Shown: in pieces, positions 1 through 64,000 of the stretch
How the letters are laid out: every line of letters begins with the position of its first letter
How positions within the stretch are numbered: the first letter of the stretch is position 1
DNA from: Methylobacter sp.
GTDB taxonomy: Bacteria > Pseudomonadota > Gammaproteobacteria > Methylococcales > Methylomonadaceae
Assembly (NCBI GenBank): GCA_030699385.1
Contig: JAUYMY010000073.1
Location: forward strand, 1 to 64,000
Direction: 5' to 3'
DNA length: 64,000 nucleotides
Notes under the pieces: model-generated
What the model was told of the DNA's origin: nothing
Database searches by the model: none
The model's input: the letters and a program-made list of their open reading frames with translations, nothing else
Position numbers and translations under genes: made by a program

Positions 1-1185
1 TTCATCCCCACGGGTGTGGGGAACGCAGGTGTATGCCGATAAAAACGACGGCTAGATGCGGTTCATCCCCACGGGTGTGGGGAACGCGGTTAAAACAACG
101 GTGTCGAGTTGCTCATACGCGGTTCATCCCCACGGGTGTGGGGAACGCTAATCCAAGCGCGCGGCCAATCCGCACATTTACGGTTCATCCCCACGGGTGT
201 GGGGAACGCTATGAGCCGGTTTGCTGTTTCGTCGGTTCCTACGGTTCATCCCCACGGGTGTGGGGAACGCCACATCGAACCAGGCATTAATATATTGCCC
301 GACGGTTCATCCCCACGGGTGTGGGGACCGCTAAGGCAATGGCGGTTTTGGAGAGTTCGGCGGCGGTTCATCCCCACGGGTGTGGGGAACGCAACATGCC
401 CGCCAATAACACGGGTTATATCGCCGGTTCATCCCCACGGGTGTGGGGAACGCGTCGCCATTCCCTACGATGGTTTTGAGCCAGCCGGTTCATCCCCACG
501 GGTGTGGGGAACGCTACCGTTCTTCTTTTTGTCTCTTTTGTTTTCGCGGTTCATCCCCACGGGTGTGGGGAACGCCATCGGGGTTGATGTGGTGTTTTCC
601 TCAGTGGCGGTTCATCCCCACGGGTGTGGGGAACGCGCATTCGCTATGTATCGTTATAAAGTTTTTTCCGGTTCATCCCCACGGGTGTGGGGAACGCTTA
701 AGGGTGTCGAACGTTATTGCAGCCATTGGCGGTTCATCCCCACGGGTGTGGGGAACGCACGTGGCATTGTTCCACGATACGCATAAAAACCGGTTCATCC
801 CCACGGGTGTGGGGAACGCCGCAGCGGTTAATGTCGAATCGGCGGGTGGTACGGTTCATCCCCACGGGTGTGGGGAACGCTACGCATCCAGCAATGCCGG
901 TGCATTGGTTGACGGTTCATCCCCACGGGTGTGGGGAACGCGGTAAAAACGCCCGCGCCAACTTCCCATTCAGCGGTTCATCCCCACGGGTGTGGGGAAC
1001 GCCGAAATGCAGCGGGTATTTGATAGGCCGACGCCGGTTCATCCCCACGGGTGTGGGGAACGCTACCAACGGCAAGGTCACAGAGGAAAACACCACGGTT
1101 CATCCCCACGGGTGTGGGGAACGCTAGACCTCTGTTACTCCAGATGGGACAGTAAACGGTTCATCCCCACGGGTGTGGGGAACGC
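1..1185 (-). CRISPR. Type I-E CRISPR array, cut by the window edge
   Basis: There are nineteen complete 29-base repeats plus one 26-base partial repeat at position 1; complete repeats start at 59 and then every 61 bases to 1157. All nineteen spacers are exactly 32 bases. Read on the minus strand, the repeat begins GCGTTCCCCACACC and ends GGGGATGAACCG, with a 6-bp stem (CCCCAC/GTGGGG) around a 4-base loop. This is the E. coli-type I-E repeat; the 8-base crRNA handle would be AUGAACCG. Only the repeat at 303-331 differs (one base, outside the stem). The leader and cas2 lie to the right, so the array is read leftwards, with the newest spacer at 1125-1156 and the oldest beyond the window. By eye I found no spacer match elsewhere in the window. 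Confidence 0.98.
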
Positions 1186-1270
1186 ACTGATCATAACATA
1201 TTGTTAATCAATCAAAATAACCCCGCCAACTTTTCCACCAAAAAAACAGCCATTTTTTACCATTAAATTG
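1186..1270 (-). promoter_or_regulatory. CRISPR leader between array and cas2
   Basis: These 85 AT-rich bases separate the last (youngest) repeat from the cas2 stop codon. On the minus strand they contain AAAAGTTGG and, just before the first repeat, AATATGTTATGATCAG; from memory the E. coli I-E leader has AAAAAGTTGG and AATAGGTTATGTTTAG at matching places. This supports transcription of the array from here leftwards and spacer insertion at 1185. A clear IHF consensus site could not be found. Confidence 0.8.
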
Positions 1271-2468
<1,198 letters not shown>

Positions 2469-2510
2469 GGTGATTCCGGGAATTAGAGGTTTTTGGAACT
2501 ATGGGACACT

Positions 2511-2530
2511 CGCCAAGCTGGGGCTTGGCG
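2511..2530. repeat. Perfect 8-bp hairpin between cas6e and cas1
   Basis: CGCCAAGC and GCTTGGCG flank a 4-base loop. It lies in the only sizeable gap of the cas operon. No T-run follows on the minus strand, so it is not a classical terminator. It resembles the short GC-rich palindromes scattered in many gammaproteobacterial genomes (REP-like), but could also be an RNA processing or stability element between Cascade and adaptation genes. Confidence 0.6.
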
Positions 2531-2546
2531 CTCCCAATCGCCCGAT

Positions 2547-3164
2547 TTAAATTCTCGCTAAAGAAAGCAGGCCGCAACCGAAGGCTTTGGCGGGGCCTAT
2601 GCCTTTAGTTGCTTGACTATTAAAAGCCTCGGCATCGGTAACCGTCAGTACACCGTCAAACATCACAGTCTGGATTTTACCGCTCCGTCCTTCTTTAGCT
2701 TTACGAAAATACAAGACCGGTTCCGGTTGCACGATTAAGGTTTCCAATTGCGAAAATGCTTGTAGCTTACGCTCCAACCAAGCCTGTTGCTGCTCTTCGT
2801 GCAACAAAGGAACGCGCACAGTTTTAGCAAAGATTTTACCTTTTTTCTCAACGCTGCCTTTGCTACTGTCTTTGATGGTTTTAATGGGATTGGCGCGCAA
2901 CCTAAAGCGCAAGCGCTGGCCGTTTTGCACGTTCAAAACGTATTCGCGCTGAGCCAATAACGTTGGGCTTTGTTCATTGCTTTGTGGTTGTGTGGCCGAT
3001 TGCATTAATACCTGAGCACCCATGCCTTTTTGCAACTGTTCAACGCGAAACAGGAATTCCCTGTCTGCGTTTTCAAAGCCAGGAAACAGGCGCCATAAGG
3101 ATTGATGGAGCTGATAAGGATTTTGAGATTGATGCCAGGGGATGTGGATTTTACTCAGGTACAT
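2547..3164 (-). CDS. cas6e: CRISPR RNA endonuclease Cas6e (CasE)
   Basis: This enzyme cuts the pre-crRNA at the base of the repeat hairpin and stays bound to the 3' end inside Cascade. The 205-residue product starts MYLSKIHIPW as in E. coli CasE (199 residues). The catalytic histidine is H20 in YQLHQSLW, RLRANPIKT follows near residue 90, and the glycine-rich C-terminal loop GIGPAKAFGCGLLSL is intact. Its 5' end overlaps cas5e by 14 bases. An apparently intact Cas6e with a well-formed repeat stem suggests crRNA processing works. Confidence 0.96.
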   Translation of the reverse strand: MYLSKIHIPWHQSQNPYQLHQSLWRLFPGFENADREFLFRVEQLQKGMGAQVLMQSATQPQSNEQSPTLLAQREYVLNVQNGQRLRFRLRANPIKTIKDSSKGSVEKKGKIFAKTVRVPLLHEEQQQAWLERKLQAFSQLETLIVQPEPVLYFRKAKEGRSGKIQTVMFDGVLTVTDAEAFNSQATKGIGPAKAFGCGLLSLARI

Positions 3165-3804
3165 ATAACTCTCCTGTGCTTGTAGTCATAAACAGCATTC
3201 GACTGGCAAATTGCCGGGGTTGGTGAATAATAGGCACATCGCGTTTTTTCATCGGTATTGCTCCGGCACTGTCTTCTTCGCTATAAATGGCGCCTTGATT
3301 GCTACCAATTTGCACCAAAGCCGACAGCGCCGATTCAGCAAACAGCACGGTTTCAAACAAGGGCCTTGCCAGCGGGCAACTTCGCCGTCCCAATACCGGC
3401 GTATAAATCGGCTGTTTAACCGCCTGAGCAATTTCAGACAGTACAACAACAGCTTCGGCATTGTTCCACACCGCAACAGTGTAGCAAGCGTCCTGCCAGT
3501 ATTCGCGCCACGTCTGGATCGTATCGTGGCTTTTCAGGCCGCGATAATCTTCTCTGGCATTTTTGACTGTGTGGTAGTCGGTCATTTTTTGGCCTTGCTT
3601 ATCGACGCGCACCGCAAATGACACGCTACCAGCCAAAGCTTGTTGCCGGTCTTGGTCGGTACGCTCCACGCCTAAGCAAGCGCCTAACAAACCGAGTAAA
3701 GCGCTCCGTCCGGGAAACAGTTCCGAAGGCCGTAACCCTTCGAAGCTCTCGCGTCCCCAAGCCTGCATCGGGCCTTGCAGTTTTAAGATTAAATGTTCAC
3801 GCAT
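3151..3804 (-). CDS. cas5e: Cascade subunit Cas5e (CasD)
   Basis: This Cascade subunit binds the 5' handle of the crRNA. The 217 residues contain the Cas5 N-terminal pattern MREHLILKLQGPMQAWG and the glycine-rich segment LFPGRSALLGLLGACLG (residues about 30-46), typical of I-E Cas5. A purine-rich GGAAGAG precedes the ATG. The gene lies 14 bases after cas7e and overlaps cas6e, in the standard order. No damage is visible. Confidence 0.95.
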   Translation of the reverse strand: MREHLILKLQGPMQAWGRESFEGLRPSELFPGRSALLGLLGACLGVERTDQDRQQALAGSVSFAVRVDKQGQKMTDYHTVKNAREDYRGLKSHDTIQTWREYWQDACYTVAVWNNAEAVVVLSEIAQAVKQPIYTPVLGRRSCPLARPLFETVLFAESALSALVQIGSNQGAIYSEEDSAGAIPMKKRDVPIIHQPRQFASRMLFMTTSTGELYVPE

Positions 3805-3818
3805 GGCATCTCTTCCGC

Positions 3819-4943
3819 TTAGGCTTGGCCGTTATTTCTTAGCCAGCTTTCAAGTTCGGGCAACGATGGCTTGGCGACTATCCCGGCCGGTAATGCCACG
3901 TTATCTAATGCAAATTCGGCGCAACGTTCGACTAAACCATAGCCGCTATGCACTTTATCCCAATGATTATTCAATTTTGCTATTGAAGGTTCTCTAAAAC
4001 CGCCTTTGTGATCCGTTTTGACCGGCTCTTCAAAAGCGTTTGCTAATGACACAGGTTGATGGGAAAAACCGACCAATGCTACGTCAGCCAGATTGTGCGC
4101 AGCGAAACTTTGCTGTTTGGCGCTGGGTACTTCGGTTGCCAGCATGTGTAAAACGTGTGCGGCAATGTCCAGGGCTTTCGCTCTGCTTTCTGCGGTTTCA
4201 TCGGCTTTCATGTCGGCCAACAAACCAAGATTGACCTGCAACTGTTTTAGATTGAGGCTGGCATAACGATAAAAAACGCCGGATGAAAACTCTTGAGTAC
4301 CCAGATGCGCGGAACCCAGCGCCTGTAAATCGTCGACAGCGGTAAACCAGTCGATGTCGGCATCGACGGCGTGGGTAGTGATGGCATGGGCTACGGCCAA
4401 CGCGCCGTCAATTTTACCGACTTCACTCATTAAACCTGATGTCGCCATACGACCCGACAGAGCAATATCCAAGCCATTCGCCATTGCTTGCCGAAACGCC
4501 AGGCCGTCTTTTTCGATCAGTTTTTGCAATTTTTTCGCGTCAACACCTTCCCCTTCCAGAGCTTTAATTTGATCGCAAAAATAAGCGATTTCTTCCAACA
4601 CCCAAGGGGCAACGGCATCATCTTTAGCTTTATCGGCACTGCTGTCTTTACCGGAGATATAGTCTATGGCTTGTGTGATGAGGTTCTCATCGTAACGGTC
4701 TGATAATGCAGCAACGGCCTGATGCTGGAAATCCGCTAAATGATTGGTGCGTACACTGGGCTCACCCAAGTGCCGGCGGTAATAATCGCAGGTTCGCATA
4801 GTTCTTTTTAAACTCTGGCTAGAAACCCGCACCCGCCGCTTGCCACCGAAAATAGCCGATTTCTGCATATTCATATCGTCGCGATTTAAGCAGGATGGGC
4901 TGTGTGAAATCAGGATGTGAAAGTTGATAAAGTTTTCGTTCAT
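3819..4943 (-). CDS. cas7e: Cascade backbone subunit Cas7e (CasC)
   Basis: Six copies of this protein form the crRNA-binding backbone of type I-E Cascade. The 374-residue product starts NFINFHILISHSPSCLNRDD and continues QKSAIFGGKRRVRVSSQS (residues about 27-44), both highly characteristic of CasC. The C-terminal part holds FSHQPVSLANAFEEPVK. E. coli CasC has 363 residues, so length is normal. AAGGA lies nine bases before the ATG. It is separated from cse2 by 17 bases. Confidence 0.96.
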   Translation of the reverse strand: MNENFINFHILISHSPSCLNRDDMNMQKSAIFGGKRRVRVSSQSLKRTMRTCDYYRRHLGEPSVRTNHLADFQHQAVAALSDRYDENLITQAIDYISGKDSSADKAKDDAVAPWVLEEIAYFCDQIKALEGEGVDAKKLQKLIEKDGLAFRQAMANGLDIALSGRMATSGLMSEVGKIDGALAVAHAITTHAVDADIDWFTAVDDLQALGSAHLGTQEFSSGVFYRYASLNLKQLQVNLGLLADMKADETAESRAKALDIAAHVLHMLATEVPSAKQQSFAAHNLADVALVGFSHQPVSLANAFEEPVKTDHKGGFREPSIAKLNNHWDKVHSGYGLVERCAEFALDNVALPAGIVAKPSLPELESWLRNNGQA

Positions 4944-4960
4944 GGTTTAGATCCTTTTGG

Positions 4961-5419
4961 TTAAGCGATGGCTTTTGATTGGGTGTTTTGGTAATAGAAA
5001 AAATCTTCTAATAACTGGCGCTTGGCATGATCGTTCCAGTAATACAAGGTCTTTGCAGTCGCCAGCCAATCCAGCGTCGGATTGGCCTGTTTTAACAAGC
5101 GGCGCAATTGAATCAAGTCATTGGGTTCTTGCGAACGAATCACCATGAACAGGCGTTTTTCATTGATGTCGGCCTTGGCTAATGCCCTTCCCAATGAATC
5201 GCCGTTTTCCTGATGTTTAATCAGAGGCAAGCAATACAACAAACGCTGCATACCTTTATGAGCTTTGTTATCTAGCAATACCCGGTAAAAAGCCGGTACT
5301 TCAATCAAGTCGCCGGGATTCATGACCCGTTTCAATTCCGCTTGTGGGCCGGGTTTTAATGCCTGATAGCGTTGGTATAACGCCAGAAAATCGGGCGTTT
5401 TGTTTTGTCCTTCACTCAT
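4961..5419 (-). CDS. cse2: Cascade small subunit Cse2 (CasB)
   Basis: Two copies of this helical protein line the belly of Cascade and stabilise the displaced DNA strand. The product has 152 residues and is rich in K/R and Q, as usual for CasB (about 160 residues); ALKPGPQAELKRVMNPGDL and FYRVLL near residues 17-45 are typical. Identification leans on position between cse1 and cas7e as well as sequence, because Cse2 is poorly conserved. Its ATG overlaps the TGA of cse1 (ATGA). Confidence 0.93.
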   Translation of the reverse strand: MSEGQNKTPDFLALYQRYQALKPGPQAELKRVMNPGDLIEVPAFYRVLLDNKAHKGMQRLLYCLPLIKHQENGDSLGRALAKADINEKRLFMVIRSQEPNDLIQLRRLLKQANPTLDWLATAKTLYYWNDHAKRQLLEDFFYYQNTQSKAIA

Positions 5420-6906
5420 GGGGTTTCTCCTTGGGGCTCCAATTCTTTAAAAGATTTATGTAACGACCGCCTTGCCAATGCCAAAGCTTTCAGCATTTTT
5501 GGTTCTTGCCGGTAAGACTCGGTTGACTGATTGAACAAACTAATAACAATGGCCTTGAGTTGCTTATTCAGTGATTGCAGCTCATCCTTCGATGCTTCAA
5601 ATCGAATAGCCGCCAAACTGTTATGCATCAAACTTTCTGTTTGTTGGTAATAAACGGCTTCAACAGAATCGTAAAGATTGATGCCGGAACCATTCACTTT
5701 GTCTTTGATGCCAACGGCAAACAGGTACAACGCTTTTCTTAATGCTGTTTTGTATGCCAAGCCGCCGCTAATAATCTGTTGAATAACGTCGCCATGTTTA
5801 GCCCAGCCTTGCGCCAAACTAAATAACTCATGGCGGCGTTCCAATACAGTGGCCTGATTATTACGATAACCGCCGACAATCAGTTGAATCTTATCGGTCG
5901 CCATAAAGGTTCGAGCTTGCTGAATAACCGGCGCGGTTTGTTGGCCTTCTTTGTCGTTTTGCTGATCAACCACCAGCCGACTCATGTGTGTCCAGGTCGG
6001 TGCCGTGGTGGTAAAAGAGGGGAATTTTTCTTCTCTTTCGCCTTTCTTAACGGAAAAAATCCGGGAAGATAATGGATGCGGCCAGACGCCTTCTACTGTG
6101 TAGCTAAATTTAGCCTTATTAAAGCCGTTATAAACCGGTTCGTAACATCCGCAACAACTGCAATTAGCCGAGGAATGCGAAGGCAATAGTTCAAAATGAG
6201 CCGGTTGCCATAACAAACCGCGATTCAGGCCGATTCTGGAAGCCGGTATTTTGGCGTCATCTTTTATTTTGTCCATATAGTTGGGCAACTGGTCTTTTGT
6301 CTCTGAATACCAAGGCATAGCGGATTCCGCCGTATCCTCAGTCAGCACATTCAACCAGATTGTTTCCCTCAGTGTGCGGCCCTTAATCAAGAGCGTAATC
6401 GGCGTACTGCCGCGCAAACTGCCTTTAAAACCGCCGCCCATGCTCGGACAATTATTAGCGGCATTGAATAGCGCAACAGCCACACAGCCGCCGCATAAAG
6501 CATCCGCCAAACCTTGCGGATTGACAAAGGCCTTATTGGTGCCGTCGGCAACCCCGGCCAGTAATTTATCCATTGGAGTCGGCTGCGTCGATTTTACGCC
6601 GCGTATTTGCATGAACGGCGTTTCCGGATGATTCAAATCGAACCAGTCCATTTTTTCCCGGCAAGTAGCGGCATAATCTTCCGGCGGTATGGGTTCTTTG
6701 AGCAATTGAACCAATGCTTTTTTGTCCTTGGGAATAAATAACGCTTGAGTAATGGCGCATAAAAGCTGCAAACAGGCCAATTCCATATCGTCACGCGGCA
6801 AACAAAGCTCGCCGGTTTGTTCGCCGCACAAGAGTTGCTGCAAGCTTATTTTCTGATAGTTGCTTTGATGTTGGATGGGTATCCAGGCATCCGTGAGTAA
6901 ATTCAT
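5416..6906 (-). CDS. cse1: Cascade large subunit Cse1 (Cas8e/CasA)
   Basis: This subunit recognises the PAM and recruits Cas3 to target DNA. The 496-residue protein opens MNLLTDAWIPIQHQ, the standard CasA start, and contains YPETPF-like HPETPFMQIRG (residues about 94-104), a glycine-rich GGGFKGSLRGSTP stretch and a CSCCGC cysteine cluster near residue 249 that may bind zinc as in some Cse1 proteins. Length matches E. coli CasA (502). It overlaps cas3 and cse2 by four bases each, so the three are translationally coupled. Confidence 0.96.
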   Translation of the reverse strand: MNLLTDAWIPIQHQSNYQKISLQQLLCGEQTGELCLPRDDMELACLQLLCAITQALFIPKDKKALVQLLKEPIPPEDYAATCREKMDWFDLNHPETPFMQIRGVKSTQPTPMDKLLAGVADGTNKAFVNPQGLADALCGGCVAVALFNAANNCPSMGGGFKGSLRGSTPITLLIKGRTLRETIWLNVLTEDTAESAMPWYSETKDQLPNYMDKIKDDAKIPASRIGLNRGLLWQPAHFELLPSHSSANCSCCGCYEPVYNGFNKAKFSYTVEGVWPHPLSSRIFSVKKGEREEKFPSFTTTAPTWTHMSRLVVDQQNDKEGQQTAPVIQQARTFMATDKIQLIVGGYRNNQATVLERRHELFSLAQGWAKHGDVIQQIISGGLAYKTALRKALYLFAVGIKDKVNGSGINLYDSVEAVYYQQTESLMHNSLAAIRFEASKDELQSLNKQLKAIVISLFNQSTESYRQEPKMLKALALARRSLHKSFKELEPQGETP

Positions 6907-9605
6907 GAGTTCTCCTTGGGCTTTTCCATTCGGGTTAATCCTGTATTGACGTGATAAAAGTAGGTGTAGTTACCCTGTTGTGCGACAAAGTGGCCGTTTG
7001 TAGTTGTTTGCATGGACAGCCAGATAAGGCCGTCTTTGTCGGCTTCCGGCAACCTGCCGTGCTTGCCCCAGCTTTTCGGCACAGCAACGCTATTCAGATT
7101 GACGGCCTCCCAGCGTTTGCTTTCATCCAGCTTGTCTATAAGGTCGCAGTTTAATAAACAACGTTCGCCCTGCGTGTCGGTATAGAAAGGAGTCACGTTC
7201 AGGCTCATATCGCCGTCACGAGTCAACGCGGCAACATGGCTGTCGTTGTCGGAAAGCTCGTTCATATTGCTGTTAATCAGTTGCTTGGCCGTCATTTGAC
7301 TGACCCAACAAACTTCTTCATAAGCTTCGAAACTTTTTAGCACCCATTCAGGTTCATCCGGCCAGACTTCTTCGTTATAAACCGACTCAATCCAATCCCG
7401 ATAAGCCGCAGGGAAACTGACTTGAGATTCCGTTTCTTGCTCCGCTTTCTGTAAACATTGCTGAGTCCGCCACAGCACCCGGCTATTGCCGTAGATCAAT
7501 TCATGCAATTCATAATCGTCTTCAGTCGGCAATAAAACGGTACAAACCGGCTGCTGATAGTATTCCGGCCTGCTGCGTAAGTGGCGGTGCAAACGACCCA
7601 TGCGTTGAAACAATAAATCTACCGGGCAAAGCTGGGTAATCATCCAGTCGAAATCCAGATCCAGCGACTGCTCGACCACTTGAGTGGCGATTAGTAAATG
7701 GCCCTTGCTTCTGGCATCTGCCGGTTCAGGCTTCGCCCCGAATAGGTTCAGAACAGCCTGCTCTTTCTTTTGCCGATCAGCAAAAATAAAGCGGGAATGA
7801 AACAATAGTAACTGATCTTCGCTGAATCGTTCGTCTTGCTCTATCCGGTTCAATACGTGCTGATAAAGCTGTTGTGCGACCGCGACGAGATTGCAGACCA
7901 GACACACTTGAGCGCCCTGCGCTACCGCATCAAGCAAACGTTGAATAAAGTCATCGTCGGGCAATAAGTGGGGCGTTTTAATCAGTTCCAGTTGTACCGA
8001 TGTTGGTTTGGGTTGCTGATCGGGTTGTTCCGCTAAATCGAATAAGGCCGTTTGCCCTGCGCTGCAATAACTGATCAACGGATAGGTTCGATTGTCTGCG
8101 GCTAACCCACAACCCCAGGCTTTCGCCAACTGGATTTTTTGATGGAACGGCAAAGTCGCCGACAATAAAATCGCACTGCCTCCGGCAAGGCGCTGTTGCT
8201 CCAGAACAGCATCCAACAAGCCGTACATATAGCTGTTGTAAGCATGAATCTCATCAATGACCAAAACGCTACGACCAATACCGAAGCCGCGCACAAACTT
8301 GTGCTTGACAGGCAGCACCGACACCAAAACCTGATCGACGGTGCAAACGCCGATCTGGCCAAGAAAGACCCGTTTACGGCTTTGCGCCAACCAGTTGCCG
8401 CATTGCACCCAGGCTTCTTCATGGCCTTGGGCTGTATTCGGCTGACAGGCCTGTTTTAAATCGATGAAATTTTGTTCGTATTTAGCCCGACCATGCGCCA
8501 GTACCACGTTGGTCTGATTGGTAAATAACAGAGGTGCTGCTTGTTCCAAGCGTTTTAACATTGCGTTGGCTGTGGCTTGAGTCGGCAAAGCAAACACAAT
8601 GCTGTCAGCCAAACCCAATGCCAACAACTGCCATGCGTATGCCAAAGCAGCTTCAGTTTTCCCCGAACCTGTTGAAGCTTCTATCAACGTTAAGCCTTGT
8701 ACTTTGGGCAACCGTTCAACAAGACATTGAATCTGTCGGGGCGAATGGCCGTTTAATAGCGCATTGATAGCCTGATAAGGCCTGATTTGGCTGATGACAC
8801 CTGCTTCCTCAAGCGTTTTTTTCGCAATCTCCAACCGACTTTTATACCATTGCGTTAAATCATCGCAAGGCTGGTTATCGTAACTAAACCGTTCGGACGA
8901 CCCCAGCCAATCGCTTACCGAACAGAATCCGGCCAGCATTGTTGCTGACGATTGGCTGTTTTTAGTGGTTGCAAGCAATGGCGGCGTGTCATTCAGCGAC
9001 AATCCGGCTGGCGTAAGAAACAACGGCTCTAAGGCTTTCAGCCATTGCTGCCTTGATTGTTTAAATGCGTCCAAAATCAGTTGCGAAATACCGTGTAGCT
9101 GGTATTTTGCATTGTCTTTTTCATGATCTTGCGGCACAACGCCATGATGTCCGACTACCGGTGCTAGCCAACTGCACCATGCTTCCCAATCATCGTTGTC
9201 ATCGCAATAAAAATCATCGTCTCCTGACGAAAATCGTTCCTTCAAATCCTGATAAAACCAGTACAGCCCGGCCGGGCCGTGGTTATATTCTTTAATCGAT
9301 TGTCCGTTTAATTGCGTTGGAATTGAACTTAACTCGGCGTTGGCTGCTTTCCATGCCTCCGGCGCTTTTCGCTGAAAACGTAAATCGAATTTGCCGTAAT
9401 CATGCAAAGCAATGAAAAACAACAGCCATGCACGGGTTTGTTTTTCGTTTAAACCGGTAATCCCAACAAAACGGTGACTAATATGGTGACTTTGATTCCA
9501 CCAAATATCTGCCACTGCCGCCACATCCAGACAGTGATACGGCAACAGATGATAGCTATTGCCCTGTTCGTCACTCGAACCGGCCTTGCCCCAATATCGG
9601 TACAT
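6903..9605 (-). CDS. cas3: CRISPR nuclease-helicase Cas3
   Basis: Cas3 is recruited by Cascade and degrades target DNA. The protein has 900 residues when started at the ATG at 9605; a GTG six bases upstream is in frame but touches the ribosome binding site AGGAGG, so it is unlikely. The N-terminal HD nuclease has LHDYGKFD (about residues 68-74), NHGPAGL, GHHGV and SDWLGS. The helicase has Walker A ASTGSGKTEAA (near 312), VIDEIHAY, LLSATLP, QVVEQSLDLD and QRMGRLHRH. It is the first gene of the operon and looks complete, so interference is probably functional. Confidence 0.97.
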   Translation of the reverse strand: MYRYWGKAGSSDEQGNSYHLLPYHCLDVAAVADIWWNQSHHISHRFVGITGLNEKQTRAWLLFFIALHDYGKFDLRFQRKAPEAWKAANAELSSIPTQLNGQSIKEYNHGPAGLYWFYQDLKERFSSGDDDFYCDDNDDWEAWCSWLAPVVGHHGVVPQDHEKDNAKYQLHGISQLILDAFKQSRQQWLKALEPLFLTPAGLSLNDTPPLLATTKNSQSSATMLAGFCSVSDWLGSSERFSYDNQPCDDLTQWYKSRLEIAKKTLEEAGVISQIRPYQAINALLNGHSPRQIQCLVERLPKVQGLTLIEASTGSGKTEAALAYAWQLLALGLADSIVFALPTQATANAMLKRLEQAAPLLFTNQTNVVLAHGRAKYEQNFIDLKQACQPNTAQGHEEAWVQCGNWLAQSRKRVFLGQIGVCTVDQVLVSVLPVKHKFVRGFGIGRSVLVIDEIHAYNSYMYGLLDAVLEQQRLAGGSAILLSATLPFHQKIQLAKAWGCGLAADNRTYPLISYCSAGQTALFDLAEQPDQQPKPTSVQLELIKTPHLLPDDDFIQRLLDAVAQGAQVCLVCNLVAVAQQLYQHVLNRIEQDERFSEDQLLLFHSRFIFADRQKKEQAVLNLFGAKPEPADARSKGHLLIATQVVEQSLDLDFDWMITQLCPVDLLFQRMGRLHRHLRSRPEYYQQPVCTVLLPTEDDYELHELIYGNSRVLWRTQQCLQKAEQETESQVSFPAAYRDWIESVYNEEVWPDEPEWVLKSFEAYEEVCWVSQMTAKQLINSNMNELSDNDSHVAALTRDGDMSLNVTPFYTDTQGERCLLNCDLIDKLDESKRWEAVNLNSVAVPKSWGKHGRLPEADKDGLIWLSMQTTTNGHFVAQQGNYTYFYHVNTGLTRMEKPKENS

Positions 9606-9610
9606 TCTCA

Positions 9611-9616
9611 CCTCCT
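9611..9616 (-). promoter_or_regulatory. Ribosome binding site that fixes the cas3 start
   Basis: AGGAGG (minus strand) lies five bases before the ATG at 9605 and directly abuts the alternative GTG. The spacing supports the ATG. It is the strongest Shine-Dalgarno sequence seen in the cas operon. Confidence 0.8.
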
Positions 9617-9678
9617 AACCCTTAACTTAAGCCCCATTATCCACAGTCACAACCTCAATCGGTGATATTGAACTTTAT

Positions 9679-9707
9679 TTTTTACGCGATGCTCAACTTT
9701 AAATCAA
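9679..9707 (-). promoter_or_regulatory. Candidate sigma70 promoter of the cas operon
   Basis: On the minus strand TTGATT (9702-9707) and TAAAAA (9679-9684) are 17 bases apart, in the 132-base gap between ccmB and cas3. Each hexamer matches consensus at four of six positions. The spot is right for a cas promoter, but the gap is AT-rich and chance matches are easy. Confidence 0.3.
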
Positions 9708-9743
9708 TTGAAAACAAGGCCGCGACTGCCGTAAAGTTGGCTA

Positions 9744-10418
9744 TCAATTAACACTCATTTTTAATGCCGCCGCGACCGGCAATGGCGCTAACACTAAGGC
9801 CATCAATAAAATGGCAATTAGGATATTAATTTGGGCATCGACAGGCAAACCGGTGCCCGCCATTTGTACGGCATTGCCGGCAAATATCAATACCGGAACA
9901 TACAGCGGCAACACCAACAGCGACAAAATCATGCCACCACGGCGCAGGCCTACGGTCAACGCCACGCCAATCGCGCCGATTAAACTCAATACCGGCGTTC
10001 CCAGCAGCAAGGTCAGCAACAAAATACCCAGCGCGTGATTGGGCATGCCTAAAAAAACCGCCAGCAGCGGCGCGACTATCAACAGCGGCAAACCGGTGAC
10101 TAACCAATGGGCGATAATTTTAGCCAGCACTAACACGGAGGTCGGATGCGGGCTTAATAGCAATTGCTCCAGCGAGCCGTCGTCAAAATCGGAACGAAAC
10201 AGGCTATCCAGCGACAACATCGCTGCCAGCAAGGCGGAAACCCAGATAATGCCCGGCGCAATGGCTTGTAATAAATGCGGCTGCGCGCCGATGCCTAGCG
10301 GGAACAGGGTGATAACCAGGATAAAAAACAGCAGCGGGTTGGCTATTTCGGAACGGCGCCGCAGCGCCAAAACCAGGTCGCGCCGGATAACGGCAAAAAA
10401 TGCACGGGATAAGGACAT
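9744..10418 (-). CDS. ccmB: Heme exporter subunit CcmB
   Basis: CcmB is the membrane part of the CcmABCDE transporter needed for cytochrome c maturation. The product has 224 residues with about six hydrophobic helices and the family pattern RRSEIANPLLFFILVITLFP near residue 21, followed by DDGSLEQLLLSP. It overlaps ccmA by one base (TGATG). The next genes of the usual operon (ccmC, D, E) do not follow; the CRISPR-Cas locus does. No sequence damage is visible. Confidence 0.95.
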   Translation of the reverse strand: MSLSRAFFAVIRRDLVLALRRRSEIANPLLFFILVITLFPLGIGAQPHLLQAIAPGIIWVSALLAAMLSLDSLFRSDFDDGSLEQLLLSPHPTSVLVLAKIIAHWLVTGLPLLIVAPLLAVFLGMPNHALGILLLTLLLGTPVLSLIGAIGVALTVGLRRGGMILSLLVLPLYVPVLIFAGNAVQMAGTGLPVDAQINILIAILLMALVLAPLPVAAALKMSVN

Positions 10419-11038
10419 CAGGATAAATTGATACGTTGGACATCGACATCAGGCAGGTCGATGTCGTGATGCGAGGTGAGGACAATCATACCGCCATTGG
10501 CGCAATGTTCGGCCATTAAGGTTTCAATCAGGGCAATGCCTTGTTTGTCCAGTGATGTGAACGGCTCGTCGAGTATCCACAACACGTTTTCGGTAATCAG
10601 CAAGCGGGCTAAAGACAAGCGCCGTTTTTGCCCCGCCGATAAGGTCTGCACCAGAATGTCATCATAGCCGGTCAAATGCACTTTGCTTAACGCTTGGTCG
10701 ATTGAATACTGGCCTGCACTGCTGAGCGCCAACGACATTTTCAAATTTTCCAGCACGGTCAGTTCTTTTTTAATGCCGTCTAAATGGCCGACATAAGCCA
10801 TTTGTGCATAAAACTGGCTGTCTTTTACTGCGTCGCCGCACCAGTGAAGGGCGCCGACATCAGGTTCACGAAAGCCGCACAAAATGCGCAGTAACGAGGT
10901 CTTACCGCTGCCGTTTTTGCCTTCCAGCAAGAGTACCTGGCCTGCAACCAACTCAAAAGCCAGTTGCTCGAACAGCACCCGGTCATCGCGGATGCAGCTT
11001 AAATCGGTGCCTGCAAGAGAATGTATGGATGGGCGCAT
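10418..11038 (-). CDS. ccmA: Heme exporter ATP-binding protein CcmA
   Basis: This is the ABC ATPase that drives release of heme from CcmC/CcmE in cytochrome c biogenesis. It has 206 residues with Walker A EGKNGSGKTSLL (near residue 38), signature LSAGQKRRLSLARLL (near 133) and Walker B LWILDEPFTSLD. Length is usual for CcmA. It begins three bases after rlmB, an association not usual in E. coli, so cytochrome maturation here appears to be transcribed from the rnr-rlmB operon. Confidence 0.95.
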   Translation of the reverse strand: MRPSIHSLAGTDLSCIRDDRVLFEQLAFELVAGQVLLLEGKNGSGKTSLLRILCGFREPDVGALHWCGDAVKDSQFYAQMAYVGHLDGIKKELTVLENLKMSLALSSAGQYSIDQALSKVHLTGYDDILVQTLSAGQKRRLSLARLLITENVLWILDEPFTSLDKQGIALIETLMAEHCANGGMIVLTSHHDIDLPDVDVQRINLS

Positions 11039-11041
11039 GGG

Positions 11042-11788
11042 TTAGACAATAGCCGAGCGCTGGCGCAAAGTCTCATACAGCAACACGCCGGTCGCAACCG
11101 ACAGGTTAAGGCTTTCCACCTTGCCCAGCATCGGCAGTTTGACCAGCACATCGCATTGCTCTTTAGTCAGGCGCCTTAAACCTTTGCCCTCGGCACCGAC
11201 AACCAGCGCCAGCGGCACGGTGAAATCGGTTTGGTACGCGGTCTGCGTGGTTTCGCCCGCCGCACCCATCACCCAGATGCCCTGCTCTTTCAGCCAACGC
11301 AAGGTTCTGGCCAAATTAGTCACTTGATAAACAGGCACGGTTTCCGCCGCGCCGCTGGCGACTTTACAAACCGTCGGGGTAATCCCAGCCGCATTGTCTT
11401 TCGTGACAATCACGCCGTGTACGCCGGTCGCGTCGGCGGTTCTAAGGCAGGCGCCAAAATTGTGCGGGTCTTGCACGTTATCCAGCACCAAAAATAACGG
11501 CATTCCAGTCAACGTCAACACCGCGTTTTTTAAATCGCTTTCCGATAGTTCAGTGGGCATATCGACTTCAATCACGATGCCTTGATGGTTCTGACTATCG
11601 GCCAATTTATCGAGTTTTTTCCGCTCGACTTTTTCCGGCTCTATGCCTAAATCCAATAAATCGTCGATTAACTGTGTTAAGCGTTTATCTTGTCTTAGGC
11701 TGTCAACCCAGGCCTTATTGATTTTTTTCGGGGAATAATCTAAAGCCGACTGCACCGAATGCAGGCCGTATATTTTGCTTGGTTTCAT
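11042..11788 (-). CDS. rlmB: 23S rRNA (guanosine-2'-O-)-methyltransferase RlmB
   Basis: RlmB methylates G2251 of 23S rRNA (E. coli numbering). The 248 residues hold an N-terminal substrate-binding domain (IYGLHSVQSALD) and a SPOUT domain with VLDNVQDPHNFGACLRTADA (about residues 100-119), VVGAEGKGLRRL and LPMLGKVESLNLSVATGVLLYE, which form the knotted SAM site. In E. coli rlmB directly follows rnr; here an AIPR gene stands between, only five bases upstream. No good ribosome binding site precedes the ATG, so translation probably depends on the gene in front. Confidence 0.95.
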   Translation of the reverse strand: MKPSKIYGLHSVQSALDYSPKKINKAWVDSLRQDKRLTQLIDDLLDLGIEPEKVERKKLDKLADSQNHQGIVIEVDMPTELSESDLKNAVLTLTGMPLFLVLDNVQDPHNFGACLRTADATGVHGVIVTKDNAAGITPTVCKVASGAAETVPVYQVTNLARTLRWLKEQGIWVMGAAGETTQTAYQTDFTVPLALVVGAEGKGLRRLTKEQCDVLVKLPMLGKVESLNLSVATGVLLYETLRQRSAIV

Positions 11789-11793
11789 TGTTA

Positions 11794-13551
11794 TTACAGA
11801 AGTAATGGATCAGGTATTGAATCATCGCTGGGCGAATGAGTAAGCGCTAACTCTTTATTTAACAGCCAATGTGATCTAAAAGACTTAAAATAGCTATTGT
11901 GTGAATAAGTCGATTTGCTTTGTGCTTTTTCCTCTTTTTCAAGTTCTATACCCTTAGGAATGGCATGATAAACAGCCGAATAACAATCGCCCATCCGTTC
12001 TTTAACAAAACCACCTGATTTTTTCATTAATTTATAAATGCCATAGGCAATCAACTCATCGGCAAACAAAACAAAGTCTGACTCATGTTTTTGAGTTTGG
12101 CGTTGCGCCACAACAAACTCATAAATCCAAAATGTTTCAAGAAGTTGTCGATAGATAGGCGAGTCTTTGCTGCCATTAAATAAAGGATATAACTTATTAT
12201 TCTTGTTGGTTGTCGCATCAAAAAGTTCTTCAAGTACCTTAGACTTGGCACTTTTTGCCCGTCCTGGTTGCTCATAAAATGTGGCATACCAAAACTTGAG
12301 CACAGTTTCGCTATGGACTGATTTTTGTAAAGAAATACTCAGTTTGTTTTCAAATGTTTCACCACGTTTACTTAAATAACCAATACCGGCATTAGCAAAT
12401 ATTTCTTTGGTATATTCATTAAAAAGACGGGTACTTATTTTATCGCGGTAATTGATCGGCGACTGGGTATTAGTCGCTTCGGTAATTTTATCTATAAGTT
12501 CGGGCTCGGTCGTTTCATACAGCCTAACCACCACATAAATATCTTCTAGTTTGTTGCGGTCTTGTTGATAAATCTCATAGATAACATGCGTGGTTTGCAA
12601 GCCGTTGACGATAACCGGATTAACCACCTCAAGCGGATAAAATCCGACTTGCATTTCTTTAGGGATTTTTACACGCTCAGCAATAATAGTAATGCCGTTA
12701 TTTAAAAAAGGAAAATATTCAGCATCGTCGCCTAATAGCGTGGCACGAATATTTTTGTTAGTTTTGTTATAACGTAAAAAACCACGAATATTATCACTAA
12801 ATACCGTATCAATACGCTTGTTTGTATGCTGCTCCAAGTCTAGCAATTTGCAAAGCTCCAGGGCGGGTAAACGAAAATTTACCGCTTTGACATTCTGTAT
12901 AGAAAATGAAATTAACGCTTGGGGATCGCTACGCAGCGAAATATTTGATTTTTCCGCCATGAAGCTGAAAGTAACAGGCTTGCGTTTTTTTCTTTCTGAA
13001 ACCAGATTATCAATTTGTTCATATAAATCCTGGCTATCAAAAACTTGCAGATTATCGGTATTTTCAACATGACGATCAATTCGGGGTTTTGTAGCGCCAG
13101 CTTTTTCACCCTTAAACACAAAATACAAACGCGTTTCGACGACCCTACCTGAACTGACTAACGTTTGATAGATTTGCAAAGCTGAACTGACTTTTTCATT
13201 CAAAGGCAAATTTAACGTATTACCGTAAACAAAAACAGTACGAAAATCATTAACGAATTTGGCTAGTTCATTATCCCCAACAGAATCGGATGATTTTATC
13301 TGAAAAACATGCAGGATATTTTCATCCTCATCTTCTTCAAGATAAATCCCATCAAATCCACCATCATTTCTCCCGTTAATATTACCGCTGTTATCTTTTA
13401 TTAACGTGGACGCATGATCATATACTTCATCAAAACTCAAATCCAAAATGGCCGCTATCGCCAAAATTTCAAACGCAAACGGTTTTTGCAAACTAAATTT
13501 ATCGGCAATTCGATCAATATAGCCGCTAAAAAAAAGTTCTTTGTTCATCAT
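11794..13551 (-). CDS. AIPR-family abortive-infection phage-resistance protein
   Basis: This 585-residue protein belongs to the AIPR family (abortive infection phage resistance, PF10592). The diagnostic part is NPVIVNGLQTTHVIYEIYQQ (about residue 310) followed by a conserved ATNTQSPIN segment. The N-terminus carries a probable PD-(D/E)XK nuclease core: D67 in GGFDG, then Q84 and K86 in VFQIKSS, as in restriction-endonuclease-like folds. I infer a nuclease-type defence protein; its trigger is unknown. Its ATG overlaps the rnr stop (ATGA), and rlmB starts five bases after its stop. Single lines counted by hand give about 30% G+C here against about 53% in rnr, which suggests horizontal transfer. 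Confidence 0.88.
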   Translation of the reverse strand: MMNKELFFSGYIDRIADKFSLQKPFAFEILAIAAILDLSFDEVYDHASTLIKDNSGNINGRNDGGFDGIYLEEDEDENILHVFQIKSSDSVGDNELAKFVNDFRTVFVYGNTLNLPLNEKVSSALQIYQTLVSSGRVVETRLYFVFKGEKAGATKPRIDRHVENTDNLQVFDSQDLYEQIDNLVSERKKRKPVTFSFMAEKSNISLRSDPQALISFSIQNVKAVNFRLPALELCKLLDLEQHTNKRIDTVFSDNIRGFLRYNKTNKNIRATLLGDDAEYFPFLNNGITIIAERVKIPKEMQVGFYPLEVVNPVIVNGLQTTHVIYEIYQQDRNKLEDIYVVVRLYETTEPELIDKITEATNTQSPINYRDKISTRLFNEYTKEIFANAGIGYLSKRGETFENKLSISLQKSVHSETVLKFWYATFYEQPGRAKSAKSKVLEELFDATTNKNNKLYPLFNGSKDSPIYRQLLETFWIYEFVVAQRQTQKHESDFVLFADELIAYGIYKLMKKSGGFVKERMGDCYSAVYHAIPKGIELEKEEKAQSKSTYSHNSYFKSFRSHWLLNKELALTHSPSDDSIPDPLLL

Positions 13552-15839
13552 TTCTTACGGCGTCTTTTTTTAGGCTTGCTATCCATTGCGGCACTTTTTT
13601 GCGCCAACTCAAAATCGATTTTCTTTTCGTCCAGGTCAACACGGACGACCCTGACCTGAACGCTGTCGCCCAAGCGGTAATTAATACCGGTGCGCTCGCC
13701 TCTGAGTTGATGACTGGTCGCGTCGAAATGAAAATAATCCTGCGCCAGATTGCTGATATGGATCAGGCCTTCGACATAAATATCCGCCAGTTCGACAAAG
13801 AAACCAAACGAGGTCACGGCTGAAATGATACCGGGGAATTCGTCGCCGACCTTATCCATCATATATTCGCATTTGAGCCAGCTCACCACATCACGCGTCG
13901 CATCATCGGCGCGGCGCTCATTGGCGGAACACTGTTCGCCCAAAACAACCATATCGGGAACGCCATAGTAAAAGCTTTCCACCGGTTTGCCTTGCAAACA
14001 ATGCCGGATGGCACGATGCACCAGCAAGTCGGGATAGCGGCGAATCGGCGAGGTAAAATGCGCGTAGGCTTCCAACGCCAGACCGAAATGGCCTTTTAAT
14101 TCAGGACTATAAACAGCTTGCGACATTGAGCGCAGCAGCACCGTTTGTATCAAATGCGCGTCGGGCCTGCCTTTAATCGATTCCATCAAGTGCATATAAT
14201 CCAGCGGCGTCGGTTTGTCGCCGCCTGCCAAACTCAAGCCTAGCTCACCCAAAAATACTTTTAAATTCATCAGCTTTTCAGCACCCGGCCCTTCATGTAC
14301 GCGCAGCAGCTTGGGCATTTTTTTGCCATTTAAAAACTTCGCCGCCGCCATGTTCGCGGTAATCATGAATTCTTCGATCAATTTGTGCGCATCGTTACGT
14401 ACCACCGGCACAATTTTTTCAATTTTGCGCTCGCTACCGAAGACAATCCGGGTTTCCTGGGTGTCGAAATCCATCGCGCCGCGTTGTTCGCGACTCACCC
14501 GCATCACTTTGTACAGCGCATACAGCTCCTGCAAATGCGGCAGCACGGCTTTATACTTGTCGGCCAAAACCTGCGCCGAACCTGCTCCCGGCAGGTTTTC
14601 GGCATACACACCATCCCTGGTGATATCGCCATCAACCAGCATTTTTGCGACTTCATCATAGGTCAGGCGGGCATGGGAGCTCATCACTGCATCGTAAAAA
14701 CGCGACCGCGTTACCTGGCCTTCCGCATTAATCAGCAACTCGCAAACCATACATAAACGGTCTACCTGCGGATTCAGCGAACACAAGCCATTCGATAAAA
14801 TCTCCGGCAACATCGGTATGACCTGCTCAGGAAAGTACACCGAGGTGCTGCGTTTTTGCGCTTCCTTGTCCAATTCCGAATTAATCTGCACATAATGTGA
14901 AACGTCGGCAATGGCAACTAGAAGCTTCCAGCCTTTGGCCGTTTTTTGGCAATAGACGGCATCGTCAAAATCGCGCGCATCTTCGCCGTCAATCGTGACC
15001 AATGGAATTTTGCGCAAATCAACGCGCCCCTCTTTGGCCGCTTCCGGCACTTCTTTTTTCAGCGGTTTTATTTCTTCCAGCAACTCATCAGGCCATTGAT
15101 TGGGCAGGCCATGGGAGCGAATCGCCATCTCTATTTCCATGCCCGGCGCCATGTGTTCGCCCATGACCTCAATAATCCGGCCGATAGGTTGGCGCAATTT
15201 AGTCGGCTGTTCGACAATCTCAGCAACAACAATTTGCCCTTGTTTGGCTTTGCCGGCACCGCCTTTTTGCAGCAAAATGGTTTGCGCGATATTTTTATTT
15301 TCCGGCACCACATAAGTAAAGCCGTCTTCCTTATACAGCCGACCGACGACCTGATGCGTATTCCGCTGCAGAATCTCAACCACCGCACCTTCCCGGCGGC
15401 CTTTTTTATCGACGCCGGCAATTCGCACCAATGCCCGGTCATTGTGCAACAACGGATTCATTTCCCGTGGCGATAAAAACAAATCATCGGAGCCGTCATC
15501 CGGCTTAATAAAACCGAAACCGTCAGCATGTCCGATAATGCGCCCGGCAATTAAATCTTCATTATTAACTAGGCAATATTTTTTGCCCCGGTTAAACAAT
15601 AACTGCCCGTCCCTTTCCATCGCACGCAATCGGCGGCGTAACGCTTCCAGCTGATCTTCACTATCGAGCGTAAACGCCTCGGCGATTTCTTCGCGGTGCA
15701 AAGGCTTCCCTGCATGTTCGATTAATTGCAAAATTAATTCGCGGCTAGGGATAGGGTTTTCATATTTCTCAGCTTCGCGCTGAGCGTATGGGTCTTTTGT
15801 TGAATTAAAATCAACGTCTTTTTTAGACTTTAGTGTCAT
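13548..15839 (-). CDS. rnr: 3'-5' exoribonuclease RNase R
   Basis: RNase R degrades structured RNA and acts in rRNA quality control and trans-translation. The 763 residues comprise an N-terminal winged helix (ELILQLIEHAGKPLHREEIAEAF), cold-shock domains (GRIIGHADGFGFIKPDD), the RNB catalytic domain with the Asp cluster IDGEDARDFDDAVY (near residue 280), TSPIRRYPDLLVHRAI, and a C-terminal S1 domain (FPGIISAVTSFGFFVELADI). It ends in a basic tail PKKRRRKK. It heads a chain rnr-AIPR-rlmB-ccmA-ccmB in which no gap exceeds five bases, so one transcript is likely. Confidence 0.97.
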   Translation of the reverse strand: MTLKSKKDVDFNSTKDPYAQREAEKYENPIPSRELILQLIEHAGKPLHREEIAEAFTLDSEDQLEALRRRLRAMERDGQLLFNRGKKYCLVNNEDLIAGRIIGHADGFGFIKPDDGSDDLFLSPREMNPLLHNDRALVRIAGVDKKGRREGAVVEILQRNTHQVVGRLYKEDGFTYVVPENKNIAQTILLQKGGAGKAKQGQIVVAEIVEQPTKLRQPIGRIIEVMGEHMAPGMEIEMAIRSHGLPNQWPDELLEEIKPLKKEVPEAAKEGRVDLRKIPLVTIDGEDARDFDDAVYCQKTAKGWKLLVAIADVSHYVQINSELDKEAQKRSTSVYFPEQVIPMLPEILSNGLCSLNPQVDRLCMVCELLINAEGQVTRSRFYDAVMSSHARLTYDEVAKMLVDGDITRDGVYAENLPGAGSAQVLADKYKAVLPHLQELYALYKVMRVSREQRGAMDFDTQETRIVFGSERKIEKIVPVVRNDAHKLIEEFMITANMAAAKFLNGKKMPKLLRVHEGPGAEKLMNLKVFLGELGLSLAGGDKPTPLDYMHLMESIKGRPDAHLIQTVLLRSMSQAVYSPELKGHFGLALEAYAHFTSPIRRYPDLLVHRAIRHCLQGKPVESFYYGVPDMVVLGEQCSANERRADDATRDVVSWLKCEYMMDKVGDEFPGIISAVTSFGFFVELADIYVEGLIHISNLAQDYFHFDATSHQLRGERTGINYRLGDSVQVRVVRVDLDEKKIDFELAQKSAAMDSKPKKRRRKK

Positions 15840-16029
15840 TTTTCTAATAAAAAATTAAGAAAGGGGAGAGATAGGCCGGAGCTGAATAGTTCTTAAATAG
15901 TGACTTAGTATATCGATTAGGATTGAAAGAGAAAAGGTTTTGGGCGTTATGCAAACGAAATATTCCGCGATGAACAAGGCACCAACATCATGCCCCGGCT
16001 AAAGTTTAAACAAAAAACGCACTGTCCAA

Positions 16030-16058
16030 TTGACAAAGCCGAAGGGGATTAGTATAGT
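16030..16058 (+). promoter_or_regulatory. Sigma70 promoter of tRNA-Leu
   Basis: TTGACA (16030-16035) and TATAGT (16053-16058) are exactly 17 bases apart, followed by a GC-rich discriminator GCGCGCTC typical of stable-RNA promoters under stringent control. Transcription should begin near 16065, about 27 bases before the mature tRNA. This is the best sigma70 promoter in the window. Confidence 0.9.
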
Positions 16059-16091
16059 GCGCGCTCACTTTAGCTTTTACAGCTAGCCTCT

Positions 16092-16178
16092 GCCGAGGTG
16101 GTGAAATTGGTAGACACGCCAGCTTCAGGTGCTGGTAGGGGCAACCCTGTGGAGGTTCAAATCCTCTCCTCGGCACCA
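16092..16178 (+). tRNA. leuT: tRNA-Leu (anticodon CAG)
   Basis: The 87 bases fold as a class II tRNA: acceptor stem GCCGAGG/CCTCGGC, D-arm with the GTGAAATTGGTAGAC pattern, anticodon stem CCAGC/GCTGG with loop TTCAGGT (anticodon CAG, reading CUG), a long variable arm (AGGGGCAACCCT), T-arm GGAGGTTCAAATCCTCT, and an encoded CCA end. The gene symbol is generic. No intrinsic terminator is clear after it; tsaC follows 132 bases downstream on the same strand. Confidence 0.97.
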
Positions 16179-16310
16179 TCATTTTATCGTTACCAAAAAG
16201 CTGTATTTCCGGTTTAAACACCCCGAAAAAAGTTTCAACGCTGCTTATTTTATACCTAAGCTACTGTTTATAGTGCCGTATTAGTTACATCTGCCACGAT
16301 AAAACTTAAC

Positions 16311-16868
16311 ATGGCTTATCACGCCTCTTTCAAAATAAAAACCGCTGTCCGACACCTTAAAGCCGGAGCCGTTATTGCGTACCCAACAGAAGCTGTCTAC
16401 GGCTTGGGCTGTGACCCGCTTAACGAAAATTCCGTGATGAATTTACTCGACATCAAACAGCGCCCAATAGATAAAGGCTTGATTCTTATTGCCTCATCGT
16501 TGGAACAACTGCGCCCCTACCTGCTATTAGACCAAGCCATCATTGAGCGCGTCAGCCCCACTTGGCCGGGTCCTGTCACCTGGATTATTCCCGCCCAAGC
16601 CTGGGTGCCGACATGGCTGACCGGCGCACACCAGTCGCTGGCCGTCAGAGTCACTCATCACCCGATAGCGCGCGATTTATGCGCACAATTTGGCAGTCCG
16701 TTAGTGTCCACCAGCGCCAATCCGACCAGCCGGCCCGCTATTAAAGATTCGAGAAAGCTATTAAAAACCCTTGCCGGCGCCGACATTTTTATCGTTCACG
16801 GCGCAATCGGCCAGCTTGAACAAGAAACCGCCATTTATGATGCGATTAGCGGAAAAAAATTGCGCTAA
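16311..16868 (+). CDS. tsaC: Threonylcarbamoyl-AMP synthase TsaC
   Basis: TsaC (YrdC/RimN) makes threonylcarbamoyl-AMP from threonine, bicarbonate and ATP, the first step of t6A37 tRNA modification. The 185 residues match the short TsaC form (E. coli 190) without a Sua5 domain. Characteristic parts are GAVIAYPTEAVYGLGCDP (residues 18-35), KQRPIDKGLIL, WPGPVTWIIP and STSANPTSRPA. It is alone on the plus strand after a tRNA gene; a hairpin lies just beyond its stop. Confidence 0.95.
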   Translation: MAYHASFKIKTAVRHLKAGAVIAYPTEAVYGLGCDPLNENSVMNLLDIKQRPIDKGLILIASSLEQLRPYLLLDQAIIERVSPTWPGPVTWIIPAQAWVPTWLTGAHQSLAVRVTHHPIARDLCAQFGSPLVSTSANPTSRPAIKDSRKLLKTLAGADIFIVHGAIGQLEQETAIYDAISGKKLR

Positions 16869-16869
16869 A

Positions 16870-16895
16870 GCCCATCGCAGAGGTCTGCAATGGGC
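16870..16895. terminator. Hairpin between convergent genes
   Basis: GCCCAT and ATGGGC pair, then a mismatch, then GCAG/CTGC around a 4-base loop. It sits between the stop codons of tsaC and the facing small gene. No real T-run follows on either strand, so function as a bidirectional terminator is only likely from position. Confidence 0.45.
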
Positions 16896-16901
16896 AATAT
16901 A

Positions 16902-17189
16902 TCAATCCAGCTTAACCCACTCTTCCAGCGCTTCGATAATGGCTTTGGCCTGATCTTTACTGGAAATATTGAACTTCGATTTTTGTTTGTACTCGCCATT
17001 TTGCTTTTGATAGCGGCGAATGGTGTATTTATCCGGGCCGTATTCTTCTTTGGTGCGGTTCCAGTCCTGATAACGGTACATAATCGTCGCCCAGGCGCCT
17101 TTAGTCAGCACTTTTTTATCCAGCTCCTTAACTGTCTCAATGCCCCCGTCTTCGTATGTTACGGTCAAATCGTCTACAGTTTCAGCCAT
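16902..17189 (-). CDS. Small conserved-looking protein downstream of purA
   Basis: I do not recognise this 95-residue protein with certainty. It has no signal peptide or membrane segment and is rich in charged residues. A compact region with KYTIRRYQKQNGEYKQKSKF (about residues 55-74) followed by an acidic helix QAKAIIEALEEWVKLD suggests a beta-sheet plus helix fold, somewhat like PC4-type single-strand nucleic-acid-binding proteins, but that is speculation. It starts 30 bases after purA on the same strand, so it is probably the last gene of hisZ-purA. Confidence 0.75.
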   Translation of the reverse strand: MAETVDDLTVTYEDGGIETVKELDKKVLTKGAWATIMYRYQDWNRTKEEYGPDKYTIRRYQKQNGEYKQKSKFNISSKDQAKAIIEALEEWVKLD

Positions 17190-17219
17190 GTTAACTCCAG
17201 GTAATTAGGCAACAGCCGT

Positions 17220-19714
<2,495 letters not shown>

Positions 19715-19729
19715 GTTTTGTATGTCCAC

Positions 19730-19759
19730 TCAAACAAAACGCCCCGCATGCGGAGCGTT
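19730..19759 (-). terminator. Intrinsic terminator after hflC, touching the hisZ leader
   Basis: On the minus strand AACGC-TCCGCATGCGGGG-CGTT forms a hairpin (AACGC/GCGTT plus CCGC/GCGG with one mismatch) followed by TTTTGTTTG. It should end the hflKC transcript. Its T-run lies only a few bases before the hisZ ribosome binding site, so read-through or attenuation may set hisZ expression. Confidence 0.7.
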
Positions 19760-19801
19760 GATTACGGGTTCCCCGGTTAAAATAGGGGAATCGGGTCTTC
19801 G

Positions 19802-20656
19802 TTATTTTTGCTGTTTGAAATATTTAAAGAAATCAGACTCAGGATCAAGCACGACCATGCTTGAACGGGTAAAGGTCTTCTTATAAGCATTCAAGCTGCG
19901 GTAAAACGCGAAGAATTCGGCATCCTCGCCATAGGCTTTAGCGTAGATTTCAGCCGATTTGGCATCGCCTTCACCGCGCAGTTTTTCTGCATCACGAAAC
20001 GCATTGGCCATCGTCACCACGCCTTGCCGATCAGCGTCGGCGCGAATTCTTTCCGCCGCTTCCGCACCTTGCGAGCGAAACTCACGAGCAACCCGCTCAC
20101 GTTCGGCTTCCATTCGGCTATACACCGAACTGCTGACTTCTTCAGGCAAATCAATGCGCATCACTTGAACATCGATAATTTCCATGCCCAAATCAGCCGC
20201 AAGCGGTTTGGCATTTTTAATTAAAATTTCACGAATAGCCTGACGATCGGTTGAAACCAATTGCTTGATATTACGTTTACCAAATTCACCGCGAAAAGCG
20301 TCTTTAACAATTTGGTCAAGGCGTAAATTGGCCTGATCTATATCGCCGGCAACCACCGTATAAAAGGTGCCGACATCGCCGATACGCCATTTAACAAAAG
20401 AATCGACAATAACGTTCTTCTTTTCCGCCGTTAAAAAGCGTTCAGGTTTCGCATCCATGGTTTGAATGCGTTTATCAAACTTTTTGACGTTGTTAATAAA
20501 CGGCAATTTAAAATGCAAGCCGGCTTCGTAATCGCTCTTGATAATTTCGCCTAAACGAAACTTAATGGCTCTTTCTGTTTCACTGACGCTAAACAAACAC
20601 ATGAAGCCGATAAACAACACCGCCGCCAGACCTACTACTATTTTATTCTGTATCAT
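19802..20656 (-). CDS. hflC: FtsH modulator HflC
   Basis: HflC forms with HflK a large periplasmic cage around the membrane protease FtsH and limits its access to membrane substrates. The 284-residue protein has one N-terminal membrane anchor (IVVGLAAVLFIGFMCLFSVS) and an SPFH/band-7 domain (ERAIKFRLGEI, VDSFVKWRI), then a helical region RMEAERERVAREFRSQGAEA. Its ATG overlaps the hflK stop (TAATG). A terminator follows. Confidence 0.96.
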   Translation of the reverse strand: MIQNKIVVGLAAVLFIGFMCLFSVSETERAIKFRLGEIIKSDYEAGLHFKLPFINNVKKFDKRIQTMDAKPERFLTAEKKNVIVDSFVKWRIGDVGTFYTVVAGDIDQANLRLDQIVKDAFRGEFGKRNIKQLVSTDRQAIREILIKNAKPLAADLGMEIIDVQVMRIDLPEEVSSSVYSRMEAERERVAREFRSQGAEAAERIRADADRQGVVTMANAFRDAEKLRGEGDAKSAEIYAKAYGEDAEFFAFYRSLNAYKKTFTRSSMVVLDPESDFFKYFKQQK

Positions 20657-21849
20657 TACCGCCCCCTTGCGTCACGGCCGCGCGTTGAAGGTCGCGCAGC
20701 GGGTTGTACTTGTGGCTCAAGCCCTGAAGGTTGACCTATCACGCTTTGAGGAACATTAGCAGATTGCAGCGCCGGTTGATGCTGAAGCATTTTATCCAAG
20801 GGCAAATAAAGCATATTGTTACCGCCCTTAACATCGACCATCACTGTATTGGTTTCGGCCAATACCGATTCCATCGACTCAATATAAAGGCGCTTCCGGG
20901 TCACATCCGGTGCCTTGGCATATTCCGCAAACAATTTTGAAAAACGGCTGGATTCGCCTTCTGCGCGGGCAATCACCTGTTCCTTGTAACCCTCGGCTTC
21001 CTGCATCTTTCTTGCCGCCGCACCGCGTGCTTTTGGCACAACATCATTAGAATAAGCTTCCGCCTCATTAATTAAGCGCTGCTCATCTTCACGCGCCTTA
21101 ATCGCATCTTCAAATGCGTTTTGCACCTGCTCAGGCGGCTGTGCATCCTGAAGGTTAACACTGGTGATCTGGATGCCGGACTTATAACCGTCCATCACAT
21201 CTTGTATTTCTTTTTTAATCTGAGCCACGACTTCGCTACGGCCTTCGGTCAGCACAAAATCCATCGTGCTGCTGCCGACCACGCCACGTTGCGCGCTTTC
21301 AGTAACCTGTTTCAACGTAGCCGCAGGATTAACAATATTAAAAATAAAATCTTTAGCATCTTTAACTTGATACTGCACCGCTAAACGCACATCGACAATA
21401 TTTTCATCTTTGGTCAGCATTAATGCTTCTTTCGGCACCGAACCGAGCGCCTGTTCAGAGCCGCCGCTGCGGTAACCAACTTCAATATAACGCTGCTGCT
21501 TAACATCAACCACATCAACGCGTTCAATAGGCGCAGGCAAATGCCAATTCAAACCTGATTGGGTAGTTGCGACATACCTGCCAAATCGAGTTTCGACACC
21601 ATGTGTACCTTCGTCGACAATATAAAATCCGCTGAGACCCCATAACACCGTAGCGCCGACGACAAGAAAACCAATACTTTTCAAGGGCGGCATACCTGAA
21701 GAGCGATCACTGCCCCCTTGCCCCCCGCCGAAAAAGCCGCCTAATTTCTCTTGCAATGAACGTATTGCCTCGTCTAAATCAGGTGGGCCTTGGTCACCAC
21801 GACCACTCCAAGGATCTTTCTTATCGCCGCCAGGCTCGTTCCAGGACAT
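20656..21849 (-). CDS. hflK: FtsH modulator HflK
   Basis: HflK is the partner of HflC. It has 397 residues: a Gly/Asp-rich cytoplasmic start (MSWNEPGGDKKDPWSGRG, then GGFFGGGQGG), a membrane helix near residues 58-76 (IGFLVVGATVLWGLSGFYIV), the band-7 domain (HGVETRFGRYVATTQSGLNW) and a long coiled region (EDEQRLINEAEAYSNDVV). hflX and hfq, often upstream, are absent; instead a stand-alone M41-like peptidase gene precedes it. Confidence 0.96.
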   Translation of the reverse strand: MSWNEPGGDKKDPWSGRGDQGPPDLDEAIRSLQEKLGGFFGGGQGGSDRSSGMPPLKSIGFLVVGATVLWGLSGFYIVDEGTHGVETRFGRYVATTQSGLNWHLPAPIERVDVVDVKQQRYIEVGYRSGGSEQALGSVPKEALMLTKDENIVDVRLAVQYQVKDAKDFIFNIVNPAATLKQVTESAQRGVVGSSTMDFVLTEGRSEVVAQIKKEIQDVMDGYKSGIQITSVNLQDAQPPEQVQNAFEDAIKAREDEQRLINEAEAYSNDVVPKARGAAARKMQEAEGYKEQVIARAEGESSRFSKLFAEYAKAPDVTRKRLYIESMESVLAETNTVMVDVKGGNNMLYLPLDKMLQHQPALQSANVPQSVIGQPSGLEPQVQPAARPSTRGRDARGR

Positions 21850-21986
21850 AACTTCACTCCATAGTGATTACTTGAACTTTCAACAACAGATAAAATACCT
21901 ATTGGTTTTTAATATTCTATCGTAAATATTTGTAAAAGGCTAAGGCACAAGGGTAAAGGGATTGGATGACTGTGGTTAAAAAACAC

Positions 21987-22036
21987 AAAAGGCAAAGGGC
22001 AATAGGTGGTTTATCACCTTGTGCCCTTTGCCTTTT
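21987..22036. repeat. Long hairpin between the M41-like gene and hflK
   Basis: A 15-bp perfect inverted repeat (AAAAGGCAAAGGGCA at 21987 and its complement ending 22036) encloses a second small stem AGGTG/CACCT. On the minus strand GTGTTTTTTAACC follows, so it can terminate the peptidase transcript before hflK. A related stretch, GGCACAAGGGTAAAGGG, occurs once more about 40 bases away, which hints at a repeat-type origin. Confidence 0.7.
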
Positions 22037-22072
22037 GCTTTACGCTCAAACCCGCCTACTAAAACTTAAAGA

Positions 22073-22765
22073 TTATCCCTCCGTCCAATTCGGCCTCCTT
22101 AATATCATGCTCTCATCTAACACCGCAATCGCTTCTTCACAACTTATTGTATCTTCCTTGTTATTTAAAATATAAGCCGCCAAGTGCTCAATGGCGCGCC
22201 AGTGAGTAGATGAACTTATAAACTGAAAAGCCTGCTCAAACAATTCAGCCAGTTTTTCTTCATATCGGCTTCTGTCTGCGATAAAAGCCTCTAAATACTC
22301 ATAAACCCTGTTCAGATCAGAGGTGCCGCCGTAATTATGCAAGGCATTGATATTAATCAAGTGATTATTAAACAGCTCATCATCGCGCTGCGCCACATGC
22401 TTGGCTTCGGCTAAAGGGCCAATGAGAAAATTGATCATATCTGCCTCAAAAGCGGCCTGATAGGCATCTTGTTCGACAGCAGAAAAATAACTGGCGCTTT
22501 CAATTAACGCAATCGGCAGACTATGAATAAGGCGGCCACCTTCTATAACAGCGGCAAAATGAGTTGATGAACAGTTAGTTAAAGGTGTGTCTTGTTGACG
22601 ACCCAACGCCTTAATGGTGATTTGAAAATGCACCGGAGGCAGTTGTTTTTGTTTATTATAAAGATAAATGGCAGCGGCATGACCGGCTTCGTGAAAAGCG
22701 ATTTGCCTGACCAAATCTTGATCGTTAATAACATAGGATGTATCAGCTTGGTAATTCCGCTTCAT
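22073..22765 (-). CDS. Stand-alone M41 (FtsH)-like zinc peptidase, no ATPase domain
   Basis: The 230-residue protein carries HEAGH at residues 25-29 in the context AFHEAGHAAAIYL, like the FtsH protease domain. A later region GPLAEAKHVA (116-125) then GGTSDLNRVYEYL matches the FtsH segment that supplies the third zinc ligand, here D150. So the full ligand set H25, H29, D150 and catalytic E26 is present. There is no AAA+ domain, signal peptide or membrane helix. It lies directly upstream of hflK-hflC on the same strand, although a terminator-like hairpin separates them. I infer a soluble peptidase or an FtsH-interfering decoy; the substrate is unknown. Confidence 0.75.
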   Translation of the reverse strand: MKRNYQADTSYVINDQDLVRQIAFHEAGHAAAIYLYNKQKQLPPVHFQITIKALGRQQDTPLTNCSSTHFAAVIEGGRLIHSLPIALIESASYFSAVEQDAYQAAFEADMINFLIGPLAEAKHVAQRDDELFNNHLININALHNYGGTSDLNRVYEYLEAFIADRSRYEEKLAELFEQAFQFISSSTHWRAIEHLAAYILNNKEDTISCEEAIAVLDESMILRRPNWTEG

Positions 22766-22783
22766 GGCTCCACCTTGCAGGCT

Positions 22784-22814
22784 AAAAAATTGCGGTCAGC
22801 ACTACTGACCGCAA
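22784..22814 (-). terminator. Intrinsic terminator in the leader of the M41-like gene
   Basis: A perfect 10-bp stem (22790-22799 with 22805-22814, loop of five) is followed on the minus strand directly by six T residues. It ends 18 bases before the ATG-proximal region of the M41-like gene, and no minus-strand gene lies upstream of it. It must therefore end a short untranslated transcript, or act as an attenuator for the gene behind it. Confidence 0.85.
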
Positions 22815-23116
22815 ATAGAGGAAGGACTCTAAAAACTCTAAAAAATGAAGTGACACAAGAGTTGTATACAGTTTAACCACCAAAGTCGAACTTGAAAATG
22901 TGGCAGTTTGCCGCGTGGCAATATGCCGCACAGGATGGCATGATATATGCTTAGCTATTAAGTTTGCACGATAAAAACACCGAGAAGCCCTATTACACTG
23001 AGGTTTAAATAAATCATCACCCAACCTAACAGGTCATATCACATAAAAACAGGTCATATCACACACTTTGTATCTGAAATCGCCAAATACCCTTTAAATT
23101 AAGCACAGGAACCAAT
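22815..23116. other. Intergenic region between the M41-like gene and ihfB
   Basis: About 300 bases with no convincing reading frame. It must contain the divergent promoters of ihfB (rightward) and of the transcript ending at the terminator at 22784 (leftward). On the minus strand TATACA near 22866 is a weak -10 candidate. Small inverted repeats built on TGCC/GGCA lie around 22902-22940. A direct repeat near ihfB is listed separately. Confidence 0.5.
23028..23063 (+). repeat. Two 16-base direct repeats, 20-base period, upstream of ihfB
   Basis: AACAGGTCATATCACA occurs at 23028-23043 and again at 23048-23063. The 20-base period is about two turns of the helix, as expected for paired operator half-sites. 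It ends 53 bases before the ihfB ATG, so a regulator bound here would sit at or near the promoter. Confidence 0.6.
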
Positions 23117-23446
23117 ATGAATAAATCTGAACTCATCGATATTTTGGCTAAAAATCAAGCGCACCTAGAGCGGAAAGAGGTGGAACTGGCGGTTAACTGC
23201 ATGTTCGAGCAAATGAGTGCCGCGCTAATGGCTAACGACAGAATAGAAATTCGGGGCTTTGGCAGCTTCGCTTTACACTACCACTGTCCGCATACGGCAC
23301 GCAATCCGAGAACCGGAGGCGAACTCAAGCTACCGGCGCGCTACATTCCTTTTTTCAAACCGAGCAAAGAGTTACGGCGACGAGTTGATTTGTTTAGCAT
23401 GACCGAGCAGATTTCGACCGCTCGCAATTTTGGCAATGGACTATAA
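23117..23446 (+). CDS. ihfB: Integration host factor beta subunit
   Basis: IHF-beta pairs with IHF-alpha to bend DNA in recombination, sigma54 transcription and CRISPR spacer integration. The first 94 of 109 residues align with E. coli IhfB: MNKSELIDILA, then RIEIRGFGSFALHYHCPHTA and ARNPRTGGELKLPARYIPFFKP with the DNA-intercalating proline arm. A C-terminal tail of about 15 residues (SMTEQISTARNFGNGL) is extra. AGGA lies six bases before the ATG. In E. coli it follows rpsA; here it stands alone. Confidence 0.93.
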   Translation: MNKSELIDILAKNQAHLERKEVELAVNCMFEQMSAALMANDRIEIRGFGSFALHYHCPHTARNPRTGGELKLPARYIPFFKPSKELRRRVDLFSMTEQISTARNFGNGL

Positions 23447-23459
23447 AATTAGGCAAGGC

Positions 23460-24719
23460 CTACATATCCTGAGCAAGATGATCAGAAATCCGGGAAATCG
23501 CGCCCTGATTTTGCTGAACAAAGACCTTACCTTTCTCAGCTAACACTTGCCTCTGCGCAGCATCCCTATACAACGCCACAATCGCGCTGATTATTTCGTC
23601 GCTATTTTGGCATTGTATTGCTGCATTCCGTTGCAACACCTGCTCGGCTATATCTTTAAAATTGGTCATATAGGGACCGAACAAAACCGGCGTCCCCACA
23701 GCGGCCGCCTCAAGAATGTTATGTCCACCCACAGGCACCATGCTGCCGCCAACAAATGCCACATCAGCGGCGGCATAAAGCAGCTTTAATTCACCCATGG
23801 TATCAGCCAGATAGACATCGGCGCTGGGGGCGCAGATATCGCCTGATGTACGCACTACCACGACTAATTGCTGCTGTTCTGCGAGTTTTTTGACTTCTGT
23901 AAACCGCTCGGGATGACGGGGCGCAATAACCAGCAATAATTCAGGTATTATTTTCTTTATCGCTTGATAAACTTCAAGAAATATTGCCTCTTCGTTTTTA
24001 TGCGTGCTGGCAAGCAACCAAACAAAGCGGTCTCGGAACAACTCGGCTTTTAACTGCTGGCTCTGATCAATAAGCTCACTCGGTATATCAACATCAAATT
24101 TCATATTACCCAGCACTTTAACGCTCTCCGCTTTAGCGCCGATAGCGACAAAGCGGCGGGCATCATCTTCTGTCTGCGCGGCAATCAATTTGACATGAGC
24201 TAACACAGGCACAATAAGTGCCGATATTTTTTGATAGCGCTTTGCCGACCGTTCCGATAACCGGGCATTGATCAGGTACAAAGGAATGTTATGACGACCA
24301 CAATAGGCAAACAGATTAGGCCAAATCTCAGTTTCCATGATGACGGCCATTTTGGGTCTAAAGTGCCGCATAAACCGACTGATCGCACCAGGTAGCTCGT
24401 AGGGCAAATAGACATGCACGACACTATCGCCCATCACGGCCTGCACACGGGCGGAACCGGTCAGAGTGGTCGTGGTGATTAATAATGCGGCATCGGGATA
24501 CTGCTGCCGTATTTTTTTTGCCAGCGGAAATAAAGCTTCGGCTTCGCCCACTGAAACAGCGTGAAACCAGATGACATCTTGAATAGAGTTTTTAGTGTAG
24601 AAGGCAAATCGCTCGCCCCATCGATACCGGTATGCGGGCGCTTTAATGCTTCGCCAAAGCAGGCGAACGAGAATGAAGGGAACTAATAAATAAAAAAAGC
24701 AGGAATAAAAAAATCTCAT
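23460..24719 (-). CDS. waaA: Kdo transferase WaaA
   Basis: WaaA adds Kdo residues to lipid IVA in LPS inner-core synthesis at the inner membrane. The protein has an N-terminal membrane anchor (MRFFYSCFFYLLVPFILVRL), the GT30 N-domain (WFHAVSVGEAEALFPL, TTTTLTGSARV, VIMETEIWPNL) and the C-domain motif GGSMVPVGGHNILEAAAVG. I chose the ATG at 24719 (419 residues; E. coli 425); a TTG five codons upstream is also open. It follows rplI on the same strand and converges on ihfB with only 13 bases between stops. Confidence 0.94.
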   Translation of the reverse strand: MRFFYSCFFYLLVPFILVRLLWRSIKAPAYRYRWGERFAFYTKNSIQDVIWFHAVSVGEAEALFPLAKKIRQQYPDAALLITTTTLTGSARVQAVMGDSVVHVYLPYELPGAISRFMRHFRPKMAVIMETEIWPNLFAYCGRHNIPLYLINARLSERSAKRYQKISALIVPVLAHVKLIAAQTEDDARRFVAIGAKAESVKVLGNMKFDVDIPSELIDQSQQLKAELFRDRFVWLLASTHKNEEAIFLEVYQAIKKIIPELLLVIAPRHPERFTEVKKLAEQQQLVVVVRTSGDICAPSADVYLADTMGELKLLYAAADVAFVGGSMVPVGGHNILEAAAVGTPVLFGPYMTNFKDIAEQVLQRNAAIQCQNSDEIISAIVALYRDAAQRQVLAEKGKVFVQQNQGAISRISDHLAQDM

Positions 24720-24776
24720 AGCAAAAAGATTCAAGACGGCAACACAGCCTTGAACCTTTTACCTTGACCTTATGAC

Positions 24777-25226
24777 TTATGCTTCAGCAGCAATTGAAAT
24801 AGGCATTTTTACGATAACATCGGTATGACAATGAATATCGATCTGATACTCGCCAATTTGACGAATAACGCCTTGCGGCAAACGAATTTCATGCTTTTCA
24901 ACGGCAACGCCTGCTTCGGTAATCGCATCAGCGATATTTTGCGTACCGACCGAGCCAAATAATTTGCCTTCATCGCCCGCTTTATGGGTAATGACAATTT
25001 GCAGTTTGCTCAATGAATTAGCACGCGCTTGAGCTGCACTCAGCTTTTCAGCCGCTGCCTTTTCAAGTTCGGCGCGACGCGCTTCAAATTCAGCAATTTT
25101 AACCGGTGTAGCAACAACAGCTTTACCGTACGGAATAAGATAGTTTCTGGCATAACCTGATTTGATGGCGACTTTATCGCCCAGGCTGCCCAAATTTGCT
25201 ATCTTTTCAAGAAGAATAACTTCCAT
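24777..25226 (-). CDS. rplI: 50S ribosomal protein L9
   Basis: L9 binds the L1 stalk base of 23S rRNA. The 149 residues have the standard opening [20 protein letters not shown] and the [14 protein letters not shown] signature (residues 24-37), a long connecting helix and the C-terminal domain ([19 protein letters not shown]). It is the last ribosomal gene of rpsF-rpsR-DUF2232-rplI, 47 bases after the membrane-protein gene. Confidence 0.97.
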
Positions 25227-25273
25227 CTTTTATTACCTCATTATCGGATTTTATCCGGCTATTTTTTACGCCA

Positions 25274-26167
25274 TTAAGGCGTTTGTTGATTCGAAATTTT
25301 ATTTCGCAAGTTCATCCACGTATCGCTGAGTCCAACTAAGGCAACCGGCAGCATGGCATGGGGTATCAAAAACAATGTCACATAAAACATCGGCACTATA
25401 AATCGGCCCATTTTCATTGAGGCAAATACAGTGTGCAAAACGGCTGTCCCGGTGAATGTGTACAACACAAACAACAAGATGGCAACATTCCACGACACTT
25501 CAGCGATGATGCCGGAACTCAATGAGGCAATAATCACCACCACAATGCTGCCAACCGCTAACCGTGGGCGCGTTTTTAATGACAAAAATTCTTGCCTAAA
25601 GCCGCCCGGGTTATACAGCAAAGCCTGCCACCAGCGCCCCAAAAACAACGCAAATAACAGACCAAACACCGAGGCCGCCGCAATAATACCCGTCATGTAA
25701 TGAGACAACATATCTACGGTATGCTGAACATCCTCAACCGGGGCATTCGCAGGCACCATTTGCGTGAGCATACTTTTCCACATCGACGCCAAATCGTTAT
25801 CATAAAGATAAAAACCGACAACACCGAACACGCCAAGCAATACGGCAATTTCAACGGCTAGGGATAAATAACGCCCCTCTCTTAGGATGATTGAAATCAG
25901 CCAGACAGGAACCCATAGCACCACGCCATAAAGCAGTACAAACTGGTAATTACCTAACAGGAAAAAACCCAATAGCGCCGCCAAAGCGGTTGAACAGGCT
26001 AAAACGATTAAGCCCTCGATAACGCCTCGCCGTAAGGTGACCAGAGCAACAGAGGCTGAACTTACTATACTGACAGGGGGCATGACCAGCGACACCAAGG
26101 CAAGAGTGGAAGCCACGATGATGGCTTGCATCCTTCCCCGCATAATGTATTCCGCTAAAAAGCCCAC
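25274..26167 (-). CDS. DUF2232-family membrane protein in the rpsF operon
   Basis: This 297-residue integral membrane protein has about eight hydrophobic helices, for example VSLVMPPVSIVSSASVALVT near residue 21 and ILLFVLYTFTGTAVLHTVFA near 236. DUF2232 proteins lie between rpsR and rplI in Pseudomonas and relatives; the function is not known to me. The start is a GTG at 26167 preceded by GGGGGCGAG; an in-frame ATG at 26143 is an alternative. Position between ribosomal genes is its strongest identification. Confidence 0.85.
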   Translation of the reverse strand: MGFLAEYIMRGRMQAIIVASTLALVSLVMPPVSIVSSASVALVTLRRGVIEGLIVLACSTALAALLGFFLLGNYQFVLLYGVVLWVPVWLISIILREGRYLSLAVEIAVLLGVFGVVGFYLYDNDLASMWKSMLTQMVPANAPVEDVQHTVDMLSHYMTGIIAAASVFGLLFALFLGRWWQALLYNPGGFRQEFLSLKTRPRLAVGSIVVVIIASLSSGIIAEVSWNVAILLFVLYTFTGTAVLHTVFASMKMGRFIVPMFYVTLFLIPHAMLPVALVGLSDTWMNLRNKISNQQTP

Positions 26168-26185
26168 TAATCTCGCCCCCGTCTA

Positions 26186-26413
26186 TTATTTGTGAGCGTC
26201 GCAGAAAGGCAGTAAGGCAATAAAACGGGCGCGTTTAATTGCAACACATAATTGTCTTTGATATTTAGCACTGGTTCCGGTGATACGGCTAGGGACAATT
26301 TTGCCAGTCTCAGTGACATAATCACTTAATAAATCTAAATCTTTATAATCGATTTCGGTGCCGCCTTCTGCACTGAATCGGCAGAATTTTTTGCGTCTAA
26401 TGTTACGTGCCAT
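26186..26413 (-). CDS. rpsR: 30S ribosomal protein S18
   Basis: S18 sits with S6 on the platform of the small subunit. All 75 residues follow the family ([20 protein letters not shown], then [20 protein letters not shown] and [20 protein letters not shown]). It lies 32 bases after rpsF; priB, often found between the two in enterobacteria, is absent. Eighteen bases separate it from the DUF2232 gene. Confidence 0.97.
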
Positions 26414-26445
26414 GATAATTCTCGTAAATTCAAGTGGTAAAGGTT

Positions 26446-26904
26446 TTATTCAGAAGCGAGTGCGTCAGCATCAAGATCTTCGTCAATATCATCCAGATCA
26501 ATCTCGTCATCAGCGTTTGTCGCAGCAACGGCTTCTCTAGCAGCAGCATCTTTAGCTCTTGATTCAGCGGCTTTATTTTCTTCGGCTGTTGAGGTGGCAA
26601 TGATAGACGCTTCGGTAATAGCTGTTTTTTGCAACAAAGTCATGCTACGCAAAATAGCATCATTAAAACGAAAGCCGCTTTCCAGCTCAGCTAAAGTCGC
26701 TTGATCGCACTCAACATTCATCAGCACATAATGCGCTTTGTGAATTTTTTTAATGGGATAAGCCAAGTGCCTACGGCCCCAGTCTTCCAAACGATGGATT
26801 TTACCGGATGTGGCTTCGATGGTGGATTTATAACGTTCAATCATTCCTGGAACCTGGGAACTCTGGTCAGGATGGACTAAAAAGATAATTTCATAATGTC
26901 GCAT
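26446..26904 (-). CDS. rpsF: 30S ribosomal protein S6
   Basis: S6 forms a heterodimer with S18. Residues 1-95 show the family pattern [39 protein letters not shown] and HYVLMNVEC. Beyond that, a tail of more than 45 residues is unusually acidic ([17 protein letters not shown]), giving 152 residues against 131-135 in E. coli. E. coli S6 also carries an acidic tail with added glutamates, so this may be an encoded equivalent. It is the first gene of its operon. Confidence 0.96.
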
Positions 26905-26991
26905 GATTTTCCTTTCGGGTTAAGCCTTCCACCTTTATCTTAATTAGAGATGGTAAAGCAAGGAGGAGCTGACAGCCCCTAAGAACCGCGC

Positions 26992-27020
26992 ATTATAAAT
27001 GTTTTTTAAGCCATTGAAAA
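26992..27020 (-). promoter_or_regulatory. Sigma70 promoter of the rpsF operon
   Basis: On the minus strand TTTTCA (27015-27020) and a perfect TATAAT (26992-26997) are 17 bases apart, followed by a GC-rich discriminator GCGCGG as expected for a ribosomal promoter. The leader to the rpsF ATG is about 80 bases and could hold an S6:S18 feedback site; I could not identify one. Confidence 0.75.
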
Positions 27021-27054
27021 GCGTAGCTTTCAGAAATGGCGCCATTGAGCCCCT

Positions 27055-28734
27055 CTACGCATAGAGACTCAACAAACCATTACTCACCACAGCGCGCCCA
27101 TTTGCAATGTCTTGCTCGACATCATCAACACTGCCATCATCAACAAATGCGCCCTGCCCGCGTCTATCAGCGGTCTGCGCAAACTGCTGGGCTTGTGAGC
27201 GCCCCTGATCCGAGGTCGAACCCTGCGCCACCGTAACATCCACCAAGTTCAGCTGCTGAGCGCTCATCATTTCCCGTAATTTGGGAATAGAGGCTTCAAG
27301 CGCCTCCCGGGTGGTCGCGTTTTGCGCAGTAAATACGACGGTTGCCTGATCATCAGTCACATTAACACGCACCGATACCGGGCCTAGATGCTGCGGATTC
27401 AGCCTGATTTCTGCAGCGGGTATTGCCCGACTACTCATCCACACAATGCGCTCACCCAAATCCTTATTCCATTCCGGGTGCGACAACGGCTTAGTGATGG
27501 CAGGAACATCCGCCTTATTATCAACAGGTCTATTAAGCTGAGCGACATCTGCCCCCGCCATCCGTACTAATGATTTATCAGTTTCCAAATTCAACGCCAG
27601 TGGCTCAGCCGAACCGCTCTTTTCGGCTTGCCCTGCCGCTGCGACATAGTTTAAATCAAGGTTTTGCTTGGCCTGATCAGGCTGTGCCAAAACAGCGCCA
27701 CCTTGCAAAGCAGGATTAGGGACTGAGGCGGTCATGTTTGGCTTCGTATCATTGGTCAACGGCGTGGTAAAAGGCGGTAATAGAGCCCCTTGAACCGCCT
27801 CTTCAGGCGTCAAATTATTAACTGAAACCGCACTTTCAACCGGCATTGCTATTGGCAGACTATTGGCAGCCAACAATAGCCCTGCTGTGTCGAGATTATT
27901 CTCAACACTTATTATCTCGGCATTATCTTTGTTTTGCTTTTTACCGACCTTATCATTTACCGGCTGTAAATTCATTTGAGTAGGCATAGCCATGGCAACG
28001 ATATTTTTAATATCTTGATCAGCCGTATCGGCAATGCTTTGCTCAGTAACATTGACTCCATTTTGCTTAGGCGAAATCACCTGTGGTTGTTGGATATTTT
28101 TATCAACAGCAACCGCTACCGCTGGCTTCGCGGACTCTCCAACAGCAACAGCTACCGCTGGCTTCACCGGTTCTCCAACAGCAACCGCTACCGCCGACTT
28201 CACAGGTTCTCCAACAGCAACCGCTGCCGCCGGCTTCGCGAGCTCTCCAACAGCACCCGCTACCGCTGGCTTCACAAATTGCTGAGCAGGAACAGCCAGC
28301 GCAATCACTTCCTGCATGTTTTGCGCGGCCTTTGCCGTCTTTTCGCCCTCAGTAGTGCCTGCGGTCAGATATTTTAAAGTGTCCGTCACCGCTGCTAACG
28401 CGGCTTCATTCTCACTATCTTGTTGTATTTTGTATGACGGCGGCAAATTATTGCCTAATAAAGCGGCAAAATCCGGCGTATCAGTCGTGTCCGTCAACAA
28501 ACCGGCAGTAGGCAGGCTCACGTCTTCCGGTAAAGCAAGCGATACAGGTGTCTGTAAAGTCGACAAATCCTCGGTTTTTACCGCTGTCAATAACTCAAGC
28601 TGTACCACGAGGGCGCTGGAAAAACCGTCGACGATAGCGCCAGCCTCGGTCGAAACGGGCGCTACAGAGGACACGCCGACAACCGCACCGGCACTGGGCG
28701 CTAAAGCTGATAAATTGGCAAGTTCGGTATTCAT
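27055..28734 (-). CDS. fliK: Flagellar hook-length control protein FliK
   Basis: FliK is exported during hook assembly and switches the export apparatus when the hook reaches its length. The 559-residue protein has a long low-complexity N-terminal part and the conserved C-terminal hook-length domain (IPAAEIRLNPQHLGPVSVRV, then ATTREALEASIPKLREMM). I chose the ATG at 28734 with AGGAG eight bases upstream; a TTG two codons before it lies too close. Residues around 150-215 are a run of 12-residue repeats. It ends the fliE-K operon. Confidence 0.92.
   Translation of the reverse strand: MNTELANLSALAPSAGAVVGVSSVAPVSTEAGAIVDGFSSALVVQLELLTAVKTEDLSTLQTPVSLALPEDVSLPTAGLLTDTTDTPDFAALLGNNLPPSYKIQQDSENEAALAAVTDTLKYLTAGTTEGEKTAKAAQNMQEVIALAVPAQQFVKPAVAGAVGELAKPAAAVAVGEPVKSAVAVAVGEPVKPAVAVAVGESAKPAVAVAVDKNIQQPQVISPKQNGVNVTEQSIADTADQDIKNIVAMAMPTQMNLQPVNDKVGKKQNKDNAEIISVENNLDTAGLLLAANSLPIAMPVESAVSVNNLTPEEAVQGALLPPFTTPLTNDTKPNMTASVPNPALQGGAVLAQPDQAKQNLDLNYVAAAGQAEKSGSAEPLALNLETDKSLVRMAGADVAQLNRPVDNKADVPAITKPLSHPEWNKDLGERIVWMSSRAIPAAEIRLNPQHLGPVSVRVNVTDDQATVVFTAQNATTREALEASIPKLREMMSAQQLNLVDVTVAQGSTSDQGRSQAQQFAQTADRRGQGAFVDDGSVDDVEQDIANGRAVVSNGLLSLYA
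28104..28283 (-). repeat. Five 36-bp tandem repeats inside fliK
   Basis: Units start at 28104, 28140, 28176, 28212 and 28248, each 36 bases, differing at a few positions. On the coding strand each encodes a 12-residue unit like KPAVAVAVGEPV. Because 36 is a multiple of three, copy-number change keeps the frame and would lengthen or shorten the FliK spacer region. Confidence 0.95.
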
Positions 28735-28763
28735 AATCAATTCTCCTGAGATGTTATAAATGA

Positions 28764-29222
28764 CTAAGCACGTCCCATGCCACCTGAGCTATTGCGTCCA
28801 TTTCTGGATGCTCGCTCATCCTGTTCTAATTGCTCGCGTTTGGCTTCCTTCTTGTTTTCCGCCTGCTTGGCCGAATCGCATACTTTCTGCAGACTTTGGG
28901 TTTTATGATGTAGCTCTTCCCAGATTTTTCTTTTGTTAGCCAATTCAACTTCAATTGAACTGAGCACTTGCTGCTGGCCTAAAATAGCCTTATCGAGCTT
29001 ATCGATGAAAGACCTAAACTCCAGCAGCTGTGAGATATTGACCCCGCCGCTACCGAGTAGGTTAAATTTATCCTGATATTCCCGTCGATAGTTTCTTAAA
29101 CCATCAACTTGGGCTTGCATGTTCACCCACTTTCCCTGAATTAGCCCGAGCGCCTCCAAAGCGTTTTTTTCTTGAGTCGCTTTAATATCGACAATGGTTT
29201 TAATACGTTGCGATTTTTTCAC
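28764..29222 (-). CDS. fliJ: Flagellar export chaperone FliJ
   Basis: FliJ is the central-stalk-like coiled coil of the flagellar export ATPase. The 152 residues are almost all helical and charged, with long heptad-like stretches (LVKLDKAILGQQQVL-type region, residues about 70-110). It starts at GTG with AAGGG five bases upstream. The position directly after fliI supports the call. The C-terminus is Gly/Asn/Arg rich (RNGRNSSGGMGRA), a little unusual. Confidence 0.88.
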   Translation of the reverse strand: MKKSQRIKTIVDIKATQEKNALEALGLIQGKWVNMQAQVDGLRNYRREYQDKFNLLGSGGVNISQLLEFRSFIDKLDKAILGQQQVLSSIEVELANKRKIWEELHHKTQSLQKVCDSAKQAENKKEAKREQLEQDERASRNGRNSSGGMGRA

Positions 29223-29239
29223 TGATGCCCTTTATCTTG

Positions 29240-30604
29240 TCAGCCCATAGCAGCTCTGTTTACGCCTAATAGCAAGGCCAATTCTTGCAAACTCTGCTCT
29301 ATATAGACCGGTTCGTCCATGTCTTGTTGCAAGAAATTTAAAATGGCCGGATTTTTTTCAATGGCTTTGTCGATTCTAGGGTCGGACCCCGGCTGATAAG
29401 CGCCGACGCTGATTAAATCGCGGTTTTGCTGATACAGCGAATACAAGCGCCTTAAATCCCGCGCCATTTGCAAATGCTGGGCGTCAATAATATCGGGCAT
29501 CACCCGACTGATGGATGCCTCTATATCGATAGCGGGAAAATGCCCCGATTCGGCCAAGCTTCTCGACAAGATAACGTGTCCATCCAACACCCCCCGAGCC
29601 GCATCGGCAATCGGATCATTGGTATCATCACCTTCAGCCAGCACCGTATAAAATGCAGTAATCGAGCCGCCGCCATGGTCGGCATTACCGGCGCGCTCAA
29701 CCAAATGCGGCAATTTAGCAAACACTGACGGCGGATAACCTTTAGTTGCCGGCGGCTCGTCAATGGCGAGAGCGATTTCACGATGCGCCTGGGCAAAGCG
29801 CGTTAATGAATCCATCAACAACAACACATCCAAGCCTTGATCGCGAAAATACTCGGCAATACTGGTTGACAATAAGGCCGCATGTACCCGCATCAAAGGT
29901 GGGCAATCTGCCGGTGAAACCACCACTACCGCTCGCTTGAGGCCTTCTTCGCCCAAGGTCTTCAACACAAATTCGTTAACTTCTCGTCCCCGCTCGCCAA
30001 TCAGACCGACCACGACCACATCAGCCTTGGTAAACTTGGTCATCATCCCCAGCAGCACACTTTTCCCAACCCCGGTACCGGCAAACAAGCCCATACGCTG
30101 ACCGCGCCCTACGCTGAGTATCGAATTAATCGCCCGAACCCCGACATCAAGCGGCTCACGTATGGGCCTTCTCGACAACGGATTAATCGGCACACCATTG
30201 AGCGAAATCAAGGCATCGGTTTTCAGCGGGCCCTTGCTGTCAATAGCATTGCCCGCGCCATCCAACACCCGGCCCAACAAACTGAAACCGACTCTGGCCA
30301 GACTATTTTTACCCAAAGGAATGACCCGGCAATCCGGCTCCAAACCGTGAACCTCTGCGGTCGGCATCAAAAAAATACGCGCATCGGAAAAACCCACGAC
30401 TTCCGCTTCAATCATCCTGCCGTTTTTAGTCTCAATGCGACAGCGCGAACCAATAGCCGCACGACAACCTACCGCTTCCAGGGTCAAACCCACCATCCGC
30501 GATAACTTGCCTTCGACCACTAACTCAGGCACTTGGGCTAATCTGTCGGAATACGGCTTTAATTTAGCCAGCCAAAGCGCCGAGCGGTTTGCATTGGGAA
30601 TCAC
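29240..30604 (-). CDS. fliI: Flagellum-specific export ATPase FliI
   Basis: FliI hydrolyses ATP to help deliver flagellar proteins to the export gate. The 454 residues include Walker A LFAGTGVGKSVLLGMM (near residue 172), GLIGERGREVNEFV, Walker B VLLLMDSLTRFAQAHREIAL and YPPSVFAKLPHLVERAGN. It starts at GTG overlapping the fliH stop (GTGA), so translation is coupled. Length is typical. Confidence 0.96.
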   Translation of the reverse strand: MIPNANRSALWLAKLKPYSDRLAQVPELVVEGKLSRMVGLTLEAVGCRAAIGSRCRIETKNGRMIEAEVVGFSDARIFLMPTAEVHGLEPDCRVIPLGKNSLARVGFSLLGRVLDGAGNAIDSKGPLKTDALISLNGVPINPLSRRPIREPLDVGVRAINSILSVGRGQRMGLFAGTGVGKSVLLGMMTKFTKADVVVVGLIGERGREVNEFVLKTLGEEGLKRAVVVVSPADCPPLMRVHAALLSTSIAEYFRDQGLDVLLLMDSLTRFAQAHREIALAIDEPPATKGYPPSVFAKLPHLVERAGNADHGGGSITAFYTVLAEGDDTNDPIADAARGVLDGHVILSRSLAESGHFPAIDIEASISRVMPDIIDAQHLQMARDLRRLYSLYQQNRDLISVGAYQPGSDPRIDKAIEKNPAILNFLQQDMDEPVYIEQSLQELALLLGVNRAAMG

Positions 30605-31422
30605 GGCTGAACGGCTCCCGGCTCATTACTTTGAGCCACTTCTTCCGCTAACAGCTCCACCTCTTGCTCCAACTCCGCCGCCGCTGAGGTCGTAGCGCCT
30701 GCTGGGCGGCCGGAAACGACTTCGGCCGCGCCATCGTGCTCACGCTCACCACCCAATAAATTGGCTATCGTAGCCGCCAGACGGTGTTCGACCGTCGCGT
30801 CAATACGCGAAATCTCAGTATTCACCGTGCATCCGCCCCGGGTAATCAGAGGATCTTCAACCACATCCCAACTCGGCGACATGTCATCCAGCGCCAACGC
30901 AGAACGCACCAAATCGGCATCTTCGGGGTGCAAGTGCAAGCTGATTTTCTGTGACGCCAGCGGCAATACTTTGATGGTTTCGCGAACCACCGCGATAATC
31001 TGCCCCGGATCCAACTTAATTTCTCGACGAATGATTTGCGTGGCAATACCGATAATCAGCTTAACCAACTCCTTTTCCACTTCGTCATCAAGACGTTTAA
31101 ACGGCTCGCTTAACGACTCCAAGAGGCTGACCAGTGCCGCTGCCTGCGTTTGCAACAGATGCAAATTATCCTCGTAACCTTGTTTTGAGCCTTCATCAAA
31201 ACCTTGCTGAAAACCATGCATTTTGCCTTGAGCAAAGGCCTCATCATAGGCCTGCCGTTGCATGGCCTCAATTTCATCAACCGTCAAAATCGGTGTCGGT
31301 TCCTGCTCAACTTCGACCACCTCCGGCTCTCTCGGCGCCTCTCCGGAAACATCGGGCATACTCCACAAGCGCAATGATTCCAGCTCGGCTGCGGTAAACC
31401 TCGGTGTCTTAGATAAGCTCAT
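30601..31422 (-). CDS. fliH: Flagellar assembly protein FliH
   Basis: FliH binds and restrains FliI in the cytoplasm. The protein has an acidic, proline-containing N-terminal part, a glycine-spaced helix with AFAQGKMHGFQQGFDEGSKQ (the GxxxG-like repeats typical of FliH), and the C-terminal domain (ELVKLIIGIATQIIRREIKL). I chose the ATG at 31422 (273 residues) because GGGAGG stands eight bases before it; the in-frame start at 31455 would overlap fliG more. It overlaps both neighbours. Confidence 0.9.
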   Translation of the reverse strand: MSLSKTPRFTAAELESLRLWSMPDVSGEAPREPEVVEVEQEPTPILTVDEIEAMQRQAYDEAFAQGKMHGFQQGFDEGSKQGYEDNLHLLQTQAAALVSLLESLSEPFKRLDDEVEKELVKLIIGIATQIIRREIKLDPGQIIAVVRETIKVLPLASQKISLHLHPEDADLVRSALALDDMSPSWDVVEDPLITRGGCTVNTEISRIDATVEHRLAATIANLLGGEREHDGAAEVVSGRPAGATTSAAAELEQEVELLAEEVAQSNEPGAVQP

Positions 31423-32416
31423 CGCCACCGCCTCCCATTTGTATCTCACCGGCATCCGCTAACTTCTTGGCGATAGCCAATATGTCTTTTTGCGCCAACT
31501 CTACTTCGCTTAATTTTGCAGGCGGTGAAGCCTCCAAATCGTCACGCAGCATTTCGGCGGCACGTTTAGACATATTGTTGAATATTTTATCCTTCAGTTC
31601 GGCACCGACTCCACGCAAGGCCAACAACAACTGCCCGGTCGACACCTCACGCAACAGGGTTTGCATACCGCGCTCATCAATGCCATTAAGATCTTCAAAG
31701 GTAAACATTTTTTCCTGAATCTCCTGAGCCAATTCAGACCGATGCTCGGCAATGCCCGACATAACCAAATCGGCCGCGCCGCCATCGAGAAAGTTCAAAA
31801 TATTGGCCACGGCATCAATACCGCCGATGGTAGTTGATTTAACATTATCGGAACCGGTGAGCTGTTGCTCCATAATTTGATCCAGTTCGCGCAGCGCCGA
31901 GGGCTGTATGCCTTTCATCGTCGCAATACGCATCATCAAATCGGCACGCATACTCTCCGGCAAAAACATCATCACATCAGCCGCCTGTTCGCTGTCCATC
32001 AAGGACATAATGGTCGCGACAATCTGCGGATGCTCCAAACGGATCATATCGGCAATCGACCGAGTATCCATCCATTTTAGCTGCTCGATACCTTTAGTAT
32101 TTCCGCCCTGTAAAATGCGATCAAGAATACTGTTCGCTTTGTCGGCACCTAACGCGCTGATTAACACGGTGCGGATATAATCGTCGGTGTCCATGCCCAA
32201 AGCGGTTTGCCTTTTTACCGCGACAATAAACTCCTCGACCACTTCATCCATCATTTCAATGGAAATCTCGCCCACGCTGGCCATCGTGGTACCTAAAATC
32301 GTCACCTCCCTCGGTGACATGTGCTTTAGCACCATCGCTGCCCTGTCCATGCCCAATGCCAGCAGCAATATTGCCGCACGATCAACTTGAGTTAAGTCTT
32401 TTTCCTGCTTAGCCAT
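31409..32416 (-). CDS. fliG: Flagellar motor switch protein FliG
   Basis: FliG forms the C-ring layer that interacts with the stators and decides torque. The 335 residues show RAAILLLALGMDRAAMVLKH at the N-terminus, EHPQIVATIMSLMDSEQAAD in the middle domain, and the C-terminal torque helix region with ELKDKIFNNMSKRAAEMLRD, where charged motor residues lie. Length is standard. It overlaps fliF by eight bases and fliH by fourteen. Confidence 0.96.
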   Translation of the reverse strand: MAKQEKDLTQVDRAAILLLALGMDRAAMVLKHMSPREVTILGTTMASVGEISIEMMDEVVEEFIVAVKRQTALGMDTDDYIRTVLISALGADKANSILDRILQGGNTKGIEQLKWMDTRSIADMIRLEHPQIVATIMSLMDSEQAADVMMFLPESMRADLMMRIATMKGIQPSALRELDQIMEQQLTGSDNVKSTTIGGIDAVANILNFLDGGAADLVMSGIAEHRSELAQEIQEKMFTFEDLNGIDERGMQTLLREVSTGQLLLALRGVGAELKDKIFNNMSKRAAEMLRDDLEASPPAKLSEVELAQKDILAIAKKLADAGEIQMGGGGDELI

Positions 32417-34205
32417 CTTTTTTAATCCACGATTTAATCACTTGCGCCACGACTTTTGAATCATCATCAACCAAGCGTTTCACATATTCCAGGCGATGCT
32501 CATAACTTTGCGGCACATCCAGCAGTAGCAAATCATCAATTTCAGAAGCCGCCGCTGAAAAATCGACATGATGTTGTTGACCGGCCGGCACCGCAACCGG
32601 CATACCCTGCTCATTAAAACTCACCGTCCCGCCCATAGCGAGGGCCTTAGCTTCCGCTTCCGCCAATGCCATGGCTTTTTTCTCTTCCATATCCCGCGCA
32701 ACAAGACTGCGCATGGTCGGACGCAACACACCAAAAAGCAGGAATAGTACCGCTAATACAGCGGCTGCTTGCTTCATCAGATCCAGAAACCAGCCTTGCT
32801 CCCAAAGCGGTATTTCGGGTAAGGCCTCAATTGCATCATCGAGTTTAAAGGTCACATTAGTCACCGTTACCTGATCGCCCCGACTGCTGTCAAAACCCAC
32901 CGCCTGCTTAACCAAATCGGTAAAACGGTTAACATCTTCCAGAGAATAAGGCTGGGCTTTAATGGCGCCGTCAGACTGCACGACCCGATGATCGTCAACC
33001 ACAACAGCCACAGACAAACGCCGCAAGCCACCGGTGGCCAAACGCGTGTGGGTAATGGTTTTATCCAGTTCATAATTTCGGGTGGCATTTTTGGCTAACG
33101 AACCCGTCCCAGTACCTAAACCTTCCGGTGTGCCACCGGGCGCTTCCGGCGCTACGCCGGCCGGCGTCGGTTGATTTGATAACGCACCGGGAACACCTTG
33201 CGCAGACAATGAATTTTGCTCTTCCGAGGTTTGCTCGCTACGCAAAGCTGGCAAATCCGGGTTGAACATTTCCTGTGTTCTGTCGGTCTCGGTAAAATCC
33301 ACATCCGCTGAAATCTGTACGCGCATCCTATCTCCACCCACTAACGGCGATAAAATATTTTCAATCCGCCCCATCAGATGTTCTTCAATATTTTTCTTGT
33401 ATTCAAACTGCTTGATGGTCAAATTGCCGGCAACGGAAGAATCTTTGCTGTTTAACAACTGACCTTTTTGATCAACTACAGTGACTTGTTCGGCCTCCAA
33501 TTGCGGCACACTGGAAGCGACTAAATGAATAATAGACTCGACCTGGCCTTTATCCAGCGACCGGCCTTGATACAAATTGAGCATAACCGACGCACTAGGT
33601 TTTTTACGTTCGCGCACAAACACCGATTGCACCGGTATCGCCAACAGCACCCTAGCGGATTTGACCGTCTGAATAGACATGATAGTACGTGCGATTTCAC
33701 CTTCCAGCGCACGCTGGAAACGCACCAATTCGACACTTTTACTGGTGCCAAAGCCCGGATCTTTATCCAGCAACTCATAGCCCAAACTATTGCTTTTAGG
33801 CAAACCCTGAGCCGCCAACTTGAGCTTAACTGCGCTTACCTCGTCCATCGGCACCATAATGGCACCGGAACCGTTTTCAACTTTATATTTAATATTTTCA
33901 GTATTAAGGACTTCAATAATTTCAGCGACATCGCTTTCGCCAAGCTCGGCATACAAACGTCCGTAAGACGATTCCTGCGACCACAGCACCACAGCTACAC
34001 CGATAGCTACACTCAAGGCCAAGCCCAACATCAGGCCAACCTGCCGCACTATGGTCAGACCAGCCAAGCCTTTAATTGCCGGATGCGCCTCGGCAGTGGC
34101 GGCTAGAATATGAGACGCCTTCCCCTCAAGATGCCCCTTGTCATTTGTTGCGGGCTCATGCGGGCGATTTGTTTCAACTAGACTGGTATTACCCTGTTCG
34201 CTCAT
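32409..34205 (-). CDS. fliF: Flagellar MS-ring protein FliF
   Basis: FliF builds the MS ring in the inner membrane. The 598 residues have a first membrane helix (VGLMLGLALSVAIGVAVVLW, about residues 51-70), ring-building motifs (YGRLYAELGESDVAEIIEVL, VELVRFQRALEGEIARTIMS), a Gly/Pro-rich periplasmic linker (PTPAGVAPEAPGGTPEGLGT) and a second helix (AAAVLAVLFLLFGVLRP) before a cytoplasmic tail that binds FliG. It lies 23 bases after fliE. Confidence 0.96.
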   Translation of the reverse strand: MSEQGNTSLVETNRPHEPATNDKGHLEGKASHILAATAEAHPAIKGLAGLTIVRQVGLMLGLALSVAIGVAVVLWSQESSYGRLYAELGESDVAEIIEVLNTENIKYKVENGSGAIMVPMDEVSAVKLKLAAQGLPKSNSLGYELLDKDPGFGTSKSVELVRFQRALEGEIARTIMSIQTVKSARVLLAIPVQSVFVRERKKPSASVMLNLYQGRSLDKGQVESIIHLVASSVPQLEAEQVTVVDQKGQLLNSKDSSVAGNLTIKQFEYKKNIEEHLMGRIENILSPLVGGDRMRVQISADVDFTETDRTQEMFNPDLPALRSEQTSEEQNSLSAQGVPGALSNQPTPAGVAPEAPGGTPEGLGTGTGSLAKNATRNYELDKTITHTRLATGGLRRLSVAVVVDDHRVVQSDGAIKAQPYSLEDVNRFTDLVKQAVGFDSSRGDQVTVTNVTFKLDDAIEALPEIPLWEQGWFLDLMKQAAAVLAVLFLLFGVLRPTMRSLVARDMEEKKAMALAEAEAKALAMGGTVSFNEQGMPVAVPAGQQHHVDFSAAASEIDDLLLLDVPQSYEHRLEYVKRLVDDDSKVVAQVIKSWIKKDG

Positions 34206-34228
34206 TATTTAATTTACGGTGTGTGGTA

Positions 34229-34546
34229 CTACATGGGCATATTCATGACATCTTGATAGGCTTCAACTAATTTATTTCTGACTTGTAACATGGCCTGAAA
34301 TGAAACACTCGCTTTTTGCGAAGCCACCATCACCTCAGCCAAGCTGACATTAGTATCCCCGGTCTCAAACGCCGTTGTCATTTTTCCGGCGGTTTGTTGG
34401 GTCTCGTTAACGGCGCCAATGGTTTGCTTTAGCATCGCGGCAAAATCGGCACCGCCCCCGCCGGTCTCTGTCACTTTAGAGCTACCCGCCTCAAGTGACA
34501 TCGCCCGCATCTGAGCCAAAACTTGATTTACATTCATCTCACTCAT
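34229..34546 (-). CDS. fliE: Flagellar hook-basal body protein FliE
   Basis: FliE joins the MS ring to the proximal rod and is among the first exported proteins. The 105 residues match the family: GGADFAAMLKQTIGAVNETQ in the middle and VMVASQKASVSFQAMLQVRN followed by KLVEAYQDVMNMPM at the end. It is the first gene of fliEFGHIJK, 44 bases downstream of a sigma54-type promoter. Confidence 0.95.
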   Translation of the reverse strand: MSEMNVNQVLAQMRAMSLEAGSSKVTETGGGGADFAAMLKQTIGAVNETQQTAGKMTTAFETGDTNVSLAEVMVASQKASVSFQAMLQVRNKLVEAYQDVMNMPM

Positions 34547-34589
34547 GGGGGTTTCCTCTTCAATTCTCTAACAATAGTACAAACAGCAA

Positions 34590-34605
34590 AGCATTTTTAA
34601 TGCCA
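34590..34605 (-). promoter_or_regulatory. Sigma54 promoter of the fliE operon
   Basis: On the minus strand TGGCAT and ATGCT are spaced so that the GG (-24) and GC (-12) pairs are ten bases apart, exactly as in the RpoN consensus TGGCAC-N5-TTGCW. Two positions deviate. It lies just after the fleR stop codon and before fliE; fliE operons of Pseudomonas and Vibrio are RpoN-dependent. Confidence 0.75.
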
Positions 34606-34609
34606 CATA

Positions 34610-35974
34610 TTAGCATGAAATAATAACGCCCGAATCTTTCATCCTGGCCATTTTATAGCGCAATGTTCTAGGGCTGATACCCAACTTTTCGGCGGTTATT
34701 TTACGGCTGCCCTTTTCCATTTGTAAGGTTTGCAAAATAATACTTTCCTCAGCCGAGCGCACCCCATCGCCCAGACCGCCAACGGCCTGTAAAGACTCAA
34801 TATTTTGAGGCACCGACAGCCCAATTTGCGGCGTTTCCGCCATATCTTCAAACACCAAATCATCGACGGTAATGGTGTTGCCGCTACGCAAAATAAGCGC
34901 CCGCTGCACCACGTTATCCAACTCCCTGACATTACCGGGCCAGCTATAGGCCAGCATTTTTACCTCCGCCTGGGCATCAAACTCAGGCAGTTTTTTGCCG
35001 TCGGTGCCATGCCGCTGCATTAATTCTTGCGCCAGCGGCAAAATATCGCCCGGCCGCTTGCGTAGCGGCGGAATGTTAAGCGGAAACACGCTCAGGCGAT
35101 AATATAAATCCTCGCGAAAACGCCCCTGCTCCATCTGCTCTTTCAGGCGCTGATTAGTCGCCGCCAAAATTCTGACATCCAGCTTGATTTTTTTATAACT
35201 GCCCAAACGCTCGACTTCTTTTTCCTGCAACACCCGCAATATTTTTGCCTGCAGCCCTAAATCCATCTCGCCTATTTCATCCAGCAACAAGGTGCCGCCC
35301 TGGGCTTGCTCAAATTTCCCCGGCATCGACTGAACCGCACCGGTGTAAGCGCCTTTTTCATAACCAAACAACATCGCTTCCAGCATATTTTCAGGAATAG
35401 CCGCACAATTAACCGCAATAAAAGGCCCCTGATAATGGGTCGAATTTTGATGAATATACTGGGCAATCACTTCCTTACCGGTTCCGCTTTCACCCTGCAG
35501 CAACACCGTCACCTCGGTTTTGGCGACCTTGGCTGTCAGTGCATACAGCTTTTTCATGCTCTCGTCTTGCACCACCCGCTGATTATCGGCCGTATTCGCC
35601 GCAACCGGATTGGCGACCACATAATCAGCCACCTTGTTAACCAGCGCCTCAGCATCAAAAGGCTTGATCAGATAATCGGCAGCGCCCGCCTGCATCGCTT
35701 CAACCGCTTTCGGAATAGTGCCAAAAGCGGTCATCAACAGCACCGGTGTAGCGGCATATTTATGCTGTATATTTTTCAATAACTGAAAACCGTCCATAAC
35801 CGGCATCTGCACATCGCTAACGACCAGTTTGAACTGACTTTGCTCCAGCTTCACCAAAGCTTCGGTGCCGTTACGTGCAGACACCACCCGATAACCGCCT
35901 ATCTCCAGCGTATCGCAAAGCGCTTCACATAAGGACAGATCGTCCTCTACTACCAATACGTCATACTGCTTCAT
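34610..35974 (-). CDS. fleR: Sigma54-dependent flagellar response regulator FleR/FlrC
   Basis: This NtrC-type activator drives later flagellar operons after phosphorylation by FleS. The 454 residues comprise a receiver domain with the phosphoacceptor Asp in VVSDVQMPVMDG (about residue 54), an AAA+ domain with Walker A LLQGESGTGKEVIAQYIH (near 163) and sigma54-contact loop GAYTGA (a known variant of GAFTGA), and a C-terminal Fis-type helix-turn-helix (KITAEKLGISPRTLRYKMAR). It overlaps fleS by fourteen bases. Confidence 0.94.
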   Translation of the reverse strand: MKQYDVLVVEDDLSLCEALCDTLEIGGYRVVSARNGTEALVKLEQSQFKLVVSDVQMPVMDGFQLLKNIQHKYAATPVLLMTAFGTIPKAVEAMQAGAADYLIKPFDAEALVNKVADYVVANPVAANTADNQRVVQDESMKKLYALTAKVAKTEVTVLLQGESGTGKEVIAQYIHQNSTHYQGPFIAVNCAAIPENMLEAMLFGYEKGAYTGAVQSMPGKFEQAQGGTLLLDEIGEMDLGLQAKILRVLQEKEVERLGSYKKIKLDVRILAATNQRLKEQMEQGRFREDLYYRLSVFPLNIPPLRKRPGDILPLAQELMQRHGTDGKKLPEFDAQAEVKMLAYSWPGNVRELDNVVQRALILRSGNTITVDDLVFEDMAETPQIGLSVPQNIESLQAVGGLGDGVRSAEESIILQTLQMEKGSRKITAEKLGISPRTLRYKMARMKDSGVIISC

Positions 35975-37274
35975 GGCTTAGCTCTCCCTGATCCTGGCTT
36001 TCATGGCGCTGTTTGCCGGACACATTTGCATTGACCCGAAGGCCATCAGGCAGAACGGCCTTGTGTGAAAAACCACCCGGCAACACCTTCAGCACCGGAT
36101 TGATGCAAGGCAACACTAACGAAAAAACAGTACCCAATCCCAGCGTTGATTCCACCTCGACACGGCCGCCATGCGCCTTCACCACACTATCGACAACGGC
36201 CAAACCCAAGCCGATACCGTGAGTTTTAGTGGTAAAAAACGGCTCAAAAATGCGCTGGCACAACTCTTTCGCAATGCCCGGGCCGTTATCTTTAATCACC
36301 ATGCACAGCTGACAATCATCTAGCTGCGCGACATTAATGTGTATACAGCCAGACTGACCCACCGCATCGACCGCATTATTCAATAAATTAAGCAACGCGC
36401 CTCGCAGGGCATTTTCATTGCCCAACATAAGGTCATCTTTTACCGTGTTGCTAATCTGCAAATCAATGCCGCCGTTGCCGGTATAGTCTTTCACCGCTTC
36501 CTTGAGATGATTTAGCAGCTCAGCCAGCGAAAAAGTCTCCATCGCCAAGCGCCCGTCCTTGGCAAAAATCAACATATCGTTAACCTGTCTTTCCAGATAT
36601 TGCAGACGTTCGAGAATTTTTTGCGAAAACCGTTGCCGTTTTTCGGCATCCAGCGCCGGACTGCTCATTTGCGACGCATAAAGAATCGCTGTCGCCAGCG
36701 GCGTCCTGACCTGATGCGCCATGCTTGCGACCATTTCACCCATCGCCGACAAGTGTTTTTGCTGATTGAGCATATCCTGCAAATTACGCATTTCGCTGAC
36801 ATCCGACAGCAAAATAACTTGCCCTGAATCGGCGGCAGCCGTGCAAGCTAGGTCCTTACTGACCGTCATATTCACCCGCTTACCATTGCACAACTGGCGT
36901 TCATGCGGATTGCCGGCAACCGGAATTAGACTGCGCGCAACCACAGTGAGCCAATCTCGGCCAATCAACGCTTCACCTAAAAAGTCCGCCGCCACCGCGT
37001 TACAATCCAGAATTTTGCCGTTCGCATCCAACACAATCACGCCGGCAGGCAGCGCCGCCAATATTTTTTCCAGGCGACTGGCTAATTTTTCCTTTTCCTC
37101 AAGGGTTTTAAGCCGCTCGCTATGGGCAAAAGCCAACTCGCCATGCAGCTTAGCAACCTGCTCTTCTAATCCCTGATAAGAATCAGATAATTTTTTCGAC
37201 AGCTGATTGAAAATACGGAACGCATCGGTGAGCTGTTCGGTTTTCTGCTTTTTTTGAGTGTAATCAGTATTCAT
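35961..37274 (-). CDS. fleS: Flagellar sensor histidine kinase FleS/FlrB
   Basis: FleS is the soluble kinase partner of FleR. The 437 residues show an N-terminal coiled coil, a PAS domain (ILAALPAGVIVLDANGKILD, near residue 89), a HisKA domain with the phosphorylated His in GEMVASMAHQVRTPLATAIL, and a HATPase domain (LLNLLNNAVDAVGQSG, KDNGPGIAKELCQRIFEPFF, GIGLGLAVVDSVVKAHGG). No membrane helix is present, as in Pseudomonas FleS. It is followed by fleR and preceded by a sigma54-like site. Confidence 0.93.
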   Translation of the reverse strand: MNTDYTQKKQKTEQLTDAFRIFNQLSKKLSDSYQGLEEQVAKLHGELAFAHSERLKTLEEKEKLASRLEKILAALPAGVIVLDANGKILDCNAVAADFLGEALIGRDWLTVVARSLIPVAGNPHERQLCNGKRVNMTVSKDLACTAAADSGQVILLSDVSEMRNLQDMLNQQKHLSAMGEMVASMAHQVRTPLATAILYASQMSSPALDAEKRQRFSQKILERLQYLERQVNDMLIFAKDGRLAMETFSLAELLNHLKEAVKDYTGNGGIDLQISNTVKDDLMLGNENALRGALLNLLNNAVDAVGQSGCIHINVAQLDDCQLCMVIKDNGPGIAKELCQRIFEPFFTTKTHGIGLGLAVVDSVVKAHGGRVEVESTLGLGTVFSLVLPCINPVLKVLPGGFSHKAVLPDGLRVNANVSGKQRHESQDQGELSHEAV

Positions 37275-37322
37275 GTCTGTTTGCTCTTGTTTTTACAGAT
37301 GAAATATATCCATTTAACAACA

Positions 37323-37338
37323 AGCAAAAATCAGACCA
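37323..37338 (-). promoter_or_regulatory. Candidate sigma54 promoter of fleSR
   Basis: On the minus strand TGGTCTGA and TTTTTGCT keep the obligatory GG and TTGC elements at RpoN spacing; three of the intermediate positions deviate from TGGCAC. It lies about 49 bases before the fleS ATG in the 130-base gap after fleQ. In Pseudomonas and Vibrio fleSR/flrBC are switched on by FleQ/FlrA through sigma54, so the position fits. Confidence 0.55.
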
Positions 37339-37404
37339 GGCATTTAAACCTATCTATTCAACACATTAAAAGCAGTGCTGCCAAAAAATTGACTTATCCC
37401 AGCG

Positions 37405-38871
37405 CTACAAATCGTATTTGCGTAATTTCTCAACCAGCGTTGTTCGCCGCATATTCAGACGTTTGGCGGCATGGGCCACCACCCCGCTACATTCATTTAA
37501 AGCCTGACGAATCAAATCAACCTCCAGGATATTCAAATATTCTTTCAAATCCATACCCTCCTGGGGCAACTGCGCCAAAGACGATGTGCCATGAAAGGTG
37601 CGAATCACATCAATCTGCTCGGATAATTCACTATTATCTAGGCTATCGGCCTCGCCACCATCAACCGTATCTTCATAATCGGCATCTTCGACCGCCTGAT
37701 ATTGTTGAAATTTTTCCGGCAAATCGGCCGCATCGACCAAGCCATTAGGATTAATAATAGCGAGGCGTTCAATCAGGTTAGCCAATTCCCTGACATTGCC
37801 CGGCCAAACATGCTGCATCAACATCGACAACGCCGCGTTAGTCAGCCGCACCGTGCCGCGATTGGACGCTTCCATACGCGCAACCAGATCATTGACCAGC
37901 AATGGAATATCTTCAGAGCGGTCTTTTAGCGCCGGTATTTCGATAGGAAAAACATTTAACCGATAAAACAGATCTTCCCGGAACCGGTTTGCCTTAATCT
38001 CATCTTCAAGATGCCGGTGCGTTGCCGCAATCACCCGCACATCGCAATGAATGGTTTTGTTGCTGCCCACGCGCTCAAAGGTGCGCTCCTGCAATACCCG
38101 CAATAACTTGACCTGCATAGCCAAGGGCATGTCGCCAATTTCATCCAGAAACAGCGTACCGCCTTCGGCCATTTCAAAACGGCCTTGCCGGGTGCTTAAA
38201 GCGCCGGTAAACGCGCCTTTCTCGTGGCCGAACAACTCGCTTTCCAACAACTCGCCGGGAATCGCGCCGCAATTAATCGGCACAAACGGCTTGTCTTTGC
38301 GTAAAGACGCATCATGCAAAGCACGGGCAACGACTTCCTTGCCGGTGCCCGACTCGCCCAAAATTAACACCGTAGCGTCCGATTCGGCCACTTGGCCAAT
38401 TAACTTACGGATATCGACAATCGCCCGACTCTTGCCTTTTAAGCGCTCAATCAGCGGCGACGAGCGGCGCTCAGCGCCTTCACGCACGACAAAAGCCACC
38501 GATGACCGGTCGACTGCCGCCAGCTTATTGAGTACCGGCTTCAACAGCGAATAAGTGGTCGGCCATTCCAGCACCTGAGTCACGCTATGAGTCACCATAG
38601 ACGAAACCTGCAGCGCCGTTCCCTTGTTAATCAACAAAATAACCGGGATCTTATTCGCCTGCTGCACAATATGAGCAATTACCGTGGCTTGTTTTTCAAG
38701 GCCGTCACCGACAAAAACCCCGGACAACGGATGCTCGACCTGGTTAAAAAAGGCTTCGTAATCGGCTGAACCCGCGCTTTCGGTTGCGTAACCCATAAAC
38801 AGGAAAACCGCTTCTAGCTGTTGAATTCTTGTTTTATTGTCGTCAATTAACAAAATACGCGGCAACGCCAT
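37405..38871 (-). CDS. fleQ: Flagellar master regulator FleQ/FlrA
   Basis: FleQ is the sigma54-dependent activator at the top of the polar flagellar cascade and, in Pseudomonas, also a c-di-GMP sensor. The 488 residues have an N-terminal receiver-like domain (PRILLIDDNKTRIQQLEAVF) in which the usual phosphoacceptor region reads GVFVGDGL and is probably degenerate, an AAA+ domain with Walker A LILGESGTGKEVVARALH (near residue 180) and GAFTGA, and a C-terminal Fis-type helix-turn-helix (VVAHAAKRLNMRRTTLVEKL). It precedes fleSR. Confidence 0.92.
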   Translation of the reverse strand: MALPRILLIDDNKTRIQQLEAVFLFMGYATESAGSADYEAFFNQVEHPLSGVFVGDGLEKQATVIAHIVQQANKIPVILLINKGTALQVSSMVTHSVTQVLEWPTTYSLLKPVLNKLAAVDRSSVAFVVREGAERRSSPLIERLKGKSRAIVDIRKLIGQVAESDATVLILGESGTGKEVVARALHDASLRKDKPFVPINCGAIPGELLESELFGHEKGAFTGALSTRQGRFEMAEGGTLFLDEIGDMPLAMQVKLLRVLQERTFERVGSNKTIHCDVRVIAATHRHLEDEIKANRFREDLFYRLNVFPIEIPALKDRSEDIPLLVNDLVARMEASNRGTVRLTNAALSMLMQHVWPGNVRELANLIERLAIINPNGLVDAADLPEKFQQYQAVEDADYEDTVDGGEADSLDNSELSEQIDVIRTFHGTSSLAQLPQEGMDLKEYLNILEVDLIRQALNECSGVVAHAAKRLNMRRTTLVEKLRKYDL

Positions 38872-39171
38872 ATTTTTTCACTCATCATTCACATTAACAG
38901 GCCAATTGAATTAGCCCAACTTTCCGCAAAACAGTTGCGGCGCATCATCTTTTCCGACGTTAAAATATAGTTCATTTTATATATTAAACCATTAGTTAAA
39001 GTTAAACATCGAACAAACACGCTGTCAAAATTCTTTTTATTTCATCATGTTCTAGTGTTTTTTTAAGGTAAATTACATAAACAAATCAATCAGCAACGCG
39101 TATCGAGGCTTGACAAAAATTTCTCATCATAGACACTAGAGCCGTTTTCACTACCCCAGAGTACACATTCT
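38872..39171. other. Divergent control region, fleQ / CorC-like gene
   Basis: Three hundred AT-rich bases with no reading frame worth calling. TTGACA at 39110-39115 is a perfect -35 for the rightward gene, but the -10 behind it is poor (GACACT at 16-base spacing). In the leftward fleQ leader a perfect inverted repeat CCGCAA-N5-TTGCGG (38924-38940) could be an operator or a hairpin. Confidence 0.5.
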
Positions 39172-40422
39172 TTGAACGACATCCCCCTTAGTATGCTATT
39201 TGGCATACTGGCTGCTATGCTTATTCTTTCGGCCTTTTTTTCCGGCACGGAAACCGCCTTAATGACGCTAAACCGCTATCGTTTAAGGCATCTGGTCAAA
39301 CTAAAACATTCCGGCGCAATCAAGGCGCAGCGTTTGCTGCAACGCCCCGACCGCTTACTGGGCCTGATTTTACTGTGCAATAATTTTGTCAATAATTTCG
39401 CCTCCTCAATAGCCACCGTCATTGCGATTAAGCTGTTCGCCGACGAAGAATCTGCCGTACCGATTGCCGCCGGCATTTTGACCATCATAATGCTGATTTT
39501 CTCGGAAGTGACACCTAAGACCGTTGCCGCCGTCAAACCAGAGCTCATGGCTTTTCCGGGCGCCTGGATCTACACCCCGTTATTAAAAATACTGTATCCC
39601 ATCGTCTGGTTCGTCAATTTATTTGTCAGCCTATTGCTGCGTATCATCGGCATCGATGTCAAAAAAAACCGCCCCGAAACGCTCAATAAAGACGAATTAA
39701 AAAGCATCATCAGCGATGCAGAAAGCCTAATGCCGCCCCGCTACCAAAAAATGCTGATGGGCATACTCGACCTCGAATCGGCCACCGTTGAAGACATCAT
39801 GACGCCGCGCAATGAAGTCATTGGCATTGACCTTGAGTCGACAATTGACGACATCATCAGCCAGCTTAAAACCAGCCCGCATACCCGATTACCGGTCTAC
39901 AAAACCAGCATCGACCGTATTATCGGCTTCCTACATTTAAGAAAAGTGCTGGCGCTGATCAATTTGCCGGATTTTGACAAACAAACCATCATTAGCTGCC
40001 TAGACAAACCTAGCTTTATTCCCGAAAGCACCCCGGTGCATAACCAAATGCAACGCTTTAAACATGAAAAAAACCGCATCGGTTTGGTCGTCGATGAATA
40101 TGGCGATGTGCAGGGACTGGTGACACTCGATGACTTATTACAGGAAATTGTGGGCGAACTGATTACCGACGACGACGCCGTCAGAGTGCAAAGCGACGGC
40201 AGTTTTCTGGTTGACGCCAACATCACCATCCGCGAACTCAACCGCATTAACCAATGGTCGCTGCCGACAGAAGGCCCGAAAACGCTGAACGGGCTGATCA
40301 TTGAATTCATGGAAACGATACCGGAAATCGGCACCAGCATTAAATTACACGGATACATTCTGGAAATCATCAAACGGGATGAAAACAGCGTTAAGCTAGT
40401 CAAGTTTATGTCCAGACAATAG
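39172..40422 (+). CDS. CNNM/CorC-family transport-associated membrane protein
   Basis: This 416-residue protein resembles E. coli YfjD (CorB): an N-terminal DUF21/CNNM membrane domain (ILSAFFSGTETALMTLNRYR, IIMLIFSEVTPKTVAAVKP), a pair of CBS domains starting at VEDIMTPRNEVIGIDLEST (near residue 205), and a C-terminal CorC_HlyC domain (SDGSFLVDANITIRELNRIN). Such proteins are linked to Mg2+ or Co2+ efflux. The start used is TTG; the next ATG is seven codons on and has no better ribosome binding site. A tandem FHA gene follows on the same strand. Confidence 0.9.
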   Translation: MNDIPLSMLFGILAAMLILSAFFSGTETALMTLNRYRLRHLVKLKHSGAIKAQRLLQRPDRLLGLILLCNNFVNNFASSIATVIAIKLFADEESAVPIAAGILTIIMLIFSEVTPKTVAAVKPELMAFPGAWIYTPLLKILYPIVWFVNLFVSLLLRIIGIDVKKNRPETLNKDELKSIISDAESLMPPRYQKMLMGILDLESATVEDIMTPRNEVIGIDLESTIDDIISQLKTSPHTRLPVYKTSIDRIIGFLHLRKVLALINLPDFDKQTIISCLDKPSFIPESTPVHNQMQRFKHEKNRIGLVVDEYGDVQGLVTLDDLLQEIVGELITDDDAVRVQSDGSFLVDANITIRELNRINQWSLPTEGPKTLNGLIIEFMETIPEIGTSIKLHGYILEIIKRDENSVKLVKFMSRQ

Positions 40423-40532
40423 ACCGTCAATGCCAAAGAAAAGACATTATCAGCAAAAAAATCGAATTTCTTGAATAACTAAAATAATACCGACTATAAT
40501 CAAAATCTATTTACAGCTGCATCACCAATTCA

Positions 40533-41162
40533 ATGGCAAAACTCACTGTTTTTTTTAAAGATAAGGCAATCCATTCAAGTGTATTTGAAAACGGCATTGC
40601 CCATATCGGACGCGATGAAACCAACGATTTGACCATTGATAGCCTGGCAGTCGCCCCGGCTCACGCCGTCATCATTATTCGCGACAACGATTGCACTATT
40701 AAGCAGCTCAATGATGAATTCCCGCTGATCGTCAACGGCGAAAGAGTCAAAACCTGCAAGCTCAACAACAACGATACCCTATCCATGGGTAAACATGACA
40801 TCATCTTCAATACGACAGAATCAATGGAAGCGCCCAGACGTCCTGTTGATGACGATGTAAAATCGCTTAATAAGGAACTTGGCAGCGAGGCGCACACAAC
40901 GTCTACAGCCAATTTACAAGTGCTAAACGGCAACAATATCGGCAAAATCCTGCAATTAAAAAATGCGATGACCCGGCTCGGTCATAACGGCAGTGGCGTC
41001 ATTGCCATCTCAAAAAGAAAAGACGGCTATTTCGTTTCGGTGCTGGAAAACAGCGGCACCATCACCCTAAACAACGTCCCCATTGATGACAAGCTACTGC
41101 GCTTAAACACCAACGACATTCTGGTCATTGACAACACCTCGCTGCAATTTTTTTCCAGTTAA
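40533..41162 (+). CDS. Tandem FHA-domain protein
   Basis: FHA domains bind phosphothreonine peptides. In this 209-residue cytoplasmic protein, residues 1-92 form a clear FHA domain (AHIGRDETNDLTIDS, VAPAHAVI, PLIVNGERVKT). After a polar linker, residues about 127-207 repeat the fold (GKILQLKNAMTRLGHNG, SGTITLNNVPIDDKLLRL, NDILVIDNTSLQF), though the second copy lacks the usual GR-S-H pattern and may only be structural. No Ser/Thr kinase lies in the window. It follows the CorC-like gene by 110 bases and may be a separate unit. Confidence 0.85.
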   Translation: MAKLTVFFKDKAIHSSVFENGIAHIGRDETNDLTIDSLAVAPAHAVIIIRDNDCTIKQLNDEFPLIVNGERVKTCKLNNNDTLSMGKHDIIFNTTESMEAPRRPVDDDVKSLNKELGSEAHTTSTANLQVLNGNNIGKILQLKNAMTRLGHNGSGVIAISKRKDGYFVSVLENSGTITLNNVPIDDKLLRLNTNDILVIDNTSLQFFSS

Positions 41163-41226
41163 GATACATCGTAACGTCTCATTACTCGCGGCAACATCAA
41201 ATCTCTCAACCCAGACAGGTCTTTAT

Positions 41227-41280
41227 TCACCACGAAGGACACGAAGAGCACGAAGCTTCATTCTTCATGTCCTGTGGTGA
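41227..41280. repeat. Dispersed palindromic CACGAAG repeat, copy 1
   Basis: Arms TCACCAC and GTGGTGA, extended by AGGACA/TGTCCT, enclose CACGAAG-type units. It lies between the convergent FHA and metZ genes and could work as a bidirectional terminator. It shares its motif with the copies near 42516, 52639, 52885 and 59587. Confidence 0.75.
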
Positions 41281-41298
41281 TGATCTTAAATCGCCGCT

Positions 41299-42483
41299 TT
41301 ATAAGCCCCTTAAAATATCTTTTTTAATATCTTCAATATTTTCCAGCCCGACTGAAAGCCTGACCAAGCCGTCTTTAATGCCTGCTGCTGCCCGGACTTC
41401 AGGCGTTAATCGGCCATGCGTGGTAGTGGCCGGATGGGTGATAGTGGTTTTGACATCGCCCAGATTGGCGGTAATCGACAGCAAAGCGGTGGCGTCGATC
41501 AGTTTCCAGGCATGATCCTTACCGCCGGTCAGTTCAAAACTGACGATGCCGCCGAAATGGCTTTGCTGGCGTGCGGCCAATTGGTGCTGCGCATGGGACG
41601 GCAAGCCGGGGTAGTGGACTTTGTCCACGCCGGTTTGTTTCTCCAGCCAACGGGCCAGTTCAAAAGCGTTGTCGCAATGCGCCTTCATCCTGATTGCCAA
41701 AGTTTCCAGGCCGGACAAAAACACCCAGGCATTGAAAGGGCTCATGGTCGAACCGCCGGTGCGCAAATACGGATAAATATGCTTTTCTATAATCTCATCA
41801 CTGGCAACAACGGCACCGCCGACACAGCGTCCCTGCCCGTCTATGTATTTGGTGGCCGAATGGACGATAATATCCGCGCCCAGTTCCAAAGGCTTTTGCA
41901 GCGCAGGCGTACAAAAACAATTGTCAACAACCAACAAACAGCCGTGTTTATGCGCAATGTCGGCAAGCAGCGAAATATCGGCAATTTCAGTCAACGGATT
42001 GGACGGCGTTTCCAGAAACAGAAACCGGGTATTGGGTTTAATCGCCGCTTCCCAGGCCGCGCTATCAATCAAATCGACAAAATCGGTAGTCACGCCGAAT
42101 TTGCCGAAATAATTCTGGAACATCAACACAGTATTGCCGAACACGCCGCGCGAACAGACCACATGGTCACCGGCTTTAAGCAAGCCCATGCCGACCGCCA
42201 TAATCGCCGCCATGCCTGACGAAAACGCCAGACAGCGTTCGCCTTTCTCCATTAACGCCAGCCTTTCCTGAAACGCGCTCACGGTGGGGTTGGTAAAACG
42301 CGAGTAAATGTTGCCGGGCTTTTGTCCGGTAAAACGCAAAGCGGCCTCTTCCGCACTCTTGAACACATAACTGGAAGTAGTAAAAATCGGGATGCTGTGT
42401 TCGTCTTCGTGGGTGCGCCGATGCCCTGCCCTGATGGCCTGAGTTTCCAGTGTGTAGTCGTTCCAGTTAATGTCGTCTGTCAT
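41299..42483 (-). CDS. metZ: O-succinylhomoserine sulfhydrylase MetZ
   Basis: MetZ makes homocysteine directly from O-succinylhomoserine and sulfide in methionine synthesis. The 394 residues are a Cys/Met-metabolism PLP enzyme: YSRFTNPTVSAFQERLALME (near residue 60), CLAFSSGMAAIMAV, LFLETPSNPL, DNCFCTPALQKPL and the PLP lysine in SATKYIDGQGRCVGG. The call of MetZ over MetB rests on the purF-metZ linkage found in Pseudomonas and on the family look; substrate cannot be proven from sequence alone. Confidence 0.92.
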   Translation of the reverse strand: MTDDINWNDYTLETQAIRAGHRRTHEDEHSIPIFTTSSYVFKSAEEAALRFTGQKPGNIYSRFTNPTVSAFQERLALMEKGERCLAFSSGMAAIMAVGMGLLKAGDHVVCSRGVFGNTVLMFQNYFGKFGVTTDFVDLIDSAAWEAAIKPNTRFLFLETPSNPLTEIADISLLADIAHKHGCLLVVDNCFCTPALQKPLELGADIIVHSATKYIDGQGRCVGGAVVASDEIIEKHIYPYLRTGGSTMSPFNAWVFLSGLETLAIRMKAHCDNAFELARWLEKQTGVDKVHYPGLPSHAQHQLAARQQSHFGGIVSFELTGGKDHAWKLIDATALLSITANLGDVKTTITHPATTTHGRLTPEVRAAAGIKDGLVRLSVGLENIEDIKKDILRGL

Positions 42484-42515
42484 GGTTATATATATTTGTT
42501 AAAAGCATTTTATTC

Positions 42516-42586
42516 ACCACGAAGTACACGGAGCGGAGCGCACGAAGGTAATTATTTTTCTTCGTGCTTTTCGTGTCCTTCGTGGT
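42516..42586. repeat. Dispersed palindromic CACGAAG repeat, copy 2
   Basis: ACCACGAAG (42516-42524) is matched by CTTCGTGGT (42578-42586), with further TTCGTGCTTTTCGTG units inside. It fills most of the gap between metZ and purF. Same family as copies near 41227 and 59587. Confidence 0.8.
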
Positions 42587-42633
42587 AAAAAATTTCTTCA
42601 ATTAGTTAAAAAACGTTATCTACCGGCTTATCC

Positions 42634-44142
42634 TCAATCCCCATTCTGCATACCGATAATGAAGCTTTCCGAGTTCCGGCTTCCCTGTGCGCTGTCATTA
42701 CGCAACGCTTCGGTGCGCTCCAAATAGGCGTCGTCAATATCGCCGGTGATATATTTTTTGCTGAAACAGGAGGTGTCAAAATGCTGGATATCCCTGTTAC
42801 CTTTACCCACCGCATCAATCAAATCACCCAAATCCTGATAAATGACCCGGTCTGCGCCTATTGCCGTACAGACCTCGTCTTCGGTGCGGTCATGGGCAAT
42901 CAGCTCATTGGCGGCCGGCATGTCGATGCCGTAAACATTGGGGTAGCGCACCGGCGGTGCAGCAGAGGCAAAATATACTTTCTTGGCACCGGCATCACGC
43001 GCCATTTGAATAATCTGCGCGGAGGTTGTGCCTCTGACGATGGAATCGTCCACCAGCAACACATTCTTGCCTTCAAACTCAAGACCGATGGCGTTTAACT
43101 TTTGCCTGACCGATTTTTCCCGCATTTTCTGCCCCGGCATAATAAAAGTCCGGCCAATGTAGCGGTTTTTGATAAAGCCTTCGCGGTACTTGACGCCCAG
43201 ACTGTTTGCCATCTGTAAAGCCGCTGTCCGGCTAGTGTCAGGGATCGGAATCACTACATCGATGTCATGGTCAGGCCATTCCCTCAACACTTTTTGCGCC
43301 AATTTTTCGCCCATACGCAAGCGCGCCTTGTACACCGAAATGCGGTCAATAATCGAATCCGGCCGGGCAAAATAAACATATTCAAAAATGCACGGGCAAT
43401 GGTCTATTTTTTCTGCACATTGCTGGGTGTGCAAAACGCCGGTTTTTTCAATAAACACCGCTTCGCCGGGCGCTATATCCCTGACTAGGTCAAAACCCAA
43501 CACATCGAGGGCGACGCTTTCCGATGCCAGCATGAACTCCGGGCCTTGTTCAGACTGCCTTGTGCCAAAAACAATAGGCCGAATACCATGAGGATCTCTA
43601 AAGCCTAAAATACCGAATCCGGCAATCATAATGACAACCGCATAAGCGCCGCGACAACGGCGATGTACACCGGCAACCGCCTTGAAAACATCGTCCACGG
43701 TCAAATGCAATTTGCCCAGGCTTTGCAATTCGTGGGCAAAGGCATTCAACAGCACTTCGGAATCAGAATCGGTGTTGATATGACGCTGATCTTCTACGAA
43801 CAGCGCTTTTTTTAGCTCTTCGGTGTTAGTCAAATTGCCGTTGTGCGCCAGCGTCAAGCCAAAAGGGGAGTTCACATAAAAAGGCTGTGCTTCAGCAGAA
43901 CTGGTGCACCCCGCCGTTGGATAGCGCACATGAGCTATGCCCATATTGCCTTTTAATTTCAGCATTTGGGCATTGGTAAAGACATCGCGGGTCAAGCCGT
44001 TTTCCTTGCGTAAATGCAGCCGCCCGCCCTCGCAAGTGACGATGCCCGCGGCGTCCTGGCCTCGGTGTTGCAACACTGTCAGGGCATCATATAAATCCTG
44101 ATTAACAGTCTGATGTGAAACGATAGCAGCAATACCACACAT
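42634..44142 (-). CDS. purF: Amidophosphoribosyltransferase
   Basis: PurF makes phosphoribosylamine from PRPP and glutamine, the first step of purine synthesis. The 502 residues begin [10 protein letters not shown] with the N-terminal nucleophile Cys2, followed by [12 protein letters not shown]. The phosphoribosyltransferase part has [16 protein letters not shown] and the PRPP loop [18 protein letters not shown]. It overlaps the cvpA stop by one base, as in the E. coli and Pseudomonas cvpA-purF operons. Confidence 0.97.
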
Positions 44143-44669
44143 TATTTTTTAACCTGTATTGTTTTGTAGGAAGTAACAGAAGAAGTCGCGGCGAGTCGCG
44201 CCGGGTCTGATGAAATATGATCTCGCAACCAGAGCGCGAGCGATTGAACCGGTGGAATCAAGACTGATTCATTCCGCCAGGAATCTTTGGACAAAGGCGT
44301 CGACCCTGCCACTGTAATCACGACAAGAACAACAATGCTGCCGCGAAGCAAACCGCTTACCATGCCGCCGAAACGGTCGATAAAGTTCAGTTGTTTTTTT
44401 TCAACCAACACACCCAATAAAAAGCCGATTAAACCGCCTAGGGTCAAGGTGATTGCAAATAAAACGATAAAAGAGGCTGCCAATCTGGCTGAGGGCTGCT
44501 TAACAACGGATTCCAGCAAAACCGAAAACTCGCGACTAAATCGCAGACTCACCCAAGTTGCCAGCGCCCAGAATACCAACGAAAAAACTTCCTTAATAGA
44601 GCCGCGTAACGCTCCGATGACCACCGTAATAAAAACCACCCCGCTAAGGGTAAAATCTATCCAAATCAT
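44142..44669 (-). CDS. cvpA: Colicin V production protein homologue CvpA
   Basis: CvpA is a small inner-membrane protein needed for colicin V export in E. coli and for envelope integrity elsewhere. The chosen ATG at 44669 gives 175 residues beginning [20 protein letters not shown], the family start; an upstream in-frame ATG would run into the SPOR gene. Four hydrophobic helices are visible (for example [20 protein letters not shown]). It lies between the SPOR-domain gene and purF. Confidence 0.93.
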
Positions 44670-44685
44670 ACAGCAATTTAGGCTA

Positions 44686-45483
44686 TCACTCGGCAAGCAG
44701 AATGGCGTCAATATTTTGCTTATCCAATCTTGACTTCATCGCCGCCGCTTTTTTCTTATCCAGTTCAGGGCCAATCCGAAGCCGGTACGTGGCGCCTTTA
44801 TCGGTTTTAACGGTATCCAGTGACACCGGCAAACCTTGATCATGCAAACTATTCCACAGCGACATGGCATTTTCTTTCTTACTGAAACTACCCAATTGAA
44901 TATACCAGCGCTCCAATTTTGCCGGCGCTTTCGCTTCCACAGCCGGTTTTTTCGGTTCGGCTATCGCTTCAATTATCTTTTTTGCCGCAGCAGGCGGTTT
45001 AACAGCCTCGGCTTCCTTAGCAGGCTGCGGCGGTTTCTTTACCGCTGGCGCCAACGGTTCCGCCGCTTTAGGCTTGGTTTTGGGCACTACTGCTTGTACC
45101 ACCGGTTTTTTTGCCGGCAATGCTGGCGCAGGTTCTGCAAAATCCCCCTCACCGGAATCATCATAACCTGCCGATTCGGCGTATAAAGGCTCGCCGGCCG
45201 AGCGCTCCGGTTTCAACTGACTGGCTTCAGGTTCAGCCATTTCTTCAGTCGCAACCGTATCAGTAGATAAAGGCTCTTCTTCGATCGGTTTTAACACCTG
45301 ATCGGCACCGGTCGGCAATTGTTTATTGGCCGTCCCCGAATCAGCAGGCGCAGGAATACTCAGCTCACTGACTAATTGGCCGCTGTTATCGACAGGATCA
45401 TCAAACAGCATAGGAATAAAAATTGCACACAGCGCCGTCACCACGACGGCACCTATCAAACGTTGTTTTAATTCATGATCCAT
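44686..45483 (-). CDS. dedD: SPOR-domain cell-division protein (DedD-like)
   Basis: SPOR domains bind glycan strands without stem peptides at the division septum. The 265-residue protein has a short cytoplasmic start, one membrane helix (LIGAVVVTALCAIFIPMLF, residues 9-27), a long Pro/Ala/Lys/Glu-rich periplasmic linker, and a C-terminal SPOR domain (WYIQLGSFSKKENAMSLWNS, then YRLRIGPELDKKKAAAMKSR). Position between folC and cvpA is that of dedD in E. coli. Confidence 0.92.
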   Translation of the reverse strand: MDHELKQRLIGAVVVTALCAIFIPMLFDDPVDNSGQLVSELSIPAPADSGTANKQLPTGADQVLKPIEEEPLSTDTVATEEMAEPEASQLKPERSAGEPLYAESAGYDDSGEGDFAEPAPALPAKKPVVQAVVPKTKPKAAEPLAPAVKKPPQPAKEAEAVKPPAAAKKIIEAIAEPKKPAVEAKAPAKLERWYIQLGSFSKKENAMSLWNSLHDQGLPVSLDTVKTDKGATYRLRIGPELDKKKAAAMKSRLDKQNIDAILLAE

Positions 45484-45492
45484 TTCGTCTAC

Positions 45493-46764
45493 TCACTTAT
45501 TCTCAAATTCAACCAAGCACTCAGATACCAAAAAGAAAGATCCAAAAACCAATAACAAATCGCCTTCCCGTGACTGATTTTTTGCCGCAGAAAACGCGTC
45601 GGCAAAACCAGCAAAACCGAAAGAAACCCGAGACACCGGGCTTTGTGCAAAAATTTCCCGCATAAGCGGCTCGGTCGCTGCCCGTGGATTTGCCAACGGC
45701 GCAAAAAACCAGTCGTAAACAACGCCATTCATAATTTCAAGGACGCCGGCAATATCTTTATCTTTCATCATCGAAAAAACCGCATGTATGCGTTTATCGG
45801 GAAACACCGCCGCCACATGATCAGCCAAAGTCCTGACCGCCTGCGGATTATGCCCGACATCCAGCAGCACCGGAATTTCCCCATCAATCAGCTGAAAGCG
45901 CCCAGCCAAATGAGTCTGTTCCAAGCCTTGCCTAATTGATGTTTCAGTGACAGGCAATAACCCAGCCATTTTGTCTACTGCCAAAACAACCGCTGCTGCA
46001 TTGCGATACTGATGCTCGCCTTTTAAACCCGGTGCCGGTAATTGCAACAACTGCCGGTCTTTAGAAAACCAATCCCAACCCGTTGCTTGCTGGCTATAAC
46101 CAAAATCCTTGCCGATACAATACAACAGTGTCTGCCGGTCAATCGCGCTTTGTAGCAAAGAGTCAGGGGGGGCCGGGTCGCCGGTAATGGCGGGCATTCC
46201 AGCCCTAAAAATACCGGCTTTTTCCCGTGCAATAGCTTCCCGGGTGCCGCCCAGCCATTCGACATGGTCGATGCTGATACTGGTAATCAACGCCACATCG
46301 GGATCGATAATATTGACCGCATCCAGTCGTCCACCGAGGCCGACTTCAAGCAACTGCACATCAACCCCGGCGCGGTAAAATATGTCCAATGCCGCTAAAG
46401 TGCCGAATTCAAAATAGCTTAATGAGGTGTCGCCGCGTACCGCTTCTATGCGGGCAAAGGCCGCACAAATCAGCTCATCCGACACCGGTTTGCCGTCTAT
46501 TTTTATCCGTTCGTTATATTTCAGGATATGCGGCGAGGTATAAGCACCTACCCGATAACCCTGAGCCGTATAAATGGCTTCAAGATAGGCCACCGACGAG
46601 CCTTTGCCATTAGTGCCGCCGATAGTAAGGGTTGGCGGTTTGACATAATCAGGGTTCAGTGCATGAAAAACCTGCGCCGCCCGCTCCAAGCCCAAATCAA
46701 TGACTAAAGGATGTAAGCTTTCCTGCCACGCCAGCCAACCCTGTAGCGAATCAAAACGCATCAT
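45493..46764 (-). CDS. folC: Dihydrofolate synthase / folylpolyglutamate synthase
   Basis: FolC adds glutamate to dihydropteroate and to folates. The product shows the Mur-ligase fold: ATP-binding loop TIGGTNGKGSSVAYLEAIY (near residue 46), TSPHILKYNERIKIDG, EVGLGGRLDAVNII, SISIDHVEWLGGTREAIARE, and LDVGHNPQAVRTLADHVAA. I use the ATG at 46764 (423 residues, E. coli 422); a frame open to 46824 would overlap accD and add an unrelated Arg-rich stretch. It follows accD. Confidence 0.93.
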   Translation of the reverse strand: MMRFDSLQGWLAWQESLHPLVIDLGLERAAQVFHALNPDYVKPPTLTIGGTNGKGSSVAYLEAIYTAQGYRVGAYTSPHILKYNERIKIDGKPVSDELICAAFARIEAVRGDTSLSYFEFGTLAALDIFYRAGVDVQLLEVGLGGRLDAVNIIDPDVALITSISIDHVEWLGGTREAIAREKAGIFRAGMPAITGDPAPPDSLLQSAIDRQTLLYCIGKDFGYSQQATGWDWFSKDRQLLQLPAPGLKGEHQYRNAAAVVLAVDKMAGLLPVTETSIRQGLEQTHLAGRFQLIDGEIPVLLDVGHNPQAVRTLADHVAAVFPDKRIHAVFSMMKDKDIAGVLEIMNGVVYDWFFAPLANPRAATEPLMREIFAQSPVSRVSFGFAGFADAFSAAKNQSREGDLLLVFGSFFLVSECLVEFENK

Positions 46765-46774
46765 CCGCTGTGTG

Positions 46775-47749
46775 TCAGACGTCCTGCTTCGGCTGATGCG
46801 GGGCATCATCCGTGGCAATGCCAATAGCCTCGGTGACGTTGGTTTCCGCCTCGATTAATGGCGTAACCACCGGTATTTTTGGCGACGCCCCTTCCCTACC
46901 CGCCATCAGCATAGCCAAAATTGAGGCTATTTTATCGCGCATTTCACGCCGGTCGATAATCATATCGATAGCGCCATGCTCTTGCAAAAACTCGCTACGC
47001 TGAAAGCCTTCCGGCAATTTCTCACGCACGGTTTGCTCGATGACACGGGGGCCAGCAAAACCGATTAAAGCATTCGGTTCGGCCACATTAATATCGCCCA
47101 GCATGGCTAAACTGGCGGAAACGCCGCCCATAGTCGGGTCGGTCATAAAGGAAATATAGGGTACGCCGGCATCGGACAGCTTGGCCAATGCCGCACTGGT
47201 TTTCGCCATCTGAAATAACGAAAACAACGATTCCTGCATACGCGCGCCGCCGCTGGAGGTAAAGACAATAAACGGCACACCCAATTCCAGGCTCTTATTG
47301 ACGCCACGAACGAATTTTTCACCGACCACGGAACCCATAGAGCCGCCCATAAAACCAAAATCAAACGCAGCAGCCACAATATCGCGACCTTTTAGCTGGC
47401 CTTTCATCACCACCAGTGCATCATTTTCTTTGGTTTGTTTTTGTGCTTGGGTGATACGGTCTTTATATTTCTTGCTGTCTTTGAACCTTAACGGATCAAC
47501 CGGCTTAACCTGTTTGCCGATTTCTTCATGGCCGCCTTCATCAAGAAACATCGTCAAGCGGGTTCTGGCTGAAATGCGCATGTGGTGCTCGCATTTTGGG
47601 CAAACACTGAAATTTCTTTCCAGTTCCGTATTGTAAAGGATCGCATTACAGCTAGGGCACTTGTTCCACAAACCTTCGGGCACAGTGCCTTTTTTGCTCG
47701 ACCCTTCCGTCCTGATTGTTGACGGGATTAACTTCTCAAACCAACTCAT
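46775..47749 (-). CDS. accD: Acetyl-CoA carboxylase carboxyltransferase beta subunit
   Basis: AccD with AccA transfers the carboxyl group from biotin to acetyl-CoA, the start of fatty-acid synthesis. The 324 residues include the N-terminal zinc ribbon with CPSC (near residue 32) and CPKC (near 52), and the crotonase-type core [20 protein letters not shown] and [20 protein letters not shown] 30-residue Pro/Thr-rich tail follows the core. It stands 32 bases after trpA. Confidence 0.97.
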
Positions 47750-47781
47750 GCGTATGCCCTATGGTATTTCAGCAATATATT

Positions 47782-48588
47782 TTAAACACTGTCCATGGCT
47801 TGGCGCATGGAAGTCAATAATTCAATAATGTCTTGTTTGGCGCGTTCCTGGTCATCCAGGTTCGCTTCGATTTTGCTGATCAAGGCGCTGCCGACCACCA
47901 CACCATCACCTAATCCAGCGACAGTCTTGGCCGTTTGTGCGTCTTTGACACCAAAACCGATAGCCACCGGCAAACCGGTATTGCCCCTGATTTGATTGAG
48001 CTTGTTTTCGACATCGACGACATCCAAATGCCCGGCACCGGTCACGCCTTTTAGCGACACATAATAAAGATAACCTGAACCGACGGTATCCATCTTTTTA
48101 ATACGCTCGTCGCTGCTATTCGGCGCCAATAGGAAAATCGGATCAATACCGCGTGCCTTCAACAAGATACTGCATTCTTCGGCTTCTTCCGGCGGCAAAT
48201 CGACCGTCAACACGCCATCAATATCGGCACGTTGCGCGGCATTGGCAAAATCTTCATAGCCCATGGCTTCAATCGGGTTGACATAACCCATCAGCACCAC
48301 CGGCGTATGTTGGTTGGTTCGCCGAAATTCGCTGACGATGGTCAAGGTGCGGCGCAAACTCATTTTATGCTCCAAAGCGCGCTCGCTGGCGCGTTGGATA
48401 ACCGGCCCGTCCGCCATCGGATCGGAAAACGGGATGCCCAATTCGATCACATCGACACCAGCCTCAACCATCGCATGCATCATCGGCAAGGTGAAATCCG
48501 GTTTCGGATCGCCTGCGGTGATAAACGGGATTAAGGCCTTGCGCCCTGATTCGGCCAGGGCTTCAAAGGTAGCGGCTAATCGGCTCAT
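47782..48588 (-). CDS. trpA: Tryptophan synthase alpha chain
   Basis: TrpA cleaves indole-3-glycerol phosphate to indole, which is channelled to TrpB. The 268 residues contain [20 protein letters not shown], the catalytic Glu in [19 protein letters not shown] (near residue 50), Asp in [12 protein letters not shown], and the phosphate loop [13 protein letters not shown] and [12 protein letters not shown]. It overlaps trpB by four bases, so the two chains are made together. Confidence 0.97.
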
Positions 48589-49787
48589 AGTTCTATCCCC
48601 TCGCGTTGCGCTATCGTTTGCATGTCTTTATCGCCGCGACCGGACAGGCAGACAATGATAATTTCGTCTTTGCTCATAGTGGGCGCAAGCTTCATGGTGT
48701 AAGCCATCGCATGGCTTGATTCCAACGCCGGGATAATACCTTCCATTCGAGTTAGCGCATGAAAACCTGCCATCGCCTCAGTGTCGGTAATATTGACGTA
48801 TTCAGCGCGGCCGGTATCTTTCAGCCAGGCATGTTCGGGGCCTACGCCCGGATAATCCAGACCCGCCGAAATCGAATGTGTTTCGATGATTTCACCGTCG
48901 TCATCTTCCATCAGATAAGTCCGGTTGCCATGCAGAACGCCGGGGCGACCCGCACATAAAGGCGCCGAATGACGGCCGGTTTCAACGCCGTCACCCGCCG
49001 CTTCGACACCGATTATTTTGACGGAATGATCGTCAATAAACGGATAAAACAAACCGATGGCATTGGAACCGCCGCCAACACAAGCAACCAATGCATCCGG
49101 CAAACGTCCGACCTGCGCCAAACATTGCTGCTTAGCTTCGCGGCCGATAATGGTCTGAAAATCCCTGACCATCGCCGGATAAGGATGCGGGCCTGCTACC
49201 GTGCCAATAATATAAAAAGTGTTATCGACATTGGTTACCCAATCTCTGAGCGCTTCATTTAACGCATCTTTCAAGGTCTTTGACCCTGATTCAACGGCGA
49301 CAACTTTTGCGCCCAACAACTTCATCCGATACACATTTAACGATTGACGCGCCACATCGACTGCGCCCATGTAAACCACGCATTCCAATCCCAGCCTTGC
49401 GGCAACCGTCGCTGTCGCCACACCGTGTTGGCCTGCGCCGGTTTCAGCAATAATGCGGGTTTTGCCCATGCGTTTGGCCAATAAAGCCTGACCGATGGTA
49501 TTGTTTATTTTATGCGCGCCGGTATGGTTTAAATCTTCACGTTTCAGATAAATCTGCGCGCCACCCAATTCGCGACTCCAGCGTTCGGCATGATACAAAG
49601 GCGAAGGTCGGCCTACATAATGCTGCAAATCAGCGTCTAATTCCGCGATGAATTCAGGATCTTGCAAATACTGCTGATACGCCGCATTCAACTCCTGAAT
49701 CGGTGGGATCAAAGTTTCTGCGACGAACATTCCGCCATAAGGGCCAAAGTGCCCGCGTTCATCGGGCATATTATATTTTTCTGTCAT
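48585..49787 (-). CDS. trpB: Tryptophan synthase beta chain
   Basis: TrpB condenses indole with serine to tryptophan using PLP. The 400 residues hold [13 protein letters not shown], the PLP lysine in [20 protein letters not shown] (near residue 91), [17 protein letters not shown] and the glycine loop [12 protein letters not shown], and end with the serine-binding SGRGDKDM. It overlaps trpF and trpA by four bases each; trpF-trpB-trpA is a compact unit separate from trpEGDC, as in several gammaproteobacteria. Confidence 0.97.
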
Positions 49788-50416
49788 ATTATTATTCTGT
49801 CACCCTCGTTAACTTCATCTATAAATGCCGCCATTTTCAGCGCATCCTTTAGCCCTTTTTCCGCCTCCACACCGCTGCTCACATCCAGCGCATAGGGTCT
49901 TACTGTCTGTACCGCCTGTCTGGCATTATCTGCATCCAATCCACCCGCCAGCACCAGCGGCAAAGCGCAATGGGCGGGAATCCTGTTCCAGTCGAACCGG
50001 TTGCCTGTACCGCCTTTTTCTCCCGGATGATACGCATCCAGCAACAAGGCCGAGGCATCGTGATAATGCTGCGCCAACGCTGGAATATCGATACCGTCTT
50101 GCATCCGCAACGCCTTCATATAACGCTTGCCGTAAAGCCTGCAAGCATCAGGAGTTTCATCACCATGAAATTGCAAGCAATCTATCGGCACCTGCGCCAA
50201 CACTTCGCGTATCCGCGATGCCTGTTCATCGACAAATAAGGCGACGACCGAAACAAAGGTCGGCAGCGCATTAACAATCTTAATCGCCTGTCCAATATCA
50301 ACATGCCTTGGACTGGGCGGATAAAACACCAAGCCGATGGCATCGACGCCTAAGCGCGCCGCACAAACGGCATCTTCAACACGGGTAAAGCCGCAAATTT
50401 TAACGCGAGTTCGCAT
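49784..50416 (-). CDS. trpF: Phosphoribosylanthranilate isomerase
   Basis: TrpF performs the Amadori rearrangement in tryptophan synthesis. The product has 210 residues from the ATG at 50416 and begins [15 protein letters not shown] with the catalytic Cys in [33 protein letters not shown] (catalytic Asp) and the phosphate loops [13 protein letters not shown] and [14 protein letters not shown] are in order. A TTG eight codons upstream is open, but the ATG fits the family start. It leads the trpFBA-accD chain. Confidence 0.95.
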
Positions 50417-50509
50417 AAAGTGATATGAGAATTTAACCAAAAAAAGTTAGCCGCGTAGAATACCATAAAATAATGCGACTTAGCATTCAGCTGAACCCCG
50501 GTTATCGCA

Positions 50510-51193
50510 TCAATGCGCGTGGTCGTGCCCATGTTCATGCTTGTGTTCATGATTAGGTTCGGCTCCATCAGCATGCTCATGCTGGTGAACGCCAGGCACT
50601 TCAATCTGAAGCGACTTAACTGCCACGCCATGCTGATAAACCATCAAGCCGCCTAAATCAGCGCCCAGCATCATGGTTATAAACATCGCCGCCGCAAGGA
50701 CAAGAAAAAATCCGTTAGCAATGCCCTGAATCACACCACCGCTAATTGCCCGCCAAATCGACAAAAAAATCGCCAAACACAGCACTGCAATACCAAAATC
50801 CTTGTGCCGCTCCATAATGGGATGGACTTCCCCGCCATGCGCCACTGAACCTGCTGCATTGAACCCTGCAATCACCGTAAACACAGCGGTAACAGCGCCC
50901 AAATACAACATCCAACTGGCGACATCGCGCCATTGCTGTTTTTTTGCCAGCGTAGCGATCATATCCAAAACAAAAAAAACCGATAAAAAAGCAATAGGAA
51001 AATGCACCAGCACCGGATGGATATTATCCATAGCGGCAATGCCCGGCATTAAGGCCGAAAAAATATCGGGAGCATTCTGAGCCGAAAGCCCCTCAAAAAA
51101 AGTCAGCAGACCCGCAACGCTGTCAGCAACGCCGCCACCGTGATCGGCTCCACCATGGACTTGAAAAGACAAAAAGTTATTCATATCGATCAT
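50510..51193 (-). CDS. DUF2231-like membrane protein with a His-rich tail
   Basis: The 227-residue protein has four hydrophobic helices ([74 protein letters not shown]) and the [11 protein letters not shown] motif typical of DUF2231 proteins. The last 30 residues are packed with His/Asp/Glu ([20 protein letters not shown]), and HGGADHGGG stands near the N-terminus, so metal binding is likely. The exact role is unknown. It lies between truA and trpF with 76 and 93 bases of spacing and may be its own unit. Confidence 0.8.
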
Positions 51194-51269
51194 CGCTATT
51201 ATTTACAAAGGTAGACAATCTACTTGATATTTGGGCAATTGCAAAGAAGCAAGCAGGTTGTAATATTGG

Positions 51270-52073
51270 TTAATCATGCCGCTTGGCATCAACCGGCAGC
51301 TTATCAAATACCGGATGCTTGCTAATGCCGTAATACTCCGGGTAATAAACCGCGCCCAGATACAAGCCGTCAGGCGGCGCGGTGATACCGCCCAGCTTGC
51401 GGCTTTTCACCTCAAGCAACTCCTGAGTCCAATTTAGCGGCTGTTTGCCCGCCCCTATATCCATCAACACACCGGCAATATTCCTGACCATATGATGCAA
51501 AAAAGCATTGGCGGACAAGTCAATAATCACCCTATCGTCTTCGCGATAAACATCGATAAAGTACATCTGCCGACACGGGCTTTTCGACTGGCAACCTTGC
51601 GCCCGGTACGAAGAAAAATCATGTTTGCCAATCAAATATTGCGCCGCCCGGTGCATATTATCGGCGTCCAGCGGATGATGCTGCCAAGTCGTCTGATTGC
51701 GCAATAAGGCCGACTTGATTGGCCGGTTCAAAATGACATAACGGTAAAATCGGGCAATGGCGCTGTAGCGGGCGTGGAAATCAGCCACTGCCGGTTTCAC
51801 CCAAGTAATGCGGACATCATCGGGCAAGTTGCTGTTACCGCCCAGCATCCAGGCATGAAGGTCGCGCTCGGTTTTTGCATCGAAATGCACCACCTGCTCC
51901 AGTGCATGAACGCCGCTATCGGTGCGGCCCGCGCACTGCACAGTGACAGGATGGTTGGCGACTTTCGACAGGGCCTGTTCCAGCACCTGCTGTACGCTGC
52001 GCTGATGGGTTTGCCACTGCCAGCCTGAAAAACCGCTGCCGTCATATTCCACACCTAAAACGATGCGCGCCAT
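51270..52073 (-). CDS. truA: tRNA pseudouridine(38-40) synthase TruA
   Basis: TruA forms pseudouridine at positions 38-40 of the anticodon arm. The 267 residues start MARIVLGVEYDGSGFSGWQW, carry the catalytic Asp in CAGRTDSGVHALEQVVHFD (near residue 52), RFYRYVILNRP and NAFLHHMVRNIAGVLMDIG. truA upstream of trpF and accD is the order known from Pseudomonas; here the His-rich DUF2231-like gene is inserted between truA and trpF. Confidence 0.96.
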   Translation of the reverse strand: MARIVLGVEYDGSGFSGWQWQTHQRSVQQVLEQALSKVANHPVTVQCAGRTDSGVHALEQVVHFDAKTERDLHAWMLGGNSNLPDDVRITWVKPAVADFHARYSAIARFYRYVILNRPIKSALLRNQTTWQHHPLDADNMHRAAQYLIGKHDFSSYRAQGCQSKSPCRQMYFIDVYREDDRVIIDLSANAFLHHMVRNIAGVLMDIGAGKQPLNWTQELLEVKSRKLGGITAPPDGLYLGAVYYPEYYGISKHPVFDKLPVDAKRHD

Positions 52074-52103
52074 TTCAGCCCCTTTATGCCAACAAAAAAA
52101 ACC

Positions 52104-52610
52104 TTATTCATGAAGATAAACTTTAATCCCAACGTCAATTCGATTAAACAAATCCAGCACATCGGCATTGTGCATCCGAATGCAGCCGTGCGACTGCGGC
52201 CTGCCGTCCATTAAATGATCGGGGCAGCCGTGGATATAAATGTAGCGCCAACTGCTATCGACCTCGCCGTAACGGTTTTTGCCCGGCTCCAGCCCGCCCA
52301 GCCAGAGAATTCGGGTCAATATCCAGTCGCGTTGCGGATGTTGCCAGGCCAAATCGGCATTGTAGATTTCACCGGTAGCACGCCTGCCGACAAAAACTGC
52401 ATTCAACGGCTGGTCGGCGCCAATTTTAGCCCTGATTGTGTGCCAACCGGTCGGCGTGCATTCGCTGCCTTTTTGTTCACCCGCACCGTTTTTGGCGGTG
52501 GAAACCGGATAATGCAGCAGCGCATTTTCGCCCACATACAACGTCAATTGCTGGGTGGCAATATTAATGTCCAGATAGTTTTGCCCGGCAGTAAGCGGCT
52601 TATTGTTCAT
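52104..52610 (-). CDS. L,D-transpeptidase (YkuD domain)
   Basis: YkuD enzymes make 3-3 cross-links in peptidoglycan or attach lipoproteins. The active-site block is complete: IHGCPDHLMDGRPQSHGCIR, with catalytic Cys in SHGC, preceded by YLDINIATQQLTLYVGE and CTPTGWHTI. Start choice is open. The ATG at 52610 gives 168 residues and no signal peptide, as in a known short branch of the family. The frame stays open to 52679; that longer form adds FFVFFVFFVLFVV, a hydrophobic stretch that is simply the translation of a dispersed repeat (52639-52678). None of the starts has a good ribosome binding site. Confidence 0.88.
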   Translation of the reverse strand: MNNKPLTAGQNYLDINIATQQLTLYVGENALLHYPVSTAKNGAGEQKGSECTPTGWHTIRAKIGADQPLNAVFVGRRATGEIYNADLAWQHPQRDWILTRILWLGGLEPGKNRYGEVDSSWRYIYIHGCPDHLMDGRPQSHGCIRMHNADVLDLFNRIDVGIKVYLHE

Positions 52611-52638
52611 TTTCGGTGCTGAAGAAAGCATTTTATTT

Positions 52639-52678
52639 ACCACAAAGAGCACAAAGAACACAAAGAACACAAAGAACA
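52639..52678. repeat. Dispersed repeat, copy 3 (CACAAAGAA units)
   Basis: ACCACAAAGAGCACAAAGAA followed by two more ACACAAAGA units, a degenerate relative of the CACGAAG family. It overlaps the possible 5' extension of the L,D-transpeptidase gene. It is in the opposite orientation to copy 4 at 52885. Confidence 0.7.
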
Positions 52679-52679
52679 T

Positions 52680-52934
52680 TGTTTTTTATCTTACCTACGC
52701 CGGAACATGGAAACGCTATATTTTTCGTAACTAATCAGCGAAAAAGAAAAAGAAAATGGATGGCACTGATTGAACGGATAACCACTGATTAAAAGTACAG
52801 CACATTCTAAAAAAATCTGTGTAAATCTGTCCTATCCGCTTCATCCGTGTTCTATTGGTATTTTCGCTGGGCAGTTACTATTTTTCTTCGTGATCTTCGT
52901 GCCCTTCATGGTAAAAATAGCCCCTAAAATTCAT
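52680..52934. other. Non-coding stretch between response regulator and L,D-transpeptidase
   Basis: About 255 bases without a gene. They hold a second kind of dispersed-looking sequence (CACTGATT and GGATAACCACTGATT, then AATCTGTGTAAATCTGTCC), common in environmental gammaproteobacteria, and are bordered by inverted copies of the CACGAAG-type repeat. A sensor kinase gene would be expected here after the response regulator but no trace of kinase motifs is visible. Confidence 0.6.
52885..52914. repeat. Dispersed repeat, copy 4
   Basis: TCTTCGTGATCTTCGTGCCC then TTCATGGTA, the inverted form of the CACGAAG-type unit. With copy 3 it brackets about 200 bases. Confidence 0.7.
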
Positions 52935-53612
52935 CTAATCGCGCTGGGCATGAATGGTATAACCGCGTCCGCGCAAGGTTTCAATGGGTTTACGGCTGCC
53001 GTCGGGGTCGAGTTTCTTTCTCAAGCGCCCGATAAACACTTCCAGCACGTTGCTGTCGCGGTCAAAATCTTCGTCATAAATGTGGGCAGTCAACACCGCT
53101 TTGGAAATAACTTCGCCCTTGCGGAACATCAAATATTCCAACACCTTGTATTCATAAGCAGTCAAATCCAGCCTGACGCCGGATACGCTGACTTCCTGCG
53201 CGACAGTGTCCAATTCGATATTGTCATGGGTCAATACCGGATGCGCCGCGCCGACAGAGCGCCGAATCAATGCGTTAATTCGCGCCAGCAATTCTTCATA
53301 ATGGAACGGTTTGACCAGATAATCATCGGCCCCGGCTTCCAAGCCCTCGACCTTTTCCTGCCAACGGCTACGCGCGGTCAAAATCAGAATGGGCACGGTC
53401 ACCTTGTCTTTACGCAGCCGCCTGATCAGTTCGATGCCGGAAAAATCGGGCAAGCCAATATCGACCACCGCCGCATCAATCGGGTATTCCTTACCCATGT
53501 AATAGCCGTCACGACCGGTATTGGCGGTATCAACAGCAAAGCCTTTATCAGCAAAAAACTGCTGAATTTGCTCACAAAGTTTTACTTCATCTTCAACAAC
53601 GAGAATGCGCAT
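52935..53612 (-). CDS. OmpR/PhoP-type response regulator, no kinase beside it
   Basis: The 225-residue regulator has a receiver domain (ILVVEDEVKLCEQIQQFFAD; phosphoacceptor Asp near residue 51 in VVDIGLPDFSG; KPF switch lysine in LVKPFHYEEL) and a winged-helix DNA-binding domain (LTAYEYKVLEYLMFRKGEVI, then EVFIGRLRKKLDPDGSRKPI). It is preceded by a PepSY protein gene, as in PepSY-regulator-kinase operons. No histidine kinase follows: the next 255 bases are repeats, then an L,D-transpeptidase. Its partner must be elsewhere or lost. Confidence 0.93.
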   Translation of the reverse strand: MRILVVEDEVKLCEQIQQFFADKGFAVDTANTGRDGYYMGKEYPIDAAVVDIGLPDFSGIELIRRLRKDKVTVPILILTARSRWQEKVEGLEAGADDYLVKPFHYEELLARINALIRRSVGAAHPVLTHDNIELDTVAQEVSVSGVRLDLTAYEYKVLEYLMFRKGEVISKAVLTAHIYDEDFDRDSNVLEVFIGRLRKKLDPDGSRKPIETLRGRGYTIHAQRD

Positions 53613-53638
53613 GATTTTGTTGGGGTATAGACGTGGAT

Positions 53639-53875
53639 TTAATTGACTAATTGACCGGTTTCCGCATCAATTTTGTAATAGCGGATACGGCCGTCAGGAG
53701 TGAGGACTTTAATGATATGCACGGTTTTACCGTCGATAATTTCTGTTTGCGCGCCCAGCACTTTATTGTAAGTGCCTTCGATGATTTGTTGTGCCGCTTC
53801 GTCCAAACTAATGCTTGCCAAACAGCTACTGGAAAAAAACAGGACGACTAAAACGACTTTAAGCAAATTTTTCAT
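53639..53875 (-). CDS. Exported PepSY-domain protein
   Basis: The 78-residue product (ATG at 53875; a TTG two codons upstream is too near) has a signal peptide (MKNLLKVVLVVLFFSSSCLA, possibly cut after CLA) and one PepSY domain: SLDEAAQQIIEGTYNKVLGA then GRIRYYKIDAETGQLVN. PepSY proteins often act as periplasmic inhibitors or sensors beside two-component systems. It is 26 bases upstream of the response regulator and likely co-transcribed with it. Confidence 0.88.
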   Translation of the reverse strand: MKNLLKVVLVVLFFSSSCLASISLDEAAQQIIEGTYNKVLGAQTEIIDGKTVHIIKVLTPDGRIRYYKIDAETGQLVN

Positions 53876-53996
53876 GGGCAATCCAAACTATCTGGGCACA
53901 CACTGTAGACTAAAATACAACGCGGACAAAACGCCGCGCTCTATTGCCAGGGGGAAACAAAATTTTATCCTGCCCCTCTGAACCGACGCTGAATCT

Positions 53997-54962
53997 TTAA
54001 TGCAATGACGCACCTTGCACCATGCTACTAAACGCTTGCCCGAAAGACGCGCCCAATTTGCCGGCGATTTTATCGAGCAAATGTTCCTGCTGACTGAAAT
54101 CTACCCGTGTTTCTGCGCCAATCAGCTCTTTAGCGACGCTATCTTGAGTACCGACAGCATCAACAATGCCCAGTTTTATGCCTTCTTCGCCAGTCCAGAC
54201 CAAGCCTGAAAACAGCTCGGGGCTTTCTTTCAGACGATCGCCGCGACCGGCTTTAACCGCACCGATAAATTGCTGATGCACTTGATTTAACAGGCTTTGT
54301 ATATACTGGGTTTCTTCCTCTTTACTCGGTGAGAACGGATCAAGCATGGCTTTATGCGCGCCGGCTGTGAGCAATCTGCGTTCTACACCCAATTTCTGCA
54401 TGACATCGACAAAACCGAAGCCATCCATCAGTACGCCGATAGAACCCACTAAACTGGAAGGATTGACAAAAATCTTGTCGGCGGCTGAGGCAATATAATA
54501 ACAACCGGATGCGCAAATATCGCTGACAACGGCATAAATCGGAAAATCAGGGCGCTCTTTCTTTATTTTCCTAATCTCATCAAAAACATAAGAGGACTGC
54601 ACGGGACTGCCGCCCGGCGAATTGGCGTGTAAAATAATGCCCTTAGTCTTCTCATCTTTGACTGCATCTCTCAAGCTCTCAATAATGCTGTCGGCATTCG
54701 CATTCTGGCCTTCGGCGATCATGCCAACCACATCAATGACCGCCGTATGATATTTACTATCGCCACCGATGTTTTGACTGAATTTTGGATATACGGCGAC
54801 ACCAAATATCGCCAGCAAATATACAAACATCAAGCTCTTAAAAAAAACGCTCCAGCGCCGCGCCCGCCTTTGTTCGGTGACAGCCGCGAAGGCCAGTTTC
54901 TCGATGACCTCACGCTCCCAACCGGCTTCATGACTGACGTCTGTTTTGTTCTGATTGTCCAT
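53997..54962 (-). CDS. sppA: Signal peptide peptidase SppA (S49)
   Basis: SppA degrades cleaved signal peptides in the inner membrane. The 321-residue short form has an N-terminal anchor (SLMFVYLLAIFGVAVYP, about residues 44-60), HANSPGGSPVQSSYV, the catalytic Ser in DICASGCYYIASAADKIFVN and the catalytic Lys region VERRLLTAGAHKAMLDPF. Three bases separate it from the HAD gene; rluC-HAD-sppA is a known gammaproteobacterial group. Confidence 0.94.
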   Translation of the reverse strand: MDNQNKTDVSHEAGWEREVIEKLAFAAVTEQRRARRWSVFFKSLMFVYLLAIFGVAVYPKFSQNIGGDSKYHTAVIDVVGMIAEGQNANADSIIESLRDAVKDEKTKGIILHANSPGGSPVQSSYVFDEIRKIKKERPDFPIYAVVSDICASGCYYIASAADKIFVNPSSLVGSIGVLMDGFGFVDVMQKLGVERRLLTAGAHKAMLDPFSPSKEEETQYIQSLLNQVHQQFIGAVKAGRGDRLKESPELFSGLVWTGEEGIKLGIVDAVGTQDSVAKELIGAETRVDFSQQEHLLDKIAGKLGASFGQAFSSMVQGASLH

Positions 54963-54965
54963 ACT

Positions 54966-55619
54966 TTAACCTCTCATAATATTCAGTAATTCCGTCGGCT
55001 GCCGTAAACACAGCAACGGCTTATAGTGTTGCAACACCTGCTCAGGATGCGCCCCGCACGATACGGCTATCGACGATATTTGGGCATTCAGCGCCATTTG
55101 CAAGTCATGTGTCGAATCACCAACCAATAAAGTCCGCTCATTTGCCGCCTGGGTATGGCGGATAATTTCATGCACCATGCGCGGATCGGGTTTCGATGCT
55201 GTCTCATCGGCGCATCGAGTGATGCAAAATAAATCTTCCGTCGCTGTCGCCTGTAGCGCTTTTTGCAACCCGGTCCTGGTTTTGCCGGTAGCAACGGCCA
55301 GTTGATAACCGGATTGTTTCAGTTCCAGCAACATCTCATAAACGCCGGGAAATAAATCACCCCGGCCTGCCTGCCACGAGGCATACGTTTGCTGATAACA
55401 CGCGACCAAGCGCATCAAGGTGGTCTCGTCAACGCCCGGAAATAGCGTGCTGCAGGCATTGCTGATGCACAAACCGATCACGTCCTTTGCCGCCTGCGCT
55501 TCAGGAATACCGCAACCGCATTGCTCGCCAGCCGTTTGCAGACAATGCACAATCCAGTCTATCGAATCGACCAGCGTGCCGTCCCAGTCGAAGATGATTA
55601 AATCAAACCTGTTCTTCAT
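54966..55619 (-). CDS. HAD-superfamily hydrolase (Gph-like)
   Basis: This 217-residue haloacid-dehalogenase-type phosphatase shows motif I FDWDGTLVDSIDW (residues 9-21), motif II VATGKTRTG, motif III lysine in ASKPDPRMVHEI and motif IV VGDSTHDLQMA, with a helical cap. It resembles phosphoglycolate phosphatases and the YigB/Gph group; substrate cannot be read from the sequence. Its first codons overlap the end of rluC by 17 bases. Confidence 0.9.
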   Translation of the reverse strand: MKNRFDLIIFDWDGTLVDSIDWIVHCLQTAGEQCGCGIPEAQAAKDVIGLCISNACSTLFPGVDETTLMRLVACYQQTYASWQAGRGDLFPGVYEMLLELKQSGYQLAVATGKTRTGLQKALQATATEDLFCITRCADETASKPDPRMVHEIIRHTQAANERTLLVGDSTHDLQMALNAQISSIAVSCGAHPEQVLQHYKPLLCLRQPTELLNIMRG

Positions 55620-56562
55620 GTTTTAACAAATCGCCCAATGGTTTTGGCAACGGCGCCAAAATAGTCAGCGCCACCCCGGTCACTGGATGCTGAAATTTTA
55701 ATTTTTCTGCATGTAAAAACATGCGCTTATAGCCCCGTTTTTTAAAGCCATGATTAATGTCATCGCGGCCATAGCGCTCGTCGCCGACAATGGGATGGCC
55801 GAGACTGGCGGCATGGACGCGGATTTGATGAGTGCGCCCGGTTTTGGGCGAAGCCTCGACCAGCGTCGAATCGCTAAATAATTTCACCCGCCGAAACAGC
55901 GTTTCCGCTTCTTTACCGGCCTGGCTAATGACCACCATGCGCTCGCCGCCTTTGCTGACATTTTTTAGCAACGGCGCAGTGACAATCAGCTTTTTCCTCG
56001 CCCATTGCCCGGCCAACAGCGCCAAATAAGTTTTATGGATGTGATTATCGCGAAATAATGCGTGCAATAGTTTCAGCGCGCTGCGTTTTTTGGCGATGAT
56101 CAAACAGCCGGAGGTATCTTTATCCAGCCGATGCACCAGCTCCAAAAAGTGCGCCTCCGGCCTTAGCAACCGCAGCCCTTCGATAATGCCGGAACTGACG
56201 CCGCTGCCGCCATGCACAGCATAACCTGCCGGTTTGTTGACAATCAGGAAACCGTCATCTTCAAACAAAATGCCCTGCTGCAACGCCGCCTGCAAACCCT
56301 GCGGCACATAGGATTCTTCGCTGCGTTCGGCCACCCTGACCGGCGGAATCCTAACAATATCGCCAGCCGCCAGGCGATATTTGACATCGACGCGGCCTTT
56401 ATTGACGCGCACTTCACCTTTACGGACGATGCGATAAATTCGGCTTTTAGGCACACCCTTCAAGCGGGAGATTAAAAAATTGTCCAGACGTTGATCGCAC
56501 TGTTCTTCAGTGATTTCGACCAGTTGGACGTGTGGGGTTAGGCTTTTTTCTTCATTATTCAT
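55603..56562 (-). CDS. rluC: 23S rRNA pseudouridine synthase RluC
   Basis: RluC makes pseudouridines 955, 2504 and 2580 in 23S rRNA (E. coli numbering). The 319 residues have an S4 RNA-binding domain (QRLDNFLISRLKGVPKSRIY, residues 24-43), the catalytic Asp in ELVHRLDKDTSGCLIIAKK (near residue 146), and EASPKTGRTHQIRVHAASLG. It is divergent from rne with a long gap, the same layout as in E. coli. Confidence 0.95.
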   Translation of the reverse strand: MNNEEKSLTPHVQLVEITEEQCDQRLDNFLISRLKGVPKSRIYRIVRKGEVRVNKGRVDVKYRLAAGDIVRIPPVRVAERSEESYVPQGLQAALQQGILFEDDGFLIVNKPAGYAVHGGSGVSSGIIEGLRLLRPEAHFLELVHRLDKDTSGCLIIAKKRSALKLLHALFRDNHIHKTYLALLAGQWARKKLIVTAPLLKNVSKGGERMVVISQAGKEAETLFRRVKLFSDSTLVEASPKTGRTHQIRVHAASLGHPIVGDERYGRDDINHGFKKRGYKRMFLHAEKLKFQHPVTGVALTILAPLPKPLGDLLKHEEQV

Positions 56563-56605
56563 AATGCAAATAATACCAGCATCTCGTTACCATTGATTCT
56601 TTAAA

Positions 56606-56634
56606 TTGATGTATAGGAATAAGATTGCTATATT
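56606..56634 (+). promoter_or_regulatory. Sigma70 promoter of rne
   Basis: TTGATG (56606-56611) and TATATT (56629-56634) are exactly 17 bases apart; they match consensus at four and five of six positions. Transcription would start near 56641. No other promoter candidate of this quality lies in the gap. Confidence 0.7.
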
Positions 56635-57120
56635 AAGCGAGTTTTTAATACAAAAAAAACATACTTTTGCTCTGCAGTTTTCATGAATAAAACTGACCAG
56701 CAGCACTCCCAATGGTGATGAAAACAGCGGTTCTTACCGCGCCAAGCCATCATTGTAAGATTTCGGGTTCATCGTTCGACCCTAGACGAACGATTTATAA
56801 CTCCTGTTTAAGACGGAATTTACAACCAAGACTGGAAGAAAGAATATTTATTGGCTTAGGCTCTGTCCGCGCCGCTATCCGCGTTCCTCATACCCAACGA
56901 AGGCCGGGATACCCACGACAACATACAGAAACGGACGCTAAAAACCGTAAAAACTAAGCCATTATTAAGCTATTAATTTGGGGTGGCTTCGCTTACCAAC
57001 AGCAGGCGCTTTAGGCGGACTGCCAACATTGACAGCGACTCCCCTACATAAACACAATGACCCAAACCAGTCTGTTCAGTAAAATCTGACCATGGAGCAG
57101 GACACAACAAGGAATATTGA
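56635..57120 (+). promoter_or_regulatory. Long 5' leader of rne
   Basis: About 480 bases lie between the probable start of transcription and the rne ATG, with no credible gene. E. coli rne has a 361-base leader through which RNase E cuts and limits its own mRNA; a similar role is likely. AACGATT/GTTCGT-type short stems around 56775-56795 and an A/U-rich end are visible, but I cannot align it to the E. coli hairpins. AAGGA stands six bases before the ATG. Confidence 0.6.
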
Positions 57121-59514
57121 ATGAAAAGAATGCTTATCAACGCTACGCAGGCAGAAGAACTGCGAGTCGCCTTGGTAGACGGTCAAAAACTGTACGATTT
57201 TGACATAGAAGTACCTTCGAAAGAACAAAAAAAGTCTAACATTTACAAAGGGATAGTGACCCATGTAGAGCCCAGTTTAGAGGCCGCCTTTGTTAACTAC
57301 GGTGCCGAAAAACACGGTTTTTTACCTTTCAAAGAAATTTCTCCACTCTACCGTAACCGCCAGGAGGGCGTCGAAAACGACGGCCGCCGTCCCGCCATCA
57401 AAGACCTGATCAAAGAAGGCCAGGAAATCGTCGTTCAGATTGAAAAAGAAGAACGCGGCAACAAAGGCGCCGCTTTAACCACTTACATTAGTCTGGCCGG
57501 CACTTATCTGGTGCTGATGCCCAACAACCCCAAAGCCGGCGGCATTTCGCGGCGCATCGAAGGCGAAACCCGCAGCGACCTGCGTGAAGTGATGGCCGCG
57601 CTTGAGATTCCTGAAAGCATGGGACTCATTGTTAGGACAGCCGGTTGCGGCAAAAATGTCGAAGAATTGCAGTGGGATTTAAACTATTTGCTGCAATTAT
57701 GGGAAGCCATAGAACGCTCTGCCGGTGAAAATTCAGCACCGTTTTTGGTGTTTCAAGAAAGCAACGTCATCATCCGCGCCTTACGCGACCATTTGCGTGG
57801 CAATATCGACGAGATTTTGATCGACAATGAAGACGCCTTCATCCTGGTGCAAAACTTCTTAAAACAAGTCATGCCGCACTTTTTGCCCAAAGCAAAACTG
57901 TACCAAGACGCCGTCCCGCTGTTTAACCGCTACCAGATCGAATCGCAAATTGAAGTCGCTTACGGCCGCGAAGTGTCCTTGCCGTCCGGCGGCTCACTGG
58001 TTATCGACCATACCGAAGCGCTGACCTCCATCGACATCAATTCGGCGCGCGCCACCAAAGGTAGCGACATTGAAGAAACCGCACTGAACACCAACCTGGA
58101 AGCGGCCGATGAAATCGCCCGCCAACTGCGCTTGCGCGATTTGGGCGGCCTGTTCGTGATCGACTTCATCGACATGATGTCCAACAAAAACCAAAAAACT
58201 GTCGAAAACCATTTGCGCGACGCGTTAAAAATAGACCGCGCCCGTATCCAGACCAGCCGCATTTCGCGTTTTGGCCTGCTGGAAATGTCCAGACAACGCA
58301 TGCGCCCCTCGCTCGGCGACTCGACCCAACTGCCCTGCCCGCGCTGCAAAGGCCAAGGCACCATTCGCAACGTAGAATCGGTAGCGCTGTCGGTGCTGCG
58401 TATTCTCGAAGAAGAAGCGATGAAAAAAGGCACGGAAAAAGTCATTGCCCATTTGCCTATCGAATGCGCGACCTTTCTGTTAAATGAAAAACGCAGCGCC
58501 ATTGACCAAATTGAAAACCGCCTGAAAGTCGGCATCGTCATCCTGCCGAGCAAGCATCTGGAAACACCGGCTTACGACATTGAGCGCATCAAAGAAAAAG
58601 AAACCGGCGACAACAAAGCCAGCTATTTGCAAATCAAAGCCGAAGACATCAGCATCCCTGAATTTGCCCAGCAAGTAAAACCGATGGTAACCAAAGCCGC
58701 AGTCAAAGAATTTCTGCACGACTCCCCGGCGCCGGTGCAAAGCAAAAACGAATCTGCCGGCCTGATTCAACGCTTCTGGCGTAAATTAGTCGGTTCCGAA
58801 GTAGCGCCTCAAGCCCCCGTAGCGCAAGCGCCGAGAAACAAAGGCAGCAGACCGGGACAGGATCAGGAAAGAGGGCGCGGCCGTGGACGAGGCCCCAAGG
58901 AACGCAACCAAGCGCCCGAACAAGCCTCAGTAGCCAAACAAAAACCGGAACAAAATCAAGAGTCACCACGTCCAAACCGGCCACCACGCGGCCAAGGCAG
59001 AAACGTAAAACGCAATCTTGACCCTGCCAATCTACCGGGAGCAAAAACTGAAGTCGTTAAAAATAAAGTTGTTGCGACTGAGGCTATTGAAACTAACGTT
59101 GTCGAGCTGATTAGCACGGTGACCACAGCTCCGGAATTTGACGTGACTGATATTACGCCAGTTGTTGCAGGCGGAGAGCGCGCTCAGCCTAAAAGAAACA
59201 ACGCCAGACGTGGGCCAAACCGCAGAAGACCGCGCAATCCCAACTACAAAAAGCCGGATGTCGATGGCGAGTCAAACAGCACCTATGACGTAGTCAGCGA
59301 AAGCTACGACGAACCCAGGCCAGCAGCGCCACGCTCCTATGACAATGATTTTGCAGAAAGGGTTGAAAGAACCGAACGCCCACCCGTAAATATCCCTAGT
59401 CCAGCCCACACCGACACGCAGCCACAAGAAACGCCAAAACCGGCGGCTCCCGTAGCTGAACCGGTACCACCGGCCCCAAAACCGGTTGACGTAATAAAGC
59501 AAGAAACAGAATAA
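57121..59514 (+). CDS. rne: Ribonuclease E
   Basis: RNase E is the endonuclease that starts mRNA decay and processes rRNA and tRNA. The 797-residue protein (E. coli 1061) has the S1 domain ([20 protein letters not shown], residues 40-59), the 5' sensor, and the DNase-I-like core with catalytic Asp in [14 protein letters not shown] (about 300-313) and [14 protein letters not shown] (near 345). The zinc-link CPRCKGQG is near residue 404. The non-catalytic half is shorter than in E. coli and rich in Arg, Pro, Gln ([12 protein letters not shown]), fitting RNA and degradosome binding. Confidence 0.96.
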
Positions 59515-59586
59515 GGATTCAACCTGTTCGAACAAGAGTCCAGGCGGTTCCCTGTAAAAGACTAAATGCCGAATGGCCTTTTATTC

Positions 59587-59629
59587 ACCACGGAGCACAC
59601 GAAAAATTAAACTTCGTGCGCTTCGTGGT
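59587..59629. repeat. Dispersed palindromic CACGAAG repeat, copy 5
   Basis: ACCACGGAGCACACGAA pairs with TTCGTGCGCTTCGTGGT around a short AT loop. It lies 72 bases after the rne stop and may end that transcript. The last eight codons of the transposase remnant on the other strand lie inside it. Confidence 0.8.
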
Positions 59630-60029
59630 TGCTTTTACTCTTTTCACAGACGTCCTGAAATAGAGGCAATAGCATTTCCATTTGTTTGACCAGCTGCTGC
59701 AAGGCAGAGGCCGATATGCCGACATATTTATCAATCCGGATCAATTTAAAAAATAGCGAGATTTGATCGGTGCCTACGCCGCGCCCTAAGCAGAAAACGT
59801 AGAGCGTCGCAAAGACTAATACTCTAACCCTCGGCGCTTTCCCACAGCGATGATTCGGGTACAGGGCGCGGTTTTTTTGCGCTTTAAGATGGCGACGGAC
59901 GCTACTTTTTGAGCCGTTAATGAGGTCAGCTAGTTTGCGAAAGCTGCTTTTGCCGCTCTCTTTAATTTGAGTAAAAATCGCTACACCGGTAGCTCGTATT
60001 GTTTGGGTTTTTAATGGCTCATTCTGCAA
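59607..60029 (-). pseudogene. Transposase N-terminal remnant (DUF6399-like)
   Basis: The 140-residue frame has an N-terminal helix-turn-helix-like part (SSFRKLADLINGSKSSVRRH) and then VFCLGRGVGTDQISLFFKLI with GISASALQQLVKQMEMLL. From memory this is the N-terminal pattern of a large insertion-sequence transposase family carrying DUF6399; those proteins are several times longer. The catalytic part is missing: the frame ends in NHEAHEV, the translation of dispersed repeat copy 5. The start is a TTG without ribosome binding site. I see no terminal inverted repeats. Confidence 0.5.
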
Positions 60030-60522
60030 AATGATACAAAAGTTTAGTTGATTATTCTGCTTTTTTGTCCCGGTTTAAATGAGAAGCCGAAGAAAGCATA
60101 TGTAAGGTTGATTGGAAAAGTTGGAAACTATAGCAGTTACCAGGGCTACCGCATTTGACTTTTAAACTTAAACTAAAATCAATTACTTAAGTTTTTTTTC
60201 GTGGTTTTTATGAGATTTCACACCATTTCAACCAATTGATTATAAATAGATTTTATTTATATGCGCTCACCCTGTAGCAGTTACCCCTTCAAATCCGATA
60301 ATTATCGATTGCATTTATGAGTTGAGTGTAAGCTTTAAAAAAAACCACAACTGCCGATAAAAGGAGTAACAGGGGAATTGCCGGTTTATTGCCGCCCTCC
60401 CTACAAGATACCCATAGAAAAACTCTAACATATTGCCACAAAAGCATATTTTTAATATGGGCATTTTTTATGCTAGATACTTTATGAGTATCATGTAATT
60501 AAAACTTTTTTGGAGCACGGTC
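60030..60522. other. Intergenic region before the small unknown genes
   Basis: Roughly 490 AT-rich bases with no convincing gene. TAGCAGTTACC occurs twice (near 60130 and 60276). A sigma54-like element is listed separately. The left part could contain the decayed end of the insertion sequence. Confidence 0.5.
60459..60474 (+). promoter_or_regulatory. Sigma54-like element upstream of a small unknown gene
   Basis: GGGCATTTTTTATGCT keeps GG and GC at RpoN spacing and has the same GCAT...ATGC layout as the fliE promoter. It ends 48 bases before the ATG at 60523. In AT-rich DNA a chance match is quite possible. A sigma70 -35 TTGCCA also lies at 60433. Confidence 0.35.
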
Positions 60523-60726
60523 ATGACAACACAAAATACCAACACAGCAGATCCATCCTGGACTATATTTATCGAAACATTAAGCGATGAATTTACCGCA
60601 AGAACAGGATTCGGGGTCTATGCACATATCACACCTGTGGATGTTGACCAGGCCTATCAGGAATATCAACAACGCAATGCACCCATGCGGCTGTTCGCTC
60701 GTGACTATGTACGCACTTATGCTTAG
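60523..60726 (+). CDS. Small unknown protein, 67 residues
   Basis: I do not recognise this protein. It is soluble, without signal peptide or membrane helix. WTIFIETLSDEFTARTGFGV (residues 13-32) and DVDQAYQEYQQRNAPMRLFA suggest two helices. A good ribosome binding site GGAG stands seven bases before the ATG, and a sigma54-like element lies upstream, which together support a real gene. A second small gene follows 100 bases downstream on the same strand. Confidence 0.65.
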   Translation: MTTQNTNTADPSWTIFIETLSDEFTARTGFGVYAHITPVDVDQAYQEYQQRNAPMRLFARDYVRTYA

Positions 60727-60826
60727 TCGCTTAGTAACACATTTTTCCCAACACCGGCAGTTGGCGTTGTTAACAAAGTCCCGACAACGCCATTGCCGTA
60801 TTTTTAATTAACCAATAGAGTTTTCG

Positions 60827-61147
60827 ATGAGCCAGATAGTTACACAAAAAACACCGCCTACCCACATCCAGACATCAAGAGGCGAATTAATCGTCAAAGG
60901 TGTCGCCACCACGGTCGCGGCAGCGACTATCATAGAAACCGGAAAAGGCGTGATAACAACATTGGCCAAACATCCACTGATTGTCCTCGGCCTGGGTATT
61001 ACCGCAGGTTTTTTAACGCATAAATACCGTAAAGAGATTATTTTGGTCAGCAGCAAAACCGCAGAACAAGGCAAAAATTTCATTTTGCAGCAAAAAGAAA
61101 ATCTTAAAGATCTGATTGCCGAAACACAACAAGACACTGACCACTAA
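60827..61147 (+). CDS. Small unknown membrane protein, 106 residues
   Basis: The protein has a hydrophobic segment near residues 48-65 (HPLIVLGLGITAGFLTHKYR), a weakly hydrophobic Ala/Thr-rich stretch before it (GVATTVAAATIIETGKGV), and a charged, helical C-terminal part (GKNFILQQKENLKDLIAE). A membrane-anchored helical protein is likely; the function is unknown. Its last four bases overlap the stop of the convergent deacetylase-like gene. GAG lies six bases before the ATG. Confidence 0.7.
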   Translation: MSQIVTQKTPPTHIQTSRGELIVKGVATTVAAATIIETGKGVITTLAKHPLIVLGLGITAGFLTHKYRKEIILVSSKTAEQGKNFILQQKENLKDLIAETQQDTDH

Positions 61148-62076
61148 ACTAAGCGCTTCATCAGCGTCTTAATATGAATAGCGGTGCTCGCCGCTAACGC
61201 CTTGAGGTTATAACCGCCCTCCAATGCTGAAATAATCCGCCCATTACAATAGCTGTCGGCAATAGCCATCAACTCTTGGGTAAGCCAGGCAAAATCATCT
61301 TCAACCAAACGAATAGACGCCAACGGATCATCTTTGTGCGCATCAAAACCGGCAGAAATCAACAACAACTCGGGTTTGAATTTTCTCAGCGCCGGCAAAA
61401 TAATACCGCTGTATTTCTGTCTGAATTCATCCCCCGTATCACCCGCAGCCAGCGGCACATTGATGATATTACCAGCGCCGGTTTCTTCCGGATATCCGGT
61501 GCCGGGATAATGCGGCATTTCATGGCTGGAGACATAAAGTACATTGGGCTGATGGTAAAAAGCCGCCTGTGTGCCGTTGCCGTGATGGACATCAAAATCA
61601 ACAATGGCGATACGCTCAAGTTGGTGGTGGTGTTGCGCATAAGCTGCGGCAATGGCAATGTTATTGAACAGGCAAAAACCCATGGCTAAGGTCGGTTCGG
61701 CATGATGTCCGGGCGGGCGTATCGCGCAAAAAGCATTGTCCGCTGCACCGCTCAACACCTTGTCAACGGCGTCGCACACCGCGCCAACAGCGCGAAATGC
61801 GGCTTGCCCCGATCCGGTTGATAACACCGTATCCTGATCCAAATAATGCGTGCCTTGCTCTGGGATGGCCGCAACAATAGTGTCAATATGAAACTGAGGA
61901 TGAATCAGCCGGACTTGCTGCTCGGTGCCAAGTGGCGGCGATGGCCGGATTAAACCGGCAAAATTTTGCCCGGACACTGCCCGATCTATAACGATGATAC
62001 GATCCGGGCATTCAGGATGCCCGGCACCGGTTTGGTGAAAAAGAAAATCAGGGTGACTGTAATAAAGCGTCTTCAT
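61144..62076 (-). CDS. Histone-deacetylase-family amidohydrolase
   Basis: Bacterial members of this zinc hydrolase family (HdaH/AcuC type) deacetylate polyamines or proteins. The 310 residues show HPECPDRI near residue 19, the catalytic histidines in RPPGHHAEPTLAMGFCLFNN (near 117), metal ligands in DFDVHHGNGTQAAFY, SSHEMPHYPGTG and Asp in SAGFDAHKDDPLA. It is ten bases downstream of an NTP-pyrophosphohydrolase-like gene, so the two are likely one operon. The substrate is not clear. Confidence 0.93.
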   Translation of the reverse strand: MKTLYYSHPDFLFHQTGAGHPECPDRIIVIDRAVSGQNFAGLIRPSPPLGTEQQVRLIHPQFHIDTIVAAIPEQGTHYLDQDTVLSTGSGQAAFRAVGAVCDAVDKVLSGAADNAFCAIRPPGHHAEPTLAMGFCLFNNIAIAAAYAQHHHQLERIAIVDFDVHHGNGTQAAFYHQPNVLYVSSHEMPHYPGTGYPEETGAGNIINVPLAAGDTGDEFRQKYSGIILPALRKFKPELLLISAGFDAHKDDPLASIRLVEDDFAWLTQELMAIADSYCNGRIISALEGGYNLKALAASTAIHIKTLMKRLV

Positions 62077-62086
62077 CTGGACTCAA

Positions 62087-62575
62087 TCATTCAAAAAGAC
62101 AGTCGCTCAAATCCGGCACTTTAGCCGACTCTGACATCTTGCTCTCATGAACCATTTGAAAAGCCTTGTCGAAGTCCGCATTAATAAAACTGCGCGACAA
62201 CTGTGAGCACAAACAATAAAGCGCCGAATAATCATCAACCTTGCCGGAACTGCAGGCATTTATTTTGTCAGACAACAGACGCATCAAAGACACCACAAAG
62301 CCATCATGCCGCCAGCTAACCGACTGCTCTGTGACATCACTGCCCTGCTGCGCAATTGCGCCCAATGCGCAATAAGCAAGATTAACCAGCCCGGTCAATA
62401 TCTGCACCATGTCACCGGCTTTAATGGCTTTTAACACCACGCTGCCATCGGCCATTAATAAGGCTTCACGCATCACAATGTCCATGTCGGATAAATGCCG
62501 ATTTTCACCCGGTTCCGCTTGCGGGCATGAAACAGCGTCATGAAATTGTCTAACTAACTTTACGTGCTTGTTCAT
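62087..62575 (-). CDS. Unknown protein, possible all-alpha NTP-pyrophosphohydrolase fold
   Basis: The 162-residue protein begins KHVKLVRQFHDAVSCPQAEP, which resembles the VREFHEAFG start of MazG/HisE-like pyrophosphohydrolases. The next helices DIVMREALLMADGSVVLKAI and GDMVQILTGLVNLAYCALGA sit where EExxE and a DxxxD-type metal motif would be, but several acidic residues are missing, so catalysis is doubtful. The C-terminal half (ALYCLCSQLSRSFINADFDK) is unfamiliar. It is upstream of the deacetylase-like gene and probably co-transcribed. Confidence 0.65.
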   Translation of the reverse strand: MNKHVKLVRQFHDAVSCPQAEPGENRHLSDMDIVMREALLMADGSVVLKAIKAGDMVQILTGLVNLAYCALGAIAQQGSDVTEQSVSWRHDGFVVSLMRLLSDKINACSSGKVDDYSALYCLCSQLSRSFINADFDKAFQMVHESKMSESAKVPDLSDCLFE

Positions 62576-62874
62576 GGTCTTATCCTCTGTCTATGATGGC
62601 GATTCGGTTAGAGATACCAAATCAGTCGGTTTAAAGACATCGCCGATGTAAGGCGATAAGCAGATCAAACTAAAGCGATTTCCTGAAAAAAACAGCTCCA
62701 AATAATTGTCCACGCTTAGCACGAAAAGCTAAAAGCAGGCATTTCCAGGCGACACAAAAATAAGCAAAGCTATTATTTTTACTGCTTCTTTTCGTAGTTT
62801 TTTGTGATAAGCGCGGACTCTATTTTTTTACAGACCATGATTAGCAAGGGATGTTATTTTAAATCAAGCGTGGC
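62576..62874. other. Gap between ftsK and the NTPase-like gene
   Basis: About 300 AT-rich bases without a credible gene. A small hairpin ATCGCC-N7-GGCGAT lies at 62639-62657. The promoter of the leftward operon should be here. I see no good terminator for ftsK. Confidence 0.4.
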
Positions 62875-64000
62875 TTAATCCCTGACCGGTGCTGGCGCCA
62901 ATACAACCCTTGAACCATTGCTTTCAGGCGGGCTGACCACGCCAGCCGCCTCCATCTCTTCAATCATCGTCGCCGCACGATTGTAGCCGACTTTAAAGCG
63001 CCGTTGCACGCTGGATATTGAGGCTTTGCGCGATTCGGTCACAAACTGCACAGCCTCGTCATACAAGGCATCACTTTCGGAATCGCCACCATTGCCGCCA
63101 CCTGAACTGTAGCCATCGCCGGAATCGGACGATTCGCGGGTAATGTCTTCCAGATAATTCGGTGGCGCAGTTTGTTTTAAAAATTCGACCACACGATGTA
63201 CTTCATGGTCATCGACAAAAGCGCCATGGGCGCGAATGGGGATGCTGGTGCCTGACGGTAAAAACAGCATGTCGCCGTTGCCTAGCAGTGTTTCCGCGCC
63301 GCCCTGGTCGAGGATAGTGCGGGAATCGATACGCGATGATACTTGGAATGAAATTCGGGTTGGCACGTTGGCTTTAATCAAGCCGGTCAACACGTCGACC
63401 GAGGGCCGCTGCGTAGCCAGAATCAAATGAATGCCGGCCGCCCGCGCTTTTTGCGCCAGCCGGGCAATCAGTTCTTCGACTTTTTTACCGACAATCATCA
63501 TCATGTCGGCCAATTCGTCGATGACGATGACGATGCTCGGCAGTGTCGTTAATACAGGATAATCCTGCCCATCTTCCAGCGGGTTCAGCAGTTGAAACAT
63601 CGGATCTCTGATGGTCTCGCCGCGTGCTGTGGCTTCTTCTACCAACTGATTGAATCCGGCCAGATTCCTGACACCCATTTTGGACATCAGTTTATAGCGC
63701 CGCTCCATTTCGGCAACAGCCCAACGTAGCGCGTTACTGGCTTCTTTCATGTCAGTAACAACGGGCGTCAACAAATGCGGAATGTCCTCATAAACCGACA
63801 ACTCCAACATCTTCGGGTCGATCATAATCAAACGCACCTGCTGCGGCGTCGCTTTATATAACAAGCTAAGAATCATGGTGTTAATGGCGACCGATTTACC
63901 GGAACCGGTGGTGCCTGCGACCAGCGCATGGGGCATTTTGCCCAAATCCGCCACCATCGGCACACCGGATATATCTTTGCCCATCGCCAGCGTCAACAGC
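62875..64000 (-). CDS. ftsK: DNA translocase FtsK, C-terminal part
   Basis: FtsK pumps chromosomal DNA through the closing septum. The window holds the last 375 or so residues; the start lies beyond the right edge. The motor domain has Walker [40 protein letters not shown], Walker [14 protein letters not shown] and [20 protein letters not shown]. After a Gly/Ser-rich linker comes the gamma winged helix ([20 protein letters not shown], then [20 protein letters not shown]) that reads KOPS sites. Confidence 0.96.

Follow-up and report, generated by a model that had tools for sequence, protein, structure and literature searches.

Defence genes are usually searched for in islands, in prophages and in the neighbourhood of integrases. 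Among described loci, the closest to the one analysed here are cDHS1 and cDHS2 of P. aeruginosa, for which the relevant passages of PMC10250203 report fixed core-gene flanks, variable defence content and no single mobile element, all of which we also observed between rnr and rlmB. According to the same passages cDHS1 has a lower GC content, as has the AIPR gene of the rnr-rlmB slot, and transfer by recombination through the flanks was suggested, as we propose here. The differences that these passages allow to be drawn concern size and setting: cDHS1 and cDHS2 hold many systems, with median sizes of 26 kb and 6 kb, whereas the identified defence-type occupants of the rnr-rlmB slot consist of one to three genes, and the slot lies inside a tight operon in which start/stop overlaps with the core genes are often kept. 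The defence-island hotspots of E. coli, in the parts of PMC10121019 that describe them, resemble the slot in being mostly empty and delimited by flanking core genes, and differ from it in carrying prophages, satellites, transposons and ICEs; rnr and rlmB do not appear in the main text of that paper. Among the open-licence PMC papers listed by our literature searches, none describes rnr-rlmB as a defence slot.

At the protein level, the AbiU/AIPR family (Pfam PF10592; PADLOC AbiU) is matched along most of the protein encoded in the window, the whole stretch of 64,000 nucleotides of Methylobacter sp. that was analysed. Unlike the AbiU systems, the window AIPR stands as one gene among those of a housekeeping operon, and its defence role is a prediction from sequence. 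MzaE of the MZA system also belongs to the AIPR family and gives a weak local match, the operon neighbours in the window being rnr, rlmB, ccmA and ccmB. PDC-M03 (HipA-like/HIRAN) is found at the same joint in three relatives; it is unrelated in sequence to AIPR and absent from the window.

The AIPR gene in the window

Analysis of the window supports the first-pass annotation in its description of the locus (Table 1). The start of the AIPR gene overlaps the rnr stop by four bases, the gene ends five bases ahead of rlmB, and ccmA and ccmB follow as tightly as had been claimed, with a gap of 3 nt between rlmB and ccmA and an overlap of 1 nt between ccmA and ccmB. The statement that rnr and rlmB are neighbours in E. 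coli also holds, the order in K-12 being purA-nsrR-rnr-rlmB with 179 bp between the last two genes by annotation. The AIPR ORF is intact and, as noted in the first pass, more AT-rich than its neighbours, with a GC content of 0.37 and a GC3 of 0.32 against 0.50-0.54 and 0.56-0.64 in rnr, rlmB, ccmA and ccmB. No promoter- or terminator-like sites exceeding chance were found in the region round the gene. The view of a defence-type gene inserted in the rnr-rlmB operon, with its start overlapping rnr, is supported.

Table 1. Features of the rnr-rlmB locus, with positions in the window
Feature	Positions	Strand	Evidence and remarks
rnr, RNase R, 763 aa	13548..15839	-	NCBIfam TIGR02063, E 4.6e-262; 5' flank of the slot
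rnr stop/AIPR start, 4-nt ATGA overlap AAATGATG	13548..13551	-	rlmB ATG overlaps the rnr stop here in empty genomes
AIPR/AbiU-family gene, 585 aa, inserted module	11794..13551	-	Pfam AIPR, E 9.5e-45; PADLOC AbiU, E 4.7e-44; GC 0.37
Predicted N-terminal Mrr-like PD-(D/E)XK nuclease domain, residues ~1-190	12982..13551	-	E28, D67, Q84, K86 invariant
AIPR domain, residues 251-504	12040..12801	-	Pfam AIPR match
5-nt gap, AIPR stop to rlmB ATG	11789..11793	-	
rlmB, 23S rRNA Gm2251 methyltransferase, 248 aa	11042..11788	-	TIGR00186, E 2.4e-80; 3' flank of the slot
ccmA	10418..11038	-	TIGR01189, E 2.3e-68; rlmB-ccmA is the control joint
ccmB	9744..10418	-	TIGR01190, E 7e-81

Occupied and empty joints in relatives

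Carriage by all relatives with host-like codon use, which the first-pass annotation had named as refuting its reading, was not what we found: the AIPR gene is present in two of 23 Methylobacter genomes (G000 and G020) at E<=1e-60, and its GC3 of 0.32 compares with at least 0.56 in its neighbours. In 13 of 21 Methylobacter pairs rnr and rlmB overlap or nearly touch. A sample of 91 genomes of the family gave 67 rnr-rlmB pairs on the same contig, 58 with a gap of at most 200 bp, 18 of these at the coordinates of a 4-nt overlap, and 9 with a gap of at least 600 bp. At the control joint rlmB-ccmA none of 22 gaps reached 600 bp (the largest was 284), against seven of 21 at rnr-rlmB, a difference for which the Fisher p of 0.0036 is only a guide because the genomes are related. 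At the empty site the ATG of rlmB already forms an ATGA with the rnr stop, a position that the module fills when present; the seamless fit, which had been called odd, is therefore unremarkable.

A search for modules in 237 genomes of the family revealed 15 in which rnr and rlmB enclose a module: AIPR in seven, AAA in five and HipA in three, AAA being additionally present in one of the AIPR genomes. Six further genomes, bringing the slot genomes to 21, have a module beside one flank only, either with rlmB not the next gene (G001, where an AAA module lies behind rnr and rlmB is elsewhere, G043, G292 and G248) or with the contig ending (G079 and G256). The modules were found at the same place in five genus groups, and one locus (L081, genome G259) stacks two of them in the order rnr-AAA-partner-AIPR-rlmB-ccmA-ccmB. 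The gap between AIPR and rlmB is 2-6 nt in seven of the eight loci in which that side is visible and 34 nt in the eighth, and the AAA partner overlaps rlmB by 4 nt in three of five loci.

The HipA-like/HIRAN pair (PADLOC PDC-M03A/B) occupies the joint in G006, G008 and G013, assigned by PADLOC in the first two and by similarity in G013, and in G018 the occupant is an AAA_15/21 ATPase with a 189-aa protein. Both kinds of module are called defence from PADLOC names and are candidates only; the 189-aa partner, unmatched in Pfam and PADLOC, may be a new component of defence. A 7.5 kb insert in G005 gave no clear defence match, and an insert of ~720-780 bp in G023 contains no recognised gene. Outside the slot (seven of ten genomes, some limited by contig ends), HipA/HIRAN shows by eye no operon pattern, and one such copy lies near an apparent type I methylase gene (L151).

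The joint exists in an empty state and with three unrelated alternative modules, two of them stacked in one relative. In its conserved core flanks, variable defence-type content and empty sites it agrees with a core defence hotspot; it is not a large multi-system island, the resolved occupants comprising one to three defence-type genes.

Off-slot AIPR and AAA copies often follow core genes that belong to other operons (lpxI-lpxB, glyA, sdhB, leuS, mnmA). The nearest off-slot kin of the AIPR gene lies behind glyA, another behind sdhB in G294, further ones follow leuS or form part of sugar operons, and the AAA module lies behind lpxI-like, lspA and mnmA genes. These data bear on two claims of the first-pass annotation, that the gene is permanently coupled to rnr and rlmB and that it could sense the state of rRNA or RNase R. 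The first is contradicted by the sister genomes, most of which are empty while others hold unrelated modules at the same joint. The second amounts to functional coupling: the AIPR nuclease would keep watch on RNase R or on the methylation of 23S rRNA, and selection would hold the gene in the operon for this purpose. The tight joints of AIPR with rnr and rlmB would agree with such coupling, as would the retention by three genus groups of one AIPR clade at this joint. We consider it very improbable and set the RNase R link aside, because other modules use the joint and the kin of the AIPR gene sit in other operons; the gene is also missing from 21 of the 23 Methylobacter genomes.

A site-specific mobile element that targets the 3' end of rnr, with the modules as its cargo, would explain the use of the same place in five genus groups. 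The motif (A)ATGA recurs at the two ends of several inserts. In G089 an ORF that looks by eye like a transposase directly follows rnr, and in G016 a REP-like insert comes with a repeat of the rnr end. However, ATGA is dictated by the start and stop codons, the distance from rnr to the module ranges from -4 to 435 nt, and Pfam and PADLOC revealed no integrase or transposase among ten insert proteins, nor in the AIPR protein; such an element is in our judgement improbable.

Beyond the family, a class sample of 187 genomes, with the own genome and G093 excluded, gave among the matches listed 120 rnr-rlmB pairs on one contig, 96 of them at most 350 bp and 18 at least 600 bp apart. None of five module proteins matched the 18 long intervals by tblastn at E<=1e-3. 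PADLOC analysis of ten proteins from nine of these loci returned ZorB (OmpA/MotB-like), DrmC, Mko and one weak PDC-M57A, matches that in our own reading probably reflect generic domains in common; the remaining nine loci were viewed as ORFs only. In E. coli, a single place covers at least 80% of the joint query in 5,373 of 5,375 matched genomes (5,426 in total), by a check that fuses pieces up to ~1.1 kb apart and could let a shorter insert pass. A general gammaproteobacterial hotspot is unsupported by these samples, in which tblastn detected no module protein in the 18 long intervals and the E. coli joint looks uninterrupted, with no sign of a module-sized insert, in 5,373 of 5,375 genomes.

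The AIPR protein and its history

The annotated membership in the AIPR family was upheld by a Pfam score of 154 bits against a cut-off of 25. The PADLOC AbiU profile (PDLC02357) matches residues 8-496 of 585 with its positions 6-467 of 537, a match given without a PADLOC cut-off and judged by E and coverage, while MzaE (NF041935) is a local match that misses the NCBIfam equivalog cut-off (30.1 bits vs 1050). The claimed PD-(D/E)XK-like N-terminus is supported, but below threshold for the window protein taken by itself, in which the Mrr_cat HMM scores 14 bits, under its cut-off of 21. Mrr_cat matches at E<=1 occur in 18 of 22 aligned AIPR proteins, the window protein included (best 2.9e-6), and the Crenothrix homologue clears the cut-off with 23.7 bits. 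All 22 proteins have E28, D63, D67, Q84 and K86 without exception; conserved acidic and QxK residues form the active-site motif of Mrr-like PD-(D/E)XK nucleases. The model of the N-terminal domain has a pLDDT of 90, and its eight best PDB matches, weak at E 0.019-0.10, are entries of N.BspD6I, Card1, HamA and Bse634I, which we take to be PD-(D/E)XK nucleases. The full-length model (pLDDT 78.6, pTM 0.45) gave weak structural matches throughout, and a search of the PDB by sequence gave zero matches at E<=1. The protein is best described as a probable Mrr-like nuclease joined to an AIPR domain.

The AIPR gene is under purifying selection: three close pairs gave dN/dS values of 0.03, 0.08 and 0.13. 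Its low GC and patchy presence might indicate decaying foreign DNA without function, an explanation that is hardly credible given these values, the intact ORF and the invariant candidate catalytic residues. AIPR has a lower dS than rlmB in the two pairs for which both genes were compared (z 3.7 and 4.4) and a lower dS than rnr in G000/G020 (z 3.1), the pattern expected of local recombination; in the Crenothrix pair the dS of AIPR exceeds that of rnr (0.382 against 0.305).

In the AIPR tree, a single clade (93/92) unites the slot copies of Methylobacter with those of two related genus groups. The tree mostly tracks host genera, and vertical descent was not rejected (AU p 0.139). A second lineage groups with a Saprospiraceae copy (100/100); in Crenothrix D3 and a Lac Pavin MAG it follows rnr at a distance of 40 nt, and rlmB is not the next gene there. 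No long donor tract was found in the flanks of G000, which resemble their own genus. Thirty stretches of viral contigs matched a pattern and none encoded a relative; 8 phage and 111 plasmid records gave a match, all below 60% identity.

This tree, and the rnr-AIPR overlap common to G000, G020 and G159 and also seen in G163 (as TAATG, read by eye), would agree with an old vertical resident, that is, one AIPR insertion in the ancestor of Methylobacter and the two related genus groups followed by repeated loss, the slot being one old insertion plus a few others. We regard this as rather unlikely, though worth serious consideration. The ATGA overlap is retained in the empty sisters and found in other genus groups too, so that loss would need to restore it, and the AAA and HipA occupants require separate entry regardless. 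The GC content does not decide the matter (0.37-0.42 in slot copies of the clade, 0.29 in Crenothrix, 0.25-0.37 in off-slot kin); the off-slot copies of G171, G178 and G180 also have 0.37, and low GC is therefore not bound to the slot.

Probable passengers of a core operon

What relatives carry at the joint is either another kind of suspected defence gene or nothing, which points to a swap-in slot with no RNA-handling partnership implied. We think it likely that rnr-rlmB in the family of Methylobacter (Methylococcales) is a recurrent slot for small integrase-free defence modules that live as read-through passengers of core operons. The AIPR module, without a promoter of its own, would depend on the rnr promoter for transcription and on termination-reinitiation at ATGA for translation, and this would give a low, steady output alongside RNase R and RlmB. 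Upon phage infection some cue would activate the predicted nuclease, which would cut nucleic acid and stop phage production, directly or via cell death. The operon would provide expression and a tolerated place, with no special RNase R partnership, and modules may pass between relatives by homologous recombination via the conserved flanks.

More tentatively, and with somewhat more doubt than belief, operon hitch-hiking could be a general lifestyle of some integrase-free defence modules, which would sit directly behind core-gene stop codons in housekeeping operons, borrow transcription and ATGA-type translational coupling and pass between relatives like alleles, with rnr-rlmB strongly favoured in methanotrophs. 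For the search for defence genes we offer a rule, to catalogue interruptions of otherwise fixed core-gene joints, and a caution, that tight operon placement is no proof of a functional link. If operon hitch-hiking is real, the operon keeps its passengers expressed constitutively at a low level, and the unit in which immune diversity comes is the slot rather than a mobile element. If a slot in a core operon does take up unrelated modules of one to three genes, part of the immune repertoire is hidden among housekeeping genes, in modules that are probably made constantly and may move by ordinary recombination.

The rnr operon of the window and its AIPR gene

The window is part of one of the 84 contigs of a 3.57-Mb Methylobacter genome (G000; G-numbers denote compared genomes and L-numbers fetched loci). 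The first-pass annotation had described the AIPR gene between rnr and rlmB as tightly fitted and AT-rich, and both descriptions hold. The rnr stop and the AIPR start share an ATGA, the AIPR stop is 5 nt from the rlmB start, and the AIPR gene has a GC of 0.37 and a GC3 of 0.32, versus 0.50–0.54 and 0.56–0.64 in rnr, rlmB, ccmA and ccmB. Neither promoter-like sites (6 versus 9.6 expected from shuffled sequence) nor terminator-like sites (9 versus 10.0) were in excess between positions 9600 and 16400.

Features of the operon in the window
Feature	Positions	Strand	Match
rnr	13548-15839	minus	
AIPR-family gene	11794-13551	minus	Pfam AIPR
rlmB	11042-11788	minus	
ccmA	10418-11038	minus	
ccmB	9744-10418	minus	

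A tRNA gene (Leu by eye) is located at 16092-16175 (+), between rnr and a divergent ORF at 16311 that resembles tsaC, and a second, distant AIPR gene is found elsewhere in the same genome (contig C27:6074-6919). In G020, a Methylobacter MAG and the closest relative in our searches, homology to the window stops about 2 nt past the ccmB stop (L077), and a 299-aa ORF, ccmC and ccmE follow, with no match to any of them in the window. A second defence locus of this operon is thus also placed behind a core-gene stop; the G000 contig begins at an array.

AIPR and AbiU genes are already known, and the protein matches both Pfam AIPR (154 bits) and PADLOC AbiU (E 4.7e-44, residues 8-496); identity with MzaE was ruled out (30 bits against a cut-off of 1050). 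It is probably a nuclease. Its N-terminal 196 residues were predicted with a mean pLDDT of 90, and the eight best PDB matches of this domain are restriction- or defence-type nucleases, but at E values of only 0.019-0.10. Mrr_cat scored below cut-off in the window protein and above it in the Crenothrix homologue, and matched 18 of 22 aligned proteins at E<=1. Residues E28, D63, D67, Q84 and K86 are invariant across these 22 proteins, at identities as low as 41%.

Occupants of the rnr-rlmB joint

The rnr-rlmB joint is a slot that holds alternative modules. Matches to the two genes were paired per contig in a sample of 91 Methylomonadaceae genomes, and were found on one contig in 67, on different contigs or far apart in 17, and missing for one or both genes in 7. 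The gap was <=200 bp in 58 of the 67 pairs, 18 of them at the coordinates of an rnr/rlmB ATGA overlap, and >=600 bp in 9; the overlap is visible in the sequence of the empty Methylobacter genomes fetched. Within this genus, the genes lie within 10 bp in 13 of 21 pairs and are interrupted in 7 (G000, G020, G005, G006, G008, G013 and G018).

The occupant is AIPR in G000 and G020, and a HipA-like and HIRAN pair matching PADLOC PDC-M03A/B in G006 and G008; G013 carries such a pair by similarity, with a split HipA frame. An AAA_15/AAA_21 ATPase accompanied by a 189-aa protein occurs in G018, in G001 (after rnr, with rlmB on another contig) and, outside the genus, in G031. The 189-aa partner (L023:960-1529 (-), L027:2434-2997 (+)) matches nothing in Pfam or PADLOC at E<=0.01, shares 71% identity between two genera and comes after every ATPase >=48% identical where enough sequence is present; tblastn found no partner for six distant ATPases (33-35%). 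Other inserts also occur: 7.5 kb in G005 (L024), apparently not defence, encoding a BTAD/AAA regulator and a protein that by eye is GGDEF/EAL-like; an 88-bp REP-like insert in G016 (L030) bearing a second copy of the last rnr bases; and about 720 bp in G023 in which no gene was recognised. In G089 (L046:1022-1546), an ORF resembling a REP-associated transposase (by eye) immediately follows rnr at the end of a contig.

The three modules were then searched in all 237 family genomes, with flanks checked by tblastn. At E<=1e-60, AIPR is present in 15 copies in 14 genomes: seven between rnr and rlmB (G000, G020, G159, G163, G249, G254 and G259), one preceding rlmB at a contig end (G256), two behind rnr with rlmB not next (G043 and G292) and five outside the slot. 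The AAA gene, at the same threshold, has 21 copies, of which six lie between the two genes (G018, G031, G166, G174, G247 and G259) and three behind rnr (G001 and G248, rlmB not next; G079, contig end), the other 12 not being placed at the slot. HipA (E<=1e-30) was found in 10 genomes and in the slot in three (G006, G008 and G013). Counting these three modules, 15 different genomes from four genus groups carry one flanked by both genes; 6 others, adding one further genus group, have one at a single flank, contig ends hiding some loci. G259 (L081) stacks two modules, in the order rnr-AAA-partner-AIPR-rlmB-ccmA-ccmB.

Descent of AIPR and module copies outside the slot

One clade (support 93/92, not starred) unites the slot AIPRs of Methylobacter with those of two related genus groups, and the G294 copy behind glyA stands next to it (100/99). 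The copies from Crenothrix D3 and a Lac Pavin MAG group with a Saprospiraceae protein (100/100) and are a second, separate lineage lodged behind rnr. In the first clade the AIPR tree mostly tracks genus; UBA662 groups with Methylobacter for AIPR (91/92) versus its own group for rnr (99/98), but an AU test did not reject the host order for AIPR (p 0.139). The first clade has an AIPR GC of 0.37-0.42 and Crenothrix one of 0.29; the value is 0.25-0.30 among distant copies and those of G294, and 0.37 for AIPR outside the slot in G171, G178 and G180. Purifying selection acts on AIPR, with dN/dS of 0.03, 0.08 and 0.13 in three close pairs (0.13 over 274 codons). Synonymous divergence of AIPR is below that of its flanking genes in G000/G020 (0.083 versus 0.165 for rnr and 0.212 for rlmB) and G254/G256 (0.047 versus 0.230 for rlmB), suggesting local exchange in these pairs but not in the Crenothrix pair (0.382 versus 0.305 for rnr). 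The flanks in G000 showed no foreign tract.

Off-slot copies often lie similarly, behind other core genes. In both G089 and G292 the AAA module sits between lpxB and an lpxI-like gene (E 2e-36, below the cut-off of that model), its partner overlapping lpxB by 4 nt in G292, and in G290 it precedes an lpxB-like ORF (by eye). It follows lspA in G277, mnmA in G267, where purB lies downstream, and, broken, a photolyase-like gene in G175. In G294 one AIPR copy lies 106 nt behind glyA and a second 2 nt behind sdhB. AIPR follows rfbH by 18 nt in G180 and rfaH by 184 nt in G171; in Flavobacterium branchiophilum it is 10 nt past leuS, and in a Kapaibacterium MAG 218 nt past a phosphofructokinase gene. 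A Gracilibacteria MAG carries it within an apparent sugar operon. Among 18 AIPR kin, the closest ORF upstream runs in the same direction in 15 (not L083, L084 and L093), 1 to 851 nt away, a count that alone proves little, since same-strand neighbours are common in bacteria. HipA copies outside the slot displayed no comparable pattern by eye.

Control joints and proposed working

At the following joint of the operon, rlmB-ccmA, the widest gap among 22 Methylobacter genomes is 284 bp and none is interrupted, versus 7 of 21 for rnr-rlmB (Fisher p 0.0036; the genomes are related, so independent events are fewer than the counts suggest). Among the matches listed for 187 gammaproteobacterial genomes, 18 of 120 paired intervals reach >=600 bp; none of the 18 has a homologue of the module proteins, and those looked at seemingly contain different genes, including lipoprotein-like and phospholipase-like ORFs (in part by eye). 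Of the 5,375 E. coli genomes that gave a match, 5,373 have the joint uninterrupted within the tool's joining distance. The slot therefore seems to be characteristic of this methanotroph family and not of rnr-rlmB generally. Core defence hotspots have already been described (PMC10250203, PMC10121019). A defence-module slot inside a tight housekeeping operon was not found in the open-licence literature searched.

We propose that the AIPR module would be transcribed by read-through from the rnr promoter and translated by reinitiation at the ATGA, so that the nuclease would be made constitutively at a low level until a phage cue of some kind activated it to cleave nucleic acid. The inserted gene occupies the coupled position held by rlmB when the joint is empty, with rlmB following after a short gap. 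This accounts for the seamless fit, earlier thought odd: insertions breaking rlmB expression would have been lost.
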